Positions 1-64,000 of a DNA stretch of 64,000 nt are shown here, piece by piece (position 1 is the first letter of the stretch; the number at the start of each line of letters is the position of its first letter). The DNA comes from Mya arenaria. Taxonomy: Eukaryota; Mollusca; Bivalvia; Myida; Myidae. The stretch spans positions 4,481,001 through 4,545,000 of the forward strand of contig NC_069135.1 of NCBI RefSeq assembly GCF_026914265.1, written 5' to 3'. The translations under genes and the position numbers were made by a program. The notes under the pieces are model-generated. The model was not told where the DNA came from, did not search any database, and worked only from the letters and a program-made list of their open reading frames with translations.

Positions 1-168
1 CGCAATCATGGGTCCATCAGTAGAAATATGTCTCCACAAACGTGAATTGTTATGTATAACTTCATGCAGATATTTGCATGTTCTATCTACACCATGTAAA
101 AGAGTATCGATATCTATATACTCAAGAATTTGCACTATTACACACTCTGGTAATTGCAGTAAGGACAT
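1..168 (-). CDS. F-box protein, N-terminal part (runs off the left edge)
   Basis: Read on the minus strand from an ATG at 168, 56 codons stay open to the window edge. Residues 5 to about 48 match the F-box pattern: LPECVIVQILEYIDIDTLL, then HGVDRTCKYLHEVI and SRLWRHI. F-box proteins bind Skp1 through this segment and recruit substrates to SCF ubiquitin ligases; the substrate-binding part lies outside the window. The frame is also open upstream of the ATG through a T-rich stretch ending in AG, so this could be an internal exon rather than the true start. The domain call is by motif recognition and is fairly firm; the start and the partner are unknown. Confidence 0.7.
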   Translation of the reverse strand, partial: MSLLQLPECVIVQILEYIDIDTLLHGVDRTCKYLHEVIHNNSRLWRHISTDGPMIA

Positions 169-1231
169 TGCAGGATCACGATGGTTGCTAAAAAATATGA
201 CAAAACGAATGAAGTGCAAGGCAATAATGAAACTAAATGCTTTATAAATGTTCAATTCCAAAAACAAACATCAAACAATACTCTTCTCCTTTATGACAAA
301 CTATGTGTTCGAAATTTGGCTTTATTGTATTACCCAATTTTAGAAAAATTAAATTATGAAATATCAATTTAAGAAAATGGCGTATCTTAATAATATTTAC
401 CAATAAGGCTTTTCAACTGAACGAAAATTACCTATCTCAAAAACAATAATTAAATTTATATACATAAGGGCATTAACTTTCAGTTAACATAAATGTTGAT
501 GCATGTTTTCATACAAGCATAGAAAATATTTACACGTGAAATCATTAATTGAAAAATAATCGAGTTAAAACAATGAAAAATTCTAAAAAGGCCAATAATT
601 ATTCATGAATAAGCGTTAAGACTTCGGAGATTTAGTAAATCATCTACTGGCAATAAAATAAACCTTAACTTTGCACTTAAAACTTACAACGAAGTGTAAA
701 ATGTCGTTGAAAGGCATCGTCAACCATGTTCATGAGTGCCGGGTATTTTGATTACGAGATAGGCAATATTCGCCGAACTAGTTTTTGTCCAATGAATTTT
801 AGTAATTTTGTCACATGTGTCATATTTACGTTTATAATTGGTTAAGAGATTCGCTATTTTCGTACGGGACGCGGTCTTATATTATGAATGGATTCGTGAG
901 ATAAGTCCTTTTAGCGCCAAAATTGAGTTACGCCATTTACGTCCGAAAGCGACGATATGTTATTGCAATTTGCTGATAAAAAAGGAGAGGTTTTTAGCTT
1001 CCTGTACAAAAAAGCTGCCTGGTCAACACACGTATACTATACGTAATCAGAGCAGAAATAACATTTTAACTAATTTCTGATACAAGAATAGAAGTCAAAA
1101 CTAACAGCTTAAAAAAGTAAAATAACTTGTTAAGTTTGTTCAATGCTTTGGTGGAGATGGTCTAGGGCAAGTATGGCCTTGTTAATGTCAATTCTGTAAT
1201 ATTCTCTGAAGTTGTCATGTACAAAGGACTG
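169..1231. other. AT-rich stretch, no gene recognised
   Basis: Short open frames occur (for example 838-1080 +), but none shows a domain, a convincing splice pattern or codon structure. I see no repeat here that matches others in the window. Confidence 0.4.
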
Positions 1232-1367
1232 TCACTCCGGATCAATCACCTTGATGCACATGTTGAAGGAAGTACAGGTTAAACAAAGTTCTGCTCTATT
1301 TTCATCAAGGTAAACACCACCACATCCAATGCTGCAAACGTTCTGCATTGCACAGCGCCTGGCCCGA
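1232..1367 (-). CDS. possible Cys-rich terminal exon
   Basis: On the minus strand an acceptor-like TTTCAACAG is followed by an open 3' exon ending in TGA at 1232-1234. In the best frame it encodes about 45 residues with six cysteines (RRCAMQNVCSIGCGGVYLDE, then LCLTC and NMCIK), a spacing that could bind zinc. It may be the last exon of the SWIM gene to its right or of another gene, but I could not join it in phase to a neighbour. No family recognised. Confidence 0.3.
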
Positions 1368-1451
1368 CTGTTGAAATTATGGATTGATGGAAATAATGTG
1401 TTAATCAGTTATATTTAAACACTAAAACCACACTAAAAAAACAAGCTAATA

Positions 1452-2595
1452 TTAAGAACAAGATATGATGTCCATTTTGTCCTGTTTCGGTACATAGTCA
1501 TCAGAGAATTCTTTAACTACAGACAAAATGGCTGGATTTCTCCCAGTAGCACTTAGTTTTGAAAAGAATCCATTCAGTTCTGCATCTGTTGGTGTTGGCA
1601 CATCTTTCAGATGTTTCTGGGTTGTGGACGACTGCGGATAGGAAAGCATATCTCCTCCCACATTCTCATACTTTCTCTTCAGGGAATGCATTGGTGTAAA
1701 ATCAATGTCTTTAATCATGCTGCATGAGACCCCCTTCACAGCTGAAGATATGATCCACCAGTTTGGATCTTCTGTTCTAGTGCGAGCATCACGGAGACGG
1801 ACAGTTTCATCTATACTGAACATCAGGGAAGCTACATGTGTACAAACTTCGCCTAAGCCAGCCATGCAGTCACAGTGGGATGCCAAGATTGCACCATTTT
1901 TCTCTGAGATGAGCCATGGGTTGAGCGGCTTCTCCTTCAAATGCATGGAATGTAGAACCTGAAAAGGACATAAACATAAATTGAAAATTGTACAAAGACT
2001 AAAGTAGTCTTTAACAACGGTGCGGAGGGGTCTGGCCTTGAGGGGTCGGGAGCCTTTAAACTTCAGCGTGAAAGTAGTATAGGGCCTGAAGTGACATAAC
2101 ACACCGGGGTAGGGAGCGGTGGGTGGTGGTGGGGTTAGGCAAAACAAAGCCAGCCTAAATGTATTCAAAAATAAAACAACTAAATATTAATAAAAATGCT
2201 ACTTGGCATTTGTTCTCTATGTATATCAAACATGACAAAATTACTGAATACAGTTGATTTACCTTTCCAATCACGACATGCCTGTCTCCAACAACTGCAG
2301 CCTTCACCTCAGATACCCAGCCACACTGGGCCTGCACATAGCAGTTGAGACTCTTGTAGGCCTTTAGATCATCCTTGGAGTAGGGGCTGGGTGTGAATAT
2401 TAAATAATTCACAATGTCAGGGTAGCTGATGGTCGGCAGTAAGGATTTATCGTCAGAAAATCCCTTTACAAATGTTGCCTCGTACGGGTCTTTGTTGTCA
2501 ATTAATTTCATTTTTTCTAGGTACCTCCCTTTCTCTATCGCACTCAGAGTCTCCCTATAGAGTCTCTTTTCGGTAAGCGAGTCCATAGGCTTCAT
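1452..2595 (-). CDS. SWIM zinc-finger protein, two exons
   Basis: Exon 1 is 2263-2595 (111 codons, ATG at 2595) and exon 2 is 1452-1958. The intron (1959-2262) has GT and AG ends in phase 0, giving 279 residues. The joined sequence reads VVIGK|VLHSMHLKEKPLNPW without a break. A SWIM zinc finger follows: C140, C142, C150 and H152 in SHCDCMAGLGEVCTH. SWIM fingers bind DNA or protein. This particular SWIM block, with AVRLRDA-like and KDIDFTP-like segments after it, belongs to a multi-copy invertebrate family in which the SWIM domain usually precedes a YqaJ-type nuclease domain. Here the protein stops before any nuclease domain, so it is either a short member or a truncated copy. The flanks are full of transposon relics, so spread by transposition is possible. 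Confidence 0.65.
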
Positions 2596-2689
2596 ACTTC
2601 ACACTATAAATGTTCATATAACTCTGCTATCACTTCAAGTCTTAATAATAATCACTTGTTCACTTGTACGCTACATTCATCTGTCCCTC

Positions 2690-2705
2690 CAAGATGGCGG
2701 CCAAT
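2690..2705 (-). promoter_or_regulatory. YY1-like and CCAAT-box promoter motifs
   Basis: About 100 bp upstream of the SWIM gene start, the minus strand carries GCCGCCATCTTG, the consensus of the YY1 core-promoter element, abutting an inverted CCAAT box (ATTGG). Such pairs are common at TATA-less animal promoters. Seen directly; use as a promoter is inferred. Confidence 0.4.
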
Positions 2706-2959
2706 CGGTGCGTGGGTAAAAATCACCCACAGGTGCAACCTCTCTATATTTCTTAAAAATGTTAAAAAAATAAATGTAATATTTTATGCTAACGGAACTT
2801 CAGTGGAAGTGAGTTTATAGAATATATTTATTGTTATAGAACATATATTAAGATACCATACCTTCAAGTACAAATTTGTGATTATGTTCTTGGGTATGTA
2901 AGGAAAATGTATATTATATATCAATACACAAAAATAATGTTCTTATGCAGCTTTAGCTG

Positions 2960-4440
2960 TCACTCATCTATCGTTTCATTTGGTTTTTGAACAGTGTGTA
3001 CATATATAGAGGAAATCTTTCTCAGCAGGCCGGTGTCTGTCAGTTCACCAGATCTATGCAGTTCCCATGCAGTGAACACACGTCCCAGCAGTGACCTGTA
3101 CGCTGCTTTCTGGTTACTCCGCAAGCATTGCTCTGAAACAAGGCGGATCTGGTTGGCGATCGAGTCCGCCTCTATGTTTAGCAGCCGTTTAAGGTTGTAG
3201 AAGGGTGGCTTAATCCCAGCATGACTGTTGAGGTGGTGATGCCACCCTGAAAATTATGAATAAATAGTTACATAACTACATAAATGGAAATATTGATTTT
3301 ATATATAGCTTAATTTTCGATCCATATTTCATTTATAGTTCAAACTACAAGTGCTTATGTGTAAACATCAAACTGTTAATTTTTTTATCATACTTTTCAT
3401 ATCGTGTATAGTTAAATTTCAATAACATAACCTCTACATCATTATTGGTGCGCACACACTGCCCATAGACGCACCAATCAGCGCCTGGTCGAATAGTTGA
3501 CTCCATCCATTGCTGCTCAATGTAGTCCGTTAGCAGCTCAAGGTGGTTGGCGAGTTGATGTCCATCAGTGCCATGAATATGTCTCTAATGCGAGAGGCAG
3601 GGAGGAACGGCAGAGAAGGTAGTTTGCGCACGAAGTCATTTGTCCCTTGGTCGTGCTGGTAGGTGGTGGCAAGCCCTAGGTGCTGAAAACACAAATATAA
3701 TTAATACATGCGCAGTGTGCAAACATTTTTGAATTTGTACAGTATACTCAGTATAACTTTGTTTGTTGATGAAGGGTTTGGGAGTGAACTTAATGCAATA
3801 TCATAAGTGAAGTGAATCATTAATTTACCTTAACGTGTCTCCATACGGCCTGCCCCCAGTGGAATATGCAGCCCGTACTATTGAGGTTTGTGAAGCATCG
3901 CCAAGTTTCTCGCCATAGAGCCTGCTCATAGTCCATTATGAACCCATCTACCTCACTGTGCGGGAAAAGGTTTATCACACACTAAAATCATATTCATTCA
4001 TTCATTCATTGATCGAAAATCGTTCATTCATTATTTTGCTGATTCATAAATGCACTCCTTCATTATTTTGTCCATTAATTTATTTCATTCATTCATACAT
4101 TAATAAATGCATACCTCAAACACTGCTATGTAATCCCGCATTTTCCTTCCTGACATCATGGCGTATACGAGAGGAACCTGTCTACTGCAGTTACCTGCCG
4201 CACAAAGGCATGTATTGTCAACAGCATCATAAACGGGAACCGCATGATCTGCAATAATTATTATGTACTGAAAAGGTAAACCAATTAAAATATATAGATA
4301 ATCGATATAAAATATTGATACCAGATTTATTTCTTTTAATCAATTTCCTCAACCTAATGCCGAGAGCTGATCATCAGTCGCAAACACTAAGTGTTTTCAG
4401 TCCTCTACACGAAGATCGGCACTGAGAAACCCTACAGGCA
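2960..4440 (-). pseudogene. MULE-type DNA transposase, decayed multi-exon copy
   Basis: Minus-strand pieces, in order, match a MULE (Mutator-like) transposase of the kind common in invertebrates. About 4375-4440 reads KHLVFATDDQLSAL. 4115-4248 holds LLTIHAFVRQ and then VPLVYAMMSGRKMRDYIAVFE split over two frames. 3829-3955 reads FIMDYEQALWRETWRC and STGCIFHWGQAVWRHVK. About 3421-3681 reads HLGLATTYQHDQGTNDF and later DWCVYGQCVRTNNDVE. 2960-3246 reads GWHHHLNSHAG and ends in TGA. Most pieces have GT/AG borders. The frame slips once near 4180 and once near 3558, and the YIDGT-type catalytic region is missing or unreadable, so this copy cannot make transposase. The DYE in FIMDYE corresponds to the second catalytic Asp region of the family. 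Confidence 0.7.
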
Positions 4441-4469
4441 GTGCAATCTCATTAAGCTGAATTTAAAAA

Positions 4470-4590
4470 AAAAAATTGTTAAAAGTGGGGGCTTATTCAA
4501 CCAAAAGTGTGGGGGCTATTTGACCATAAGTGTAGGGGCTTTGGCCAAAATGGGGGCGTTTTAACTTGGGGGCTATTTGCCAGGTTCCTC
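4470..4590. repeat. short degenerate G-rich repeat
   Basis: Four or five imperfect units built on GGGGGCTATTTG, with AAAAGTGTG spacers. It generates a spurious minus-strand frame and has no coding support. Confidence 0.45.
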
Positions 4591-5274
4591 CAGTAGTTGC
4601 TACACATCCAAAACATTTCTCTGGCAACATGTACACAAAGTGGTATTTTACTAATTTCAACTGTTATTCTGTTATGGCCAAGGTTATTTTCTACACGTAA
4701 CTTTCTACATGTCATTAACATCTACAACAAGGCTAACACTTAAGTAATTACTTTTAAAAATCTAAGGCTCAATCAAGCTGTTAGATTACACAACTGTAAA
4801 TAATTATTTGAAAATCAGGTATAGGAATTCCTGGTAAATTTTTACCTATCATTATTCTCCAAAGTTCACACCAAAGAAGAGTAGGATTTTTATTTTGACC
4901 AGCATCATTATTGAAATGCACTTCTGCCTTTTCTTCTCCAACAACATGGTTCTTGTAGAACTGAACATGAAAGCCCACATCTGTTTCTGCTTCATTCCCC
5001 GGCAACTCTGAGTCTGACATCAAACAAACAAAATGCTTGCTATCCTGCAACATAATACACACATTTATATCATACTTGTTAAACTTCCATCAAAATATTG
5101 CATGATTTTCAAATAAACTATGGAAACCTGTAAATTATTCTGTATTGCACAATGTGTTTGCTTAGATTAATCCAAATTATCAAAAATACAGACTTGAGCA
5201 CAACCACAATCTTCTTTTATTTGCTTGGAAAAAACTGTCAATTAACAACCATTTAATAATGCTTGAACTCAAGT

Positions 5275-6775
5275 TATTAACAAGAGATGTTTGTCAAATA
5301 TTAAGCCCCCCCCCCCCCTGAGCGCCATGTTGTCAGGATTCTATGGACAATTGAATGAAATATGCATGGATAGAAATGACAGCTGATTTGTCACTGACAT
5401 TGGATGCCATTAAGATTATGACCCATATAAATGTGAGGATAGAGTGTGTTATGACCATGACCTTTGACTCTATGACCTCAAAATCCATAGGAGTCATCAG
5501 CTGGTCACCAAAAATCTAAATGTCAAATTTGAGGGCCATGGGTGCAGGCATTGACAAGTTATCACACAGACAAGCTTTTTTTGTTCAAGGTCACTGTGAT
5601 CTTGACCTTTGACCCGAAGACCCCTAAAATCATAAGAGGTCATCTACAGGTCAGACACAACTCCAAGTCAGGTTTGAGTGCCATGGGTGCAGGCATTGTC
5701 AAGTTATCACTCGAAACATTTATTCATTCAAGGTCACTGTGAACTTGACCTTTGACCCAATGACTCCTAAAATCAATAAGGGTCATTTCCTGGTCAGGCC
5801 CAACTTCCATGTCAAGTTTGATGATCATAGGTTCAGGCATTGTCGAGTTTGCTTTTAAGATCACTGTGACCTTGACCTTTGACCCCTAAAATCAATAGGG
5901 GTCATCTTCTGGTCAGGCCCAACCTCCAAGTCAAGATTGAGGGCCATAGGTGCAGGCATTGTCGAGTTATCACTCGGACAACCTTTTACCATTTAAGGTC
6001 ACTGAGATCTTGACCTTTGGCCAGAAGAACCCCCAAAACAATAGGGGTCATCTACTGGTTAGGCCCAACCTCCAAGTCAAGTTTGAGGGCCATGGGGGCA
6101 GGCATTGTCGGGTTATCACTTGGACAAACTTTTACCTGTGACCTTGCCCTTTGGCCCGATGACCCCCCAAAACAATAGGGTTCATCTTCTGGTCAGGCCA
6201 AACCTCCAAGTAAAGTTTGAGGGCCATGGGTGCAGGCATTGTCGGGTTTTCACTCGGACAAACTTTTACCATTCAAGGTCACTGTGACCTTGACCTTTGG
6301 CCCAAAAACAATAGGGGTAATCTAATGGTCAGGCCCAAGCTCCAAGTCAAGTTTGAGGGCCATGGCTGCAGGCATTGTCGAGTTATCGCTCGGACAACCT
6401 TTTACCATTCAAGGTCACTGTGACCTTTGGCCCAATGATCCCCAAAAACAATAGGGGTCATCTACTGGTCTGGCCCAACTTCCATATCAAGTTTGATGAC
6501 TATAGGTCTAGGCATTGTTGAGTTATCACTCGGACAAGCTTTAAAATTATTTACAATTAAAGGTCACTGTGACCTTGACCTTTGACCCAATGAGCCCTTA
6601 AATCAATAGGGGTCATCTACTAGTCAGGCCCAACCTTCATGTCAAGTTTGATGACCAAACATCCAGGAATTGTTGAGTTATCACTCGGACAAGCTTTGGT
6701 CTACTGACGGACTGACTGACTGACAGACATGTGCAAAGCAATATACCCCTCTTCTTCGAAGGGGGGCATAATAAC
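5275..6775 (+). mobile_element. 1.5-kb interspersed element with internal tandem units (HINE/pearl-like)
   Basis: Bounded by TTAACAAGAGATGTTTGTCA on the left and GGGGGGCATAATAA on the right. The same two ends bound an inverted copy at 42212-43705 of nearly the same length, so this is a full element. Between a unique left part (5275-5530) and a unique right part lie about eight tandem units of roughly 140 bp, each containing AAGGTCACTGTGACCTTGAC or a variant, CATCTACTGGTCAGGCCC and GCAGGCATTGTCGAGTTATC. Just inside the right end is a hairpin (ACCCCT...TTCGAAGGGGGG). Core tandem units flanked by unique ends and a terminal hairpin are the plan of oyster pearl elements and Helentron-associated elements. 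No coding capacity. The family name is inferred from structure. Confidence 0.7.
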
Positions 6776-7525
6776 TACAATGTACCGGAGTCCTCAGCAT
6801 TAACTCCAAAGACATTGAATTCCCATGAAGGAAATAATTGAGCAGTGATGAATATTATAAAATCATAATATATATATATATATATGAAGTAAATGTGTTC
6901 GGATGTCAATTCATTATCTTTATCAAAATCACAGATAAATATAATCTGCAGTGTTATGGTCAAATTAAGTGTTTCTAAAAAGTAAAGGTCATCCCTAGTG
7001 AACACAAATCCTGTGTTGGTGACAAGCTCATTAGGAACACCATACTCCCCTGACAACAAACCAACAGACTCATACTGATGAGAAAATGAAAGAATATACA
7101 GATTCAAACATAATTGTGACAACAATGTACTGTTGAATTTAAAATGAAGCGCTAGTTTAAAGCAGTTGTTCACTTCTGGGTTTAAAGACTATGACAACTC
7201 CCAATTATTTTGCTCTTTTAATTATCATTTGAATGCAATGAAGCTTAATGATGCGATACTTCAATTGCTTAAGCAAACATACCATTTGCCAACGCTGCAA
7301 GGGTGTCCTCACTAATGTGGGAGGCAGGGATCATGGACACCTTGGCCACCTTTCCAAGCAGGCGTCTGGCAATGTTCACTGTAATGACCTCCCACCGTCT
7401 TTATTCTTTATTCAATAAGAGACACTCCCTTGTGAACTCGGTTTTTAAAATTTCAAAATCTCAAACATATTAGATGTGTGTGAGAGGAGAAAAAGATTTC
7501 CCTATAGAACCAAGAACAATTATTG

Positions 7526-7565
7526 TTGTTGTCGTTTTCGTTGTTATTGTTGTTGTTGTTATAGT
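7526..7565. repeat. TTG-rich microsatellite
   Basis: Imperfect trinucleotide tract of TTG units with TCG interruptions. Low complexity, no function seen. Confidence 0.6.
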
Positions 7566-7969
7566 TATTATCATTCTATGAAATGCAACATGTTCACAAT
7601 TTATTTTCATACACTTGAATATCTTGATTGTGTTTATCCTATTCTGACAAGCTCTGTTGATATCAACCATACACCTTGCTAAAATACTAACCTGCTCTTT
7701 GGGGAGGTTCCCTAACGTGGACAAACACTCCTGCAGCGACATGGAGCCCCGAAGGTTCTGACAGTGGTAGGGCAACAGCACTTCGTTGACGTATTTCTCT
7801 ACATGGCCGTTTAAAAGGTCTTCGCATCGGGCAATGTCCAGGAGCTGTGATTTTCAATATTGAAATGATACTTAAAATCACGTATCGAAACTGCTGCTAG
7901 CATGAAGGATTGGGCAAAACCGTCAAAATGAGACACAATAATAGGGTTTATTTAATAGATTTTAAGTTG

Positions 7970-8790
7970 TACAACGCCAAACAAGAGCGGTGGTAAGACA
8001 GCGCGCTCGACTACGCCACTTTAACTAAGAAGTGAATACAATAATGATGTATGTGCCTGTCAAAAGCAATAAAAAAATAAAAGTCAACAGTGACCATAAC
8101 TCTTTGGGGGCCAAAACACAATCTCATTAAAGGTCTCTATAAACTATTTATTTATACCAAGTTTGCACTCAATATGTTGACTCTAATACTCAAGTTATTC
8201 ATACCATTCAATTTTCTTTTAAGTTACTTTGACCTTGACCTTGATCCTATGGGCCTCAAACACAATCACATGAAAGGTCTCCATAAACTATTTTTGTTCA
8301 CTATAATAATTATGTCAAACAAAGCCAAAATTATTCGATACCAGCCCGCCCAAACAATGACACAAGTCATTCTAATAACCTTTTTTCCCTTTGTGAAAAC
8401 CTGGTTAAGAATATAAAAATTTGCCTGTCAAAAGAAATAAAAAGAAAAAAAAAGAAAAAAAAAAAGTCAATCAAGGGCCAGACTTTGTATTTAGGGTTTG
8501 GTCATCATTGATTGTGCGAAGTATTAAGTCAATTGAATGAAGCGTATAAAAGTTTTTTTTATTAATATTCAAACTTGCCCTACAACTTTAACCTGCCCTT
8601 AAACTTTAAGTTCTTAAGTTAATCAGGGGCCATAACTTGTATTAAGGATAATCTGGAGTTATGTTACCTTATTGTGTGATGGTCCTGGACAACTGTGTGA
8701 AGTATTAGGCAAATTGAATGAAGGGTATTGGACTTATAAGTGAAAATACCAACTTGCCCTAAAACTTTAACCAGACACGGACGCTGGGGC
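7970..8790 (+). repeat. dispersed repeat with a tRNA-like head
   Basis: The left part, AGAGCGGTGGTAAGACAGCG followed by CGCTCGACTACG, resembles the 5' half of a tRNA with an A-box, as in tRNA-derived SINEs. After it come repeated phrases (GACCATAACTCTTTGGGGGC, AAAGGTCTC-ATAAACTAT at least twice, GAAGTATTA-GC/TCAATTGAATGAAG twice, and CAACTTGCCCTA) that mark old bivalve-type interspersed repeats. No coding content. Boundaries are approximate and several elements may be merged here. Confidence 0.4.
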
Positions 8791-11700
8791 GAGTAGTATA
8801 GTCGTCCTTATTCTTCAAATAGTCGAGCTAAAAAGTGTCCTCAATTGCTTATCACTGTCAGCCCCGTCAAAATATATTTCAAAACTTTGCTAACAAATGG
8901 ATTGTACCTTTTGGGTCACTGTAAATGCCATGGCTATGCAGTCTCCGCCACACAGTTGTCCCCGGGAAGGAGTGGCATTATCACGGCCGTGGTCTCGTGG
9001 ACCTCACTGGCGGTAATATTGAATATCCCTTTCAACACAATAGAGAGGGAAGAGGAAGCCTCCCTTGCCAAAGCCTCCAACTGTCTAGCCCTGCCTGGAA
9101 CTGCTGAGGGTTCCATCATTTTAACACACAGGTGTGTGTAATATCTACGTAAACACGAAATCACATGAATATTCATTGACTTATGGTACAATATTATTAT
9201 TTAGTAAATACTTATTTTCAAGCCTAAATAGTCCAACGTTAATTGCAACTGTTGTGTGACTTCATATTCACCTCTTTTGGCGTTATCCTCATGTATATAT
9301 ATACATAATTATATTTCATTGGTAATCCAACCAGGTTTGATTTGATTATCAATCTTATTTCAGAACTTGTTTAGTCATGTAAAGTATACTTATTTCAGTA
9401 CTTTTAAATCATGTAAGTCTTAAAAATTTACCCAGACACTGTCGCCATGTCAAAGTTTGCTGAAACCTGCAGTGCTTCGGTGGCCTTCCGAACCACAGCA
9501 CCGTTCCCAAGGTCAACGCTCAGTAGACCAACCTCAGGAACGGAAGGGTCATCCCAAACGAAGGGCATGGTCAAGGATGTGAACCAACCCATCAGGAATG
9601 AGAGGGTGCATCTGAAAAAAAACCACATCAGTATAAATAGATTTATGGAAGTCGTTTTCAACTTAGACGGCTTGTTTTAAGCTAGTCTTTGTCGTATGCA
9701 AGGTTATATTTTCAGTAATGTTATGTGATGTTATGACGTAATGAAATGAAGCATTTATGCATCGATAGCATCCTATAATAAAGGTCTTATTGGATCATGG
9801 TTTTCCAATCAACCTATTTAATGCCTATTTATACGAATAAAATATTAAGCTCAAAAAGTACTACATGACATACATTGTACATATGTTTCTCTAAATAGGT
9901 TTAACAAACTCATCTGTGTATCTATTTTACCATCTAATTGTACGGTTACAGGTATGAATTACACATTTCACACGTATAATTACCAAATTTAATAATTTTC
10001 ATATTCAGCCAGGCTCCACAGCTGGCACAAGTGCCTTTCCAGCGGTTGGTGGGCCATACAACACCGGTAAATTGAAATGATGACGGCTCTCTAAGATCCA
10101 CCTGGACCGATGCAAGATGAACATATAGCCCCACGTCATAGAGGCAGCGCCAAAGTTGTCACCAAGTACCACAACGACCTTGCGCAGAAATTTCTGAAAA
10201 ATATTAATAACCATAACACTATAAATCAAGTCACTTATATTTTTCACCATTGCTGAAAATGACTCAAAAGCATATCGGAAACTTGAAATACACTGACATA
10301 GATGACTGTCGTAATCGCCTGTAATCTTTGATAATTATGGATGCAAACGAATGGCAAAATCGATATTACCAAATTACTTCTTTTAAAAGTTGTCGCCAAC
10401 TTTTATTATATTCGCTAAAGTAATAGCTGGAGCATTTTAACTCTACTTTGTCGTAACCACTACGCGCGGCGGACCCTGAATTTCACCAAATGAGCCTCTG
10501 AAACTTCTTATTTTTAGAAAGAAAAAAGTGAACAAAGGAAAAATCAAAAACTTTTAAATAGTATTCCTCTGCCATCATATTTGTAAACAACTTGAACTTA
10601 GATGAATTTCTGGTCAATTGGCGTTATGTTGGTCTTTCCATAGGAGGAGCAGCCTCGTTCTGGGATTGACCTCTACGGAAACTATGGAAACAACAAACCA
10701 ACTTGGGAACAAGTTTATTCCTTAATTGGTTGAGTCAATTAAATTTACCGAAAATAATTGGATTTTTGTGTCACTTGTCTTACAGCCGGTTATTGTAAAA
10801 TTACGGGGACTTTCTATAGTACCCGAAGGTATCCAAGAGGACGTGGATTGAGGCCCTAAATGACATAAGACGCGTGTTTAGTGTATTGTCATCACATTCA
10901 CACCTCTGGCATTTTTGGCAAATTGTTGTCAAAACAAGACAGTCAAATTTTAAACACAATAACAGAGTTTAGGCTTGATATTTATTATTTTATATATTCA
11001 ACAACAAAACATCGAATACCGATTTTGATATTCGAATAACAAACGTTTGATCGAATATTCGAATATTCGTTTGCATCCCTATTGATAATGATTAATTAAT
11101 AGTGCCGTTATAATTTAGAAGTGGGAGAGCCAGTATAGGTATGTTATGTCTTACCCTCAGTGGTTTAATGGAGATTGGCAGACTGATGTGGTGGAAGAGG
11201 TCTGCCCTCGGTACAAGCGTCCCTGGCCACTCTGGCAGCCACATGGTAAAGAGGGTGGAGGGGTCGAGCTAAAAACATGGGTTCAAAAATTAACTCAAAT
11301 ATTGTACAAACAACATTAGTGATGAAGCAATTATCGAGTACAATTGATAAATCGTCTCTGACAATGCTATGTCGGCGACAATTGATAGTGGTTGTCCCTA
11401 AAGTTACTTCCGGTAACTACGTGTTTTTTGTTTTGTGATAAAAGTCAAGTAAATGTCAATTTTTCTTTCCGGTAAATTCTCGTTAAGTTCATTTGAACAA
11501 GAGAGGTCACTCTTTTACACAAATGCGGTGAATGTAAAAACTTTGCTTAAAAACAGAAAAAGGTTATGGAAAGTTACATACTGTTTCAAAAAGCATGACT
11601 ATACCATCACAAGTACTGATTCCAGATTTAACCATTTCAATGATCATGATGATGATATGTATAAAGAATGTATTCCTTACTGATATTATGAACTTTCGAC

Positions 11701-11989
11701 TATCGTCCGATAGTAAATCGAAATGCTTGGTCCGATTTGCAAACACTAAACAACATCTACTTTGACATAGCGCTTTAACTTACTTATTTTAAGAGCGATA
11801 CCGGAATGATAGTGCCTGCAATATTTTAATGTTGAAACACTACCTCTGTATACCAAGTATTTAACTTTAAGTGCTTAAATGTATGAAGCAAGAAAATGAC
11901 CCTGTACATGTCAGACAGCTGTCAAGTATAATTAATAAAACTTAATTAATAGTTCATAACTATCTCTATACGTACCATGATCTATACGT

Positions 11990-12670
11990 CATGCCTTTCA
12001 CACAGACAACATGGCGGGGATTATGTTCCATCATCAGCCCAGTCTCATCAATGTTCCAGATTAATTCAGGATGATTGTCAAGATCATGCTTCTTCATCAC
12101 CTTTTCCAGCTCTGCAAAGTACTACTTGATTGTTTCCTCTGACGTTCACTTTTCTCTGAGCACTGAGAGCTTTTGCAACTTAGCTAAGGTTACATCAGGG
12201 TTTCTTCGCTTGAAGCCAGTATACCACGAAGAAGCAAACTGTGGGTCGCTCTGCTTCTTCCGGTGAAGTGTTATTGCCCTTTCGATGGCTAGGCTAAGCA
12301 GCTCTGACTGGGTGTAACCGTATCCAAAGCTTGCCATTTATGTTAAGTGTTCAACTAACTGTCCCTCCTTCTTAGCAATAAATGAGGGTGGCTGACCACA
12401 GCTTGGTAAATTCTTATGTTCATTGGTCACTGGCTGCAATCCAAGGGTTCTATCACGCAGAGTTGACTCTGGATGCCCATACAGTACGGCTGACTTGTAC
12501 ACAGATATCCCTGATTCAGCAACCTCCTTGTATGCTTTTGCTATAAGTCCTGTGTCATACTGCCACTTCTTATTCACAGCCTTGCCAATGGTAGGTAACT
12601 GAAATGAAAGACATTTTTTTTTTTTAATTTGGGTCACAATTGATTTCAATATTGGTTTAGTTTTATTCAA
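11990..12670 (-). pseudogene. pogo/Tigger-like transposase, broken N-terminal part
   Basis: Minus strand. After an acceptor-like TTTCAG at about 12600, the frame reads WQYDTGLIAKAYKEVAESGI and YGHPESTLRDRTLG, the psq-type helix-turn-helix of pogo-group transposases. A TAA at 12338-12340 interrupts it. It continues in frame as MASFGYGYTQSELLSLAIE and SWYTGFKRRNPDVTLAKLQK, matching the CENP-B-type DNA-binding domain, until a stop at 12146-12148. Beyond that stop the same strand reads YFAELEKVMKKHDL and LIWNIDETGLMMEHNPRHVV. NIDETG carries the first catalytic Asp of the DDE_1 nuclease. A further stop lies just before YFAEL, and the rest of the nuclease is absent. A plain DNA transposon relic. 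Confidence 0.75.
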
Positions 12671-13882
12671 ACTAAATCAGAAGTTTAGTCAAGTAGCGTT
12701 GTTGCCAAACAAGAAAACCTGCCAAACAGCGCGTGGGCATGTCGCCCAGTAGTCTAAAATATTAGACGTGTTATACGGGATTCTTCCAATCCCTAACGTC
12801 TAAACGGGAATGTGCAAAAAACGGGGGTGTTTTGAAAAATATTGAAATTGTACTCAGAGAAGTATTCTATGTTTGAAATAGATAATATAGGTTGATTATG
12901 ATATTTCTTCATTTAATTGCAAAGTTATTTTGCACATAACAAGCATAAAATGCATTCAAACACAAGATTTACCTTTTCCATCAAACGAAACTTGACTGAC
13001 ACAGGCAACAATTATGCAAATTACACTTGTATAAAATACGGCTCCCAACGGTAAGTAACGGTACCCATTCTGCGTTCTTAAATTTGAACAGTAACGAGTT
13101 TCGATAGTGTTGTAGTTAGTTATTTCGATTTTAAAATTCAGTTGAGATACGTATAACTAAAATAAAATGGTTTAAACTTTTACCATGATAAGGTACACGA
13201 ACTAACAAACGAAAAATAGGTATCTTGTACATATTTTATTTGCATAAAAACGACTTTAAAAAATATACTGTAAATGGTGAAAGAAAAATAGAAAAAGTAT
13301 CACGCATACCCAAAATACACGCAGTGAGCGCGAGTTTTCGACAAGAAAATAAACAGAAAACATTATTTATTTAGAAATTTCGTCTTGGTAGCCATAATAT
13401 AAATAACATTATACAGTAAACACAAACAATGGTAAATACACAGTTACTGATCAAAATATGAAATAGCCAACAGAAAATCAAACAACCTGGGAATAAACTA
13501 CAGATTTAAGATATTTAAAAAAAGTAAAATAATCGTAGATTGAATAGTTAAAATGTATCGTTCAATATATGTTCATTTTGTCAAATCATCGGAACATATT
13601 CGTGAAAAAATGAATTTGTTAACTTTAACTCTTTAATCTGTAAGTAGAAACTAGTCGGGATAGTTCACCTATTTTTAATAACTTGCCGAAAAAGAAACAA
13701 AAGTAACTGAAGATGCTTTAATGGTGTGGTGTATATAACCCATTATTTATGAAAACATTTTACACACGTATTAAGAGCTCTATAGGTTTGAGTTTATAAA
13801 ACGTTCAGCACAAGTCATTATTTGAAATAATATGAGCGCATTTATAAATGTTTCTGAATTTCGTCAGCCTGTATTGCCATTA
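12671..13882. other. gap downstream of the DUF6589 gene
   Basis: AT-rich sequence with no gene, no clear terminal inverted repeat and no clear polyadenylation signal that I can tie to the DUF6589 gene. If the DUF6589/RecQ pair is mobile, its left end should lie here or further left. Confidence 0.35.
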
Positions 13883-16800
13883 TCAATGAGCAACTCTTCG
13901 GGCCCTGTCAAGCTTCTTCGATAATTTTGTCACTCTTTCTTGTAGTCTTGTGTAGCTAACAGAGCGCTCTGACGTGAATTTTGGGAAAGCGGAATGGTGG
14001 CGACCGCTAATTTTTCTGGTCAAGTTTTCAGGGCCCAGCAACTGCACAAAGTATTGCATGTCATCCCTTCTATTCAGCCCCTTTTGTGTGTGATGGGCGG
14101 CCTTATGGGCATCCAACAGCTCTTTATAAACATCGTCCAAGACGACCCCAACTCCACCAGCAAGTTTCCCATGCCGTTGTAACGTGAGTGGAGTAGTGTG
14201 TGGTCCAACTGATCGAATGCTCTCTGAACATAAAATGAAAATGAAGACCGTTAAGAATATGAATAATTTCAATATAAGGACTTAACAATTGTAAATTCTT
14301 ATTTGTGAAATACACATATTTACCTTTAAACTCCCTGTTTAAGAACTCGTTAACCAAGTCAGCTTCATCGTTGGAAGCATGCCCTCCTCTTATATTAACT
14401 GTCCTATTCCAGATTAGATCTTGTTGCAGTCGAGGCGGTAGAAACCCATTCACACCTGAATTATTTTGTTAGAAAAGAAAACAATTTTTTTTTAAATATT
14501 AGCAAATATAGTACATAACAAAGTAAAGTCATTCCATTCAGTGTGCGTGGGGGGGGGGGTTCATATGCGCATAAACTTACCAGCAATTAATCGGTGGGCA
14601 AGAATGAAGTACTTTGGATGATTTCTTTGAAGAAATTGCAGTAGATCTTGTTTCCAATATACTATCATCATTGGCCCGTCATTGTTTCTAACCGCGTCTC
14701 TTCTGATCAAATCATTCAAGCCACTCCACATCAGGTATTTCGAATATTCGAATTTCCTATCAACTGCCTGAAATGACCTTTCTGATTTCCCGGTCTTTGA
14801 GCAGAATTTGCTGCAGAACCACGGCTCATCTATAAACAAAATAGTCACTGAAGATTGAATATGTTTAATTACCAAATGAGAACACATGTGTTTTATTACG
14901 AACTCGCCTTAAACAAATACAAGCATTTTATAATTATAAAGTAGCTTTCGAACGTGAACACACCTTCCGCTGGTAACTGGCCTTTCTTCAGTCCTACGCA
15001 ATTGATGTGAAACCATCTTCCCCTCTTGCAGTCTGTATTTGTGCACTCTATCATGATACCTTTTTGGTTCGACTTACATGTGCAGAACTGTGTAGCAAAC
15101 TGAAAAAAAAAATGCTGTCGACTTGAAATCACCATTTCGCATAGAAATATTCCTAATATATCATAATTATATTTTCTTCATATATAACCATCACTTACCG
15201 TTCTACAATCAGAGCTGCAAAACCACTCGTCTGGAAGGTCATCCTCATCAAGTCCGCAGCAATCTGTATGGAACCATCCACCATTCTTACATTCGGAATT
15301 TTCACACTCGATCATGGGGATGTCCTCGTCAATATCTTAAAACAACGATGGTGTATCAAGTTGTAATTTATTCTGCACAATATGAACTTCGCTTCCAAAT
15401 AATACATTATTCAGGACTTTGTAAAATACGAATACCGACCTTGTCCACAAAAGCAATGCATCTCACTTCCGGCATTTTCTAAAGTCACTTCATTCCATAT
15501 GCTGTCCACAATTTCTTCAGACACCCGATTCAAGGCTATCTCGGCGTCTTCAATAGTGTCCTCCTCCATGTCGTCGATCCCTAGCAGATCCATTGCAAAC
15601 AGAACCACGTATCCTTCTGTCACGAATCTGACATAAAGAATGAGATATTAGGACATTCAATTGATTATTTTTTTTTTAATTTAAAGTACATAGAGTCAAA
15701 ATAAGGAATGAGGTTAGTTACAAGAATATGTGTGTCTATCTAAAGATAAATATTTTTTTAATCAAATATGGAACTGTTTTATTATTTTAACTCACTTCAG
15801 AAATTCAGCTACGTAGTTAAATGTCTCTGACACGTGTTTTGAAACGGACCTCTGATTGAACACGTTTTTCAAGTGAAACAGTGTTCCTTTATCACGCGCG
15901 CTTTTCCCATCAAACAATTTGTCCATTGTGTCCTGAAAGTATAAGCCAAGAAGCAGTAAATAAAAAATGTACAATTTATCCAAAAATACGATTTTCATTT
16001 TAAGTATTCTGCTTTAATTTACCTGCATCAACAACATTCTTTTATGGAATTCCTGGGCGCCCGGTTCAAGTCCCTGAAGTTTTCCAACAGCTGTTGTGGC
16101 ATTGGCCCTCGCATTCTGGGCGTCAAGATGCCTTTCACAAGACAGAGCATCCCCCCATGTAATAAGCGTGTGCACTTGATCTTCATGCTGAGGAACATAG
16201 TTGTGCAGGGTGTCTAGTATTTCTATCACACCGGCAGTTGAAGATGGGTTCGCATCTATAACACCTATGTTGAACTGATAAGAAATAAAATATTATATTA
16301 TAATCACTTTTTAAATCGCACGAGGTTTAACTTAACCATTTAATTAAAACTTCTAGAAATACTTACCATCTCGCTTTTTTGTGAGCTCTCTCTGGTGAAA
16401 TGATGCTGAAAGGAGGTGCACGGGTAATGCGCGACACTCCGAAAGGCTGCCAAATGACCGACAAGGATTCGCTGCACCATGTTGACAAGTCTCTCCCTGA
16501 CTGCATGTCGTTCTTTGTCATTTAAAAGGTACTTCTCAATGTCTATACTTTCAGCCGGTTCTACTTTCTTGTTATCAAACTGAGTTGTTTGTATTCTATT
16601 CTTGACTGCATATGCCAAAGCCCAACATTTATATTTATTTCCATGATTTCTTGTTTGATGTCTAGCCTTCACTTGTTTTCCAACGTTGTCCCAGCATAAT
16701 GTATAACCTAAAATCATTGTGTAACATTATATTTAATTACTTTATTTTAGAGACTTTTGTTAAATAGATATTGATATTTCACATGAGTATGGTCAACTTT

Positions 16801-19800
16801 TAATAAACAAAGAATTAAACTATTCTTTAACCAAAAAAACTGTGGAATTGGGAAATGTAACAGCAAATACACAGAGAGCTTGAATACCTTTTGGTACGGT
16901 GTCGTCACCATACAATATGGTAGGCTCTTCGGACTCCCGCTCCGAACTTTGAACATCATCATCATCATAATCATCCATGGCATCTTCCCACTCAGAACTT
17001 TCCTCTGGCTCAGATTCCAGCTGCGAGAAACTGCTCGTTGAAAATGAAGAGGGGTCGTCCTCAGTCTCATCCGACTGACTTACAGCCGGTGAATTAGCAG
17101 GTGGGCTGTCAGGTGTTCTGAACACATGTCTCTGCAAAGAAAATATTCCATTAATATAATATATTAAGACTTGACAAATAAATATTTTGAAATAAAACTC
17201 CGCTTGTAAGAAACTACATGGCTTAAGTAATGCATGTACAAACAAACATAGTAAAATATAAATCCTTATCTGACTAACGCATTTCAGTAGCTGTGCTTAG
17301 CGAGCTTTGCAAAAAGGCTATTACCTTGAGATCGTTCTTCCACGAGAGAAGTTCTGCATCGAATGATGCTCGTAGCTTGTCAAGCGTTGCAAACATGCTC
17401 CATTCGCCAACACATATTCCCATGTGATTGAATATGTTAAACAACTGCAATGGGAACAGTCGTATTATTACATTCTCGTTGTTATTTCGTTTCAACATAT
17501 GCAATACACTTGAGGTATTTCCTTCTCAATTGTTTGTTTTTAAACCTGAATATTGTAACATCATTCAATGAATGTCGAGTGGAAATTCTACATACACGTG
17601 AGATGAAGAGACATATTTTGAAGGAGACTTTATATGAAGTTTTAACACAGATTTTTTTCCTCTTCTTAAAATTATTCACATGCCAGTTTATATTCATTTG
17701 ATTATACGTACTGACATTTTATATAAGACTCACCGATCTTTTGCAGCCAGAACGCCACATCTGCACGGCATTCATTTTCATCAACAGGGAAGCAAGCTTG
17801 GGTTTATTTTGATATGCTATCATAGACATGATTGTACCGATGACTGGAACCAGTGAAACGTTGCCTTTTCCCCTATAAGTAATAAACGTTGTAAGTGTAA
17901 TCATCCTCGCAAACGGTTGTTAATAATATTTATTTCTCATATACGCAGAAACCAAGGGTAGGCGTAAAAGGGTGTGTGGCACAATTCCCCATATAGTTTT
18001 CGAAATGGTTCTTTTTAGCCTATTTTATTACTTTATCGTCCGGTACAGACATTAAAGTAAACATTTTAGACGATTTACGTGAATTAAAATTGTCACTGAT
18101 CACCGTTATAAAAAAACATGGAATCTACGTACCGTTTGAGTTCTTTCTCTCTGGTAGTGAGTGAAGATACGATTGCGTCGTACAGGAATGGTGCGTGTGA
18201 TTCAAAGGCTGTCAACATCTGAGCAAAGTTCATATCTTTAAATCCTGATACACTGACTGATTGTTTCACGGGAAGGGCTACATCCTTCAGCATCTGTTTC
18301 ACATCCATTCTTATCTTTCTTCTAAGCACCTTTCTCAGTGATTTCAAAGCCACTTTGGATTTTGACATGTAGTGCCTAAAGCCCTTGTCATACTTGTATG
18401 TCGCAAAGTACCTTGCGCCAGTTGTGAGATGTTCTCTTTTCTGTTAAAACGATTATAAAATCAAAATATTAGTACTTCGATAAATATCTCCATTTTTATA
18501 CACTTCATTGATTGTGTGTGCTCAGAATTACATTTCCTAATGAACAATGTAAGTATTTTATGGTAAAATTAATTTGGAGGGTTTTGAAATCATTTCCCTG
18601 GTTTTAAAGCTGAAAATTCTTATAACATAATTAAAAAAAATTATCTACAAATAAAAATAAAATTTTGGATTTAATGGAATGAAGTTTAGGAAGTGCAAAA
18701 TAAACTGACAATTAAACCTCTCGCCTACAATGACTCGTGCATATGGTTAACTAAAATGTTACGCCTTTTGTTGAACCGCGTTACTATTCAATTTAAGAGT
18801 GAACATCAAAGACAATGTTTGGGGGTAAATCAACATTATTTGAAGGCTTTCCAGTCGCAACTATTATAGTTCTAACACTGATGATGTGCCACAATTTGTT
18901 CCGTCAATATTGCTTTTTCAAAAACATAAGCGAGTCCGTATAAAAGGTCACTTTGGTATTAACCAAATACTCTAAAATGCATAGATTGAGCGAAATAAAT
19001 GGATATTATCAGTCTCTATTTTTTTTCGTAGCTAAGAATTATACGTTAAAAGACAGGTATAAGTGTCCCGACCGAAAGCAACGGCCGGGCGACTGATAAG
19101 CCCCGCCTTTATCGCTGATTGGCAAGTATCCAGCCAGTTTGACTGACAGACCATGTCATAATCGGCTTCCAATCATGCGAGACAATATTGTATGTGCCAT
19201 CCCTTCTTGAATCATTAAAGTGACTGTACTCCGTATGATGAAAGAGCGATAGAAAAAGAAAATTGTCGAAAACTGACATAATCTTGTTATCCATGTGTAC
19301 AATGCATTAAAACTTACTTACTGTAGTACCACATAGCTTACAATTAATTAATTTTTCGCAGTGTTTTTCTATTTTTCCATTAAAAAAGAATACTGGGTAT
19401 ACCGCAGTGTTTTCGTATTTTTTCCATTAAAAAAGAATACTGGGTATGTCTACTCCTTCCTTATGGGTGATTGGCTAGTCGATGTTATCACGTGATATTA
19501 AAGAGTTAGGTGTATAGCTTAATTATATCACCCGTTTACAGTAAGCCTTCGTAGCTAAGTCGCAAAAGCACTGGACTGCAAATTTGGAGACACCGGTTCG
19601 AATCCGATTTTCGTCAAAAAAAAATAATAATAATTTTGGTGTTCATTTTTACAATTATGATATCAACAAGTAAAACATTAAATAATTGTCCTGAGATTCG
19701 TTACAGAAAAAATTGTTTTGTGCCAATCTGGTGTACAGTCCCTTTAACTAATTCTTATCTTTAGAATTATGTTTGGTTTCATTACAATTATTGTAACAAA

Positions 19801-20833
19801 TATAAATTCACACCTGAAAGTCTTCGCTAATGTCCAGGTACTGCATTGCAAACCACTTATATTTTGATATGGCAGAAATGAACAACACCTAAATAACTTA
19901 TCCAAAATAAAAATGGTTTTAGTAACCCATAGTACATTTTACAAAACCAAGAGCGTGTCCCTTTAAACTTATTCAGCCGCGTCTTTGATGTCTTACATAA
20001 ACATTCGCCTGGTAGTTGTCTGTCATAAATGGGTCAAACCTACTGTATATTTATGGCAGAGTGCCAAAGCTAGATACAGGACAATGGAAGATGAAAGAAG
20101 CCGCAGATATAGTTCCGTGTGTACTTTATCCGATTGTCAGATGGATGATTGGGGGTATTCAATAATAATTTATAACAAAATATAGGTTGATGCAAAATCG
20201 TTTGTTTAAATAACTAAACTGAAAAAGATAAGCTATACATTTCTGCGCTTTACTAACCAGTAAATTTGTATAACTGTTATTGAAAATAATTAAACATTTG
20301 TAAAGGCTTTATTTTCACTTTCTATCTCTATAGTCGAATGAATTTAATATAATTATGCATTGAAAAAGGTCTTCAATGTTCGTAGCGACCATGGGTGATG
20401 ATTTTAATTGAACAGAAACTTCATGGAAAGTATTATACGCACATGTTTCTATTTATACTACATGTTCAGTTTTAGAAAATACCTTTGACTTCGGTGTGGA
20501 CGACAATCGGGGTCTCTTAGGCGTGTATGGCGTCCCAATGGGCGATGCCGATAGAGTAATCCGTCTCCTTTTAAGGCCAATATAGGAGGTCTCATCAGTC
20601 TTGCTGAACAGTTTTTCTTTAGCCTTAACACCAACACTTGCCGTCTTCAACAGTTTTTCACACTCATTACACACAAAACGCGATTCTGAACGTTTTTCAG
20701 ATTTTGGTGTGATATCAACGTTCAAAAGTATGTCTTTTATTGCACTTGTTGAAATATCTTGATTAATCAAATAGCGGCGTTTGAATCCACTTTGCTTTGA
20801 TTCAAAGCTCTTATTACAATTAGCACACTGCAT
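13883..20833 (-). CDS. DUF6589 protein with two PHD fingers, 14 exons, intact
   Basis: Exons: 20483-20833, 18133-18440, 17734-17872, 17325-17444, 16888-17131, 16367-16707, 16023-16274, 15796-15932, 15440-15627, 15199-15335, 14964-15099, 14581-14829, 14324-14455, 13883-14223. All introns have GT/AG ends and every junction keeps frame: 3,075 nt, about 1,024 residues. An N-terminal zinc-type CxxC pair (C3/C6, C55/C58) leads, with an acidic Ser-rich linker at 307-387. The DUF6589 core has CWDNVGKQVKARHQTR (D394), ITWGDALSCERHLDAQNARA (D543) and GLEPGAQEFHKRMLL. PHD finger 1 spans C689-C737 and PHD finger 2 spans C745-C794; both are C4HC3. The C-terminal block holds SNDEADLVNEF (E904). DUF6589 has no assigned function. 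PHD fingers read histone H3 tails, so chromatin binding is likely. The D, D and E motifs may form an RNase H-like site (inference). Intron 1 holds a SINE. Divergent from the RecQ-like gene. Confidence 0.9.
19357..19450. repeat. tandem duplication of about 46 bp
   Basis: Two adjacent near-copies beginning CGCAGTGTTTT and ending AAAAAAGAATACTGGGTAT, within intron 1 of the DUF6589 gene. Confidence 0.6.
19548..19640 (+). repeat. tRNA-derived SINE fragment
   Basis: CTTCGTAGCTAAGTCGCAAA supplies a degenerate A-box, and GGTTCGAATCC is a perfect B-box. The middle, CTGGACTGCAAATTTGG, resembles a tRNA-Cys anticodon arm (GCA). An A-rich tail with TAA repeats follows. The acceptor stem does not pair, so this is a SINE or tRNA pseudogene rather than a working tRNA gene. 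Confidence 0.6.
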
Positions 20834-21021
20834 CTTATTCCATTAAAATATCATAACATTTGTCAGTTTTGTCCCCGAAAACGAGGCATGCATCATCACC
20901 GCTCGACTTCCCGCGAAATTTTCGGGGCACGCGAAACTTTTCGGGACCCTTTGATCTTTCACAGAGCGCGTGGTACATCTGAGTGCGCAATTAATTATTG
21001 TTCTATAGGTTATTGGTGATA
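20834..21021. promoter_or_regulatory. 188-bp bidirectional promoter gap
   Basis: Lies between the two start codons of the DUF6589 gene (-) and the RecQ-like gene (+). It is more GC-rich than its surroundings. It holds two adjacent 18-bp near-repeats, 20913-20930 (GCGAAATTTTCGGGGCAC) and 20931-20948 (GCGAAACTTTTCGGGACC), and an E2F-like palindrome TTCCCGCGAAA at 20908-20918. E2F sites drive S-phase genes, including DNA-replication helicases. Shared control of the two genes is inferred from the spacing. Confidence 0.6.
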
Positions 21022-21683
21022 ATGGATGTTTCAAAATTATTCGGTGAAGTTAAAAAGAAATATGGATTGCAATTCGATCTTAAAGAGCATCAAATTGATA
21101 CTATAACTGCATTGTTGGATAAGAATGATGTTTCGTGTGTGCTTCCGACCGGCTACGGAAAAAGTTTGTGCTATGTGCTGCCACCACTGCTTTTGGATGA
21201 GGTATGTATGTTAATAATAACATCAAATTATGACATTTCTTTAAGCAATTCTTTTGCGTGTTTTAAACTATCTGAAACAAACAACCTAATTATATTATCA
21301 CGTGCATGAGATGTAAGAAGTTGATTTATTATTATTGGTTTGATTAGATCAGTCGACCAATGAATTCAATGCCATTCAAAGTGATCCACCGACCCCCCCC
21401 CCCCCCCCAAAAAAAAAAAAAAAAAAATGAAAAAAATAAAAAAAAAAATAAATAAATAAATAAATAAAAAATAATAGAAATAAATTAATTAATGTACTCC
21501 ATCAAGTCTTTTTGTTCCGTTTAGGTTGATGACACAGTGGAGCGGCATATTGCCCTGGTTATATCACCATTACTGAGTTTGATATCTGATCAAAAGGCAC
21601 ATCTGGACAAGTTTGGAATAAAAAGTATGATGGCGTCACATGAACATCAGATCAACCTTTCGGGTAAGTTACATAGAACCCGC

Positions 21684-21725
<42 letters not shown>

Positions 21726-23581
21726 TTATATGTAGTATATAGTTTATATTATTTATATATTTTATATATTATAAATTGTCTTGTATTGTAAAGTGTTATC
21801 ATAGAATAAAGCAGTATTGCTATTTTTAATAATTCAATATGTTTCTTCAGAGATTGGTAACACATCGCTGATATTTACTACACCTGAAACACTACAAACG
21901 TCCGCCTTCAGGAAAATTCTTGCAGCGAAGGATTTTCAGAAGAGACTTTGTCTGCTTGCGTGTGACGAGGCACACTGTGTGTCCGAATGGTAGGCTATTT
22001 TAGATATTTATTTTTATAATTCGAAATCTTAAGTGTAAATGTTTCTATTTGAAAAAAAATAAAATAATATTTTTTTTGTTACATTCGGTTGATACTACTA
22101 GGCGTACGACACATTTGAAATTTATACATACACGTATATATTTATCGCTAAAATTACATTTCATCAGGGGAGAATCATTCCGGCCTGAATATCGACATAT
22201 ATCCTCGGTACGCAGTATTGTTGACGTTCCTTTTCTTGCTGCTACGGCAACGGCGACGCAGAGAGTTCAAGATGATATAAAGGAACATCTACTACTGGCA
22301 GATGATCTTGTGACTGTCGCTGTTGTCCCTGATAGGTACATCTAACAATCCATATTAACAAACGTAGTAATGATATATTTGACTTATAGTATCATGAAGA
22401 ATAGTATTGTCTGTTCGTGTTAGTATTTTGCAAAAAAAAAAATGCTATTGGTATCCAAAGTGAAAATATAAATGTATTATATATTCTTAAAATTCACAAC
22501 ATACAAAGCAGTTCTTACACCTGAATAAACATAGTTGTTAAGCCCATGGTTGTGCCGAGTCCTGTGTAATATCAGTGTATTCGCCAGGTTTTAACTTGTA
22601 AACCAATGTTTTTACACATTTCTTCCATTTACAGACCCAGTATCTTTCTGACAGTTGAAAAATGCAGTGCTGACAATGAAAAAGAACTTCAATGGCTCCT
22701 GGACCTCTTAAAGGAAACTGACTTCAAGACCAAAACTGTTGTGTTTTGCAGGTAAATGTTCAGTAAGAACACAGCGTTTGCATATGTATGAGTTAAGATT
22801 GTTGTAAAATGGTTCAATACATACCGTGAAACATAACCATCATGGCTTTAGAATTATTTTTTTGAAAAATGTTTTTACAGTCAGATCTCGATATGCCGAT
22901 GTTTTATTTGCCTTAACCTGTTAAATATTTTGATAAAAGAACATGTTACGTGCTTTATTGGAAATAAATCACATATATATATATATTATTTTCCAAAGGT
23001 CCTACAATGCGGTGTCTTTGGTGTGGTCACATATAGTGGACAGTTTCAACATTCATCCATCAAATTCTCAGCTGCTAAAGGTGGAGATGTTCCATGCTTC
23101 AACTGACAGCATAAAAAAAGAAATGATCATTGACAGTTTCAAAAGCCCAGAGTCATACGTGAGGGTCCTGGTGTCTACTGTGGCTTTTGGCATGGGAATG
23201 TCAGTCCCGGACATCAACTTGGTGGTACACTGGGGCGCCCCGCACAATGCCCTTTCATACTGGCAAGAGGTTGGAAGGGCCGGGAGACTTGGCCAAAATG
23301 CCATAGCAGTTATGATGGCATTCCCAAGGTCACTGATGAAAACACTGACTTCCGAAGATGTACGCGAATGTGTTAAGGGAGATGTCTGCATCCGTAAAAC
23401 TATTTTGACCCGACTACTTGTAGACGGAATGGAACAAAAAGACATACCGACGACAACGCCGTGTGTCAGTTTAAGCTGTGAAAAATGCTTTTGTGAAGCT
23501 TGTCTTTGTTGCTCGGTTTGTCTTGAAGCATGCACATGTGTGGGAAAGATGAGCTCTCTGGAGAAACTTAGACTTCTGTAG
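21022..23581 (+). CDS. short RecQ-like DNA helicase, 6 exons, intact
   Basis: Exons: 21022-21201, 21525-21663, 21851-21989, 22168-22335, 22635-22751, 22999-23581. All borders are GT/AG and in phase, giving 441 residues. The ATG at 21022 is chosen because it begins MDVSKLFGEVKKKYGL, the usual RecQ helix before the Q-motif. Helicase motifs in order: Walker A PTGYGKS (42-48), motif II DEAH (145-148, in DEAHCVSEW), RecQ aromatic-loop region WGESFRPEYRH (153-163), motif III FLAATATATQ (175-184), motif V STVAFGMGM (307-315), motif VI QEVGRAGRLG (337-346; the usual form is GRAGRDG). RecQ enzymes unwind DNA 3' to 5' using ATP. The RQC and HRDC domains are absent; instead the tail (403-428) packs ten cysteines. 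It matches a multi-copy short RecQ family of invertebrates, not BLM or WRN. Divergently paired with the DUF6589 gene. Confidence 0.9.
21391..21486. repeat. poly-C/poly-A and AAAT microsatellite in intron 1
   Basis: A run of C, then a long run of A, then AAAT units, between RecQ-like exons 1 and 2. Low complexity. Confidence 0.7.
21683..21722. repeat. CA microsatellite in intron 2
   Basis: About 20 CA units directly after the donor of RecQ-like exon 2. The open frame it creates is not coding. Confidence 0.85.
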
Positions 23582-23776
23582 TGCTTAAATGTTAAACTTG
23601 TTGTCTTTCAAAGCTGTACTTGATATCTATGTGGCGTTACTACATTGACGCATTTTTCAACACGAACGCACTTAAATATGTTGATATTTTAGAAAAGCTA
23701 TTTTCACTTCTTCTGTTTGACTTTTTAAATAATTATTATCAATGTGAAACATATCTTACTGGACAGGTTAAACGAG

Positions 23777-23782
23777 AATAAA
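23777..23782 (+). other. polyadenylation signal for the RecQ-like gene
   Basis: AATAAA about 195 bp after the stop codon; the first canonical signal downstream. Confidence 0.45.
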
Positions 23783-24047
23783 AAAGTAAAACAAATTATA
23801 TAGTTGCTTGTTTTCAAGTCTAGTCCTGTTTCAAATCTAATGTTATTTGGTTACCGGAGGACCCGGAAAATGAACACGCGATACAGCACTGTTTAAACGG
23901 TTAACTGCAGCCGAGCAGGTGCCCTTCATGTATATATCGATGTGTTTTGACAGCAAGAAATGAAAAAAACACGTCAAACTCATAATTATTCGAAGGATAC
24001 GACATTTTTGTGTACGGAACTAATATAAAATAACATAATCTGGTAAT

Positions 24048-24209
24048 ATTTCTTGTTTATATGATATTTTTTAGATGTTAAATGCTTTAACCCGGAATCC
24101 TGATCGGAACAACTACCCACTTTTGATACTTAACAATTTGTACGTGAAGGATTTGCCATATAAAAAAAAAAAAAAAATCCGTGAACGTACAATTATTTGG
24201 ACTAGTCGC
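24048..24209 (+). repeat. dispersed repeat R1, copy 1
   Basis: About 160 bp, matching 41053-41208 in the opposite orientation along nearly its whole length. Shared blocks include GGAATCCTGATCGGAACAAC (one mismatch in copy 2), AACTACCCACTTTTGATACT, TTTGTACGTGAAGGATTTGC and GTACAATTATTTGGACTAG. It contains an internal inverted repeat (AATTTGTACGT against ACGTACAATT). This copy has gained a run of A. No coding content. It sits downstream of the RecQ-like gene. Confidence 0.75.
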
Positions 24210-27200
24210 CCAGGTGTGCTGTAACGTAATCAACAGGATAGACCTCAACTGTCAGAATTTGTATTTATGAATAAATCCATATTTACTCTTTGAATGTAAC
24301 ATTTAAGAAAAGAAATATAAAAAGACACATTTAAGTTGGATTTCAATGTAAAATACTGTGTTACTTACCCATAGGAACGACATATTTCTTGAAAGTTTGA
24401 AGCTAGCGTCAAGTGCGAGTTAATGTAAACAAAGGATACGGGAAGTGCTCTTCAGGAACTAGATATTCGGATTATTTGGATTTCATCGGTATTCGGTAAC
24501 CACCGTTTTTTTGTAAGGTGGGGATATATTCCATTTTGCGAAAAACTTAAGGGAGACAGCTTTATTTTTACTACTACTCTTTATAAAAACAACTCCCGGT
24601 TAATACATAATGTTTAACATGATTGCTTACATATTATTATTGTCACAATAAATAAGTCTAAAATATAAAACTAACCTTTGAAAAACACAGCCAGTCATAA
24701 AAATAACTTACATTAATGCAAACGGCCAATTTATAACAAAGGGCGGTAATCGTGCAAATATACTGTTACGCTACAATTGGACAAATTGTTTATGGTTTCA
24801 CAAACAAGAAAGTACCACTTCATTTAAAAAAAAATATTTAACAAGGACATACCCTATTCCATAATTCTATGCGTTGCCGCGCAGACACATTGCCAGTCAA
24901 CATTTTGAGGGAAAAAAAACGCAGAACAGTGAAGATCACCAAAACTGTTTACCATTTTCTTTTCGCGCGCAATTTCGATAGGCAAATCGTAAAATCAAAA
25001 ACGGTTTGGATACTGGACTTACCGAGAACGCTTTTTTACCGAAAGACGAAGATAATTACCGAAATACGCAAGAAGGTAACGGAATTACGCCTTCAAGTGT
25101 ATTTTTAATCATCCTTTTAATATGCATGTATTAATCATACGCATAAGATATGGAAAAATGATCGCTTGTAAATTATGCTAAATAGCAAGGCTAATGAAAT
25201 GAAAATGCGCGATGTGCTATTCTACTACACTAGACAAGACAATATAAATAAAAATGAAAAACTAAGAAAATAGTAAAATTAACCACTGAATGCACCATGC
25301 TTAAATATGATAATGAAGAAATATGCTGTAACTAACTTATTGTAGCGTTTCTTCCCTAGCTAGCTCGGACACGCTACCTTAAATTAAACCTGTTCTCGGA
25401 CTGCATTGTCCCAAAAATTAAGTATGAAATTAGTAATATATACAAGTGATTAACAATGATTGCTTTTAAAACCAATAATTGGAGAAATAATTATTATGGT
25501 TTCAATTAGCCCCTATTTATTTTAAGGTCAAGGACATATAAGTCTAATAAGAACTAATGTATGCAGTTTAAAAATGAAATGTTTGTCTTAAACTTCCAGA
25601 ACACTTTGGAATAATTATAAATTAGTAATTAATGTACAGGGGGCTTGATGGGTGACCCCTTTCTAGTTAATATACAATGTTATATTCTTTCCTTACATTG
25701 ATCAATACAAAATCCTTCGAATTAAACTGATATACATTTCATTAAGCTATCACATTTCTTTGAATTTAATAATATTCTATTGCATGAGAACACATTTATC
25801 AATGAGAATATCAATTTTAGCACACTATCTAAACCGACATTATAAAATCAAGCATGCAAAGGGATTGCTTCACGAGTTTTGCCAACGTTACGGCCCTATC
25901 CCGAAACGTCACATTCTATACCAAGCAGGTGTTTTATAATCAAAAACAATGCAAGTAATATCTAATCAAATTTCTTTGGAAATCATTTGCATTTTTTTAA
26001 TTTTAACCTGTTCCAGTTCCTTAAATTTAAATAAATAAATCAAGTAAGGTTAAAAAGAATATCTTTCAGAAGAAGATTATGGACAGAAAACAACCCGTAT
26101 CAAAGAGAGAAATTATACACATCATTTAGAGAGAATAACTAATTTTAAACTCAACTCAGTTTATTGCATAAAAATATACACATGCTTATAGCAAATACAA
26201 CTTAAGTTATTCAAAGGCATAAAATTAAACAATTTCAAACAGTTTTACAGAAGAGCAGAATAATATTATTATGTATATAAATAAGGCTTCTGAAGATATT
26301 TGCAAGGTAAATAAACTTGGTCAGGGTATTCAGAGATTTTGTTGATTTTACAGATGGTAAATTTACATTATTTTACTTTGTTTTGTCGCGTTTACAACAT
26401 CTTTTGTATATAATTGGCTCTAATGTCTAAATATACTGGGCATTTCAATAAATTGCGGTATTAAGGGTCATAGCTGGCCTGAATTGCACACCTTATATTC
26501 AGGCATCAATGACAGACAAATCACAAGTTACATTGTACAGAAGTGTCTGTTGTGCCTGCGAACCAGTGACCAAGTTCTTAAATCGCTATCAACATGGTTA
26601 CATGGGTCATTTATATGAGAAACATTCTCATTAAGTTTCTCGAGAATTAAGTTAAAATGTTGCCCCATAGAGTATCAAACTTCGTTTAGACAATTATTAT
26701 ACTTAGATTTTTTATCAAGATCAACACCAAATTGTGACCATTTGAGAGGCTTTCCAAGTTGCCATAGTCTTGACTAAAAACATAAGCCAGAAAGTGATTG
26801 GATAGTTTTGTAGGAGTTGACCTAGTTTTTGACACCATTTTTCAAGATCCTTTGAAATTTTATTGAGACACTAAGTATAGGTAATTATTAGGGATATTGC
26901 TCTAAAAAGTCAAACGACAATTAAAAAAGAAAACACAAATGGTCATTTAACTATCTAAGTAGCAAATATTGCTCACATGAAGTTAACTACATAATAATAT
27001 AACTTAAAATCAATTTAGATCACAAGTTTGTCTATGGAAATGACCTACACATGGTATCAAAAAAAAGTTTTTAACAATATGACTTCGTAGATTCTGAAGC
27101 TTGATTGTATAAAAAAGGTTACACAACAACTAAAACAACGGATTTTTTTTAATGAATATCGGATAGACACTTTCATATGGAAGGGTATTGATGAAAACGT

Positions 27201-28598
27201 TACATCTTGCTTTCTGACATTTACATCGTCTTGCTTTCTGACAATTACATATTGGCTTATTGAATCCTTAATTCGTCAAATGTCGTTAAAAGTTATATAG
27301 GCCATCATGCTTGATGCTAAATTCCCTTTAGTGTACATGTATAAAATTGTGTAAGTTATTACCGAAGTTGCGATAATCTGTTACATATGATTAGATACAG
27401 AAAATTTATATTCTACTAAAAACCAAAGGGCACATTTAAGCCAGCACATTGCTACATGCCACGAAGATGCATGTAAAACAGCTTTTTTTTGGCATCAGAG
27501 GGCGCAAGTTCGGAACCGACGGAAACTCTCGACCAGAAGCTACCCGTGACCGTTCCGTATTCTAAAAACTACTTTTGACAATTCAGTGTCTTGTTAAAGC
27601 AAAGACACCTAGTATAATATAAATATTGACTGCATTGGGGTGACAGTGCATGCCAACCTGAGGAATATACTGTCGAACCAGGCGAAGTCGAGGTGGTTAG
27701 TTTTTTCAGAAGGTCGATAATATGCTCAGTCACCCTCAAGGCAGTTGATATCTCAGTCACCCTCAAGGCAGTTGATATCTCAGTCACCCTCAAGGCAGTT
27801 GATATCTATTTAATCATACCGAACAAAACTATAGAATTCTAAAGTATTCGATTAAAAAATAATAAATAATTTTCACTGACAGCTGCATATATTGCTGCCA
27901 TTTTTGCAACAATTGTCGGCTGGTAAACCTTTATCCCTGCATTTTTAAATTAGCATTGATTGATTGAAAGTGTTTTTCAATTACATGTCCATTGTGTCAT
28001 TTTGATGACTATACCTTTGTGTCAAATTATTTCGCAAACAAGATAATGTTATTCAACATATCGAAATAATTACAATGAAGTATTTTTTGTCAATTTTAAA
28101 AGACAAAGAAACAATAATAGCAAAATTCTCTTTATGGGTACCAGTTTTCGTCGGGTATTGTATTTCAGTGTGAAAGAGAACCTATAGATCTAAATCACTC
28201 AGTTGAAAGGAATTTCGGTGGTTATTACTTTTTGTTTTTAAACTACGGCGTCGATTATATGGTTGAGATTGGATATCTGTAGATATATGATTGCATATCT
28301 GAATGTTTGAATATGTGTTTAAAACAAAACCATGAGGACTATGTTAGATTTATAGTACCGTGCATTAAAAATGGTATTGCATAATTATTCAGAGTAAACA
28401 TTTTAAACTATTTTCAAGGGACGCAGTAGCTTCACCAAAGACACATATGCAATAGAAGGATTATAATCTATAGTATATTCGGACATATCAAATCATACCT
28501 TTGGTCTTATACCAGTCACCGCTAAAACAAGTTTACTGTTATAAGCTACATGTACCAGAAATTGCGTCAAAGAAAAACTGATAGGATGGAAACAATTA
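24210..28598. other. 4.4 kb with no recognised gene
   Basis: AT-rich throughout. No domain-bearing frame or convincing exon found on either strand. Only a small tandem repeat at 27725-27806 stands out. It could hold distal exons or untranslated sequence that cannot be recognised by eye. Confidence 0.4.
27725..27806. repeat. 27-bp tandem triplication
   Basis: Three perfect or near-perfect copies of a 27-bp unit beginning CTCAGTCACCCTCAAGGCAG. Being a multiple of three it leaves a spurious open frame on the minus strand. Confidence 0.85.
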
Positions 28599-29155
28599 AT
28601 GTGTCTGTATTTCACATTATACATCAAAATGTATGCCAGAGAAGGAATTAAGCTTTGGACATCCTGTTCACATTCCGGACGTTTTATCGGCCGTCAATTC
28701 TTCCTCCTTCTAAACTTTGTTTTGTTTGCAGCGAGAGCGAATGATGCTGGAGAGCCCGAGATTCTCATGGAAGGCGAATGCAAACAGGTTTGCCAACACT
28801 AAATGTATCCTTAAATATTGAAGTCTTTTAAAATGGCTTCCATGAAATTATTACGTCAAGAACTATTGCGAAATGAAATGATAACGTTCAGAAATATTGC
28901 AAAACAGAAATATTGCAAAATAGAATGATAACGTTCAGAAATATTACAAAATGGATTAATAACGGGTGTTTGCATAAGAATGATCAGCATTCAGATGCGT
29001 AACTAGACCAGTGTGCAGGCACGGTTTGCTGAGGGTGCGGGGACATGCCTCCCTTTACTTGTTTAATGCTGTATGCACTTTCGGTCTACATCTCAGAATA
29101 AACAAGAACACACAAATAAAAAAACATCGACCAACGGTTCGAACGAATGCAATTT

Positions 29156-29248
<93 letters not shown>

Positions 29249-29575
29249 AATTTTATTGCAGAATATCGGACCAGGCACCAGCGTAACAATCACACACGTG
29301 GGGACGAGTAAGTAATTCGAGTCCTTGGGATCCTTTTTTAATTAAAACTAGCATACAGGGGGTTAAATCAACTAAAGCAAAGCCATTGATAGAAGGGTAT
29401 TGAAATGTGGGAACGCACCATTGCATCAACCCAATATTGGTGTTGGATACCTTAGTACGTTACCACTGACTAAAAACGGAAGTTATCATCCAGTTATACT
29501 TTTGACACCAGACCCAACAATGCTGCGACTGTTGTTGCAGGTGTTTTTGTTGTTGTTGTTGTTGTTGTTGATGAC

Positions 29576-29620
<45 letters not shown>

Positions 29621-29934
29621 TGGGGAGGAGGTGCAGGAGGAGGAGGAAGAGGTGGATGTTGTCTGTCTATCGATTGTCTGTTTTGCATGTAGCTCTGCAA
29701 CAAACTCTTGTAAAAATCGCTTACACCATAAACGAACGCACTTTGGTGTTCAACATCAATTTTGGTTTACGTGCGTTCCCATATAGCTCTAACTCCTAAT
29801 TTAGTTCCAGACTTGTTATGTGAGTTTCGTTATCTTGATAATTTTATTGCATCATTTTTCTAGTTAAACACTGTTTAACATGTTATTGAACCGTAAACAC
29901 ACGTACGCACGCACGCATGCACGCACACACGCAC

Positions 29935-29970
<36 letters not shown>

Positions 29971-31407
29971 GTTTTTTTTGCAGAATGCCTGTTCTATAAA
30001 CCTAACCATAGATGTCCAATAATTACCATAGATGACAGTCTCGGTGCTGATATCGAATACCACCAAGCCACAGACGGCGACAGTTTCAGCGCAGGGATCA
30101 CGCTAAGTATTTACATTATACAATCAGGGGTTTTAAAACAATAACAACCATAGACTAGTGGTTGACTAGAAATAGCATAGAACTGAGGGAGGGAATAGAG
30201 ACAACTTTCGTGATGAAATCGAACTGCAGTTACACTTTTTTAATTTAAATGTAATGTTGTTTTATTAACGTACGTTAGAACTTTAGTCCAACCCATTTGC
30301 TTTTTGTATACTCTATATCATTGTTGTAAATACCGATCATGTTGAAAGAAAAAAGGCAATAAAACATGTTTAATTCAACGTACGTTACATTGACAACATA
30401 ATGATTTAAAGCTATAAACGTCATTTGATAATGTAGATGGGCATTGACACATACTTGTGTTATCTGTCATACTGTCAATATTCCCACAAACAAAGATCAG
30501 TTATGGACAAAAGTACATATATACACAACCATTATTGCTGAAGCAAACATGTATGGGGGTTGTCCGAAAACCGCAATACGCTATAGTTCCGAAACTTTCT
30601 ATACATTTGTATAAGCAATCTATGGTCACATTATGTTCCGATGCTTAGAATGCTTTTCATATTGGTATATGGCTTACCGGCCCACACGAATCAAATTATG
30701 ATTTGCCTTACTTCACATCCGTTTAAACTTTTACTGATATCAAGATTGTAATCGCTGAAATCGCATTTTTTTCAAGATCCGCATGATTGTGGTTGCTAAA
30801 AGACTTACTGTGATCTACTATCGTCTCATAATGTAGAAATACCGTGTTTTTCAAATTAAACTCGGTATCCTTCGTAAGAACCATTGTTTTTGTTATTTAT
30901 ACATCCTTTTTGACATATTAAAACATTTTTATAAATTGTGGTAAATCTTATTTGGGAGTAAGAGTGCATCTTTAGAGTGTGTTAAAGCATTTCTAAATGA
31001 TATGACTAAGTTCCAATCGAAAACAACTCTTTTAGCATATTTCGATATTTAGTTTCATAACATCTATATTTGCTGTTGCAGGAAAGGTATTTATGAGATG
31101 TAACCCTTATATCCAAGTTGAGGGCACCGTTGACTCGATGTTAAGTGACAAAACAAGACTTTGTCTAAAAGTGAATTTTACTGAAGATCAACTGGAAGGT
31201 GATCGATGGGTATGAAATTGATTGTGATCTGTGATAATGTATTTGAAGTTAGCATTTCAATAGAAACGTTAATAAACAAAAATCACCATCAGCATCAGCA
31301 AAGTAAACAACAAATATTATCACCATCATCGTCATCGTCATCACCACCACCACCACCACTACCACCACCACCATCATAATCATATTTATCATTAGCAACA
31401 GCAAAAG

Positions 31408-31451
<44 letters not shown>

Positions 31452-33176
31452 ACAACAACAACAACAGAAACAATTTCAGCAACAACAGCAATAATCATAT
31501 ACAACATCAACAACAAAACTCACCATCAAAAACTTCAGCAATGACAACATTCACCATCACCATCAACAGCAACTGCAACTACAACAAACAGTATGAAGCT
31601 GTTGATAGGCCCTCAACTAAAAAATCAAAATATCGATTTTGAAGTGAACAATACAGTTTAAAAGTTTGTATTTATTATAAAGTACTTTTGGTTTATACAT
31701 GTCTTTACCATTGTTTTACAGGGTGAATACAAGGACATAGCCTTGAACTGTAGACTCAAATTCAGGGCAATAACATATGTAGTTCTAAGATTTTATTATC
31801 TACTAAACCCCTGCACATCTTCAAGTGATGATCCGCAGTTGTTTTGTAAGACGTTTGAAGCCGTAAGAACCACCCCATTATCAGCACCCCCGAGCAGCAC
31901 ATCATCAGCAACCACGAGCAGCACACCGTCAGCAAACTCTTCTTTTTCTTTCGGTAAGATATCTTAGTTTAATAAAATAGTTCTACATAATTTGCTAGTC
32001 GTTAATTGCTTGTTAATAAACATAGGATAAATGTAAGATGTTCCCATATTTTGACGTCTAGATCTGACGTACAGTTTTGATTCTAGTTGAAGCTATAAAA
32101 AAAGTCGGACTACATTGCTAAAAATAATATACAATAATTCCAACTGAAATAAACTAACTGAAAACATGTTTTAATTGCCACGTTTTTCGTTTCGCTGACT
32201 AACCATACCAAATTATGTTCTAGAATGCTTAACCAACTTTCATATACTTACAGATTACGTCCCTATAGCAGTTGTAGCTCTCATCTTGTTCACATCCGTC
32301 GTTGTCGCCATGGTTATCTGGTACCGAGCTCGTTGTTCGACAACAGAAACACAACGAGGTTTGTGCTCATTTTAAATTATTTATATTCGTTTAATAGTGT
32401 TTTTTTAGATAACTTGACATTCATATTTTATAACCTGTAAGAGGTTATGATGCCATTGTTTAATTCAAAATTGCCCTCTGATTAGGTAGATCAATAACAT
32501 TTACGCAATGGTAAACGATGTTAAATATATTGGCTATTCTTTCATACAGACATTTTTGCTGAACCACTCAAATGTAAAAAAAACAACTTACTTATTTTAG
32601 TTGTGATAAATATTCATTTAAGAATTCCAGTATAAAAATATCGCATAGTTTCATGTTTTCATGTTGTAGGAGTGCGATCAAATTGTATGAAGTGTGCTTA
32701 ATATCTTGTTAAAGTCTGATTGGCTTTGGCGTTTGATCCTTGTGTCATTCAATAAGATAGCCGCTCTAGTAATTTCCAATGTATTTAAAGAGAAACGAGT
32801 ATATTTCCCATTATCATGTGCTGCTTTCTGAGTTTAAATTTGGTACGTTTAAAAAGTGTTTCGCCTTAATAAGTTTAGTTATTTTAGTCAGATATTTGTC
32901 AATTTGAAACATGTAGTTGCGTAACAAATCAAGCGGTGTGTAAGTATATTGTAGACTAAGTAATTGGGTGTTGTTTATTTTGTAGGTTACAGGGGCCATA
33001 CACGTGGACTGGATACACTATGTTGTTTAAGGCAACAGGCTACGGACCAATTAAGGAACAATTCAAGACAGGAAACTGAAATGATTGAAGTCATGCCTGA
33101 ACTCAATGGTAACGAACCGGACTATCGTGGACGGTGTCCGATTGAACGTGTTGACTGTTGTATAACTAGCGTGTGA
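28599..33176 (+). CDS. single-pass membrane protein of unknown family, 7 exons
   Basis: Exons: 28599-28787, 29262-29307, 29984-30106, 31082-31209, 31722-31953, 32254-32358, 32986-33176. All are GT/AG and in phase: 337 residues, or 327 from the ATG at 28629. A signal peptide is visible (RQFFLLLNFVLFAARA). The ectodomain has about nine cysteines and segments such as GPGTSVTITHVGTK, CLFYKPNHRCPIITIDDSLG, FMRCNPYIQVEGTVDSML and DIALNCRLKFRAITYVVL, suggesting a disulfide-bonded, beta-rich fold. A Ser/Thr/Pro stalk (TTPLSAPPSSTSSATTSS) precedes one membrane helix (PIAVVALILFTSVVVAMVIW), then a tail of about 75 residues with a Cys pair. I recognise no domain. The plan fits a surface receptor or adhesion glycoprotein. 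Most introns carry microsatellites. The architecture parallels the gene at 59.8 kb, but the sequences do not look alike. Confidence 0.75.
28865..28952. repeat. imperfect tandem duplication in intron 1
   Basis: ATGATAACGTTCAGAAATAT followed by TGCAAAA occurs twice, with a partial third unit between. Confidence 0.6.
29161..29246. repeat. TA microsatellite
   Basis: About 43 perfect TA units, ending 15 bp before the acceptor of exon 2 of the membrane-protein gene. All Ile/Tyr frames here are artefacts. Confidence 0.95.
29543..29618. repeat. TTG then ATG trinucleotide microsatellite
   Basis: A TTG tract runs into an ATG tract within intron 2 of the membrane-protein gene. The Leu/Met-rich frame across it is an artefact. 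Confidence 0.9.
29900..29968. repeat. CACG/CA microsatellite
   Basis: ACGC-type units passing into a pure CA tract, ending just before the acceptor of exon 3. Confidence 0.9.
31318..31560. repeat. CAT/CAC/CAA trinucleotide tract
   Basis: A compound tract in intron 4 of the membrane-protein gene. CAC and CAT units dominate, followed by CAA units. Opposite-strand Met- or Asp-rich frames are artefacts. Confidence 0.9.
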
Positions 33177-33626
33177 CAAAACTCATGTACCATGCAGAAC
33201 ACAAATGGTTCGGACTCACGGATATGCAACTTTCTTTACAATTATATGTTTTGTCGGTTTCTTAAAGAATTCTGGACAATTAGAAACCAGATTCAGAAGA
33301 GATGGGCAAGAACAATAGGACAACCCCGATGTTGTCAATTAAATTTATTCCGCAACTCAATGCATTGTGCACGGCGTTTGTCGTTGGACTACGGAACGCG
33401 TTTTCATCATCGTACTGTCGCGTATTCGTTATCGTAGTTTCGTGATTTCATCACCGTACTATCGAGTATCGCGTTTCAGATCAACACATTCACAGGCGAG
33501 GGCCCTAACGGAATTCTGCATTGGTCACGTGTGACATTTCTCTTCACTCCTGTGGCGTGGTCCAGTACGGTCATCAGATGTATATTTACAAGCAATAACG
33601 AACGACGATGTTATAAACTTATCGAA

Positions 33627-33632
33627 AATAAA
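33627..33632 (+). other. polyadenylation signal for the membrane-protein gene
   Basis: AATAAA about 450 bp past the stop at 33176; the first canonical signal seen downstream. Confidence 0.4.
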
Positions 33633-34560
33633 ACAAGCTGGTGTAGTTCATGTATGACATTGAAGTTTATTGCGAGACTCAACACGGCATACATGGTAGC
33701 AGTCGATGGAGGGAACACCGGCACTGCTATTTGCCCACGATGTGATCAATGATCGCTTTCTCGTGCTGGAGGTGCTGGAAAGTGAAGCGATAAGAATGAG
33801 AATAACTCCGGTGGCATAAAGTATTTTCGGATACTATATCTTGTTTTGAAACTATTAATATGCATGAATAAGAAATCATATACGACTTGCAGCTGCAATA
33901 CACTGTATACAAATTGATTACAAACTTTGACTGAATCGTGCAGTTCAAGTAAACTTAATATCAAGCACACAGTGGTTTCATGACTTGCTGCAGTTATGTC
34001 CCATATTTGTACACAATGATTGTGAGTGTATAAACATTTGACTGTTTGAACAAATCTTTGGACACAAATTATTAGGTCATTGTGAATATGTGTACACTGA
34101 TCAAATAGTACGTCGTACTGAAGCAGAGGGCAATGTGGCAACGTAGTTTGTAAAACAAAGTTGTACACAAACCTGAATTAAATAGTTCTCGAAGAGATGC
34201 ATCTCTGGTTCCGGCAAAACTGGAAATCAATGTCAGTCATTATACTATTTGTTATTATTTGTAATATTGTTTTGTCAATAAACTTAATTGTTACATGTAA
34301 TTTCTGTTGTGTGGTGCTCGCCAACGATAAAGTGGTATAGCTCCAACCACAACAACACACTAAGATTAAAATTTACAAATACGTGATAAGTAACCATTAG
34401 ATCAAGAAGTACCTTCTTAATATGAAGAAACAACTTAGGAATGTAGGCAAACGACATGTCGCTTCTATTGAATTATCATGAGAAACGACAGGCCTTGGTA
34501 AAGTTTGAAACTATATCGTCCACTGGCATTAAACATCAGCATTGTTGCATGAAAATGGAG
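33633..34560. other. intergenic, nothing recognised
   Basis: Between the end of the + strand membrane-protein gene and the 3' side of the - strand secreted-protein gene. Minus-strand open frames here (33727-34168) have no domain or splice support. Confidence 0.35.
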
Positions 34561-34575
34561 TAATAACGCTGAATA

Positions 34576-34745
34576 AAGACAAACGCCTACTGTCAATGAT
34601 GGGGAGTATGGTTTCATAACCAGTCTGCTCCACAAAATTAGTGAGGTTCATGGGGCAAACACGCTAAATAATGTCAAACGCCTACTGTCAATGATGGTGA
34701 GTATGGTTCCATAACCAGTCTGCTCCACAAACTTGGTGAGGTTCA
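34576..34745 (-). repeat. 86-bp tandem duplication at the 3' end of the secreted-protein gene
   Basis: The segment holding AAACGCCTACTGTCAATGAT, AACCAGTCTGCTCCACAAA and GTGAGGTTCATGG occurs twice in a row. The right copy is the end of the coding exon. The left copy lies just past the stop codon and has drifted slightly. Confidence 0.8.
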
Positions 34746-37176
34746 TGGACTCGGCGTGTGTGAGGGTTGTCAGTATGAGCTGTTGCTGGGGAGCTGTTAG
34801 GTTCTGGAAAGCCGGGTCGTTCTTGGCAGCGGTTAACGTTTCGGCTAGGTCACGTCGGCCCACCTGGTACAGCAGTGTTTATGCAGAACATTATTGAAAA
34901 TACATCTATTTTACAAACATACATGCTCTGACTGTGCTATTTACTGTGAGAAATACCCTCTTCAATATTATTATTATTCATGTCTTACATAATACCACAA
35001 AACAAGTACACGATTGAATAATAATTTATGATTATTATTTAAGTAATACCCTTCGCCATTAAATAACCTGTTGTAGTGTGTTGCAAACATACCTTATGTT
35101 TAGTTCAATTGATTTCAAGGTTTGGAAGATGTTAAGTGATATAGGTGTCCGCCTTTCACCCAAAAGGTTGTGGATTCGAGTCCGACCGATGATACTTTAT
35201 CATGTTCTTTTAAAAGGGACTCATTACTAGTTTCTACCCAGGAAACTGTCTCAGAGGGTGATTCATATCAGATTTCAGCTGCCTTGACAACTACTTGAGC
35301 AAAACATCTTTTAGCATAAAACTTATTCCACTTACAGGTGCATGATGTTCTTCTTTATTCAGCTCCTGCATGATAAACAGAGATTCGAAATTATTGGTAA
35401 CATATCATCCATATGCGATTGGACATGAGGCTTCTTGCCCTAAACGAATGTGTATGCCCTTATCGTGATGTCTAAGCAAGCATTTGAAGACAAAAGTGGA
35501 CCAATCTTTATGTGATTATGCGATCATTGAAAGGAATAATAACGGCCCCTTGTATATAATACTTTGATTTGGTTAAATTAAGCCGTAATGATTACTGATT
35601 GGTCATTTTTTTCCAATAAATATTTTACCAATCATTCTTTTTGCAAACTATACAAATATAACCTCAGAATAACTAATCCAGTTTTAATATTGGCTGCTGT
35701 GATGGTTGGTGATGTCCGGCTAATGTTTTGATTATAATAAAATTATATAATTATGTTTTGAATCCATTGTCTGTTCTCATTCGAAATATTTTCATATGAA
35801 ATGTAAAAGTAGGCATAATATTCAGAAATTATAAAAATAAACAGTGGGTTGTCACCTCAATGAGATACTGATTCAAAAGATGGGCTTCATCGGCCGGAAG
35901 CTCTGAAACGAAATCAATGCAATGATATATGGACAGCCGATAGACGACATTAAATGGCATGGAAGTTTACTGAAAAGAGTCGAGGGTGGTCAGAAATTAG
36001 TATGATGTTTGTGAGTGCGTTTGCTAATGTAGTTATGGAACTGCTAGCGACTATTGTGATGGCGGTGGAAAAGGCAACACTGTGAATGTAGTGATACCGA
36101 GCAAATCATTACAAAAGCAAGTAAAAGTGAACACTAGATAGGCAGTTGATACATTAATGTCTTATTAGCGATCAAGATGTGGTTTATGTAGGTAGTAGAT
36201 TTCTTAAACATTACTGGCGATGATGGCGAGGACGGTGGAGAAGCCGACAGTTTTTATGTAGTTGTGGATCTCCCCAGCCTCCGTCTCAGCGACCATCTCA
36301 ACCAGAACCAGCTGTTCCGGGCCCGTCAGGTTCTGTAATATAGATACATGTGTACTGTGATGTTCTGTAATATAGATGTGTACCGCCAGGTTACGTTAAA
36401 TAGACATTTTGTTCTGCAATATAGGTGTGTACCGCCAGGTTACGTTAAATAGACATTTTGTTATGTAATATAGGTGTGTACCGCCAGGTTACGTTAAATA
36501 GACATTTTGTTATGCAATATAGGTGTGTACCGCCAGGTTACGTTAAATAGACATTTTGTTCTGTAATATAGGTGTGTACCGCCAGGTTACGTTAAATAGA
36601 CATTTTGTTCTGTAATATAGGTGTGTACCGCCAGGTTACGTTAAATGGACATTTTGTTCTGTAATATAGGTGTGTACCGCCAGGTTACGTTAAATAGAAA
36701 CTTTGTTCTGTAATATAGGTGTGTACCTCCAGGTTACGTTAAATAGACATTTTGTTCTGTAATATAGGTGTGTACCGCCAGGTTACGTTAAATAGAAACT
36801 TTGTTCTGTAATATAGGTTGTACCGTCAGGTAGCGTTATATAGACACATTGTTCTGTAATGTAGGTATGTACCGTCAGGTTACGTTAAATAGAAACTTTG
36901 TTCTGTAATATAGGTTGTACCGTCAGGTAGCGTTATATAGACACATATTGTTCTGTAATGTAGGTATGTACCGTCAGGTTACATTATATGGACACATTGT
37001 TCTGAAATATAGACTTGTACTGTCAGGTCCTGGTGAAAAACATGAAGCATGTAAAATCAAGGTGACAGTACCTGGAAAGAGGGGCTGTTGTGGACGGTGT
37101 TCAGGATGTCGAGCAGTGTGCAGCTGGCCGGGAACCAGACGCACACCAATACGGCAGCAGCAAATAATACTTTCAT
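34648..37176 (-). CDS. small secreted protein with a duplicated domain, 5 exons
   Basis: Exons: 37072-37176, 36215-36332, 35856-35902, 35336-35365, 34648-34863. All are GT/AG and in phase: 516 nt, 171 residues. A signal peptide starts it (MKVLFAAAVLVCVWFPASC). Two similar blocks of about 45 residues follow. The first reads FQNLTGPEQLVLVEMVAETE and then VGFSTVLAIIAS; the second reads FQNLTAPQQQLILTTLTHAE and then TGYGTILTIIDS. A linker with PADEAHLLNQYLIEELNKEE separates them. Each block looks alpha-helical and carries an N-linked site (NLT). I know no family with this repeat, and its role is unknown; mollusc secretory proteins often have such lineage-limited repeats. Intron 1 holds a 49-bp minisatellite and intron 4 a SINE. 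Confidence 0.75.
35115..35325 (+). repeat. tRNA-derived SINE (bivalve type)
   Basis: A tRNA-like head with TAGGTGTCCGCCTTTCACCC and the B-box GGATTCGAGTCC (about 35172-35183) is followed by a body holding ACTAGTTTCTACCCAGGAAA, a phrase typical of widespread mollusc SINEs. Inside intron 4 of the secreted-protein gene, 11 bp from exon 4. Confidence 0.7.
36330..37010. repeat. 49-bp minisatellite, about 13 units, in intron 1
   Basis: Units contain GTAATATAGGTGTGTACCGC and CAGGTTACGTTAAATAGACA, then TTTTGTTCT. The array starts at the acceptor of exon 2 and its units resemble the exon border, so it seems to have grown from that splice junction. On the coding strand each unit presents CTATATTACAG, the same string as the true acceptor. 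Confidence 0.85.
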
Positions 37177-37179
37177 TTT

Positions 37180-40100
37180 CTATGGGAGAGAGGCAACTAT
37201 GGCTAAATTACGTGCACAATCATTTCGGAAAAGTTATAAAATGTAGAAAAATATTTTACAAGATGCGTTTGTTAACAAATTTACCTTATATTTACGAAAA
37301 TTTGTTTATAATATCGATGAAAGAAGAACGGGAGTTCATTGTTGAAACCAATACGTCGATAACATATGTCCGAAAGCGGTCGAATAGAGTATCGTTTAGT
37401 ATTATAGCAAGCTTCATTTATTATTTGAGTGCATTTATTCCACTAAACTGAAAACATAAATAACCGCAGGCATAATGATTATTTAAAGATTAGTATGTTT
37501 ATGCATATGCAGAAAAGAATCTGCATTCACTCTATTTCTTTTACATGTCACAAAATAACTGAGCTGGTGCAACAAAAAGTTCGTTACCTGTTTTCGTTGA
37601 GTTGTCTATGATCACTTTAACCAGCTGATAACGGTGCTCTCTGACCATTAGCTAGATATGAATTCCAAATAAAGAGTATCTAGGTTAAAGTGTACTTTTA
37701 CTGCTGCAATACTTGCAAACTCATGCATAGTGACCGTGAATACTGCCCTCTATTTACAGTCCAAAGACAGCAAAGAGTCCTTTTCCGATTCAGCATCCTA
37801 GCTCTACCAAACTACTTTATATTTAAATATTCCCCCTTCCCTATACTGGCTGATGGTTTGACAATGCAATGCACCTCCCTCACGTCCAAACAATATGTGT
37901 CAAAAGTAAACTTGGACTGGCGCACTCCAAATACAATGTAAACTAATTCGAGTTCTGGTACATTCTGTGCAACTTCTCTTTCCATAATAACTATTGAAAT
38001 GTCTGGGTGTTTTTAGGATTGGTGCGATCAATGTGCTTTGTTATCAAAATATATCAAATGTGCTAACTGTTTAAAAATATCGGTCTTTCTGGACATTTCT
38101 AAATTAAAACGTCGTTGCTTATTCAAAATAAAATGTATTGCTTCATTTTCTATACTTGAATGAGTTTAACTTAAAAATGATTAAAGCAATCTTGTGCGAG
38201 TCATTCTCTGTATGCTGGGGTTAAGAGGTATTACTGAAATTGACCAACATGTATCCGAACAGATACAAAGGTGTGCTCGTGCTATTAAGCTATCGTTATC
38301 GTTATGAGATTGTAGTAAACAATAGATAGATGTATTCGTGCAATGTCAAAGGTCATTAAACATGCACTAAATAATTATTTATTTTCATGAAAAGTGATTA
38401 CATACTACTAATAAGCAATAATTGATCATAATTTTATCACAGAATGTTTGATACTGTTTAAAAAATTATATTACTTCTTGTATCGATGACACATAATGGA
38501 ACCAGAAAATTGTGTTGACGTTTGCAAAAGACATACGAGTGTGGCGTTTTGCAAACGTGGGAAAGGGGCTGAATAGTGCCCCTCCTATAGGGCAGAACAA
38601 ATCTTCGAACGCTAAGTTATATTCTCACCAATAGCAGGGGTAGCATTTTTCAAATCGGCTTAACTTTTATTTTGGTATATAATCAGTCAATCGATTTTCA
38701 TTACATGAGTCGGTCGGTTTGTAACAGAGACTGGGTCAGTAGGAAAAACAACGAAGCTGGTTAAATGGTTATTTAAGCATTTACTAAAAAACACTTTATA
38801 CAATTTGTTTTGCCCGTGTGTCGTATTAAACAACATATTTCGATAAAAACATACAAAAAATATTTAACCATGACCTAGTTATCATTAATCAAGTTTTGGT
38901 ATATTACATTAAACACATATACATTGCTATTAGTATCACATTCTTATATAATACTTACAACAGGCAATTAGGATAATGCCATTTTCCACATGTTAAAGTA
39001 ATCACTTTTTTACTTAGCTGTATGCTATTTGGAAGCATTTTCCAATCATGTTTGCCATTGAAATAAAAGAAATACTGTACTATGCCTTCAAAATGGTACA
39101 TACAATACTAAACTTGTTCTCCTATAATACCTGGTATGAATAAACATCTCGACATTTGATAAAATTATCCTCCATAGAACTTGGACATTTGTCATGGAAT
39201 TCTGTATGGCATGGATTTATTCTAAGTTGTCTACAATACTGTACGACATTTAATATACAAAGATGACAAAAAATGCCACTTTGAGCAAGATTCTTAAATG
39301 AACATTGTTAATCATTCGAGCAGTTTAATATGTTTGCGTATTTAAGTATATGATTTAGCGTTTTGGAGAGACCACAGTACCAAGACGCGGAAGCGTAATC
39401 AAGGTGATATTATGTCAACCCGTTACAAATAGATTTTCCTGAAGGTTGGTTTAAAAGTTTACTATGCCCCTAGAATTAACTTTCTGAACAAAACTGTTCA
39501 CAATTGATCATCTCGGTACCTGATGAACCAGAGAAGAATATGGATTCGCGATAATTGACTAACTCTTGGGATTCTATTTCAGTACCATTTGTATTGCTTT
39601 GATTATATATAGGATAAATTATATAGTGACATTTACGAATAGCATATGTTAGGATTGGATTGTATGTACCATTCCTGCGCATATCGGTAATCTGCTTTAA
39701 CTCCAACTTTAACTCGACTAACAAAAATTGTTAATTCAACTTTTTGTAATGAATAATGGCTGCAGCTTAGTTACGAGCAACTCCATATAAATGTATGATT
39801 TAAATTTATAAAGGATTATCTTTGATGATTTAGAGACAAATTAAGAATCTTGTCATAAGTCGTCATATAATACACAATTTCTTGCCACGGGTTCAGGAAA
39901 TATGCTAGTAAACGTATTTTTGTTTGTTTCGTCTTTATATATTATACTTTAAAATAATAGCAACAAATAATGAGCTTCAAAGCTGAACTCTCACAGATTG
40001 AACGTTTTGACAATTTTTTTTATGTCTTGGAACAAGACAATTTTTGCGAAAATCCATGGAAACCAGTTATATAAAGACTACTGACAAAAAACTGGATCGC

Positions 40101-40400
40101 AAATTTTTATTTTTATGTTCAAAAATTGATGTTTTTTCCATTTTTCTTAAACCGTTAGTAATCTTTAAGCCATTAAACATTAATTTTCGATCGGAAATAT
40201 GAATATCTGCGATATGATCTTCTGTCAACAATCTTTTATCATTGGTTTGCAGATATTTACGCAAAAATTGCTCTATCCATGACAAAAAATAAAAACGTTG
40301 TAAACTTGGTAAATCTGTGAGAGTGAAGCTTTGATCAAGAAATAGAACCTTACCTGTTGAATTCTTTAAACTGGTGTTTATTAAGTAACTTGCGACGATC
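37180..40400. other. 3.2 kb with no recognised gene
   Basis: AT-rich. Open frames at 37690-37941 (+) and 39476-39724 (-) lack domains and supportive splice context. No repeat shared with other parts of the window was seen. Confidence 0.4.
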
Positions 40401-40501
40401 AAATAACCGTTTTGATATTTGCCGATTTTACAAGACTTTTTGAGAAATTGCGAATCACATAAATTACAAGATTTACAACACCGGTGCGTGTGCGGAACAA
40501 A

Positions 40502-43500
40502 ATGGCGTCGCATGTGTTTCGTAAACTGTTCCTTTTAAATAAATCGCCGGTTTCGGCGCAGTACGGTGCCAATGTTTGCATTAGGAACTTGTGCGTGTCG
40601 GCGACACTTCGGTTTGCAACTCCTGGCCCCCCGGTTGCTGGGAAGGCGACGTTTAAGCGCGACAAACCTCATATTAACATAGGAACTGTCGGTCACGTTG
40701 ATCATGGCAAAACGACCTTGACAGCAGCAATAACAAAAGTGCTCGAAGAAAAGAAAATGGCAAAGTTTATGAAGTATGAAGACATAGACAAGAATCCAGA
40801 GGAGAAAGCTAGAGGAATCACCATCAATGCCACCGTTGTTGATTACGAAACTGACAGTCGCCATTATGGCCATGTTGACTGCCCTGGGCATGCTGATTAC
40901 ATAAAAAACATGATCACTGGTACACACACATTATTTAATTTAAACTGTGTCGACATAATCATTCCCATCATATTTATAAGTATGACAAAAATGCCTGACT
41001 TCCTTCATTAATAAATGATCATTATTATGGAGGCTTTACTCTCATCAGAGTTGCGTCTAGTCCAAATAATTGTACGTTGACAGATAGATTTTTGATATGG
41101 CAAATCCTTCACGTACAAATTGTTTAGTATCAAAAGTGGGTAGTTGTTCCGATCAGGATTCTGGGTTAAAGCATATAGCGTCTATAAAATATCATAAAAT
41201 CAAGAAATAATATGAATCATATTAAAAATTAGCTAATCCATATGTCGTTTGTTGGTATAAAATTAGTTAGATGACAAAAGGTCATTACAGTTAGCCAAGT
41301 ATTTGTACCTACAGATTAATTACATTATGGAGTAAATCTATTGAGGCCCCTTTGGTCAAGGTCATGGTAACTATAAATAAAAAAGGGTAAGAACTTCAGT
41401 TGGGGTTGACTAAATTTGGTACTTAGGAAGATTTTATTGGGACCTTTCAAGGGATTGGGGTTTGATGCCCCTGGGATCACGGTCAAGGTAGCTTGTACCA
41501 TTTAAAAACAAAAAGTTTTGAACTGAATCTCACTTCAAAAGCTGAAGTTCTTCTAACAACAGTTTTTTTTCGGTATTTTGGGAATATGACCTATACCCGT
41601 GAGATTGGGAATTTTCGCGTCAATTTTGGCAAAATTAGGAAATTCTTCATAAAACCATCCTGACCAGGATACTATATTACATACATGTCATATTTTTTAA
41701 AAACTCCACAGGGGATTTGTTTAGAATATCAGGAGATTTGGGTCACATACCAGGGGATTTTCATTATCGCCATGAAGTGCTTTGGGGCATGTGCCAATTC
41801 ACTTTGTTTAACCCCTTAATTATTATTTCTATGAGAAACTGTCATATTGCATTATAAAATTATTTTTAATAAAAAGACAATTTGATAGCCTTAAATTGGA
41901 TACAAAATGTGCTATCTATTAAAAATAGACCTGTTTTGCAATTGAACAAAAGCAAATGAATATTTTTTTGTAAAATTTCATCAACTTGTTTCCTTTTGTC
42001 ATTCAACAAAAATTAAATGCACCATCATTATTAATAAATAAAGACTTGTTCATTTCACCGGGTTGTCTACTTTCAGTTTCACTTCTCAGTTCTGTCATAT
42101 TCTGATATTGGCAATGAAGGTCAATGTCATGTATGTGAGGCATGACAAAGAACAGCATTGTCTATTAGTTATTTTAATCCCCTTCTGCGCCGAATCATTT
42201 ACTGTCAACTTTAAATTATTATGCCCCCTTCAAAGAAAAGGGGTATATTGCTTTGCATAGGCATGTCGGTCGGTCCGTCTGTAGACCAAAGCTTGTCCGA
42301 GTGATAACTTAACGATTCCTGGATATATGGTCATCAAACTTGACATGAAGTAGATGACCAGTAGATGCTTCCTATTGATTTTAGGGCTCATCAGGTCAAA
42401 GGTCAAGGTCACAGTGACCTTTAATGGTAAAATAATTTTAAAGCTTGTCCGAGTGATAACTCAACAATGCCTACACCTATGGTCATCATACTTGATATGG
42501 GACTTGGTCCTGACCAGTAGATGACCCCTATTGTTTTTGGGGGTCATAGTGCCAAAGGTCAAGGTCACAGTGACCTTTAATGGTAAAAAGTTGATTGTGT
42601 GGAAACTCGACAATGCCTGCACTCATGGCCCTCAAACTTGACTTGGAGGTTGGGCCTGACCATTAGATGACCCCTATTGTTTTTGGGGGTTCATCGGGCC
42701 AAAGGCCAAGGTCATAATGACCTTGAATGGATAAAGGTTGTCCCAGGGATAACTCGACAATGCCTGCACCCATGGCCCTCAAACTTAACTTGGAGATTGG
42801 GCCTGACCAGTAGATGGCCCCTATTGATTTTAGGGGTCATAAGGTCAAGGTCACAGTGACCTTGAATGATTAAAGAATATCCGAGTGATAACTCAACAAT
42901 GCCTATACCCATGGCCCTCAAACTTGACTTTGAGGTTGTGCCTGACCAGAAGATGACCCCTCTTGATATTATGGGTCAAACAAGGTCACAGTGACCTTCA
43001 ATGCAAAGTCAACAATTCCTGGACGTATGGTCATCAAACTTGACATGAAGGTTTGGCCTAACCAGTAGATGACCCCTCTTGACTTTGGGGGTCATCGGGC
43101 CAAGGTCAGGGTCACAGTAACCTTTAAAGCAAAATAGTAAACAAATCTTCTCCCAGGGATATCTCAACAATGCCCGAACGTATGATCATCAAACGACATG
43201 GAAGTTTGGCCTGACCAGAGGATGACCCTGATTTTAGGATTTTAGGAGTCATCGGGTCAAATGTTTCATGTGATAACTCGACAATGCCTGCATCCATGGC
43301 TCTCAAACTTGTCTTGGAGTTGCGTCTGACCTGTAGATGACCCCTTATAATTTTTATGGGTCATAGGTCAAGGTCACAGTGACCTTGAACGAAAAAAGCT
43401 TGTCTGTGTGATAACTTGTCAATGCCTGCACCCATGGCCCTCAAACTTGACATTTAGATTTTTGTTGATCAGCTAATGACTCCTGGATTTAGAAGGTCAT

Positions 43501-46476
43501 AGAGTCAAAGGTCATGGCCATAACACACTCTTATCTTCACACTTTGAATGGTCATAATCTTAAAACTGCCTTAACGGCATCCAATGGCAGTGACAAATCA
43601 GCTGTCATTTTGGTCCAGGCATATTTCGTTCAATTGTCCATATAATCCTGACTACATGGCGCTCAGGGGGTGGGGCATAGTGTTTGACAAACATCTCTTG
43701 TTAATCCTTATTAACATAATGACACATGATATTAACACAATGTGAAGAACTCTTTAATTTGTTACATGCTCTCTGATTGGATAAAAAATATAGTTCAACC
43801 AATGAAAATCCACCTTTGACCCAGATATTACATCATTGTATGTCTCTGTGAATAGACGCGTGCATGTAGGGGAAATAATTGTTTGGTTTATATTTTCATC
43901 GTCATTTTTCTCTTTTTTCTTTCGTAATTTTTGGAACTCCAGATTGGGAATTTTTATTCATAAATTGGGAAAAAAAGATACTTTTTGCCATTGGGAACAT
44001 GACAGAATACCGGCTATAAAAATTGCTGAAAAAAAAGTGTTTTTGTTGTTTGCGGTCTTTCTAGTTTAGTATTGCATGGCAAAAGGATTTGGAACTGGAT
44101 AAAGCGAAATTATTGAAAAGCGGCTATTTTCTGAAGTCCTCATTTGCCAATTTCGGTCATAATTTCAATTCACTGAAGGTTCGTCTCAATAGTCCAATTT
44201 AGTACAGGGTCCTCTCAACTTGAGAAAGTACATAATGTTTCCAGAGGATTTCACATTTATTTTTTGTGTGTTTTTAATATCTAGTTTATAACTGTAAAAG
44301 TTTTATACAGAAGACATAACTTTAACACAATTTTCCAAACCAAACCAGTTTTTTGGCCTTAAGGCAAACAGAAGTATTTAATCTCACTGACCATTTCAGA
44401 TTTTTGCTTATAAAACTTATACAGTCGGACCCAGTTTGCACTAACCTGACCTGCTTCCCTTCTCCCTCCCTCAAGATATTGGGTTCAAACAGTCTTTACC
44501 CGCTCACTGTTATAATATGCTCTTTTATTCATGCACATAAATTGTCAAATTTATTTTCCTTTCAGTTTGTATACTAAGAAATTCTGAACTGTTGATGATG
44601 ATACACAGATAGTTTTAGTTACATGTATATACTCCATTTCATGACTTCAAACTGCAATCCCTTGCAAAATGCTGTCAGTCGGGGCTGTTGTCTTTCCTGT
44701 GATCTCCTGTAATGGCTCTTGTTTCCCTCCAAACCCCTCCAAGATATATTTACTCCATGACACGAGAAGATTGAGGTGTCGATAAGTGAAACAGAATTTT
44801 TTTGTGGGATACTATTAGAATTTTAAAATTAGCCGACAAAAACAACAACACAGGCACCTCTTCCAAAAGCATGGAAAAATCCCTTTGTAAAATCAGAAAA
44901 AACATTCACAAAAAATCCCTGAAAAATGTTTCACAAGGTGTGCAAGTTTCTTATTCACTGTATGTTGGAGCCTTTGTAGGTTTAGGTTTTGTTGATGCAA
45001 ACTAAGCTAATTTATTATTTCATTACAGGTTGAACTTTGTGCTTAAATGTCATGTAAAGGTCATGGTATAAAAATTCATTCACTAGCATTTAAATTTATC
45101 TTGTCTCCGTGTTTGATTTTGAAGAAAAAAGGGCAACAAACAATTATAGTCTTAGACTCGAGTGTCCATCAGAGGTGGCATCAATGCGCAAACACTAACT
45201 GTTTAAAACTCAAAACTGTTTGAAGTTATGAAAATTTAATTTGGTACACTAGTTGAGAGTGACATTATACACATGTATAGCAGGCTCATTGCTCTAACTT
45301 TAATAATTGTCAAGTTGTCCCCTTTCTTTGACTTTAAAATTGAATATAAGTAAGTCACACCATGGTCTCTTGTGACATGGTATGCTTATAGATTTTGAAA
45401 AGTTTTTAAACAGAGAATTTATAATATATACATGTTTGCGTGTAAGGAACTTGCTTGGATGAAATTAGAAATGCATTATGTCAACCATTGCAGGTGCTGC
45501 TCAGATGGATGGCTGTATTTTGGTAGTAGCTGCTACAGACGGTACCATGCCACAGACCAGAGAGCACCTCATTCTTGCAAAGCAGATTGGCATTAAGAAG
45601 CTTGTAGTGTTCATCAACAAAGCTGATGCTGCCGATGCTGAAATGTTAGAACTTGTTGAGATGGAAATTCGTGAGTTATTGACTGAAATAGGTTTTGATG
45701 GTGACAACACCCCTATTGTTTGTGGTTCAGCTCTGAACTGTCTGAATGGTGAAAATCCTACATTAGGGAAAGAAAAGGTACTGGAACTGTTGAAACATGT
45801 GGATGAGTATATTCCACTTCCCCAAAGAGACCTTGATAAAGACTTCAGTTTACCTGTGGAAGGAGTTGTAAACATCACAGGCCGAGGAGTTGTGATTACA
45901 GGTAAGCTTGACCAGGGCGTCATAAAGAAAGGTGATGCCTGTGAGGTCATTGGCTATGATAAGAAATTGAAGAGCTCTATTCAGGGGATTGAGATGTTCC
46001 GACAGTTGCTCGATCGTGGGGAAGCTGGGGACCAGATGGGATGTCTTGTAAAGGGTATTAAGAAAGAAGAAGTCAGACGAGGCATGGTTCTCTGCAAGCC
46101 CGGCCTGTACGACTTGCACAACTATGTTGAGTCCCAGCTCTACCTATTGAAACCTGAGGAAGGTGGGAGGACAAAGCCCATCCTGCCGTTCCAGCAGCTT
46201 ATGATGTACAACAAGAGCTTCGCCATGGCTGCCACTAGTGAGATCCCTCACAGGGACATGGTGATGCCAGGTGAAGACACCGCAGTCAGGTTCGTCCTCG
46301 GTCATGGCATGCCGGTTACTGAGGGCGACAGATTCACACTGCGCGACGGCAAGGGCACCATAGGTTATGGAGTGATCACCTCTCTCCTGGAACGGCGCGA
46401 CCTTGCAGAATTTGAAAAGGTGAAGAAGGAAAGAAAGAAGGCTAGAAAGGCTGCTGCAGAGGCTGAGGAGCAGTAG
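40502..46476 (+). CDS. TUFM: mitochondrial elongation factor Tu, two exons
   Basis: Exon 1 is 40502-40919 and exon 2 is 45494-46476, joined in phase 1 as NMITG|AAQMDG: 466 residues. EF-Tu carries aminoacyl-tRNA to the mitochondrial ribosome as a GTP complex. The first 50 or so residues are basic and hydroxyl-rich with no acidic residue, a mitochondrial import presequence. G-domain motifs are all present: GHVDHGKT (64-71), GITIN, DCPGH, NKAD and GSAL. Domains 2 and 3 follow, with [20 protein letters not shown] and KPFI-like [12 protein letters not shown]. The end is a Lys/Ala/Glu-rich tail. The ATG at 40502 is used because the frame upstream has no ATG. Intron 1 (4.57 kb) splits the G domain after the switch-II region and holds two repeat insertions. 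The gene looks intact. Confidence 0.97.
41053..41208 (-). repeat. dispersed repeat R1, copy 2
   Basis: Inverted copy of 24048-24209, inside the TUFM intron. It preserves CTAGTCCAAATAATTGTACG, GCAAATCCTTCACGTACAAA and AGTGGGTAGTTGTTCCGATC. Confidence 0.75.
42212..43705 (-). mobile_element. 1.5-kb interspersed element, second full copy (inverted)
   Basis: Same ends as 5275-6775 read on the opposite strand: TTATTATGCCCCCTTC with its hairpin at 42215-42250, and TTTGACAAACATCTCTTGTT at 43683-43702. About eight internal units of 130-150 bp contain AAGGTCACAGTGACCTT or variants. It is inserted in the TUFM intron, antisense relative to copy 1. No coding frame. Named HINE/pearl-like on structure only. 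Confidence 0.7.
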
Positions 46477-46499
46477 ACTGAACTTCTGGAAAATTTTAT

Positions 46500-47100
46500 C
46501 AACCATGATCAAATGTTCATTAGTTTATCACCTAGTTATTTGCAATGTTGCTACAGTCATGGAATTTCTTATCTAAAGTATACATATTATGAAATGGTTA
46601 GTATTGCTATATTGAATTATGTGAGTATGTTCATTTTAGCTGGTTCAATTTCTACTCTGATACATTTTCACCTTCTGATGTCTGTTCATTTTATAGAGTG
46701 TTTGTTTGCTGATAAATCTGTATGTGATTTAATATAAAAAAAAAAAAAAAGACTTTTGTTAGTTCGAAAAAATTGACTTACTGTTAGTTTGAAATAAAAA
46801 TTGTTTGACATTAGGTAGCTAGAAATTATACTAAAATTTCAGGTCTCGGGTCATGATTTGGTTGATAATTTAAAAAAAGTCAAAGTGTTGACTAGATTAT
46901 GTTCTTTTTTTATACAATCTAGGAAGGAAAGGTTAGATAATTGGTCAATTTTATGAAATATAGGTCTCATGGCATGATCAAGTTGTAGAGAAACACTTAG
47001 GCCTCATTTACTACTTTATTTTAATGAAACTTGGCAAGAATGTTGCTGTTAATGACAGGTTTGTGTATGAGTCATGTTGGTAATGAAGAGAAGCGAATGA
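46500..47100. other. TUFM 3' region
   Basis: Probable 3' untranslated sequence: an A-run at about 46735-46750 after TTTAATAT, and AATAAA at 46793-46798. Nothing else recognised before the satellite begins. Confidence 0.4.
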
Positions 47101-47105
47101 TTTTA

Positions 47106-47262
47106 ATGAGTTTAAAGACGCATAATCTACCGAACGTAAATGTACGAACTACCTAATCTACACGTAGGTGAAACAAAACTACCGTATCTACACGTAAGTG
47201 TACAAACTACCGTATCTACACGTAGATGAACAAACTATCGTATCTACACGTAGATGTAATTA
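47106..47262 (+). repeat. 28-bp satellite, left fragment
   Basis: About five degenerate units of the 28-bp satellite (CTACCGTATCTACACGTA phrases), cut off from the main array by later insertions. Confidence 0.8.
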
Positions 47263-47324
47263 AAGCGTTGAATTGCCTTCAGCCTGCAATGTTATGTGAA
47301 TATAGTCATGTAATTGTAAAAAAT

Positions 47325-47895
47325 AATTATAATACCCCCGACAAACGAAGTCTGAAGGGGGTATATTGGCGTCACCCTGTGGTCAGTCGGTCGGTTTGTC
47401 GGTCGGTCCGTTGCAATTTACCTTGTCCGGAGCATAACTTAAAAAAATCTGGATGGAATTGGATTAAACTTCATACAATGATACAGCATAATGAGAGGAA
47501 GTGCAGTGTACAATAACCATAACTCTATTCTTGCTTATTACTGAGTTATTGCCCTTCGTTACTTTTTTTTTGTCCGGAGTATTACTTGAAAAGTACTGGA
47601 TGGGATTCATTGGAACTTCATACAATAGTAAAGCACAATAAGAGGAAGTGCAAGTGTTCAAGAACCATAACTCTACTTTAGCTAATTACTGAGTTATTGG
47701 CCTTTATTTTATTTTTTTTGCTGTCAAATATTTTTCCAGACATTAACTTGCAAACTACTGGATGGAATTTATTAAAACTTCATACAATGATAAAGCAAAA
47801 TGAGAGGAAGAGCAGTGCACAAGAACCATAACTCTATTTCAGCTAATTACAGAGCTACTGCCCTTCATTACTTTTTTCTTGTCCGGATATGGTAG
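47325..47895 (-). mobile_element. non-autonomous repeat with hairpin end and three ~155-bp units
   Basis: The left boundary is a hairpin (ACCCCCGACAAACG...TCTGAAGGGGGTATATTGG) followed by GGTCAGTCGGTCGG. Three related units follow, each with TTGTCCGGA-TATTACTTG, TGGAT-GGAATT, AAACTTCATACAATGATA, AAGAGGAAGTGCA and CCATAACTCTA. The hairpin plus GGTATATTG echoes the 1.5-kb elements, so it is probably a relative. The far end stops inside satellite sequence. Confidence 0.6.
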
Positions 47896-47925
47896 TGTGT
47901 ACATCTACGTGTAGATACTTCCTTT

Positions 47926-48730
47926 AAATGTGATATATATGACTCGTTGTGTAAAGTATTGGACAAAACTGATAAGCATGCCTAACTATAGGTACCCTAA
48001 AAACTGTTATCTAATGCTTCGCGAGTTAGACGGTGCTGGCAAGACAACATGGGCCACAGGAGTGAAAATACTTTTATTCGAACATGGTTTCGGTTTTGCA
48101 TGGATCGCTGGCGAAGTAGGAAATATAACAAACTTTATTGTGCTATTTAAAAGCAGACTTAAAGACTGTGCAATGCAGAAGATGCAGGGATTTGTTGATT
48201 CTTCTCCGAAAGCGCTGCACTACAGACATTATAAAAGTCTTTTAAACCCAGAAAGATACCTTTCCATGGATCTACCATTCATATTGAAAAAGACATTTTC
48301 TAATTTCCGTTGCTCTAGTCACGTATTGCAAATTGAAAAAGGCCGACACGATAACATTGATCGGGACTTCAGGTTTTGTCCTTATTGTTTGAAACGAAAT
48401 GTCTATGTTATAGAGGATGAATACCACTTTTTATTACTCTGTCCGTTGTATAATGATGTTAGACAAACGTACTTGTATGACCAACTTGAAAATAGAATGA
48501 TAACGCTTCACTTGTTTTACAAACTATTATCAGACTACAATAGGCGAAGTGTTATATTGGTTGCACACTATATTGCAAAGGCTTTTGCTATTCGAGAGGA
48601 ATTCATTCGTGATCGATAGTTTTCTATCATAGTTATATTTTATATTACTATTATGTAATTCTCTGATATTTGTATTTTGGGCCGGAGGCCTTGTACTACA
48701 ATAAACATTATGTTATGTTATGTTATACGG
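47926..48730 (+). mobile_element. 5'-truncated LINE (reverse transcriptase C-terminal part)
   Basis: An open frame from about 47930 to the stop at 48617-48619 encodes the C-terminal end of a non-LTR retrotransposon polymerase protein. It contains RYLSMDLPFILKKTFSNFRC, LQIEKGRHDNIDRDFRFCPY and EDEYHFLLLCPLYNDVRQTY, the zinc-type C..C...H....C block typical of mollusc LINEs. The 3' end has GGGCCGGAGGCCTTGTACTA, then AATAAAC and TTATG repeats, which is a LINE tail. The polymerase catalytic core is missing through 5' truncation. The element is inserted into the 28-bp satellite. Clade not determined. Confidence 0.75.
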
Positions 48731-48734
48731 TAGT

Positions 48735-48862
48735 TTATATATCTACATGTATACATCTACGTGTGGATATGGTAGTGTGTACATCTACGTGTGGATATGG
48801 AAGTGTGTACATCTACGTGTGGATATGGAAGTGTGTACATCTACGTGTGGATATGGAAGTGA
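48735..48862 (-). repeat. 28-bp satellite block in inverted orientation
   Basis: Four to five units read ACATCTACGTGTGGATATGG. Their reverse complement matches the CCATATCCACACGTAGATGT subfamily found at 49720-49890 in the main array, so this block is inverted relative to it. Confidence 0.8.
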
Positions 48863-48894
48863 AAAGTCTACAGCCTAAAACAGCTCTTTATATA

Positions 48895-51800
48895 CAAAAT
48901 ACCGTACATACACGTAGATGTACGATTAACCGTATCTGAACGTAGATGTACAACTACTGCATCTACACGTTGATGTATAACTACCGTATCTACATGTTGA
49001 TGTACAAACTACCGTCTATATACGTAGATGTACAAACTACCGTATCTACCCGTATTTGCACAAACTACCATATCTACACGTTGATGTACAAACTACCGTA
49101 TCTACACGTTAATGTACAAACTACCGTATCTACACGTAGATGTACAAACTACCGTATCTACACGTTAATGTACAAACTACCGTATCTACACGGAGATGTA
49201 CAAACTACCGTATCTACACGTTAATGTACAAACTACCGTATCTACACGTAGATGTACAAACTACCGTATCTACACGTTAATGTACAAACTACCGTATCTA
49301 CACGTAGATGTACAAACTACCGTATCTACACGTTAATGTACAAACTACCGTATTTACACGTAGATGTGAAAACTGCTGTATATACACGTAGGTTTACAAA
49401 CTGCCGTATAAACATGTAGATATGTAGATGTTCGATTTACCGTATTTGAACGTGGATGTACAAACTACCGTATCTACACGCTGATGTACAAACTACCGTA
49501 TGTACAAGTTGACGTACAAACTAACGTATCTGCATGCAGATGTACAAACTACAGTATATCCAAGTTGATGGACAAACTACCGTATCTACACGTAAATGTA
49601 CAAACCACCGTATATACTGGTAGATGTTAAAACCGCCGTATATTCTCTATATGTACGGTTTACTGTATCTGAAAGTGGATGTGCAAACTACCGTATATAC
49701 ACGTAGATGTACACACTACCATATCCACACGAAGATGTATAAACTACCATATCCACACGTAGATGTATAAACTACCATATCCACACGTAGATATATGAAT
49801 TACCGTATCTACACATAGATGTATACACTACCATATCCACACGTAGATGTACACACTATTATATCCACACGTAGATGTACACGTCCATATCCACACGTAG
49901 ATATATAAACTACCGTATCTACACGTAGATGTACACACTACCATATTCACACTTAGATGTACACACTACCGTATATATACGTAGATGTACAATATACCGT
50001 ATCTATCCGTATATGAACAAGCTACTGTATGAACACATAGATGTATAAACTACCGTATCTACACGTAGATGTATAAACTACCGTATCTACACGTTAATGT
50101 ATAAACTACCGTACCTACACGTAGATGTACAAACTACCGTATGTATACGTAGATGTACAAACTACCGTATCTACCCGTATATGAACAAGCTACTGTATGA
50201 ACACGCAGATGTACAAACTACCGTATCTACACGTTAATGTACAAACTGCCGTATCTACACGTAGATGTGAAAACTGCTGTATATACACGTAGGTTTACAA
50301 ACTGCCGTATATACATGTAGATGTACGATTTACCGTATCTACACGTAGATGTACAAACTACCGTATCTACAGGTATATGAACAAACAGCCGTATCTAGAC
50401 GTAGATGAACAAACTACCGTATCTTTACGTATATGTACAAACTACCGTATCTAGATGTAGATGAACAAACAACAGAACGTAGATATATGAACTACCTACC
50501 TACACATAATTGTACGAACTACTGTATCTAAACTTAGATATATCAACTACCTTATCTACTCGTAGATGAACAAACTACACGTGTATGTACTACTTACCAT
50601 GAATACATGTAGATATACGAATTACCATATCCTTAAGTAGATGTACAAACTACCGTATCTACACGTAGATGAACAAACAGCCGTATCTACACGTAGTTGA
50701 ACAAACTACCGCATCAACACGTATATGAACAAACCACCGTTTCTACACGTATCTTTACGTATATATACAAACTACCGTAAATACACATATATGTATAAAC
50801 TACCGTATCAACACGTATATGCACCAACTACCGTATCAACGCGTATATGCACCAACTACCGTATCTACACGTAGATGTACGAACTACCGTTTCTACACGT
50901 AGATGAACAAACTACCGTATTTACACGAGAGTGTACAAACTACCGTATCTACACGTATATGCACCAACTACCGTATCAACCCGTATATGCACCAACTACC
51001 GTATCTACACGTAGGTGTACGAACTACCGTTTCTACACGTATATGTATAAACTACCGTATATACACGAGAGTGTACAAATTACCATATCTTTACATTGAG
51101 CAACAAACTACCGTATCTACACATAGATGTACAAACTATCGTATCCACACGTCCATGAACAAACTACCGTATCTACTTCTAGTTGTACGAACTACCGTAT
51201 CTGCTCGAAGATGTACAAATTACCGTATATTTACGTAGATGAACAAACTACCGTATTACACGTTTATGTACACATTACCGTATCTACACGTAGATGAACA
51301 AACTACCGTATCTACTACTAGTTGTACGAACTACCGTATCTGTACTTAGATGTACGAACTACCGTATCTGCTCGAAGATGAACAAATTACCGTATCTACA
51401 CGTAGATGTACAAACTACCGCATCTACAACTAGTTGTACGAGTTACCGTATCTACACGTAGATGAAAAAACTACCGTATCTACACGTAGATGTACAAACT
51501 ACCGTATCTACACGTAGATAAACAAACTACCTTCTCTACTACTAGTTGTACGAACTACCGTATCTACACGTTGATATACAAACTACCGTATCTACACGTT
51601 TATGTATAAACTACCGTATCAACAGGTTGATGTACAAACAACTGCATCTACTACTAGTTGTACGAACTACCGTATCTACACGTTTATGTACAAACTACCG
51701 TATCTACACGTAGATGTACAAACTACCGTATCTACACGTTGATATACAAACTACCGTATCTACACGTTTATGTATAAACTACCGTATCAACAGGTTGATG

Positions 51801-54800
51801 TACAAACAACTGCATCTACTACTAGTTGTACGAACTACCGTATCTACACGTTTATGTACAAACTACCGTATCTACACGTAGATGTACAAACTCCCGCATC
51901 TACACGTTGATGTACAAACTACCGTATCTTTACGTTGATGTACAAACTACCGTATCGACACGTAGATGTACAAACTTCCGCATCTACACGTTGATGTACA
52001 AACTACCGTATCTTTTACGTTGATGTACAAACTACCGTATCTACTACTAGTTGTACGAACTACCGTATCTACACGTTGATGTACAAACTACCGTATCTAC
52101 TACTAGTTGTACGAACTACCGTATCTACACGTTGATGTACAAACTACCGCATCTACACGTTGATGTACAAACTACCGTATCTACACGTTGATGAACAAAC
52201 TACCGCATCTACACGTTGATGTTTAAACTACCGTATCTACAGGTTGATGTACAAACTACCGCATCTACTACTAGTTGTACGAACTACCGTATCTACAAGT
52301 TGATGTACAAACTACCGTATCTACACGTTGTTGTACAAACTACCGTATCTACACGTTTACGTACAAACTATCGTATCTACACGTAGATGAACAAAAAACC
52401 ATATCCACACGTAGATGTACAAACTACCGCATCTACTACTAGTTGTACGAACTATCGTATCAACACGTTGATGTACAAACTACCGCATCTACTACTAGTT
52501 GTACGAACTACCGTATCTACAAGTTGATGTACAAACTACCGCATCTACTACTAGTTGTACGAACTACCGTATCTACAAGTTGATGTACAAACTACCGTAT
52601 CTACACGTTGATGTACAAACTACCGTATCTTTACGTTGATGTACAAACTACCGTATCGACACGTAGATGTACAAACTTCCGCATCTACACGTTGATGTAC
52701 AAACTACCGTATCTTTTACGTTGATGTACAAACTACCGCATCTACTACTAGTTGTACGAACTACCGTATCTACAGGTTGATGTACAAACTACCGCATCTA
52801 CTACTAGTTGTACGAACTACCGTATCTACAAGTTGATGTACAAACTACCGTATCTACACGTTGTTGTACAAACTACCGTATCTACACGTTTACGTACAAA
52901 CTATCGTATCTACACGTAGATGAACAAAAAACCATATCCACACGTAGATGTACAAACTACCGCATCTACTACTAGTTGTACGAACTATCGTATCTACACG
53001 TTGATGTACAAACTACCGTATCTATTACTAGTTGTACAAACTACCGTATCTACACGTTTATGTACAAACTACCGTATCTACACGTTGATGTACAAACTAC
53101 CGTATCTACTACTAGTTGTACGAACTACCGTATCTTCACTTTGATGTACAAACTACCGTATCTACCACTTGTTATACGAACTACTATATCTACACGTTGA
53201 TATACAAACTACCGTATCTACACTTTTATGTTCAAACTATCGTATCTACATGTTGATGAACAAACTACCGTATCTACACGTAGTTGTACAAACTATCGTA
53301 TCTACACGTTGATGTACAAACTACCGTATCTACACGTTGATGTACAAACTACCGTATCTACTACTAGTTGTACGAACAACCGTATCTACACGTTGATGTA
53401 CAAACTACCGTATCTACTACTAGGTGTACGAACTACCGTATCTACACGTTGATGTACAAACTACCGTATCTACACGTTGATGTACAAACTACCGCATCTA
53501 CTACTAGTTGTGCAAACTTACGTATCTTCAAGTTGATGTACAAACTACCGTATCTACACGTTGATGTACAAACTACCGTATCTACACGTTACGTACAAAC
53601 TATCGTATCTACATGTAGATGAACAAAATACCATATCCACACGTAGATGTACAAACTACCGCATCTACTACTAGTTGTACGAACTACCGTATCTACACGT
53701 TGATGTACAAACTACCGTATCTACACGTTTATGTACAAACTACCGTATCTACGCGTTGATGTACAAACTACCGCATCTACTACTAGTTGTACGAACTACC
53801 GTATCTACACGTTTATGTACAAACTACCGTATCTACACGTAGATGAACAAACTACCACATCTACACGTTTATGTACAAACTACGGAATCTACTAGTAGTT
53901 GTACGAACTACTGTATCTACCTGTTGATGTACAAACTACCGTATCTACTACTAGTTGTACTAACTACCGTATCTACACGTTGATGTACAAACTACCGCAT
54001 CTACACGTTGATGTACAAACTACCGCATCTACACGTTGATGTACAAACTACCGCATCTACACGTTGATGTTTAAACTACCGTATCAACACTTTGATGTAC
54101 AAACTACCGTATCTACACATTGATGTACAAACTACCGCATCTACTACTAGTTGTGCGAACTACCCTATCTATAAGTTGATATACAAACTACCGTATCTAC
54201 ACGTTGATGTACAAACTACCGTATCTACACGTTTACGTACAAACTATCGTATCTACATGTAGATTTACAAAATACCATATCCACACGTAGATGTACAATC
54301 TACCGCATCTACTACTAATTGTACGAACTACCGTATCTACACGTTGATGTACAAACTACCGTATCTACACGTTGATGTACAAACTACCGTTTCTACTACT
54401 AGTTATACAAACTACCGTATCTACACGTTGATGTACAAACTACCGTATCTACACGTTGATGTACAAACTACCGTATCTACACGTTGATGTACAAACTACC
54501 GTATCTACACGTTTATGTACAAACTACCGTATCTACACGTTGATGTACAAACTACCGTATCTACTACTAGTTGTACAAACTACCGTATCTACTACTAGTT
54601 GTACAAACTACCGTATCTACACGTTTATGTACAAACTACCGTATCTACACGTTGATGTACAAACTACCGTATCTACTACTAGTTGTACGAACTACCGTAT
54701 CTACACGTTGATGTACAAACTACCGTTTCTACACGTTGATGTACAAACTACCGTATCTGAACGTGGATGTACAAACTACCGTATCGACACGTTGATGTAC

Positions 54801-55850
54801 AAACTACCGTATCTACACGTTGATGTACAAACTACCGTATCGACACGTTGATGTACAAACTACCGTATCTTAACGTGGATGTACAAACTACCGTATCGAC
54901 ACGTTGATGTACAAACTACCGTATCTACACGTTGATGTACAAACTACCGTATCGACACGTTGATGTACAAACTACCGTATCTGAACGTGGATGTACAAAC
55001 TACCGTATCGACACGTTGATGTACAAACTACCGTATCTACACGTTGATGTACAAACTACCGTATCTACACGTTGATGTACAAACTACCGTATCGACACGT
55101 TGATGTACAAACTACCGTATCTACACGTTAATGTACAAACTACCGTATCTACACGTTGATGTACAAACTACTGTATCGACACGTTGATGTACAAACTACC
55201 GTATCTGAACGTGGATGTACAAACTACCGTATCGACACGTTGATGTACAAACTACCGTATCTACACGTTGATGTACAAACTACCGTATCGACACGTTGAT
55301 GTACAAACTACCGTATCTGAACGTGGATGTACAAACTACCGTATCGACACGTTGATGTACAAACTACCGTATGGACACGTTAATGTACAAACTACCATAT
55401 CTACACGTTGATGTACAAACTACCGTATCGACACGTTGATGTACAAACTACCGTATCTGAACGTGGATGTACAAACTACCGTATCGACACGTTGATGTAC
55501 AAACTACCGTATCGACACGTTGATGTACAAACTACCGTATCTGAACGTGGATGTACAAACTACCGTATCTGAACGTAGATGTACAAACTACTGTATCGAC
55601 ATGTTGATGTACAAACTACCGTATCTGAACGTGGATGTACAAACTACCGTATCGACACGTTGATGTACAAACTACCGTATCTACACGTTGATGTACAAAC
55701 TACCGTATCGACACGTTGATGTACAAACTACCGTATCTGAACGTGGATGTACAAACTACCGTATCGACACGTTGATGAACAAACTACCGCATCTACTACT
55801 AGTTGTACGAACTACCGTTTCTACTTCTAGTTGTGCGAACTACAGAACGC
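48895..55850 (+). repeat. 28-bp satellite, main array of about 250 units
   Basis: Unit pattern CGTATCTACACGTTGATG plus TACAAACTAC. Subfamilies: ACGTAGATG units early in the array; CATATCCACACG units at 49.7-49.95 kb; TACTACTAGTTGTACGAAC units from about 51.2 to 54.7 kb; and, from about 54.75 kb to 55.77 kb, alternating CTGAACGTGG, CGACACGTTG and CTACACGTTG units in a higher-order order. Because 28 is not a multiple of three, a frame repeats every three units (28 residues). The resulting open frames (YRIYTLMYKLPYL-like) are artefacts. Left units are more diverged than right ones. Confidence 0.95.
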
Positions 55851-55859
55851 GGATGTTTT

Positions 55860-58800
55860 AATCACTGTATGTAGATATGTTAAGGAAGTATGGCCGTACA
55901 GAACAACGTGATGAGTGAAATAGAAAAACAAATACTTAACCCTCTTTTTCATAGTCGACTGTATTCAAATGTCCCAATCTCTAAGCGTTGAAAAATTGTC
56001 CACATCAATACAAGGCGGAAGAGGGAAGAATTGAGTCCACCCTTGGACGACCTGGTTAAGATTTATCATCAGGTTTACATTGAAAACATCTAACACCGGG
56101 AAAAGGATAGCATTGGCGGTTGTCATTTGGGCTTACACACGGGTGAATTTAGTATTGTAATGACAAAGGTAAGTTTCGTGTTAAATGTGGAATATACAGC
56201 TTTTTCGTACGTATTAAAGAAATTTAATTATCAAATTAAGAACATCAAATTAAGAATGAAAATGGCAAGGATTTGAGCTTCAATAAGCGCCGGCGATTCT
56301 TTTTAAAGGTTGATATTAGATTATTTTGAAATATTTAAAACAATGCATTATACCTGCGGAAAACAATAAGCTATGCATACTACGAAATTTGTCTTAAATA
56401 AAGTCAAGCCTTTCGATGATAACATGCTTTTTACCTCAGTGTTTTGACTTCATTGTGTAGCTGGGTACTTCCTTAAAGCAAGGACAAATGTTTGGAATTA
56501 AGTTATTGTAAATGGTTGTTAGTATGTACTGTCACATTCTAACTTTTTATTTGTCTACATACATGTACTATATTGTGTAAACGACTACATACATGTACTT
56601 TTGTGCAAACGACCCACTAAGTGGGCAATCCACTGCTTATATCTACCGGTTCACCTTATTCAAATCCATGACGGCTGACTGCTGATTTACTGAATTAAAT
56701 GTATTGGCAAATTTGAAGTATACTGCCTTCTCATTAGACAAAAAATACGTAGACCACTAAGACGTCTTTAAAATCGATATTCCTAGACTATTGAGGAAAT
56801 TGTATTATGTGCACGCACACTAGTATTATATGCTTTAAGCGTTTAATTATTAATTCGTCATATTTTGATCATTATAACGATCGAGAATATTTCAATGTAG
56901 TTTAATATAGATGATTAACAAACAAGTATTAAAATGTATTTAATATCATATTATGACGGTAAAACGCTTGTGAAAATCTATGTCTCTTCTTCCCCATTAT
57001 TGTCGAATAGAAATGTAATTGAAGCCACAGTCTGGGTTTTGGTTAGTATATTGTGAATTGGTAGAGAAAAACAGAGACTAAGCCAGAAGACGAAGCATAA
57101 TTTAAAACACTAGGCATGTCGGACCTGACCACTTTAAATTTATAATTACATATTAAGAGGCACTAATCTATTCTTCTTTAGTTACAGCATTGACGAATTC
57201 CGATATTTTCACGAAACAAAGACACTTACACCCTAATTAAAAAAAACAACAAATTAAATCGTTCATTAATTATTTCCATGATGCAAAGTCGAGCTCATAT
57301 AAAAACTTCATAGCTTCCTGGTATGATATTTCTCCAGATAATACACTTAACAAGACCTCTTAACGATTATTAAGGACTTGCTGATAGTCACGCAGATCTT
57401 AATACCCATGGCGATCTCTTAACATGGATGGGGTCTCTGAGTTTGATATTGATGCCAAATGCTATGACAAGAGTAAATGTGGAAATAATTGCTGTATCAG
57501 TAACACAATTTGTAATAATCTGTTCTACAATCAGGCACACGTCTTTGGTAAAAATTATTTTATTTGAGATATTTTCAAACACTCACGAATTAAGCATTTG
57601 AGTGTATGTTTTATAGTCAGACTCAGGACGTTAGTGAATACGGACCCTGGATTTCTACCCGTGTAACAGTATTCCGAGACGTGCACTGGGTGAATGTGCG
57701 CTATTGTACTTTTTAATAATGACCGTAAAATTCTAGAGTGTACATCACAAGAACCAATTTTATTTCACGACAACTCTAATGCACAGTCGGACTAAACTCA
57801 CCGTCAGAACAAAAATAGGTGTTTTTATGACAACAAGAAAACCACAAACCCATTTCAACGCTCGTCTGTTCTTCTCCTCGATGAAGGGCCATAACTCATG
57901 CATCGTTTTAGTCTCAGTTATGAGTCTTGCTGCACTTAATGTCATTGGTAACGTTTCATGTTTTTTTAACGTTTCTTTAATAATGGCCAAGAACGTTTAA
58001 TAGTTTGCTCTTGAATATAGATTTATGTTCTTTTTTGCTAATTTCATTGGTACAGTGATGTTATAATTTGGGCTAGTTTGTAATATATTTGTCGATGTTT
58101 CCTGTATAAATATATCAACGTCTATGTTATGTTACGAAAATAAGGCATTTTATAACCCAAATATGTATATGTTTCGTTATATTTGTTACGTGTATTAGAT
58201 AATAGCATATTGAATTACAACTTTTTATACTAGATCACACTAAAATCGAAATCTGATACCAGTCCAACACGCTTGATGAGTTTGATATATAGAAAATTAG
58301 ATCATAAAATATAAAAAAAAATCTTACTTTAATTATCTGAAAACATTTGTCCTACAATAAGTTACTTAGTCGATATGGCCGGGTCATTTGAACAGACGGT
58401 AATTTTTTATAATATACTTGGCATTTTTATTTCCACTAGAGTCTCGTATTTTTCAATCACTTTAACCCTTAATTAAAAACTGATACCATCATTTTCCCAT
58501 TTCCCAGTGTTAAACATCAGGCACGGTGCAGGACGATAACCAGATGCAAATCCCCATACCCCCGCAATGGCGACACACCAAGAGTATTGTTCAATATTGC
58601 CTTTTCATTCCATTTCCATATTATGACTCAGCATGCTTCTGGTAGTACATCTGTCAATGTGTTTGTGGACTTGATGAGAAATATCATATTGCGTATTCTA
58701 TTGTGTTGTGACTGTTTGTGATGCTTCGATTGTTTTTATCTGAACCACTTCTTGACATCAGAACTCGCTCACTATTATAAATGGAGTATTTATCAATATA

Positions 58801-59840
58801 CTAGGATGATATGTTAACATTGAGAAGGTAAGACAATAGCATTTCAGTCTTTTAATGCAACGGTCGTCGAGGATAAGAATCAGGTGAACCAATACATGTT
58901 TTTGCTGTTTCACAAAATTTGCTAACTTACAGTTGCAGAACAGAACAGAATTTTATCAGGCATAAACATTAACATGTTCGTAGCCTAGTGCATATAATTA
59001 TATACATTCACAGTATTAATCACACGTTGCTCATTTAGTGCTAGAGACTAAATCAAATGTCCTTTACACAGTTTCACAAGGAATTCGCAATGTTATTATT
59101 ACTAACTTACATGTATATATCATAACTTGTATTATCTACATGTATATCTTTTCTTTACAATAAAAAAAACGTTTGTATAGTTATAGTCCTAGAATTTGAT
59201 CGAGTTTTGACAGATGTGCGAACTTAAATGTGAGAAGTGAAAATCAACAATATAAAAGACAAATCTTTGTCTTCGAACGAAACAATGACATTATAAGCTT
59301 GAAATATCATACAATATAACAGACGTTAGAGCCACATATGTAAAAAGTGTCAATCGTTTATATAAGAGCCTTTTTAAGTACAGTAAGGAAGTTTCATGAA
59401 ACAACATTATGTAAAAACAAAATGAATAGATAAAAAAAATCCAAATTAAAATGAAAATAACAGACGGAATTAGAGAAAATGTTACTACATCATGATACAT
59501 ATATTATCAGCTCACACGAAAGGGTGAAATATCATTTGTTCTTTCAGATAACAGCAGAAAACTTGACTGATCTCTGACAAATGAGATTAAAAACACATTT
59601 AAAACGAATGCAAACATGCACAGTGAGCTTGTCACGGTGACTCTTAACTTCCGCTACCATTGTTAGTTCCTTTTGCACAGAATGAAGGAAGTTTCACATA
59701 TCTGTCGTTAGTTGTAATAAAATGCAAAACTAAAGATATAGTTTCCGTTTTGATAAATTCCTGTGCTAACATGTTATAAATTTCCTATGCGGATGTCATA
59801 GACGCCACTTATTTGCAGTTATGATGATCACCTAGATGAT
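55860..59840. other. 4 kb with no recognised gene
   Basis: AT-rich. Small duplication of CTACATACATGTACT at 56553-56600. Overlapping open frames at 57760-58000 on both strands have no domain. It may contain the promoter of the mucin-like gene at its right end. Confidence 0.4.
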
Positions 59841-59851
59841 CTAAGAGGACC

Positions 59852-62800
59852 ATGGACACCAGGAGGGCTTCACTTATATACTTTTGTAAGTACCATATGT
59901 TTTTGTTATGTACATGTTGTGTACTTACTTTAAGTTCTATACGGTTCAACTGATTTTCGTTTATGATCGTCCTGGTCATCAAAATTGTTATCCATTTAGT
60001 TGTATATACTGTCTTTTCTTTTAACCAAGGATATTATTTTTTCGTTGAGATGTGTGTTACATAAACGATACATAGAGCTCTATTGACATTGCAGTGCTGT
60101 GTTGTCTAGTGCAAGCACCAGAGGCATCAACAACAGCAGAAGTAATAACAACAACACCACAGGCGACAACAACATCAGAAATTACACCAACACCACTACA
60201 GGCAACAACAGCAGCAGAAATAACAACAACAACGACAACAACAACAACTGAGACAACAACATCAGGAATAACAACAACACAACCACAGGCAACAACAACA
60301 GCAGAAATAACAACAACAACACCTGAGGCAACAACAACAGCAGAAATAACAACAACAACACCTGAGGCAACAACAACAGCAGCAAAAATTACAACAACAA
60401 TACCTGAGACAACAACAACTGCAAAAATAACAACAACAGCACCGATGACAACAACATTAGAAATAACAACAACAACAACAGCACCAACAACATCAGAATC
60501 ACAGAAAACATCAGGAGAAGCAACATCAACAACAATACCTAAGATATCAACAAATACAACCACAACAGAAGCAACAACAACAATAATAGCATCAACATCA
60601 TCATCAACAACAACAACAACACCGCGAACAACAACAGAACCAACAGCAACACCAACAGCACCACAGACAGCAACATCAAAATTAACTACAAACTTCGAGT
60701 CCACACCAACTGAACAAACAACATCAAAAACTACAGACACTCCAGCCAACACTAGTAACACAACAGAAGGTTTTTCAAATGAAACTACGACTACTTCCAC
60801 GACAGAAACTTTCACGACAACTGCACCAGGGCAAAACAACACTGACGATCAAACTACACCAAATATAACAACCACAACTTCAATGTCATCATCTTTGTCC
60901 TCTTCAAGTTTTTCAAACTCAACATTATCATCAAACCCATCCACAGAGCCTACACCAGAATCCACAAAACCAAACACGCCTTCCAACACATCTACAGCAA
61001 CGGTAAATTACACCTCATCCAAGAGCTCAACCACACCGAGCGCCGAAAGTAGTTCCACCATGGACTTTTCTAGAATCTCAACTTCAATATCTTCAATTGC
61101 TGATACAACCAGCGTGCCTTCTGATTCATCATCTGTTCAATCACAACCATCCACTGCATCATCAACTCCGACAGTAATCTCAACACCAGCTGGGTCTCCA
61201 GCATCTTCATCTTCATCCGGGTCGCCATCATCAACGACCAAGTCCGAAGCTGAAAATGAGATTTCGCAGTTGAAAGATGACATATCAGGTATGCATTTAT
61301 TAACAATGTCCAGCTAAGTTCTATTGACATTCACATTGTCAAATGTTACCTGTCACAAAATAAAAAACACACAAAAAAAACAACAAAAATGCGATTCGAT
61401 TACCTGTTGCATTGTTCATAGGCGCTGCGATGTAACAGGGATACAACTAAACAATTTGCTATTATGACAATTACTCGTTTGCCTTCTAACGTGACTATTG
61501 CTCGTTAGCCTTCTAACGTGACCATAACTCGTTTGCCTTCTAACGTGACTATAGCTCGTTAGCCTTCTAACGTGACCATAACTCGTAAGCCTTCTAACGT
61601 GACCATAACTTGTAAGCCTTATAACGTGACCACAGCTCGTAAGCCTTTTAACGTGACCAAAACTCGTAAGCCTTCTAACATGACCATAACTCGTAAGCCT
61701 TTTAACGTGACCATAACTCGTAAGCCTTCTAACGTGAACATAACTCGTAAGCCTTATAACGTGACCACAGCTCGTAAGCCTTTTAACGTGACCATAACTC
61801 GTAAGCCTTCTAACATGACCATAACTCGTAAGCCTTTTAACGTGACCATAACTCGTAAGCCTTCTAACGTGACCACAGCTCGTTAGCCTTTTAACGTGAC
61901 CATAACTCGTAAGCCTTCTAATGTGACCATAACTCGTAAGCCTTATAACGTGACCATAACTCGTAAGCCTTCTAACGTGACCATAACTCGTAAGCCTTCT
62001 AACGTGACCATAACTCGTAAGCCTTCTAACGTGACCAAAACTCGTAAGCCTTCTAACGTGACCATAACTCGTAAGCCTTCTAACGTCTAACGTGACCATA
62101 ACTCGTAAGCCTTCTTACGTAACCATAACTCGTAAGCCTTCTAACGTGACCATAACTCGTAAGCCTTCTAACGTAACCATAACTCGTAAGCCTTCTAACG
62201 TGACCATAACTCGTAAGCCTTCTAACGTGACCATAACTCGTAAGCCTTATAACGTGACCATAACTCGTAAGCCTTCTAACGTGACCATAACTCGTAGGCC
62301 TTCTAACGTAACCATAACTCGTTTGCCTTCTAACGTGACTATAGCTCGTTAGCCTTCTAACGTGACCATAACTCGTAAGCCTTCTAACGTGACCATAACT
62401 CGTAAGCCTTATAACGTGACCACAGCTCGTAAGCCTTTTAACGTGACCAAAACTCGTAAGCCTTCTAACATGACCATAACTCGTAAGCCTTTTAACGTGA
62501 CCATAACTCGTAAGCCTTCTAACGTGAACATAACTCGTAAGCCTTATAACGTGACCACAGCTCGTAAGCCTTCTAACGTGACCATAACTCGTAAGCCTTC
62601 TAACGTGACCATAACTCGTAAGCCTTCTAACGTAACCATAACTCGTAAGCCTTCTAACGTGACCATAACTCGTAAGCCTTCTAACGTAACCATAACTCGT
62701 AAGCCTTCTAACGTGACCATAACTCGTAAGCCTTCTAACGTAACCATAACTCGTAAGCCTTCTAACGTAACCATAACTCGTTAGCCTTTACTACGTTATA

Positions 62801-63572
62801 TATGTTATATACGTTACAATTACTTTTAATACACAAATGGAAAGCTCGGCCGCGATATCACAGTGACTCAACGATGTCTATCTATTATGTTCCTTATTGC
62901 TTGAAACCGAATAGAAAATGGAAACAGAAGTCAACTAAGCAAAGTAGCATGTTACTATTGTGGTCACTTATATTACTTTGTCATACTATACTGTAAATAT
63001 GAGATCTAACTTATGGTAAAAGTTGTCTCATGTCTTTAAAACTTCTTGTCATTAACTTCACGAATAATTCCATTGTTTCAGATTTGAAAGACGAGAGGAG
63101 ATCATTCGTCATTGCTGTTATAATACTAGCCATTGCTGTTGTCGTTATCACCAGTGTTCTCATATTCTACATGATCTGCAAAAAGTAAGTTGCCACATCT
63201 TTTTTATATATCAAATATACTGTATGATAACAAAAGTGTAAAATCAATGCTTTCTTATTTGTTATTTTTTATATATCAAATATATGATAACAAAAGTGTA
63301 AAATCAATGCTTTATTTTATTTTTATTTTTTATATATCAAATGTATGATTGCAAAAGTGTAATATCAATCCTTTCTTATTTTTTATCTTTATATATATCA
63401 AAGGTATGATTGCAATTTGCTGGTAAAATGTATTGATTGTAGTTTATTGGTAAAAATGTATTGATTGTAGATTGTTGGTAAAACTATTACATATACTTGC
63501 TTTCGCTTTGGTAGATGCCGACAAAAGAAACCATTCTTTCAAAACATCGACTACGATATCGAAAATCCTACG
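59852..63572 (+). CDS. Thr-rich mucin-like membrane protein (3' end uncertain)
   Basis: Exons: 59852-59885, 60095-61288, 63082-63184, 63515-63572, all GT/AG and in phase: 463 codons so far. The tiny exon 1 joins exon 2 to give the signal peptide MDTRRASLIYFLLCCLVQA. Residues 20 to about 400 are a Thr/Ser/Pro-rich region, first in degenerate repeats such as TTTPEATTTAEI, then Ser-rich, with NTT and NTS sites: a mucin-type O-glycosylated stalk. A short charged segment follows (EISQLKDDISDLKDERRS), then one membrane helix (FVIAVIILAIAVVVITSVLI) and a tail KKCRQKKPFFQNIDYDIENPT, whose NIDYDIENP could be a tyrosine-based motif. A surface glycoprotein of unknown function. A possible last exon starts at 63796 (VRGIAGTLTFGPANPG, stop 63844-63846), but it lies in repeat-like sequence. 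Confidence 0.75.
61465..62790. repeat. 27-bp minisatellite, about 49 units, in intron 2
   Basis: Unit pattern AACTCGTAAGCCTTCTAACG plus TGACCAT. Variants alternate CTTCTAAC, CTTTTAAC and CTTATAAC, and CATAACT and CACAGCT. A run of about ten units (61575-61875) recurs almost exactly at 62362-62575, so the array has itself been segmentally duplicated. Since 27 is a multiple of three, frames stay open on both strands (TITRKPSNV-like); not coding, as the array sits in an intron. Confidence 0.95.
63199..63485. repeat. two short tandem repeats in intron 3
   Basis: About four copies of a 60-70-bp unit (TTTTTATATATCAAAT, ATGATAACAAAAGTGTAAAA, TCAATGCTTT), then about three copies of a 27-29-bp unit (TTGGTAAAAATGTATTGATT). 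Confidence 0.8.
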
Positions 63573-63779
63573 GTATGTTTTATTAAAAATGTGATTTTTA
63601 TTTTGTTTTATAAATAAATAAATAAATAAGAGTATGTGTTAAATGAACTTAAATAACGCCGATCAATGCTATACATGTATAAAGAAGTTGCAACACATGA
63701 CACGATCATGTACTGCCGATCATTTCTTTAGTAACACATGTCCCGCTGTTATAATGCACCAGTCAATTGTAATCACGCC

Positions 63780-64000
63780 CCCCCCCCCCCCCCAGGTCCG
63801 GGGAATAGCGGGGACTTTGACTTTCGGTCCAGCCAACCCCGGCTAAAATCCCCGCCCTGTGGGAACGAACAGATGGTAAAATCCCCGCAAAATGCCGCCG
63901 GACCCCAGGGACCCTAGGTCAGGCCCATTCCCCACTATATTTAAAGCGAAGACAAAACCACCGCATTCACCCGGCACTGCGGAGCCACCTGAAAGGTAAA
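63780..64000 (+). repeat. GC-rich dispersed repeat at the right edge
   Basis: Poly-C followed by GGTCCGGGGAATAGCGGGGA, AACCCCGGCTAAAATCCCCG and AGATGGTAAAATCCCCGC. Its base composition differs sharply from its surroundings and phrases recur within it, as in an interspersed repeat. A donor-like GAAAG|GTAAA lies at the very edge, so a further exon cannot be excluded. Confidence 0.4.

Follow-up and report, generated by a model that had tools for sequence, protein, structure and literature searches.

A head-to-head pair of DUF6589 and RecQ-like helicase genes in Mya arenaria lies within a mobile DNA element that is very probably of the AcademH type

The window analysed here is a stretch of 64,000 nucleotides of Mya arenaria DNA (NC_069135.1, positions 4,481,001 to 4,545,000). 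It holds a gene for a RecQ-like SF2 helicase and a gene for a DUF6589 protein, placed on opposite strands with their start codons 188 bp apart (Table 1). The two had been read from the sequence as head-to-head open genes of 6 and 14 exons, and a script run on the window sequence reproduced this structure: both were rebuilt without internal stop, and all 18 junctions showed a GT-AG pair, sought up to 12 bases from the limits of the open stretches, with the frame kept. The upstream region common to both genes is presumed, from its position, to be a bidirectional promoter. Pfam searches with the helicase protein gave matches to DEAD (E 5.8e-23) and Helicase_C (E 1.2e-18). Its best solved relatives include WRN, RecQ (4tmu) and helicases Q5 and Q1 and, since these align inside residues 10-359, the protein is a short RecQ-like core. 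The 1024-aa protein matched DUF6589 at residues 446-948 (E 5.3e-29) and PHD with E 3.4e-4, at 21 bits under the PHD cut-off of 24. A search of viral contigs for an intronless relative found none.

Protein searches of the animal's own genome (1.216 Gb, 18 contigs) led to another close copy, on contig 10, with the helicase likewise head to head. The two copies are 97.9% identical over 10,945 aligned bases, and comparison of their flanks indicated that the similarity begins at 12750 and ends at 24204 of the window. The unit is thus larger than the module that had been delimited as 13883..23581, and the helicase gene sits inside it. The contig-10 copy is bordered on both sides by the 10-bp TACACGAGTA, unlike the 9-bp GTCGCCCAG of the window copy, and in both copies the termini adjoining the duplications begin TAGTC. 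That no terminal repeats had been seen by eye can be understood: the ends exist, but those of the window (TAGTCTAAAATATTAG and TAGTCCAAATAATTGT) match at 11 of 16 bases and were missed because they are short and imperfect. Two inverted-repeat scans, with 89 and 497 pairs of which the longest 25 were listed each time, showed AT-rich or simple pairs and not the element termini, which were located by comparing copies. A pogo-like fragment at 12146-12676, whose two ORFs gave HTH matches only, below cut-offs, is outside the element. As to the putative broken MULE transposase of the sequence-only reading, no match reaching a cut-off was obtained with three more ORFs, located between 8934 and 11416.

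The contig-10 copy is damaged. Its transposase gene is broken by single-base gaps in three exons, two further exons being affected by an insertion of 6 bases and a gap of 9, and its helicase gene as aligned has a gap of 21 bases in exon 1, of 125 in exon 3 and of 1 in exon 6. With these frameshifts and the damaged helicase gene in the closest copy, present activity is no more than possible.

Table 1. Coordinates of the features in the window and of five further divergent copies located elsewhere in the genome (handle of the copy in the first column).
Feature	Positions	Strand	Remarks
Whole transposon, 11,455 bp	12750..24204	.	similarity limits against the contig-10 copy and target duplication; element-free site in 3 paralogous places
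Left target-site duplication GTCGCCCAG	12741..12749	.	9/9 identical to 24205-24213
Right target-site duplication GTCGCCCAG	24205..24213	.	9/9 identical to 12741-12749
Transposase-side terminus TAGTCTAAAATATTAG	12750..12765	+	similar end in L083, L085, L086 (short copies)
Helicase-side terminus TAGTCCAAATAATTGT	24189..24204	-	26-base short-element version found 2,880 times genome-wide
Putative transposase gene (DUF6589)	13883..20833	-	14 exons, 1024 aa
Upstream region common to both genes, 188 bp	20834..21021	.	presumed bidirectional promoter
RecQ-like SF2 helicase gene	21022..23581	+	6 exons, 441 aa
D394 codon (WDN motif), proposed catalytic residue 1	16688..16690	-	invariant in window, C3, C17, C6; D in L082, low alignment confidence
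D543 codon (GD motif), proposed catalytic residue 2	16149..16151	-	invariant in window, C3, C17, C6; D in L080, L081, L082
E904 codon (ADLVNEFLN), proposed catalytic residue 3	14346..14348	-	invariant in window, C3, C17, C6; E in L080, L081, L062
Two ING-like PHD fingers	14801..15458	-	residues ~688-794, within the DUF6589 match
Helicase-side end of related short element, incomplete	41058..41212	+	contig-10 end 90% match, L083 92% match
C6 copy	26399383-26412285		duplication GGTACCAGGG, 10 bases
C1 copy	11807360-11811124		duplication GGGCCTTACC, 10 bases; short derivative
C5 copy	26962251-26965127		duplication ATCTTATCT, 9 bases; short derivative
C17 copy	30239643-30256357		duplication CCCGTTGGT, 9 bases
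C3 copy	62995718-63007247		duplication AGTACATTCA, 10 bases

To look for sites without the element, the window flanks were joined with a single copy of the duplication and the resulting 300 bases were used as query. Matches spanning the join were obtained at four places: C16 (full 300 bases, 84%), C6 (35-300, 83%), C9 (35-220, 88%) and C5 (full length, 69%). At C16, C6 and C9 the alignment continues across the insertion point and the 11 kb are absent. These three element-free sites, 83-88% identical to the query, belong to diverged members of a dispersed repeat rather than to alleles, and the target bases themselves are different in them.

The shared boundaries that the sequence-only reading expected of a mobile pair were recovered at paralogous loci. 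Six further divergent loci were studied by scanning their flanks for a 9-10 base repeat adjoining ends that begin TA and, with the window and contig-10 copies included, 9-10 bp target duplications were found at seven of the eight divergent loci examined (nine divergent pairs in all, the one at C5:64.086M being left out). At the C12 locus no duplication was found in the stretches compared, and its true ends may lie beyond them. The 20-base terminal repeats TAGTCATTCTAAAATGCCGT are identical at C6, C1 and C5, and the C1 and C5 derivatives retain C-terminal parts of both genes. The C3 and C17 copies have termini in common, TAGCTACAATAATGAGCGAT on the transposase side and TAGTCCACC on the helicase side, with one base differing further in; their transposase-side ends begin TAGC, not TAGTC. 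The C17 duplication was the second-ranked automatic candidate, preferred on account of ends that agree with those of C3; the top-ranked one had unrelated ends.

Linkage of the two genes was then counted across the same genome, with 46 transposase/DUF6589 clusters and 73 helicase clusters built from the match lists (best 45 of 143 transposase candidates, best 95 of 338 helicase candidates). The input consisted of 37 of the 71 transposase-search rows, those dropped being further exons of clusters already in, all 45 DUF6589 rows, all 95 helicase rows and four hand-picked Helicase_C rows, on one of which a single linked cluster (C6:76.63M) rests. A helicase was present within 12 kb of 32 of the 46 DUF6589 clusters and always on the opposite strand (9 divergent, 23 convergent, none on the same strand), against a chance expectation of about 0.0014 per cluster; for the other 14, there was no helicase within 12 kb among the matches listed. 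Linked pairs therefore recur in this genome rather than occurring once. Since many of the linked clusters are mutual copies, they cannot be counted as independent events; the linkage is nevertheless seen in several distinct families. One convergent family comprises six loci on six contigs (L062-L067) with at least 99% identity over most of 3.8 kb, and this similarity extends to, or near, the ends of the compared stretches.

Short internally deleted relatives of the element are very numerous in the genome. A search with 200 bases of the helicase-side end gave 728 candidates, the best 40 of which were 93-100% identical, the window and contig-10 copies included. Three short copies from the top of the list (L083, L085 and L086) were examined and all three have both ends. 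L083, 688 bp long and located on C13, is composed of 317 bases resembling the helicase-side end (89%) and 275 resembling the transposase-side end (82%), and is flanked by ATGGCGAAAC twice (duplication 10/10). L086 (697 bp) is flanked by AGGACCAATA twice (10/10), and L085 shows the same two ends as L083 and L086 with a duplication of 9/10. With up to 2 mismatches, the 26-base helicase-side terminus occurs 1,422 + 1,458 = 2,880 times genome-wide, against 0 for the backward-read control; three of these sites have been shown to be complete short elements. The window itself contains an end of this kind at 41058..41212, whose second end was sought and not found. The 10 bases GAGTTGCGTC matched at 43317 were evaluated as its second duplication; they were rejected, since they have no TAGTC-like end next to them and are located past a tandem array, in sequence resembling the unit of that array.

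The transposase domain was studied with a profile made from an anchored alignment of the window, C3, C17 and C6 proteins. This profile matched pieces of the convergent families (L080, L081, L082 and L062) with E-values of 6e-18 to 4e-12, computed for a five-sequence database, in which the helicase, used as control, gave E 5. D394, D543 and E904 each pair with the same residue in every convergent piece covering the position, and we propose them as a putative DDE triad; another 30 D or E residues are likewise invariant across the four divergent-type proteins. The two PHD fingers sit between D543 and E904. Their closest solved relatives belong mostly to the ING family, the first finger being nearest to YNG1 (then PHF2) and the second to ING2 and further INGs. 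ING-class PHD fingers read H3K4me3. Both fingers have the M and the W aligned with ING positions. Just ahead of the first cysteine the INGs shown carry Y, where the first finger has H and the second F; in ING fingers these positions form the H3K4me3 cage. Of the convergent families, L080 and L081 were scanned for PHD and gave no match even with E allowed up to 1; when aligned to the profile, both pass over the PHD stretch. The PHD reader may thus be a gain of the divergent lineage.

The nuclease of AcademX transposons is of the XPG type. Neither protein of the pair has an XPG-type domain match, and the duplications of 9-10 bp also set the present element apart from AcademX; the five XPG_I matches of this genome include none near a DUF6589 match. 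Helitrons resemble the element in encoding a helicase and differ from it, in the source portions available, by an HUH nuclease/Y1 transposase instead of a putative DDE enzyme. To our knowledge Helitrons make no target-site duplication, and they were rejected as target duplications are present here.

Taken together, these results indicate that the head-to-head pair very probably represents the transposase and helicase of a complete cut-and-paste DNA transposon of the AcademH type, to which it is likened by published description only. The likeness comes from a helicase gene encoded within the element and from the length of the duplications, found at seven of eight divergent loci and in three short copies (one with 9/10), as AcademH is described. 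The available portion of PMC10045372, citing Kojima 2020, gives duplications of 9 or 10 bp for AcademH and of 3 or 4 for AcademX, a sister lineage in the same superfamily with a nuclease instead of the helicase, and relates the two lengths to helicase versus nuclease. The AcademH hosts are animals and fungi according to the title of Kojima 2020 (Mob DNA 11:15), as cited in the portions seen of PMC10045372 and PMC10799480. AcademH elements are low-copy in fungi in what is accessible of PMC10799480, in contrast with the 2,880 occurrences here of a terminus common to the short elements. If the element belongs to AcademH, the statement that neither protein has an assigned role fails for the pair, a helicase-encoding lineage with such duplications being already described (PMC10045372, same portion).

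A transposon of another or unnamed superfamily, in which a RecQ-like helicase was gained separately, appears improbable. It has a precedent in the available part of PMC9587614, where KolobokH, reported only from fungi, carries RecQ and Kolobok-1_CCri encodes a transposase with a RecQ helicase on the opposite strand; both resemble our element in joining the two proteins in one transposon, and transposons have thus gained helicases more than once. Kolobok duplications are however the 4-bp TTAA (same source), and since those found here are of 9-10 bp and not TTAA, Kolobok was rejected, while this length fits AcademH (PMC10045372, available portion). It is much less likely still that the genes are a host pair, i.e. 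a domesticated transposase and helicase acting in genome maintenance or in defence against other elements. Both genes are open in the window and broken in the contig-10 copy, and dN/dS between these copies (Nei-Gojobori) is below 1 (helicase, 0.40 over 391 codons; transposase, 0.53 over 1016 codons); such values may hint weakly at constraint, with one copy broken and the changes few. Low ratios at 2% divergence also fit a recently active element, and the window copy, about 2% diverged from the other, keeps both ends and an exact duplication, sits in a dispersed repeat and has counterparts at many places. Chance juxtaposition of unrelated genes can practically be dismissed: it draws on nothing further than both genes being multi-copy, and is opposed by the 32 linked clusters of 46, all opposite-strand, compared with the 0.0014 expected per cluster, and by linkage in several distinct families, even though their copies are not independent.

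The gene pair is therefore read as mobile and not as an anti-element system. The self-mobilising half of the sequence-only reading is supported by ends, duplications, element-free related sites, the recurrence of the element in several copies and short derivatives in which the ends are retained; for its anti-element or DNA-maintenance half no support was found. Its term 'nuclease-like' for the DUF6589 protein would hold if taken to mean a DDE transposase. In the mechanism that we propose for the AcademH-type element, the minus-strand product would act through its DUF6589 domain as a DDE transposase, binding and cutting the TAGTC ends and joining them to a staggered cut, which would generate the 9-10 bp duplications. 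The RecQ-like helicase, encoded on the plus strand, may open the duplex at the element ends or at the gap, either while excision is under way or once the ends have been joined, or may alternatively help to resolve the joined intermediate. Movement would be by cut-and-paste rather than by copying, the short copies would be mobilised by the full element, and the window copy could still be active.

DUF6589 is a 'family of unknown function' in Pfam, and its name was not found in any paper of the literature searched. In the families examined here it gains a likely role, that of the probable transposase of helicase-carrying transposons. A two-gene element with open frames, exact ends and a big family of short relatives also makes the step served by the helicase and the target choice by the PHD fingers testable. 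The element is ordinary in kind; less expected are two features that deserve following, the PHD fingers lying within the transposase domain and the very large family of short elements. The PHD pair would bind histone tails and would most likely steer integration to particular chromatin. More tentatively, and less probably than not, it may be a built-in reader of active-promoter chromatin that directs the element, and the short relatives bearing its terminus at 2,880 places, to open promoters.

The probable AcademH-type transposon is inserted next to a putative pogo-like remnant. Its two ORFs give HTH_psq and HTH_Tnp_Tc5 matches that are weak and under the cut-offs, as would fit a pogo-like element that has decayed. 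Further along the window lie a 27-bp tandem repeat and a truncated helicase-side end from a short relative of the transposon, with a 147-bp-unit tandem array downstream of the latter.

Coordinates of the features (window positions unless a contig is named)
Feature	Position	Strand
Two putative pogo-like ORFs	12146-12676	minus
Transposon	12750-24204	
27-bp unit, three perfect copies	27725-27807	
Short-relative end	41058-41212	
147-bp-unit array	42438-42965	
Helicase cluster	C5:18624811-18697703	
Helicase cluster	C5:64068287-64096114	

Six loci of the same genome (L062-L067, on contigs C10, C11, C15, C6, C5 and C8) carry DUF6589 and RecQ-like genes in convergent layout and are at least 99% identical across most of the 3.8 kb compared, a span short of this family's ends; such similarity probably reflects recent activity or recent duplication. 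Among the matches listed by the genome protein search, those to helicases of the transposon's family form clusters at two places on contig C5; within the clusters the matches follow one another at intervals of roughly 8-20 kb, many have internal stops, and they are perhaps tandem duplications of dead elements.
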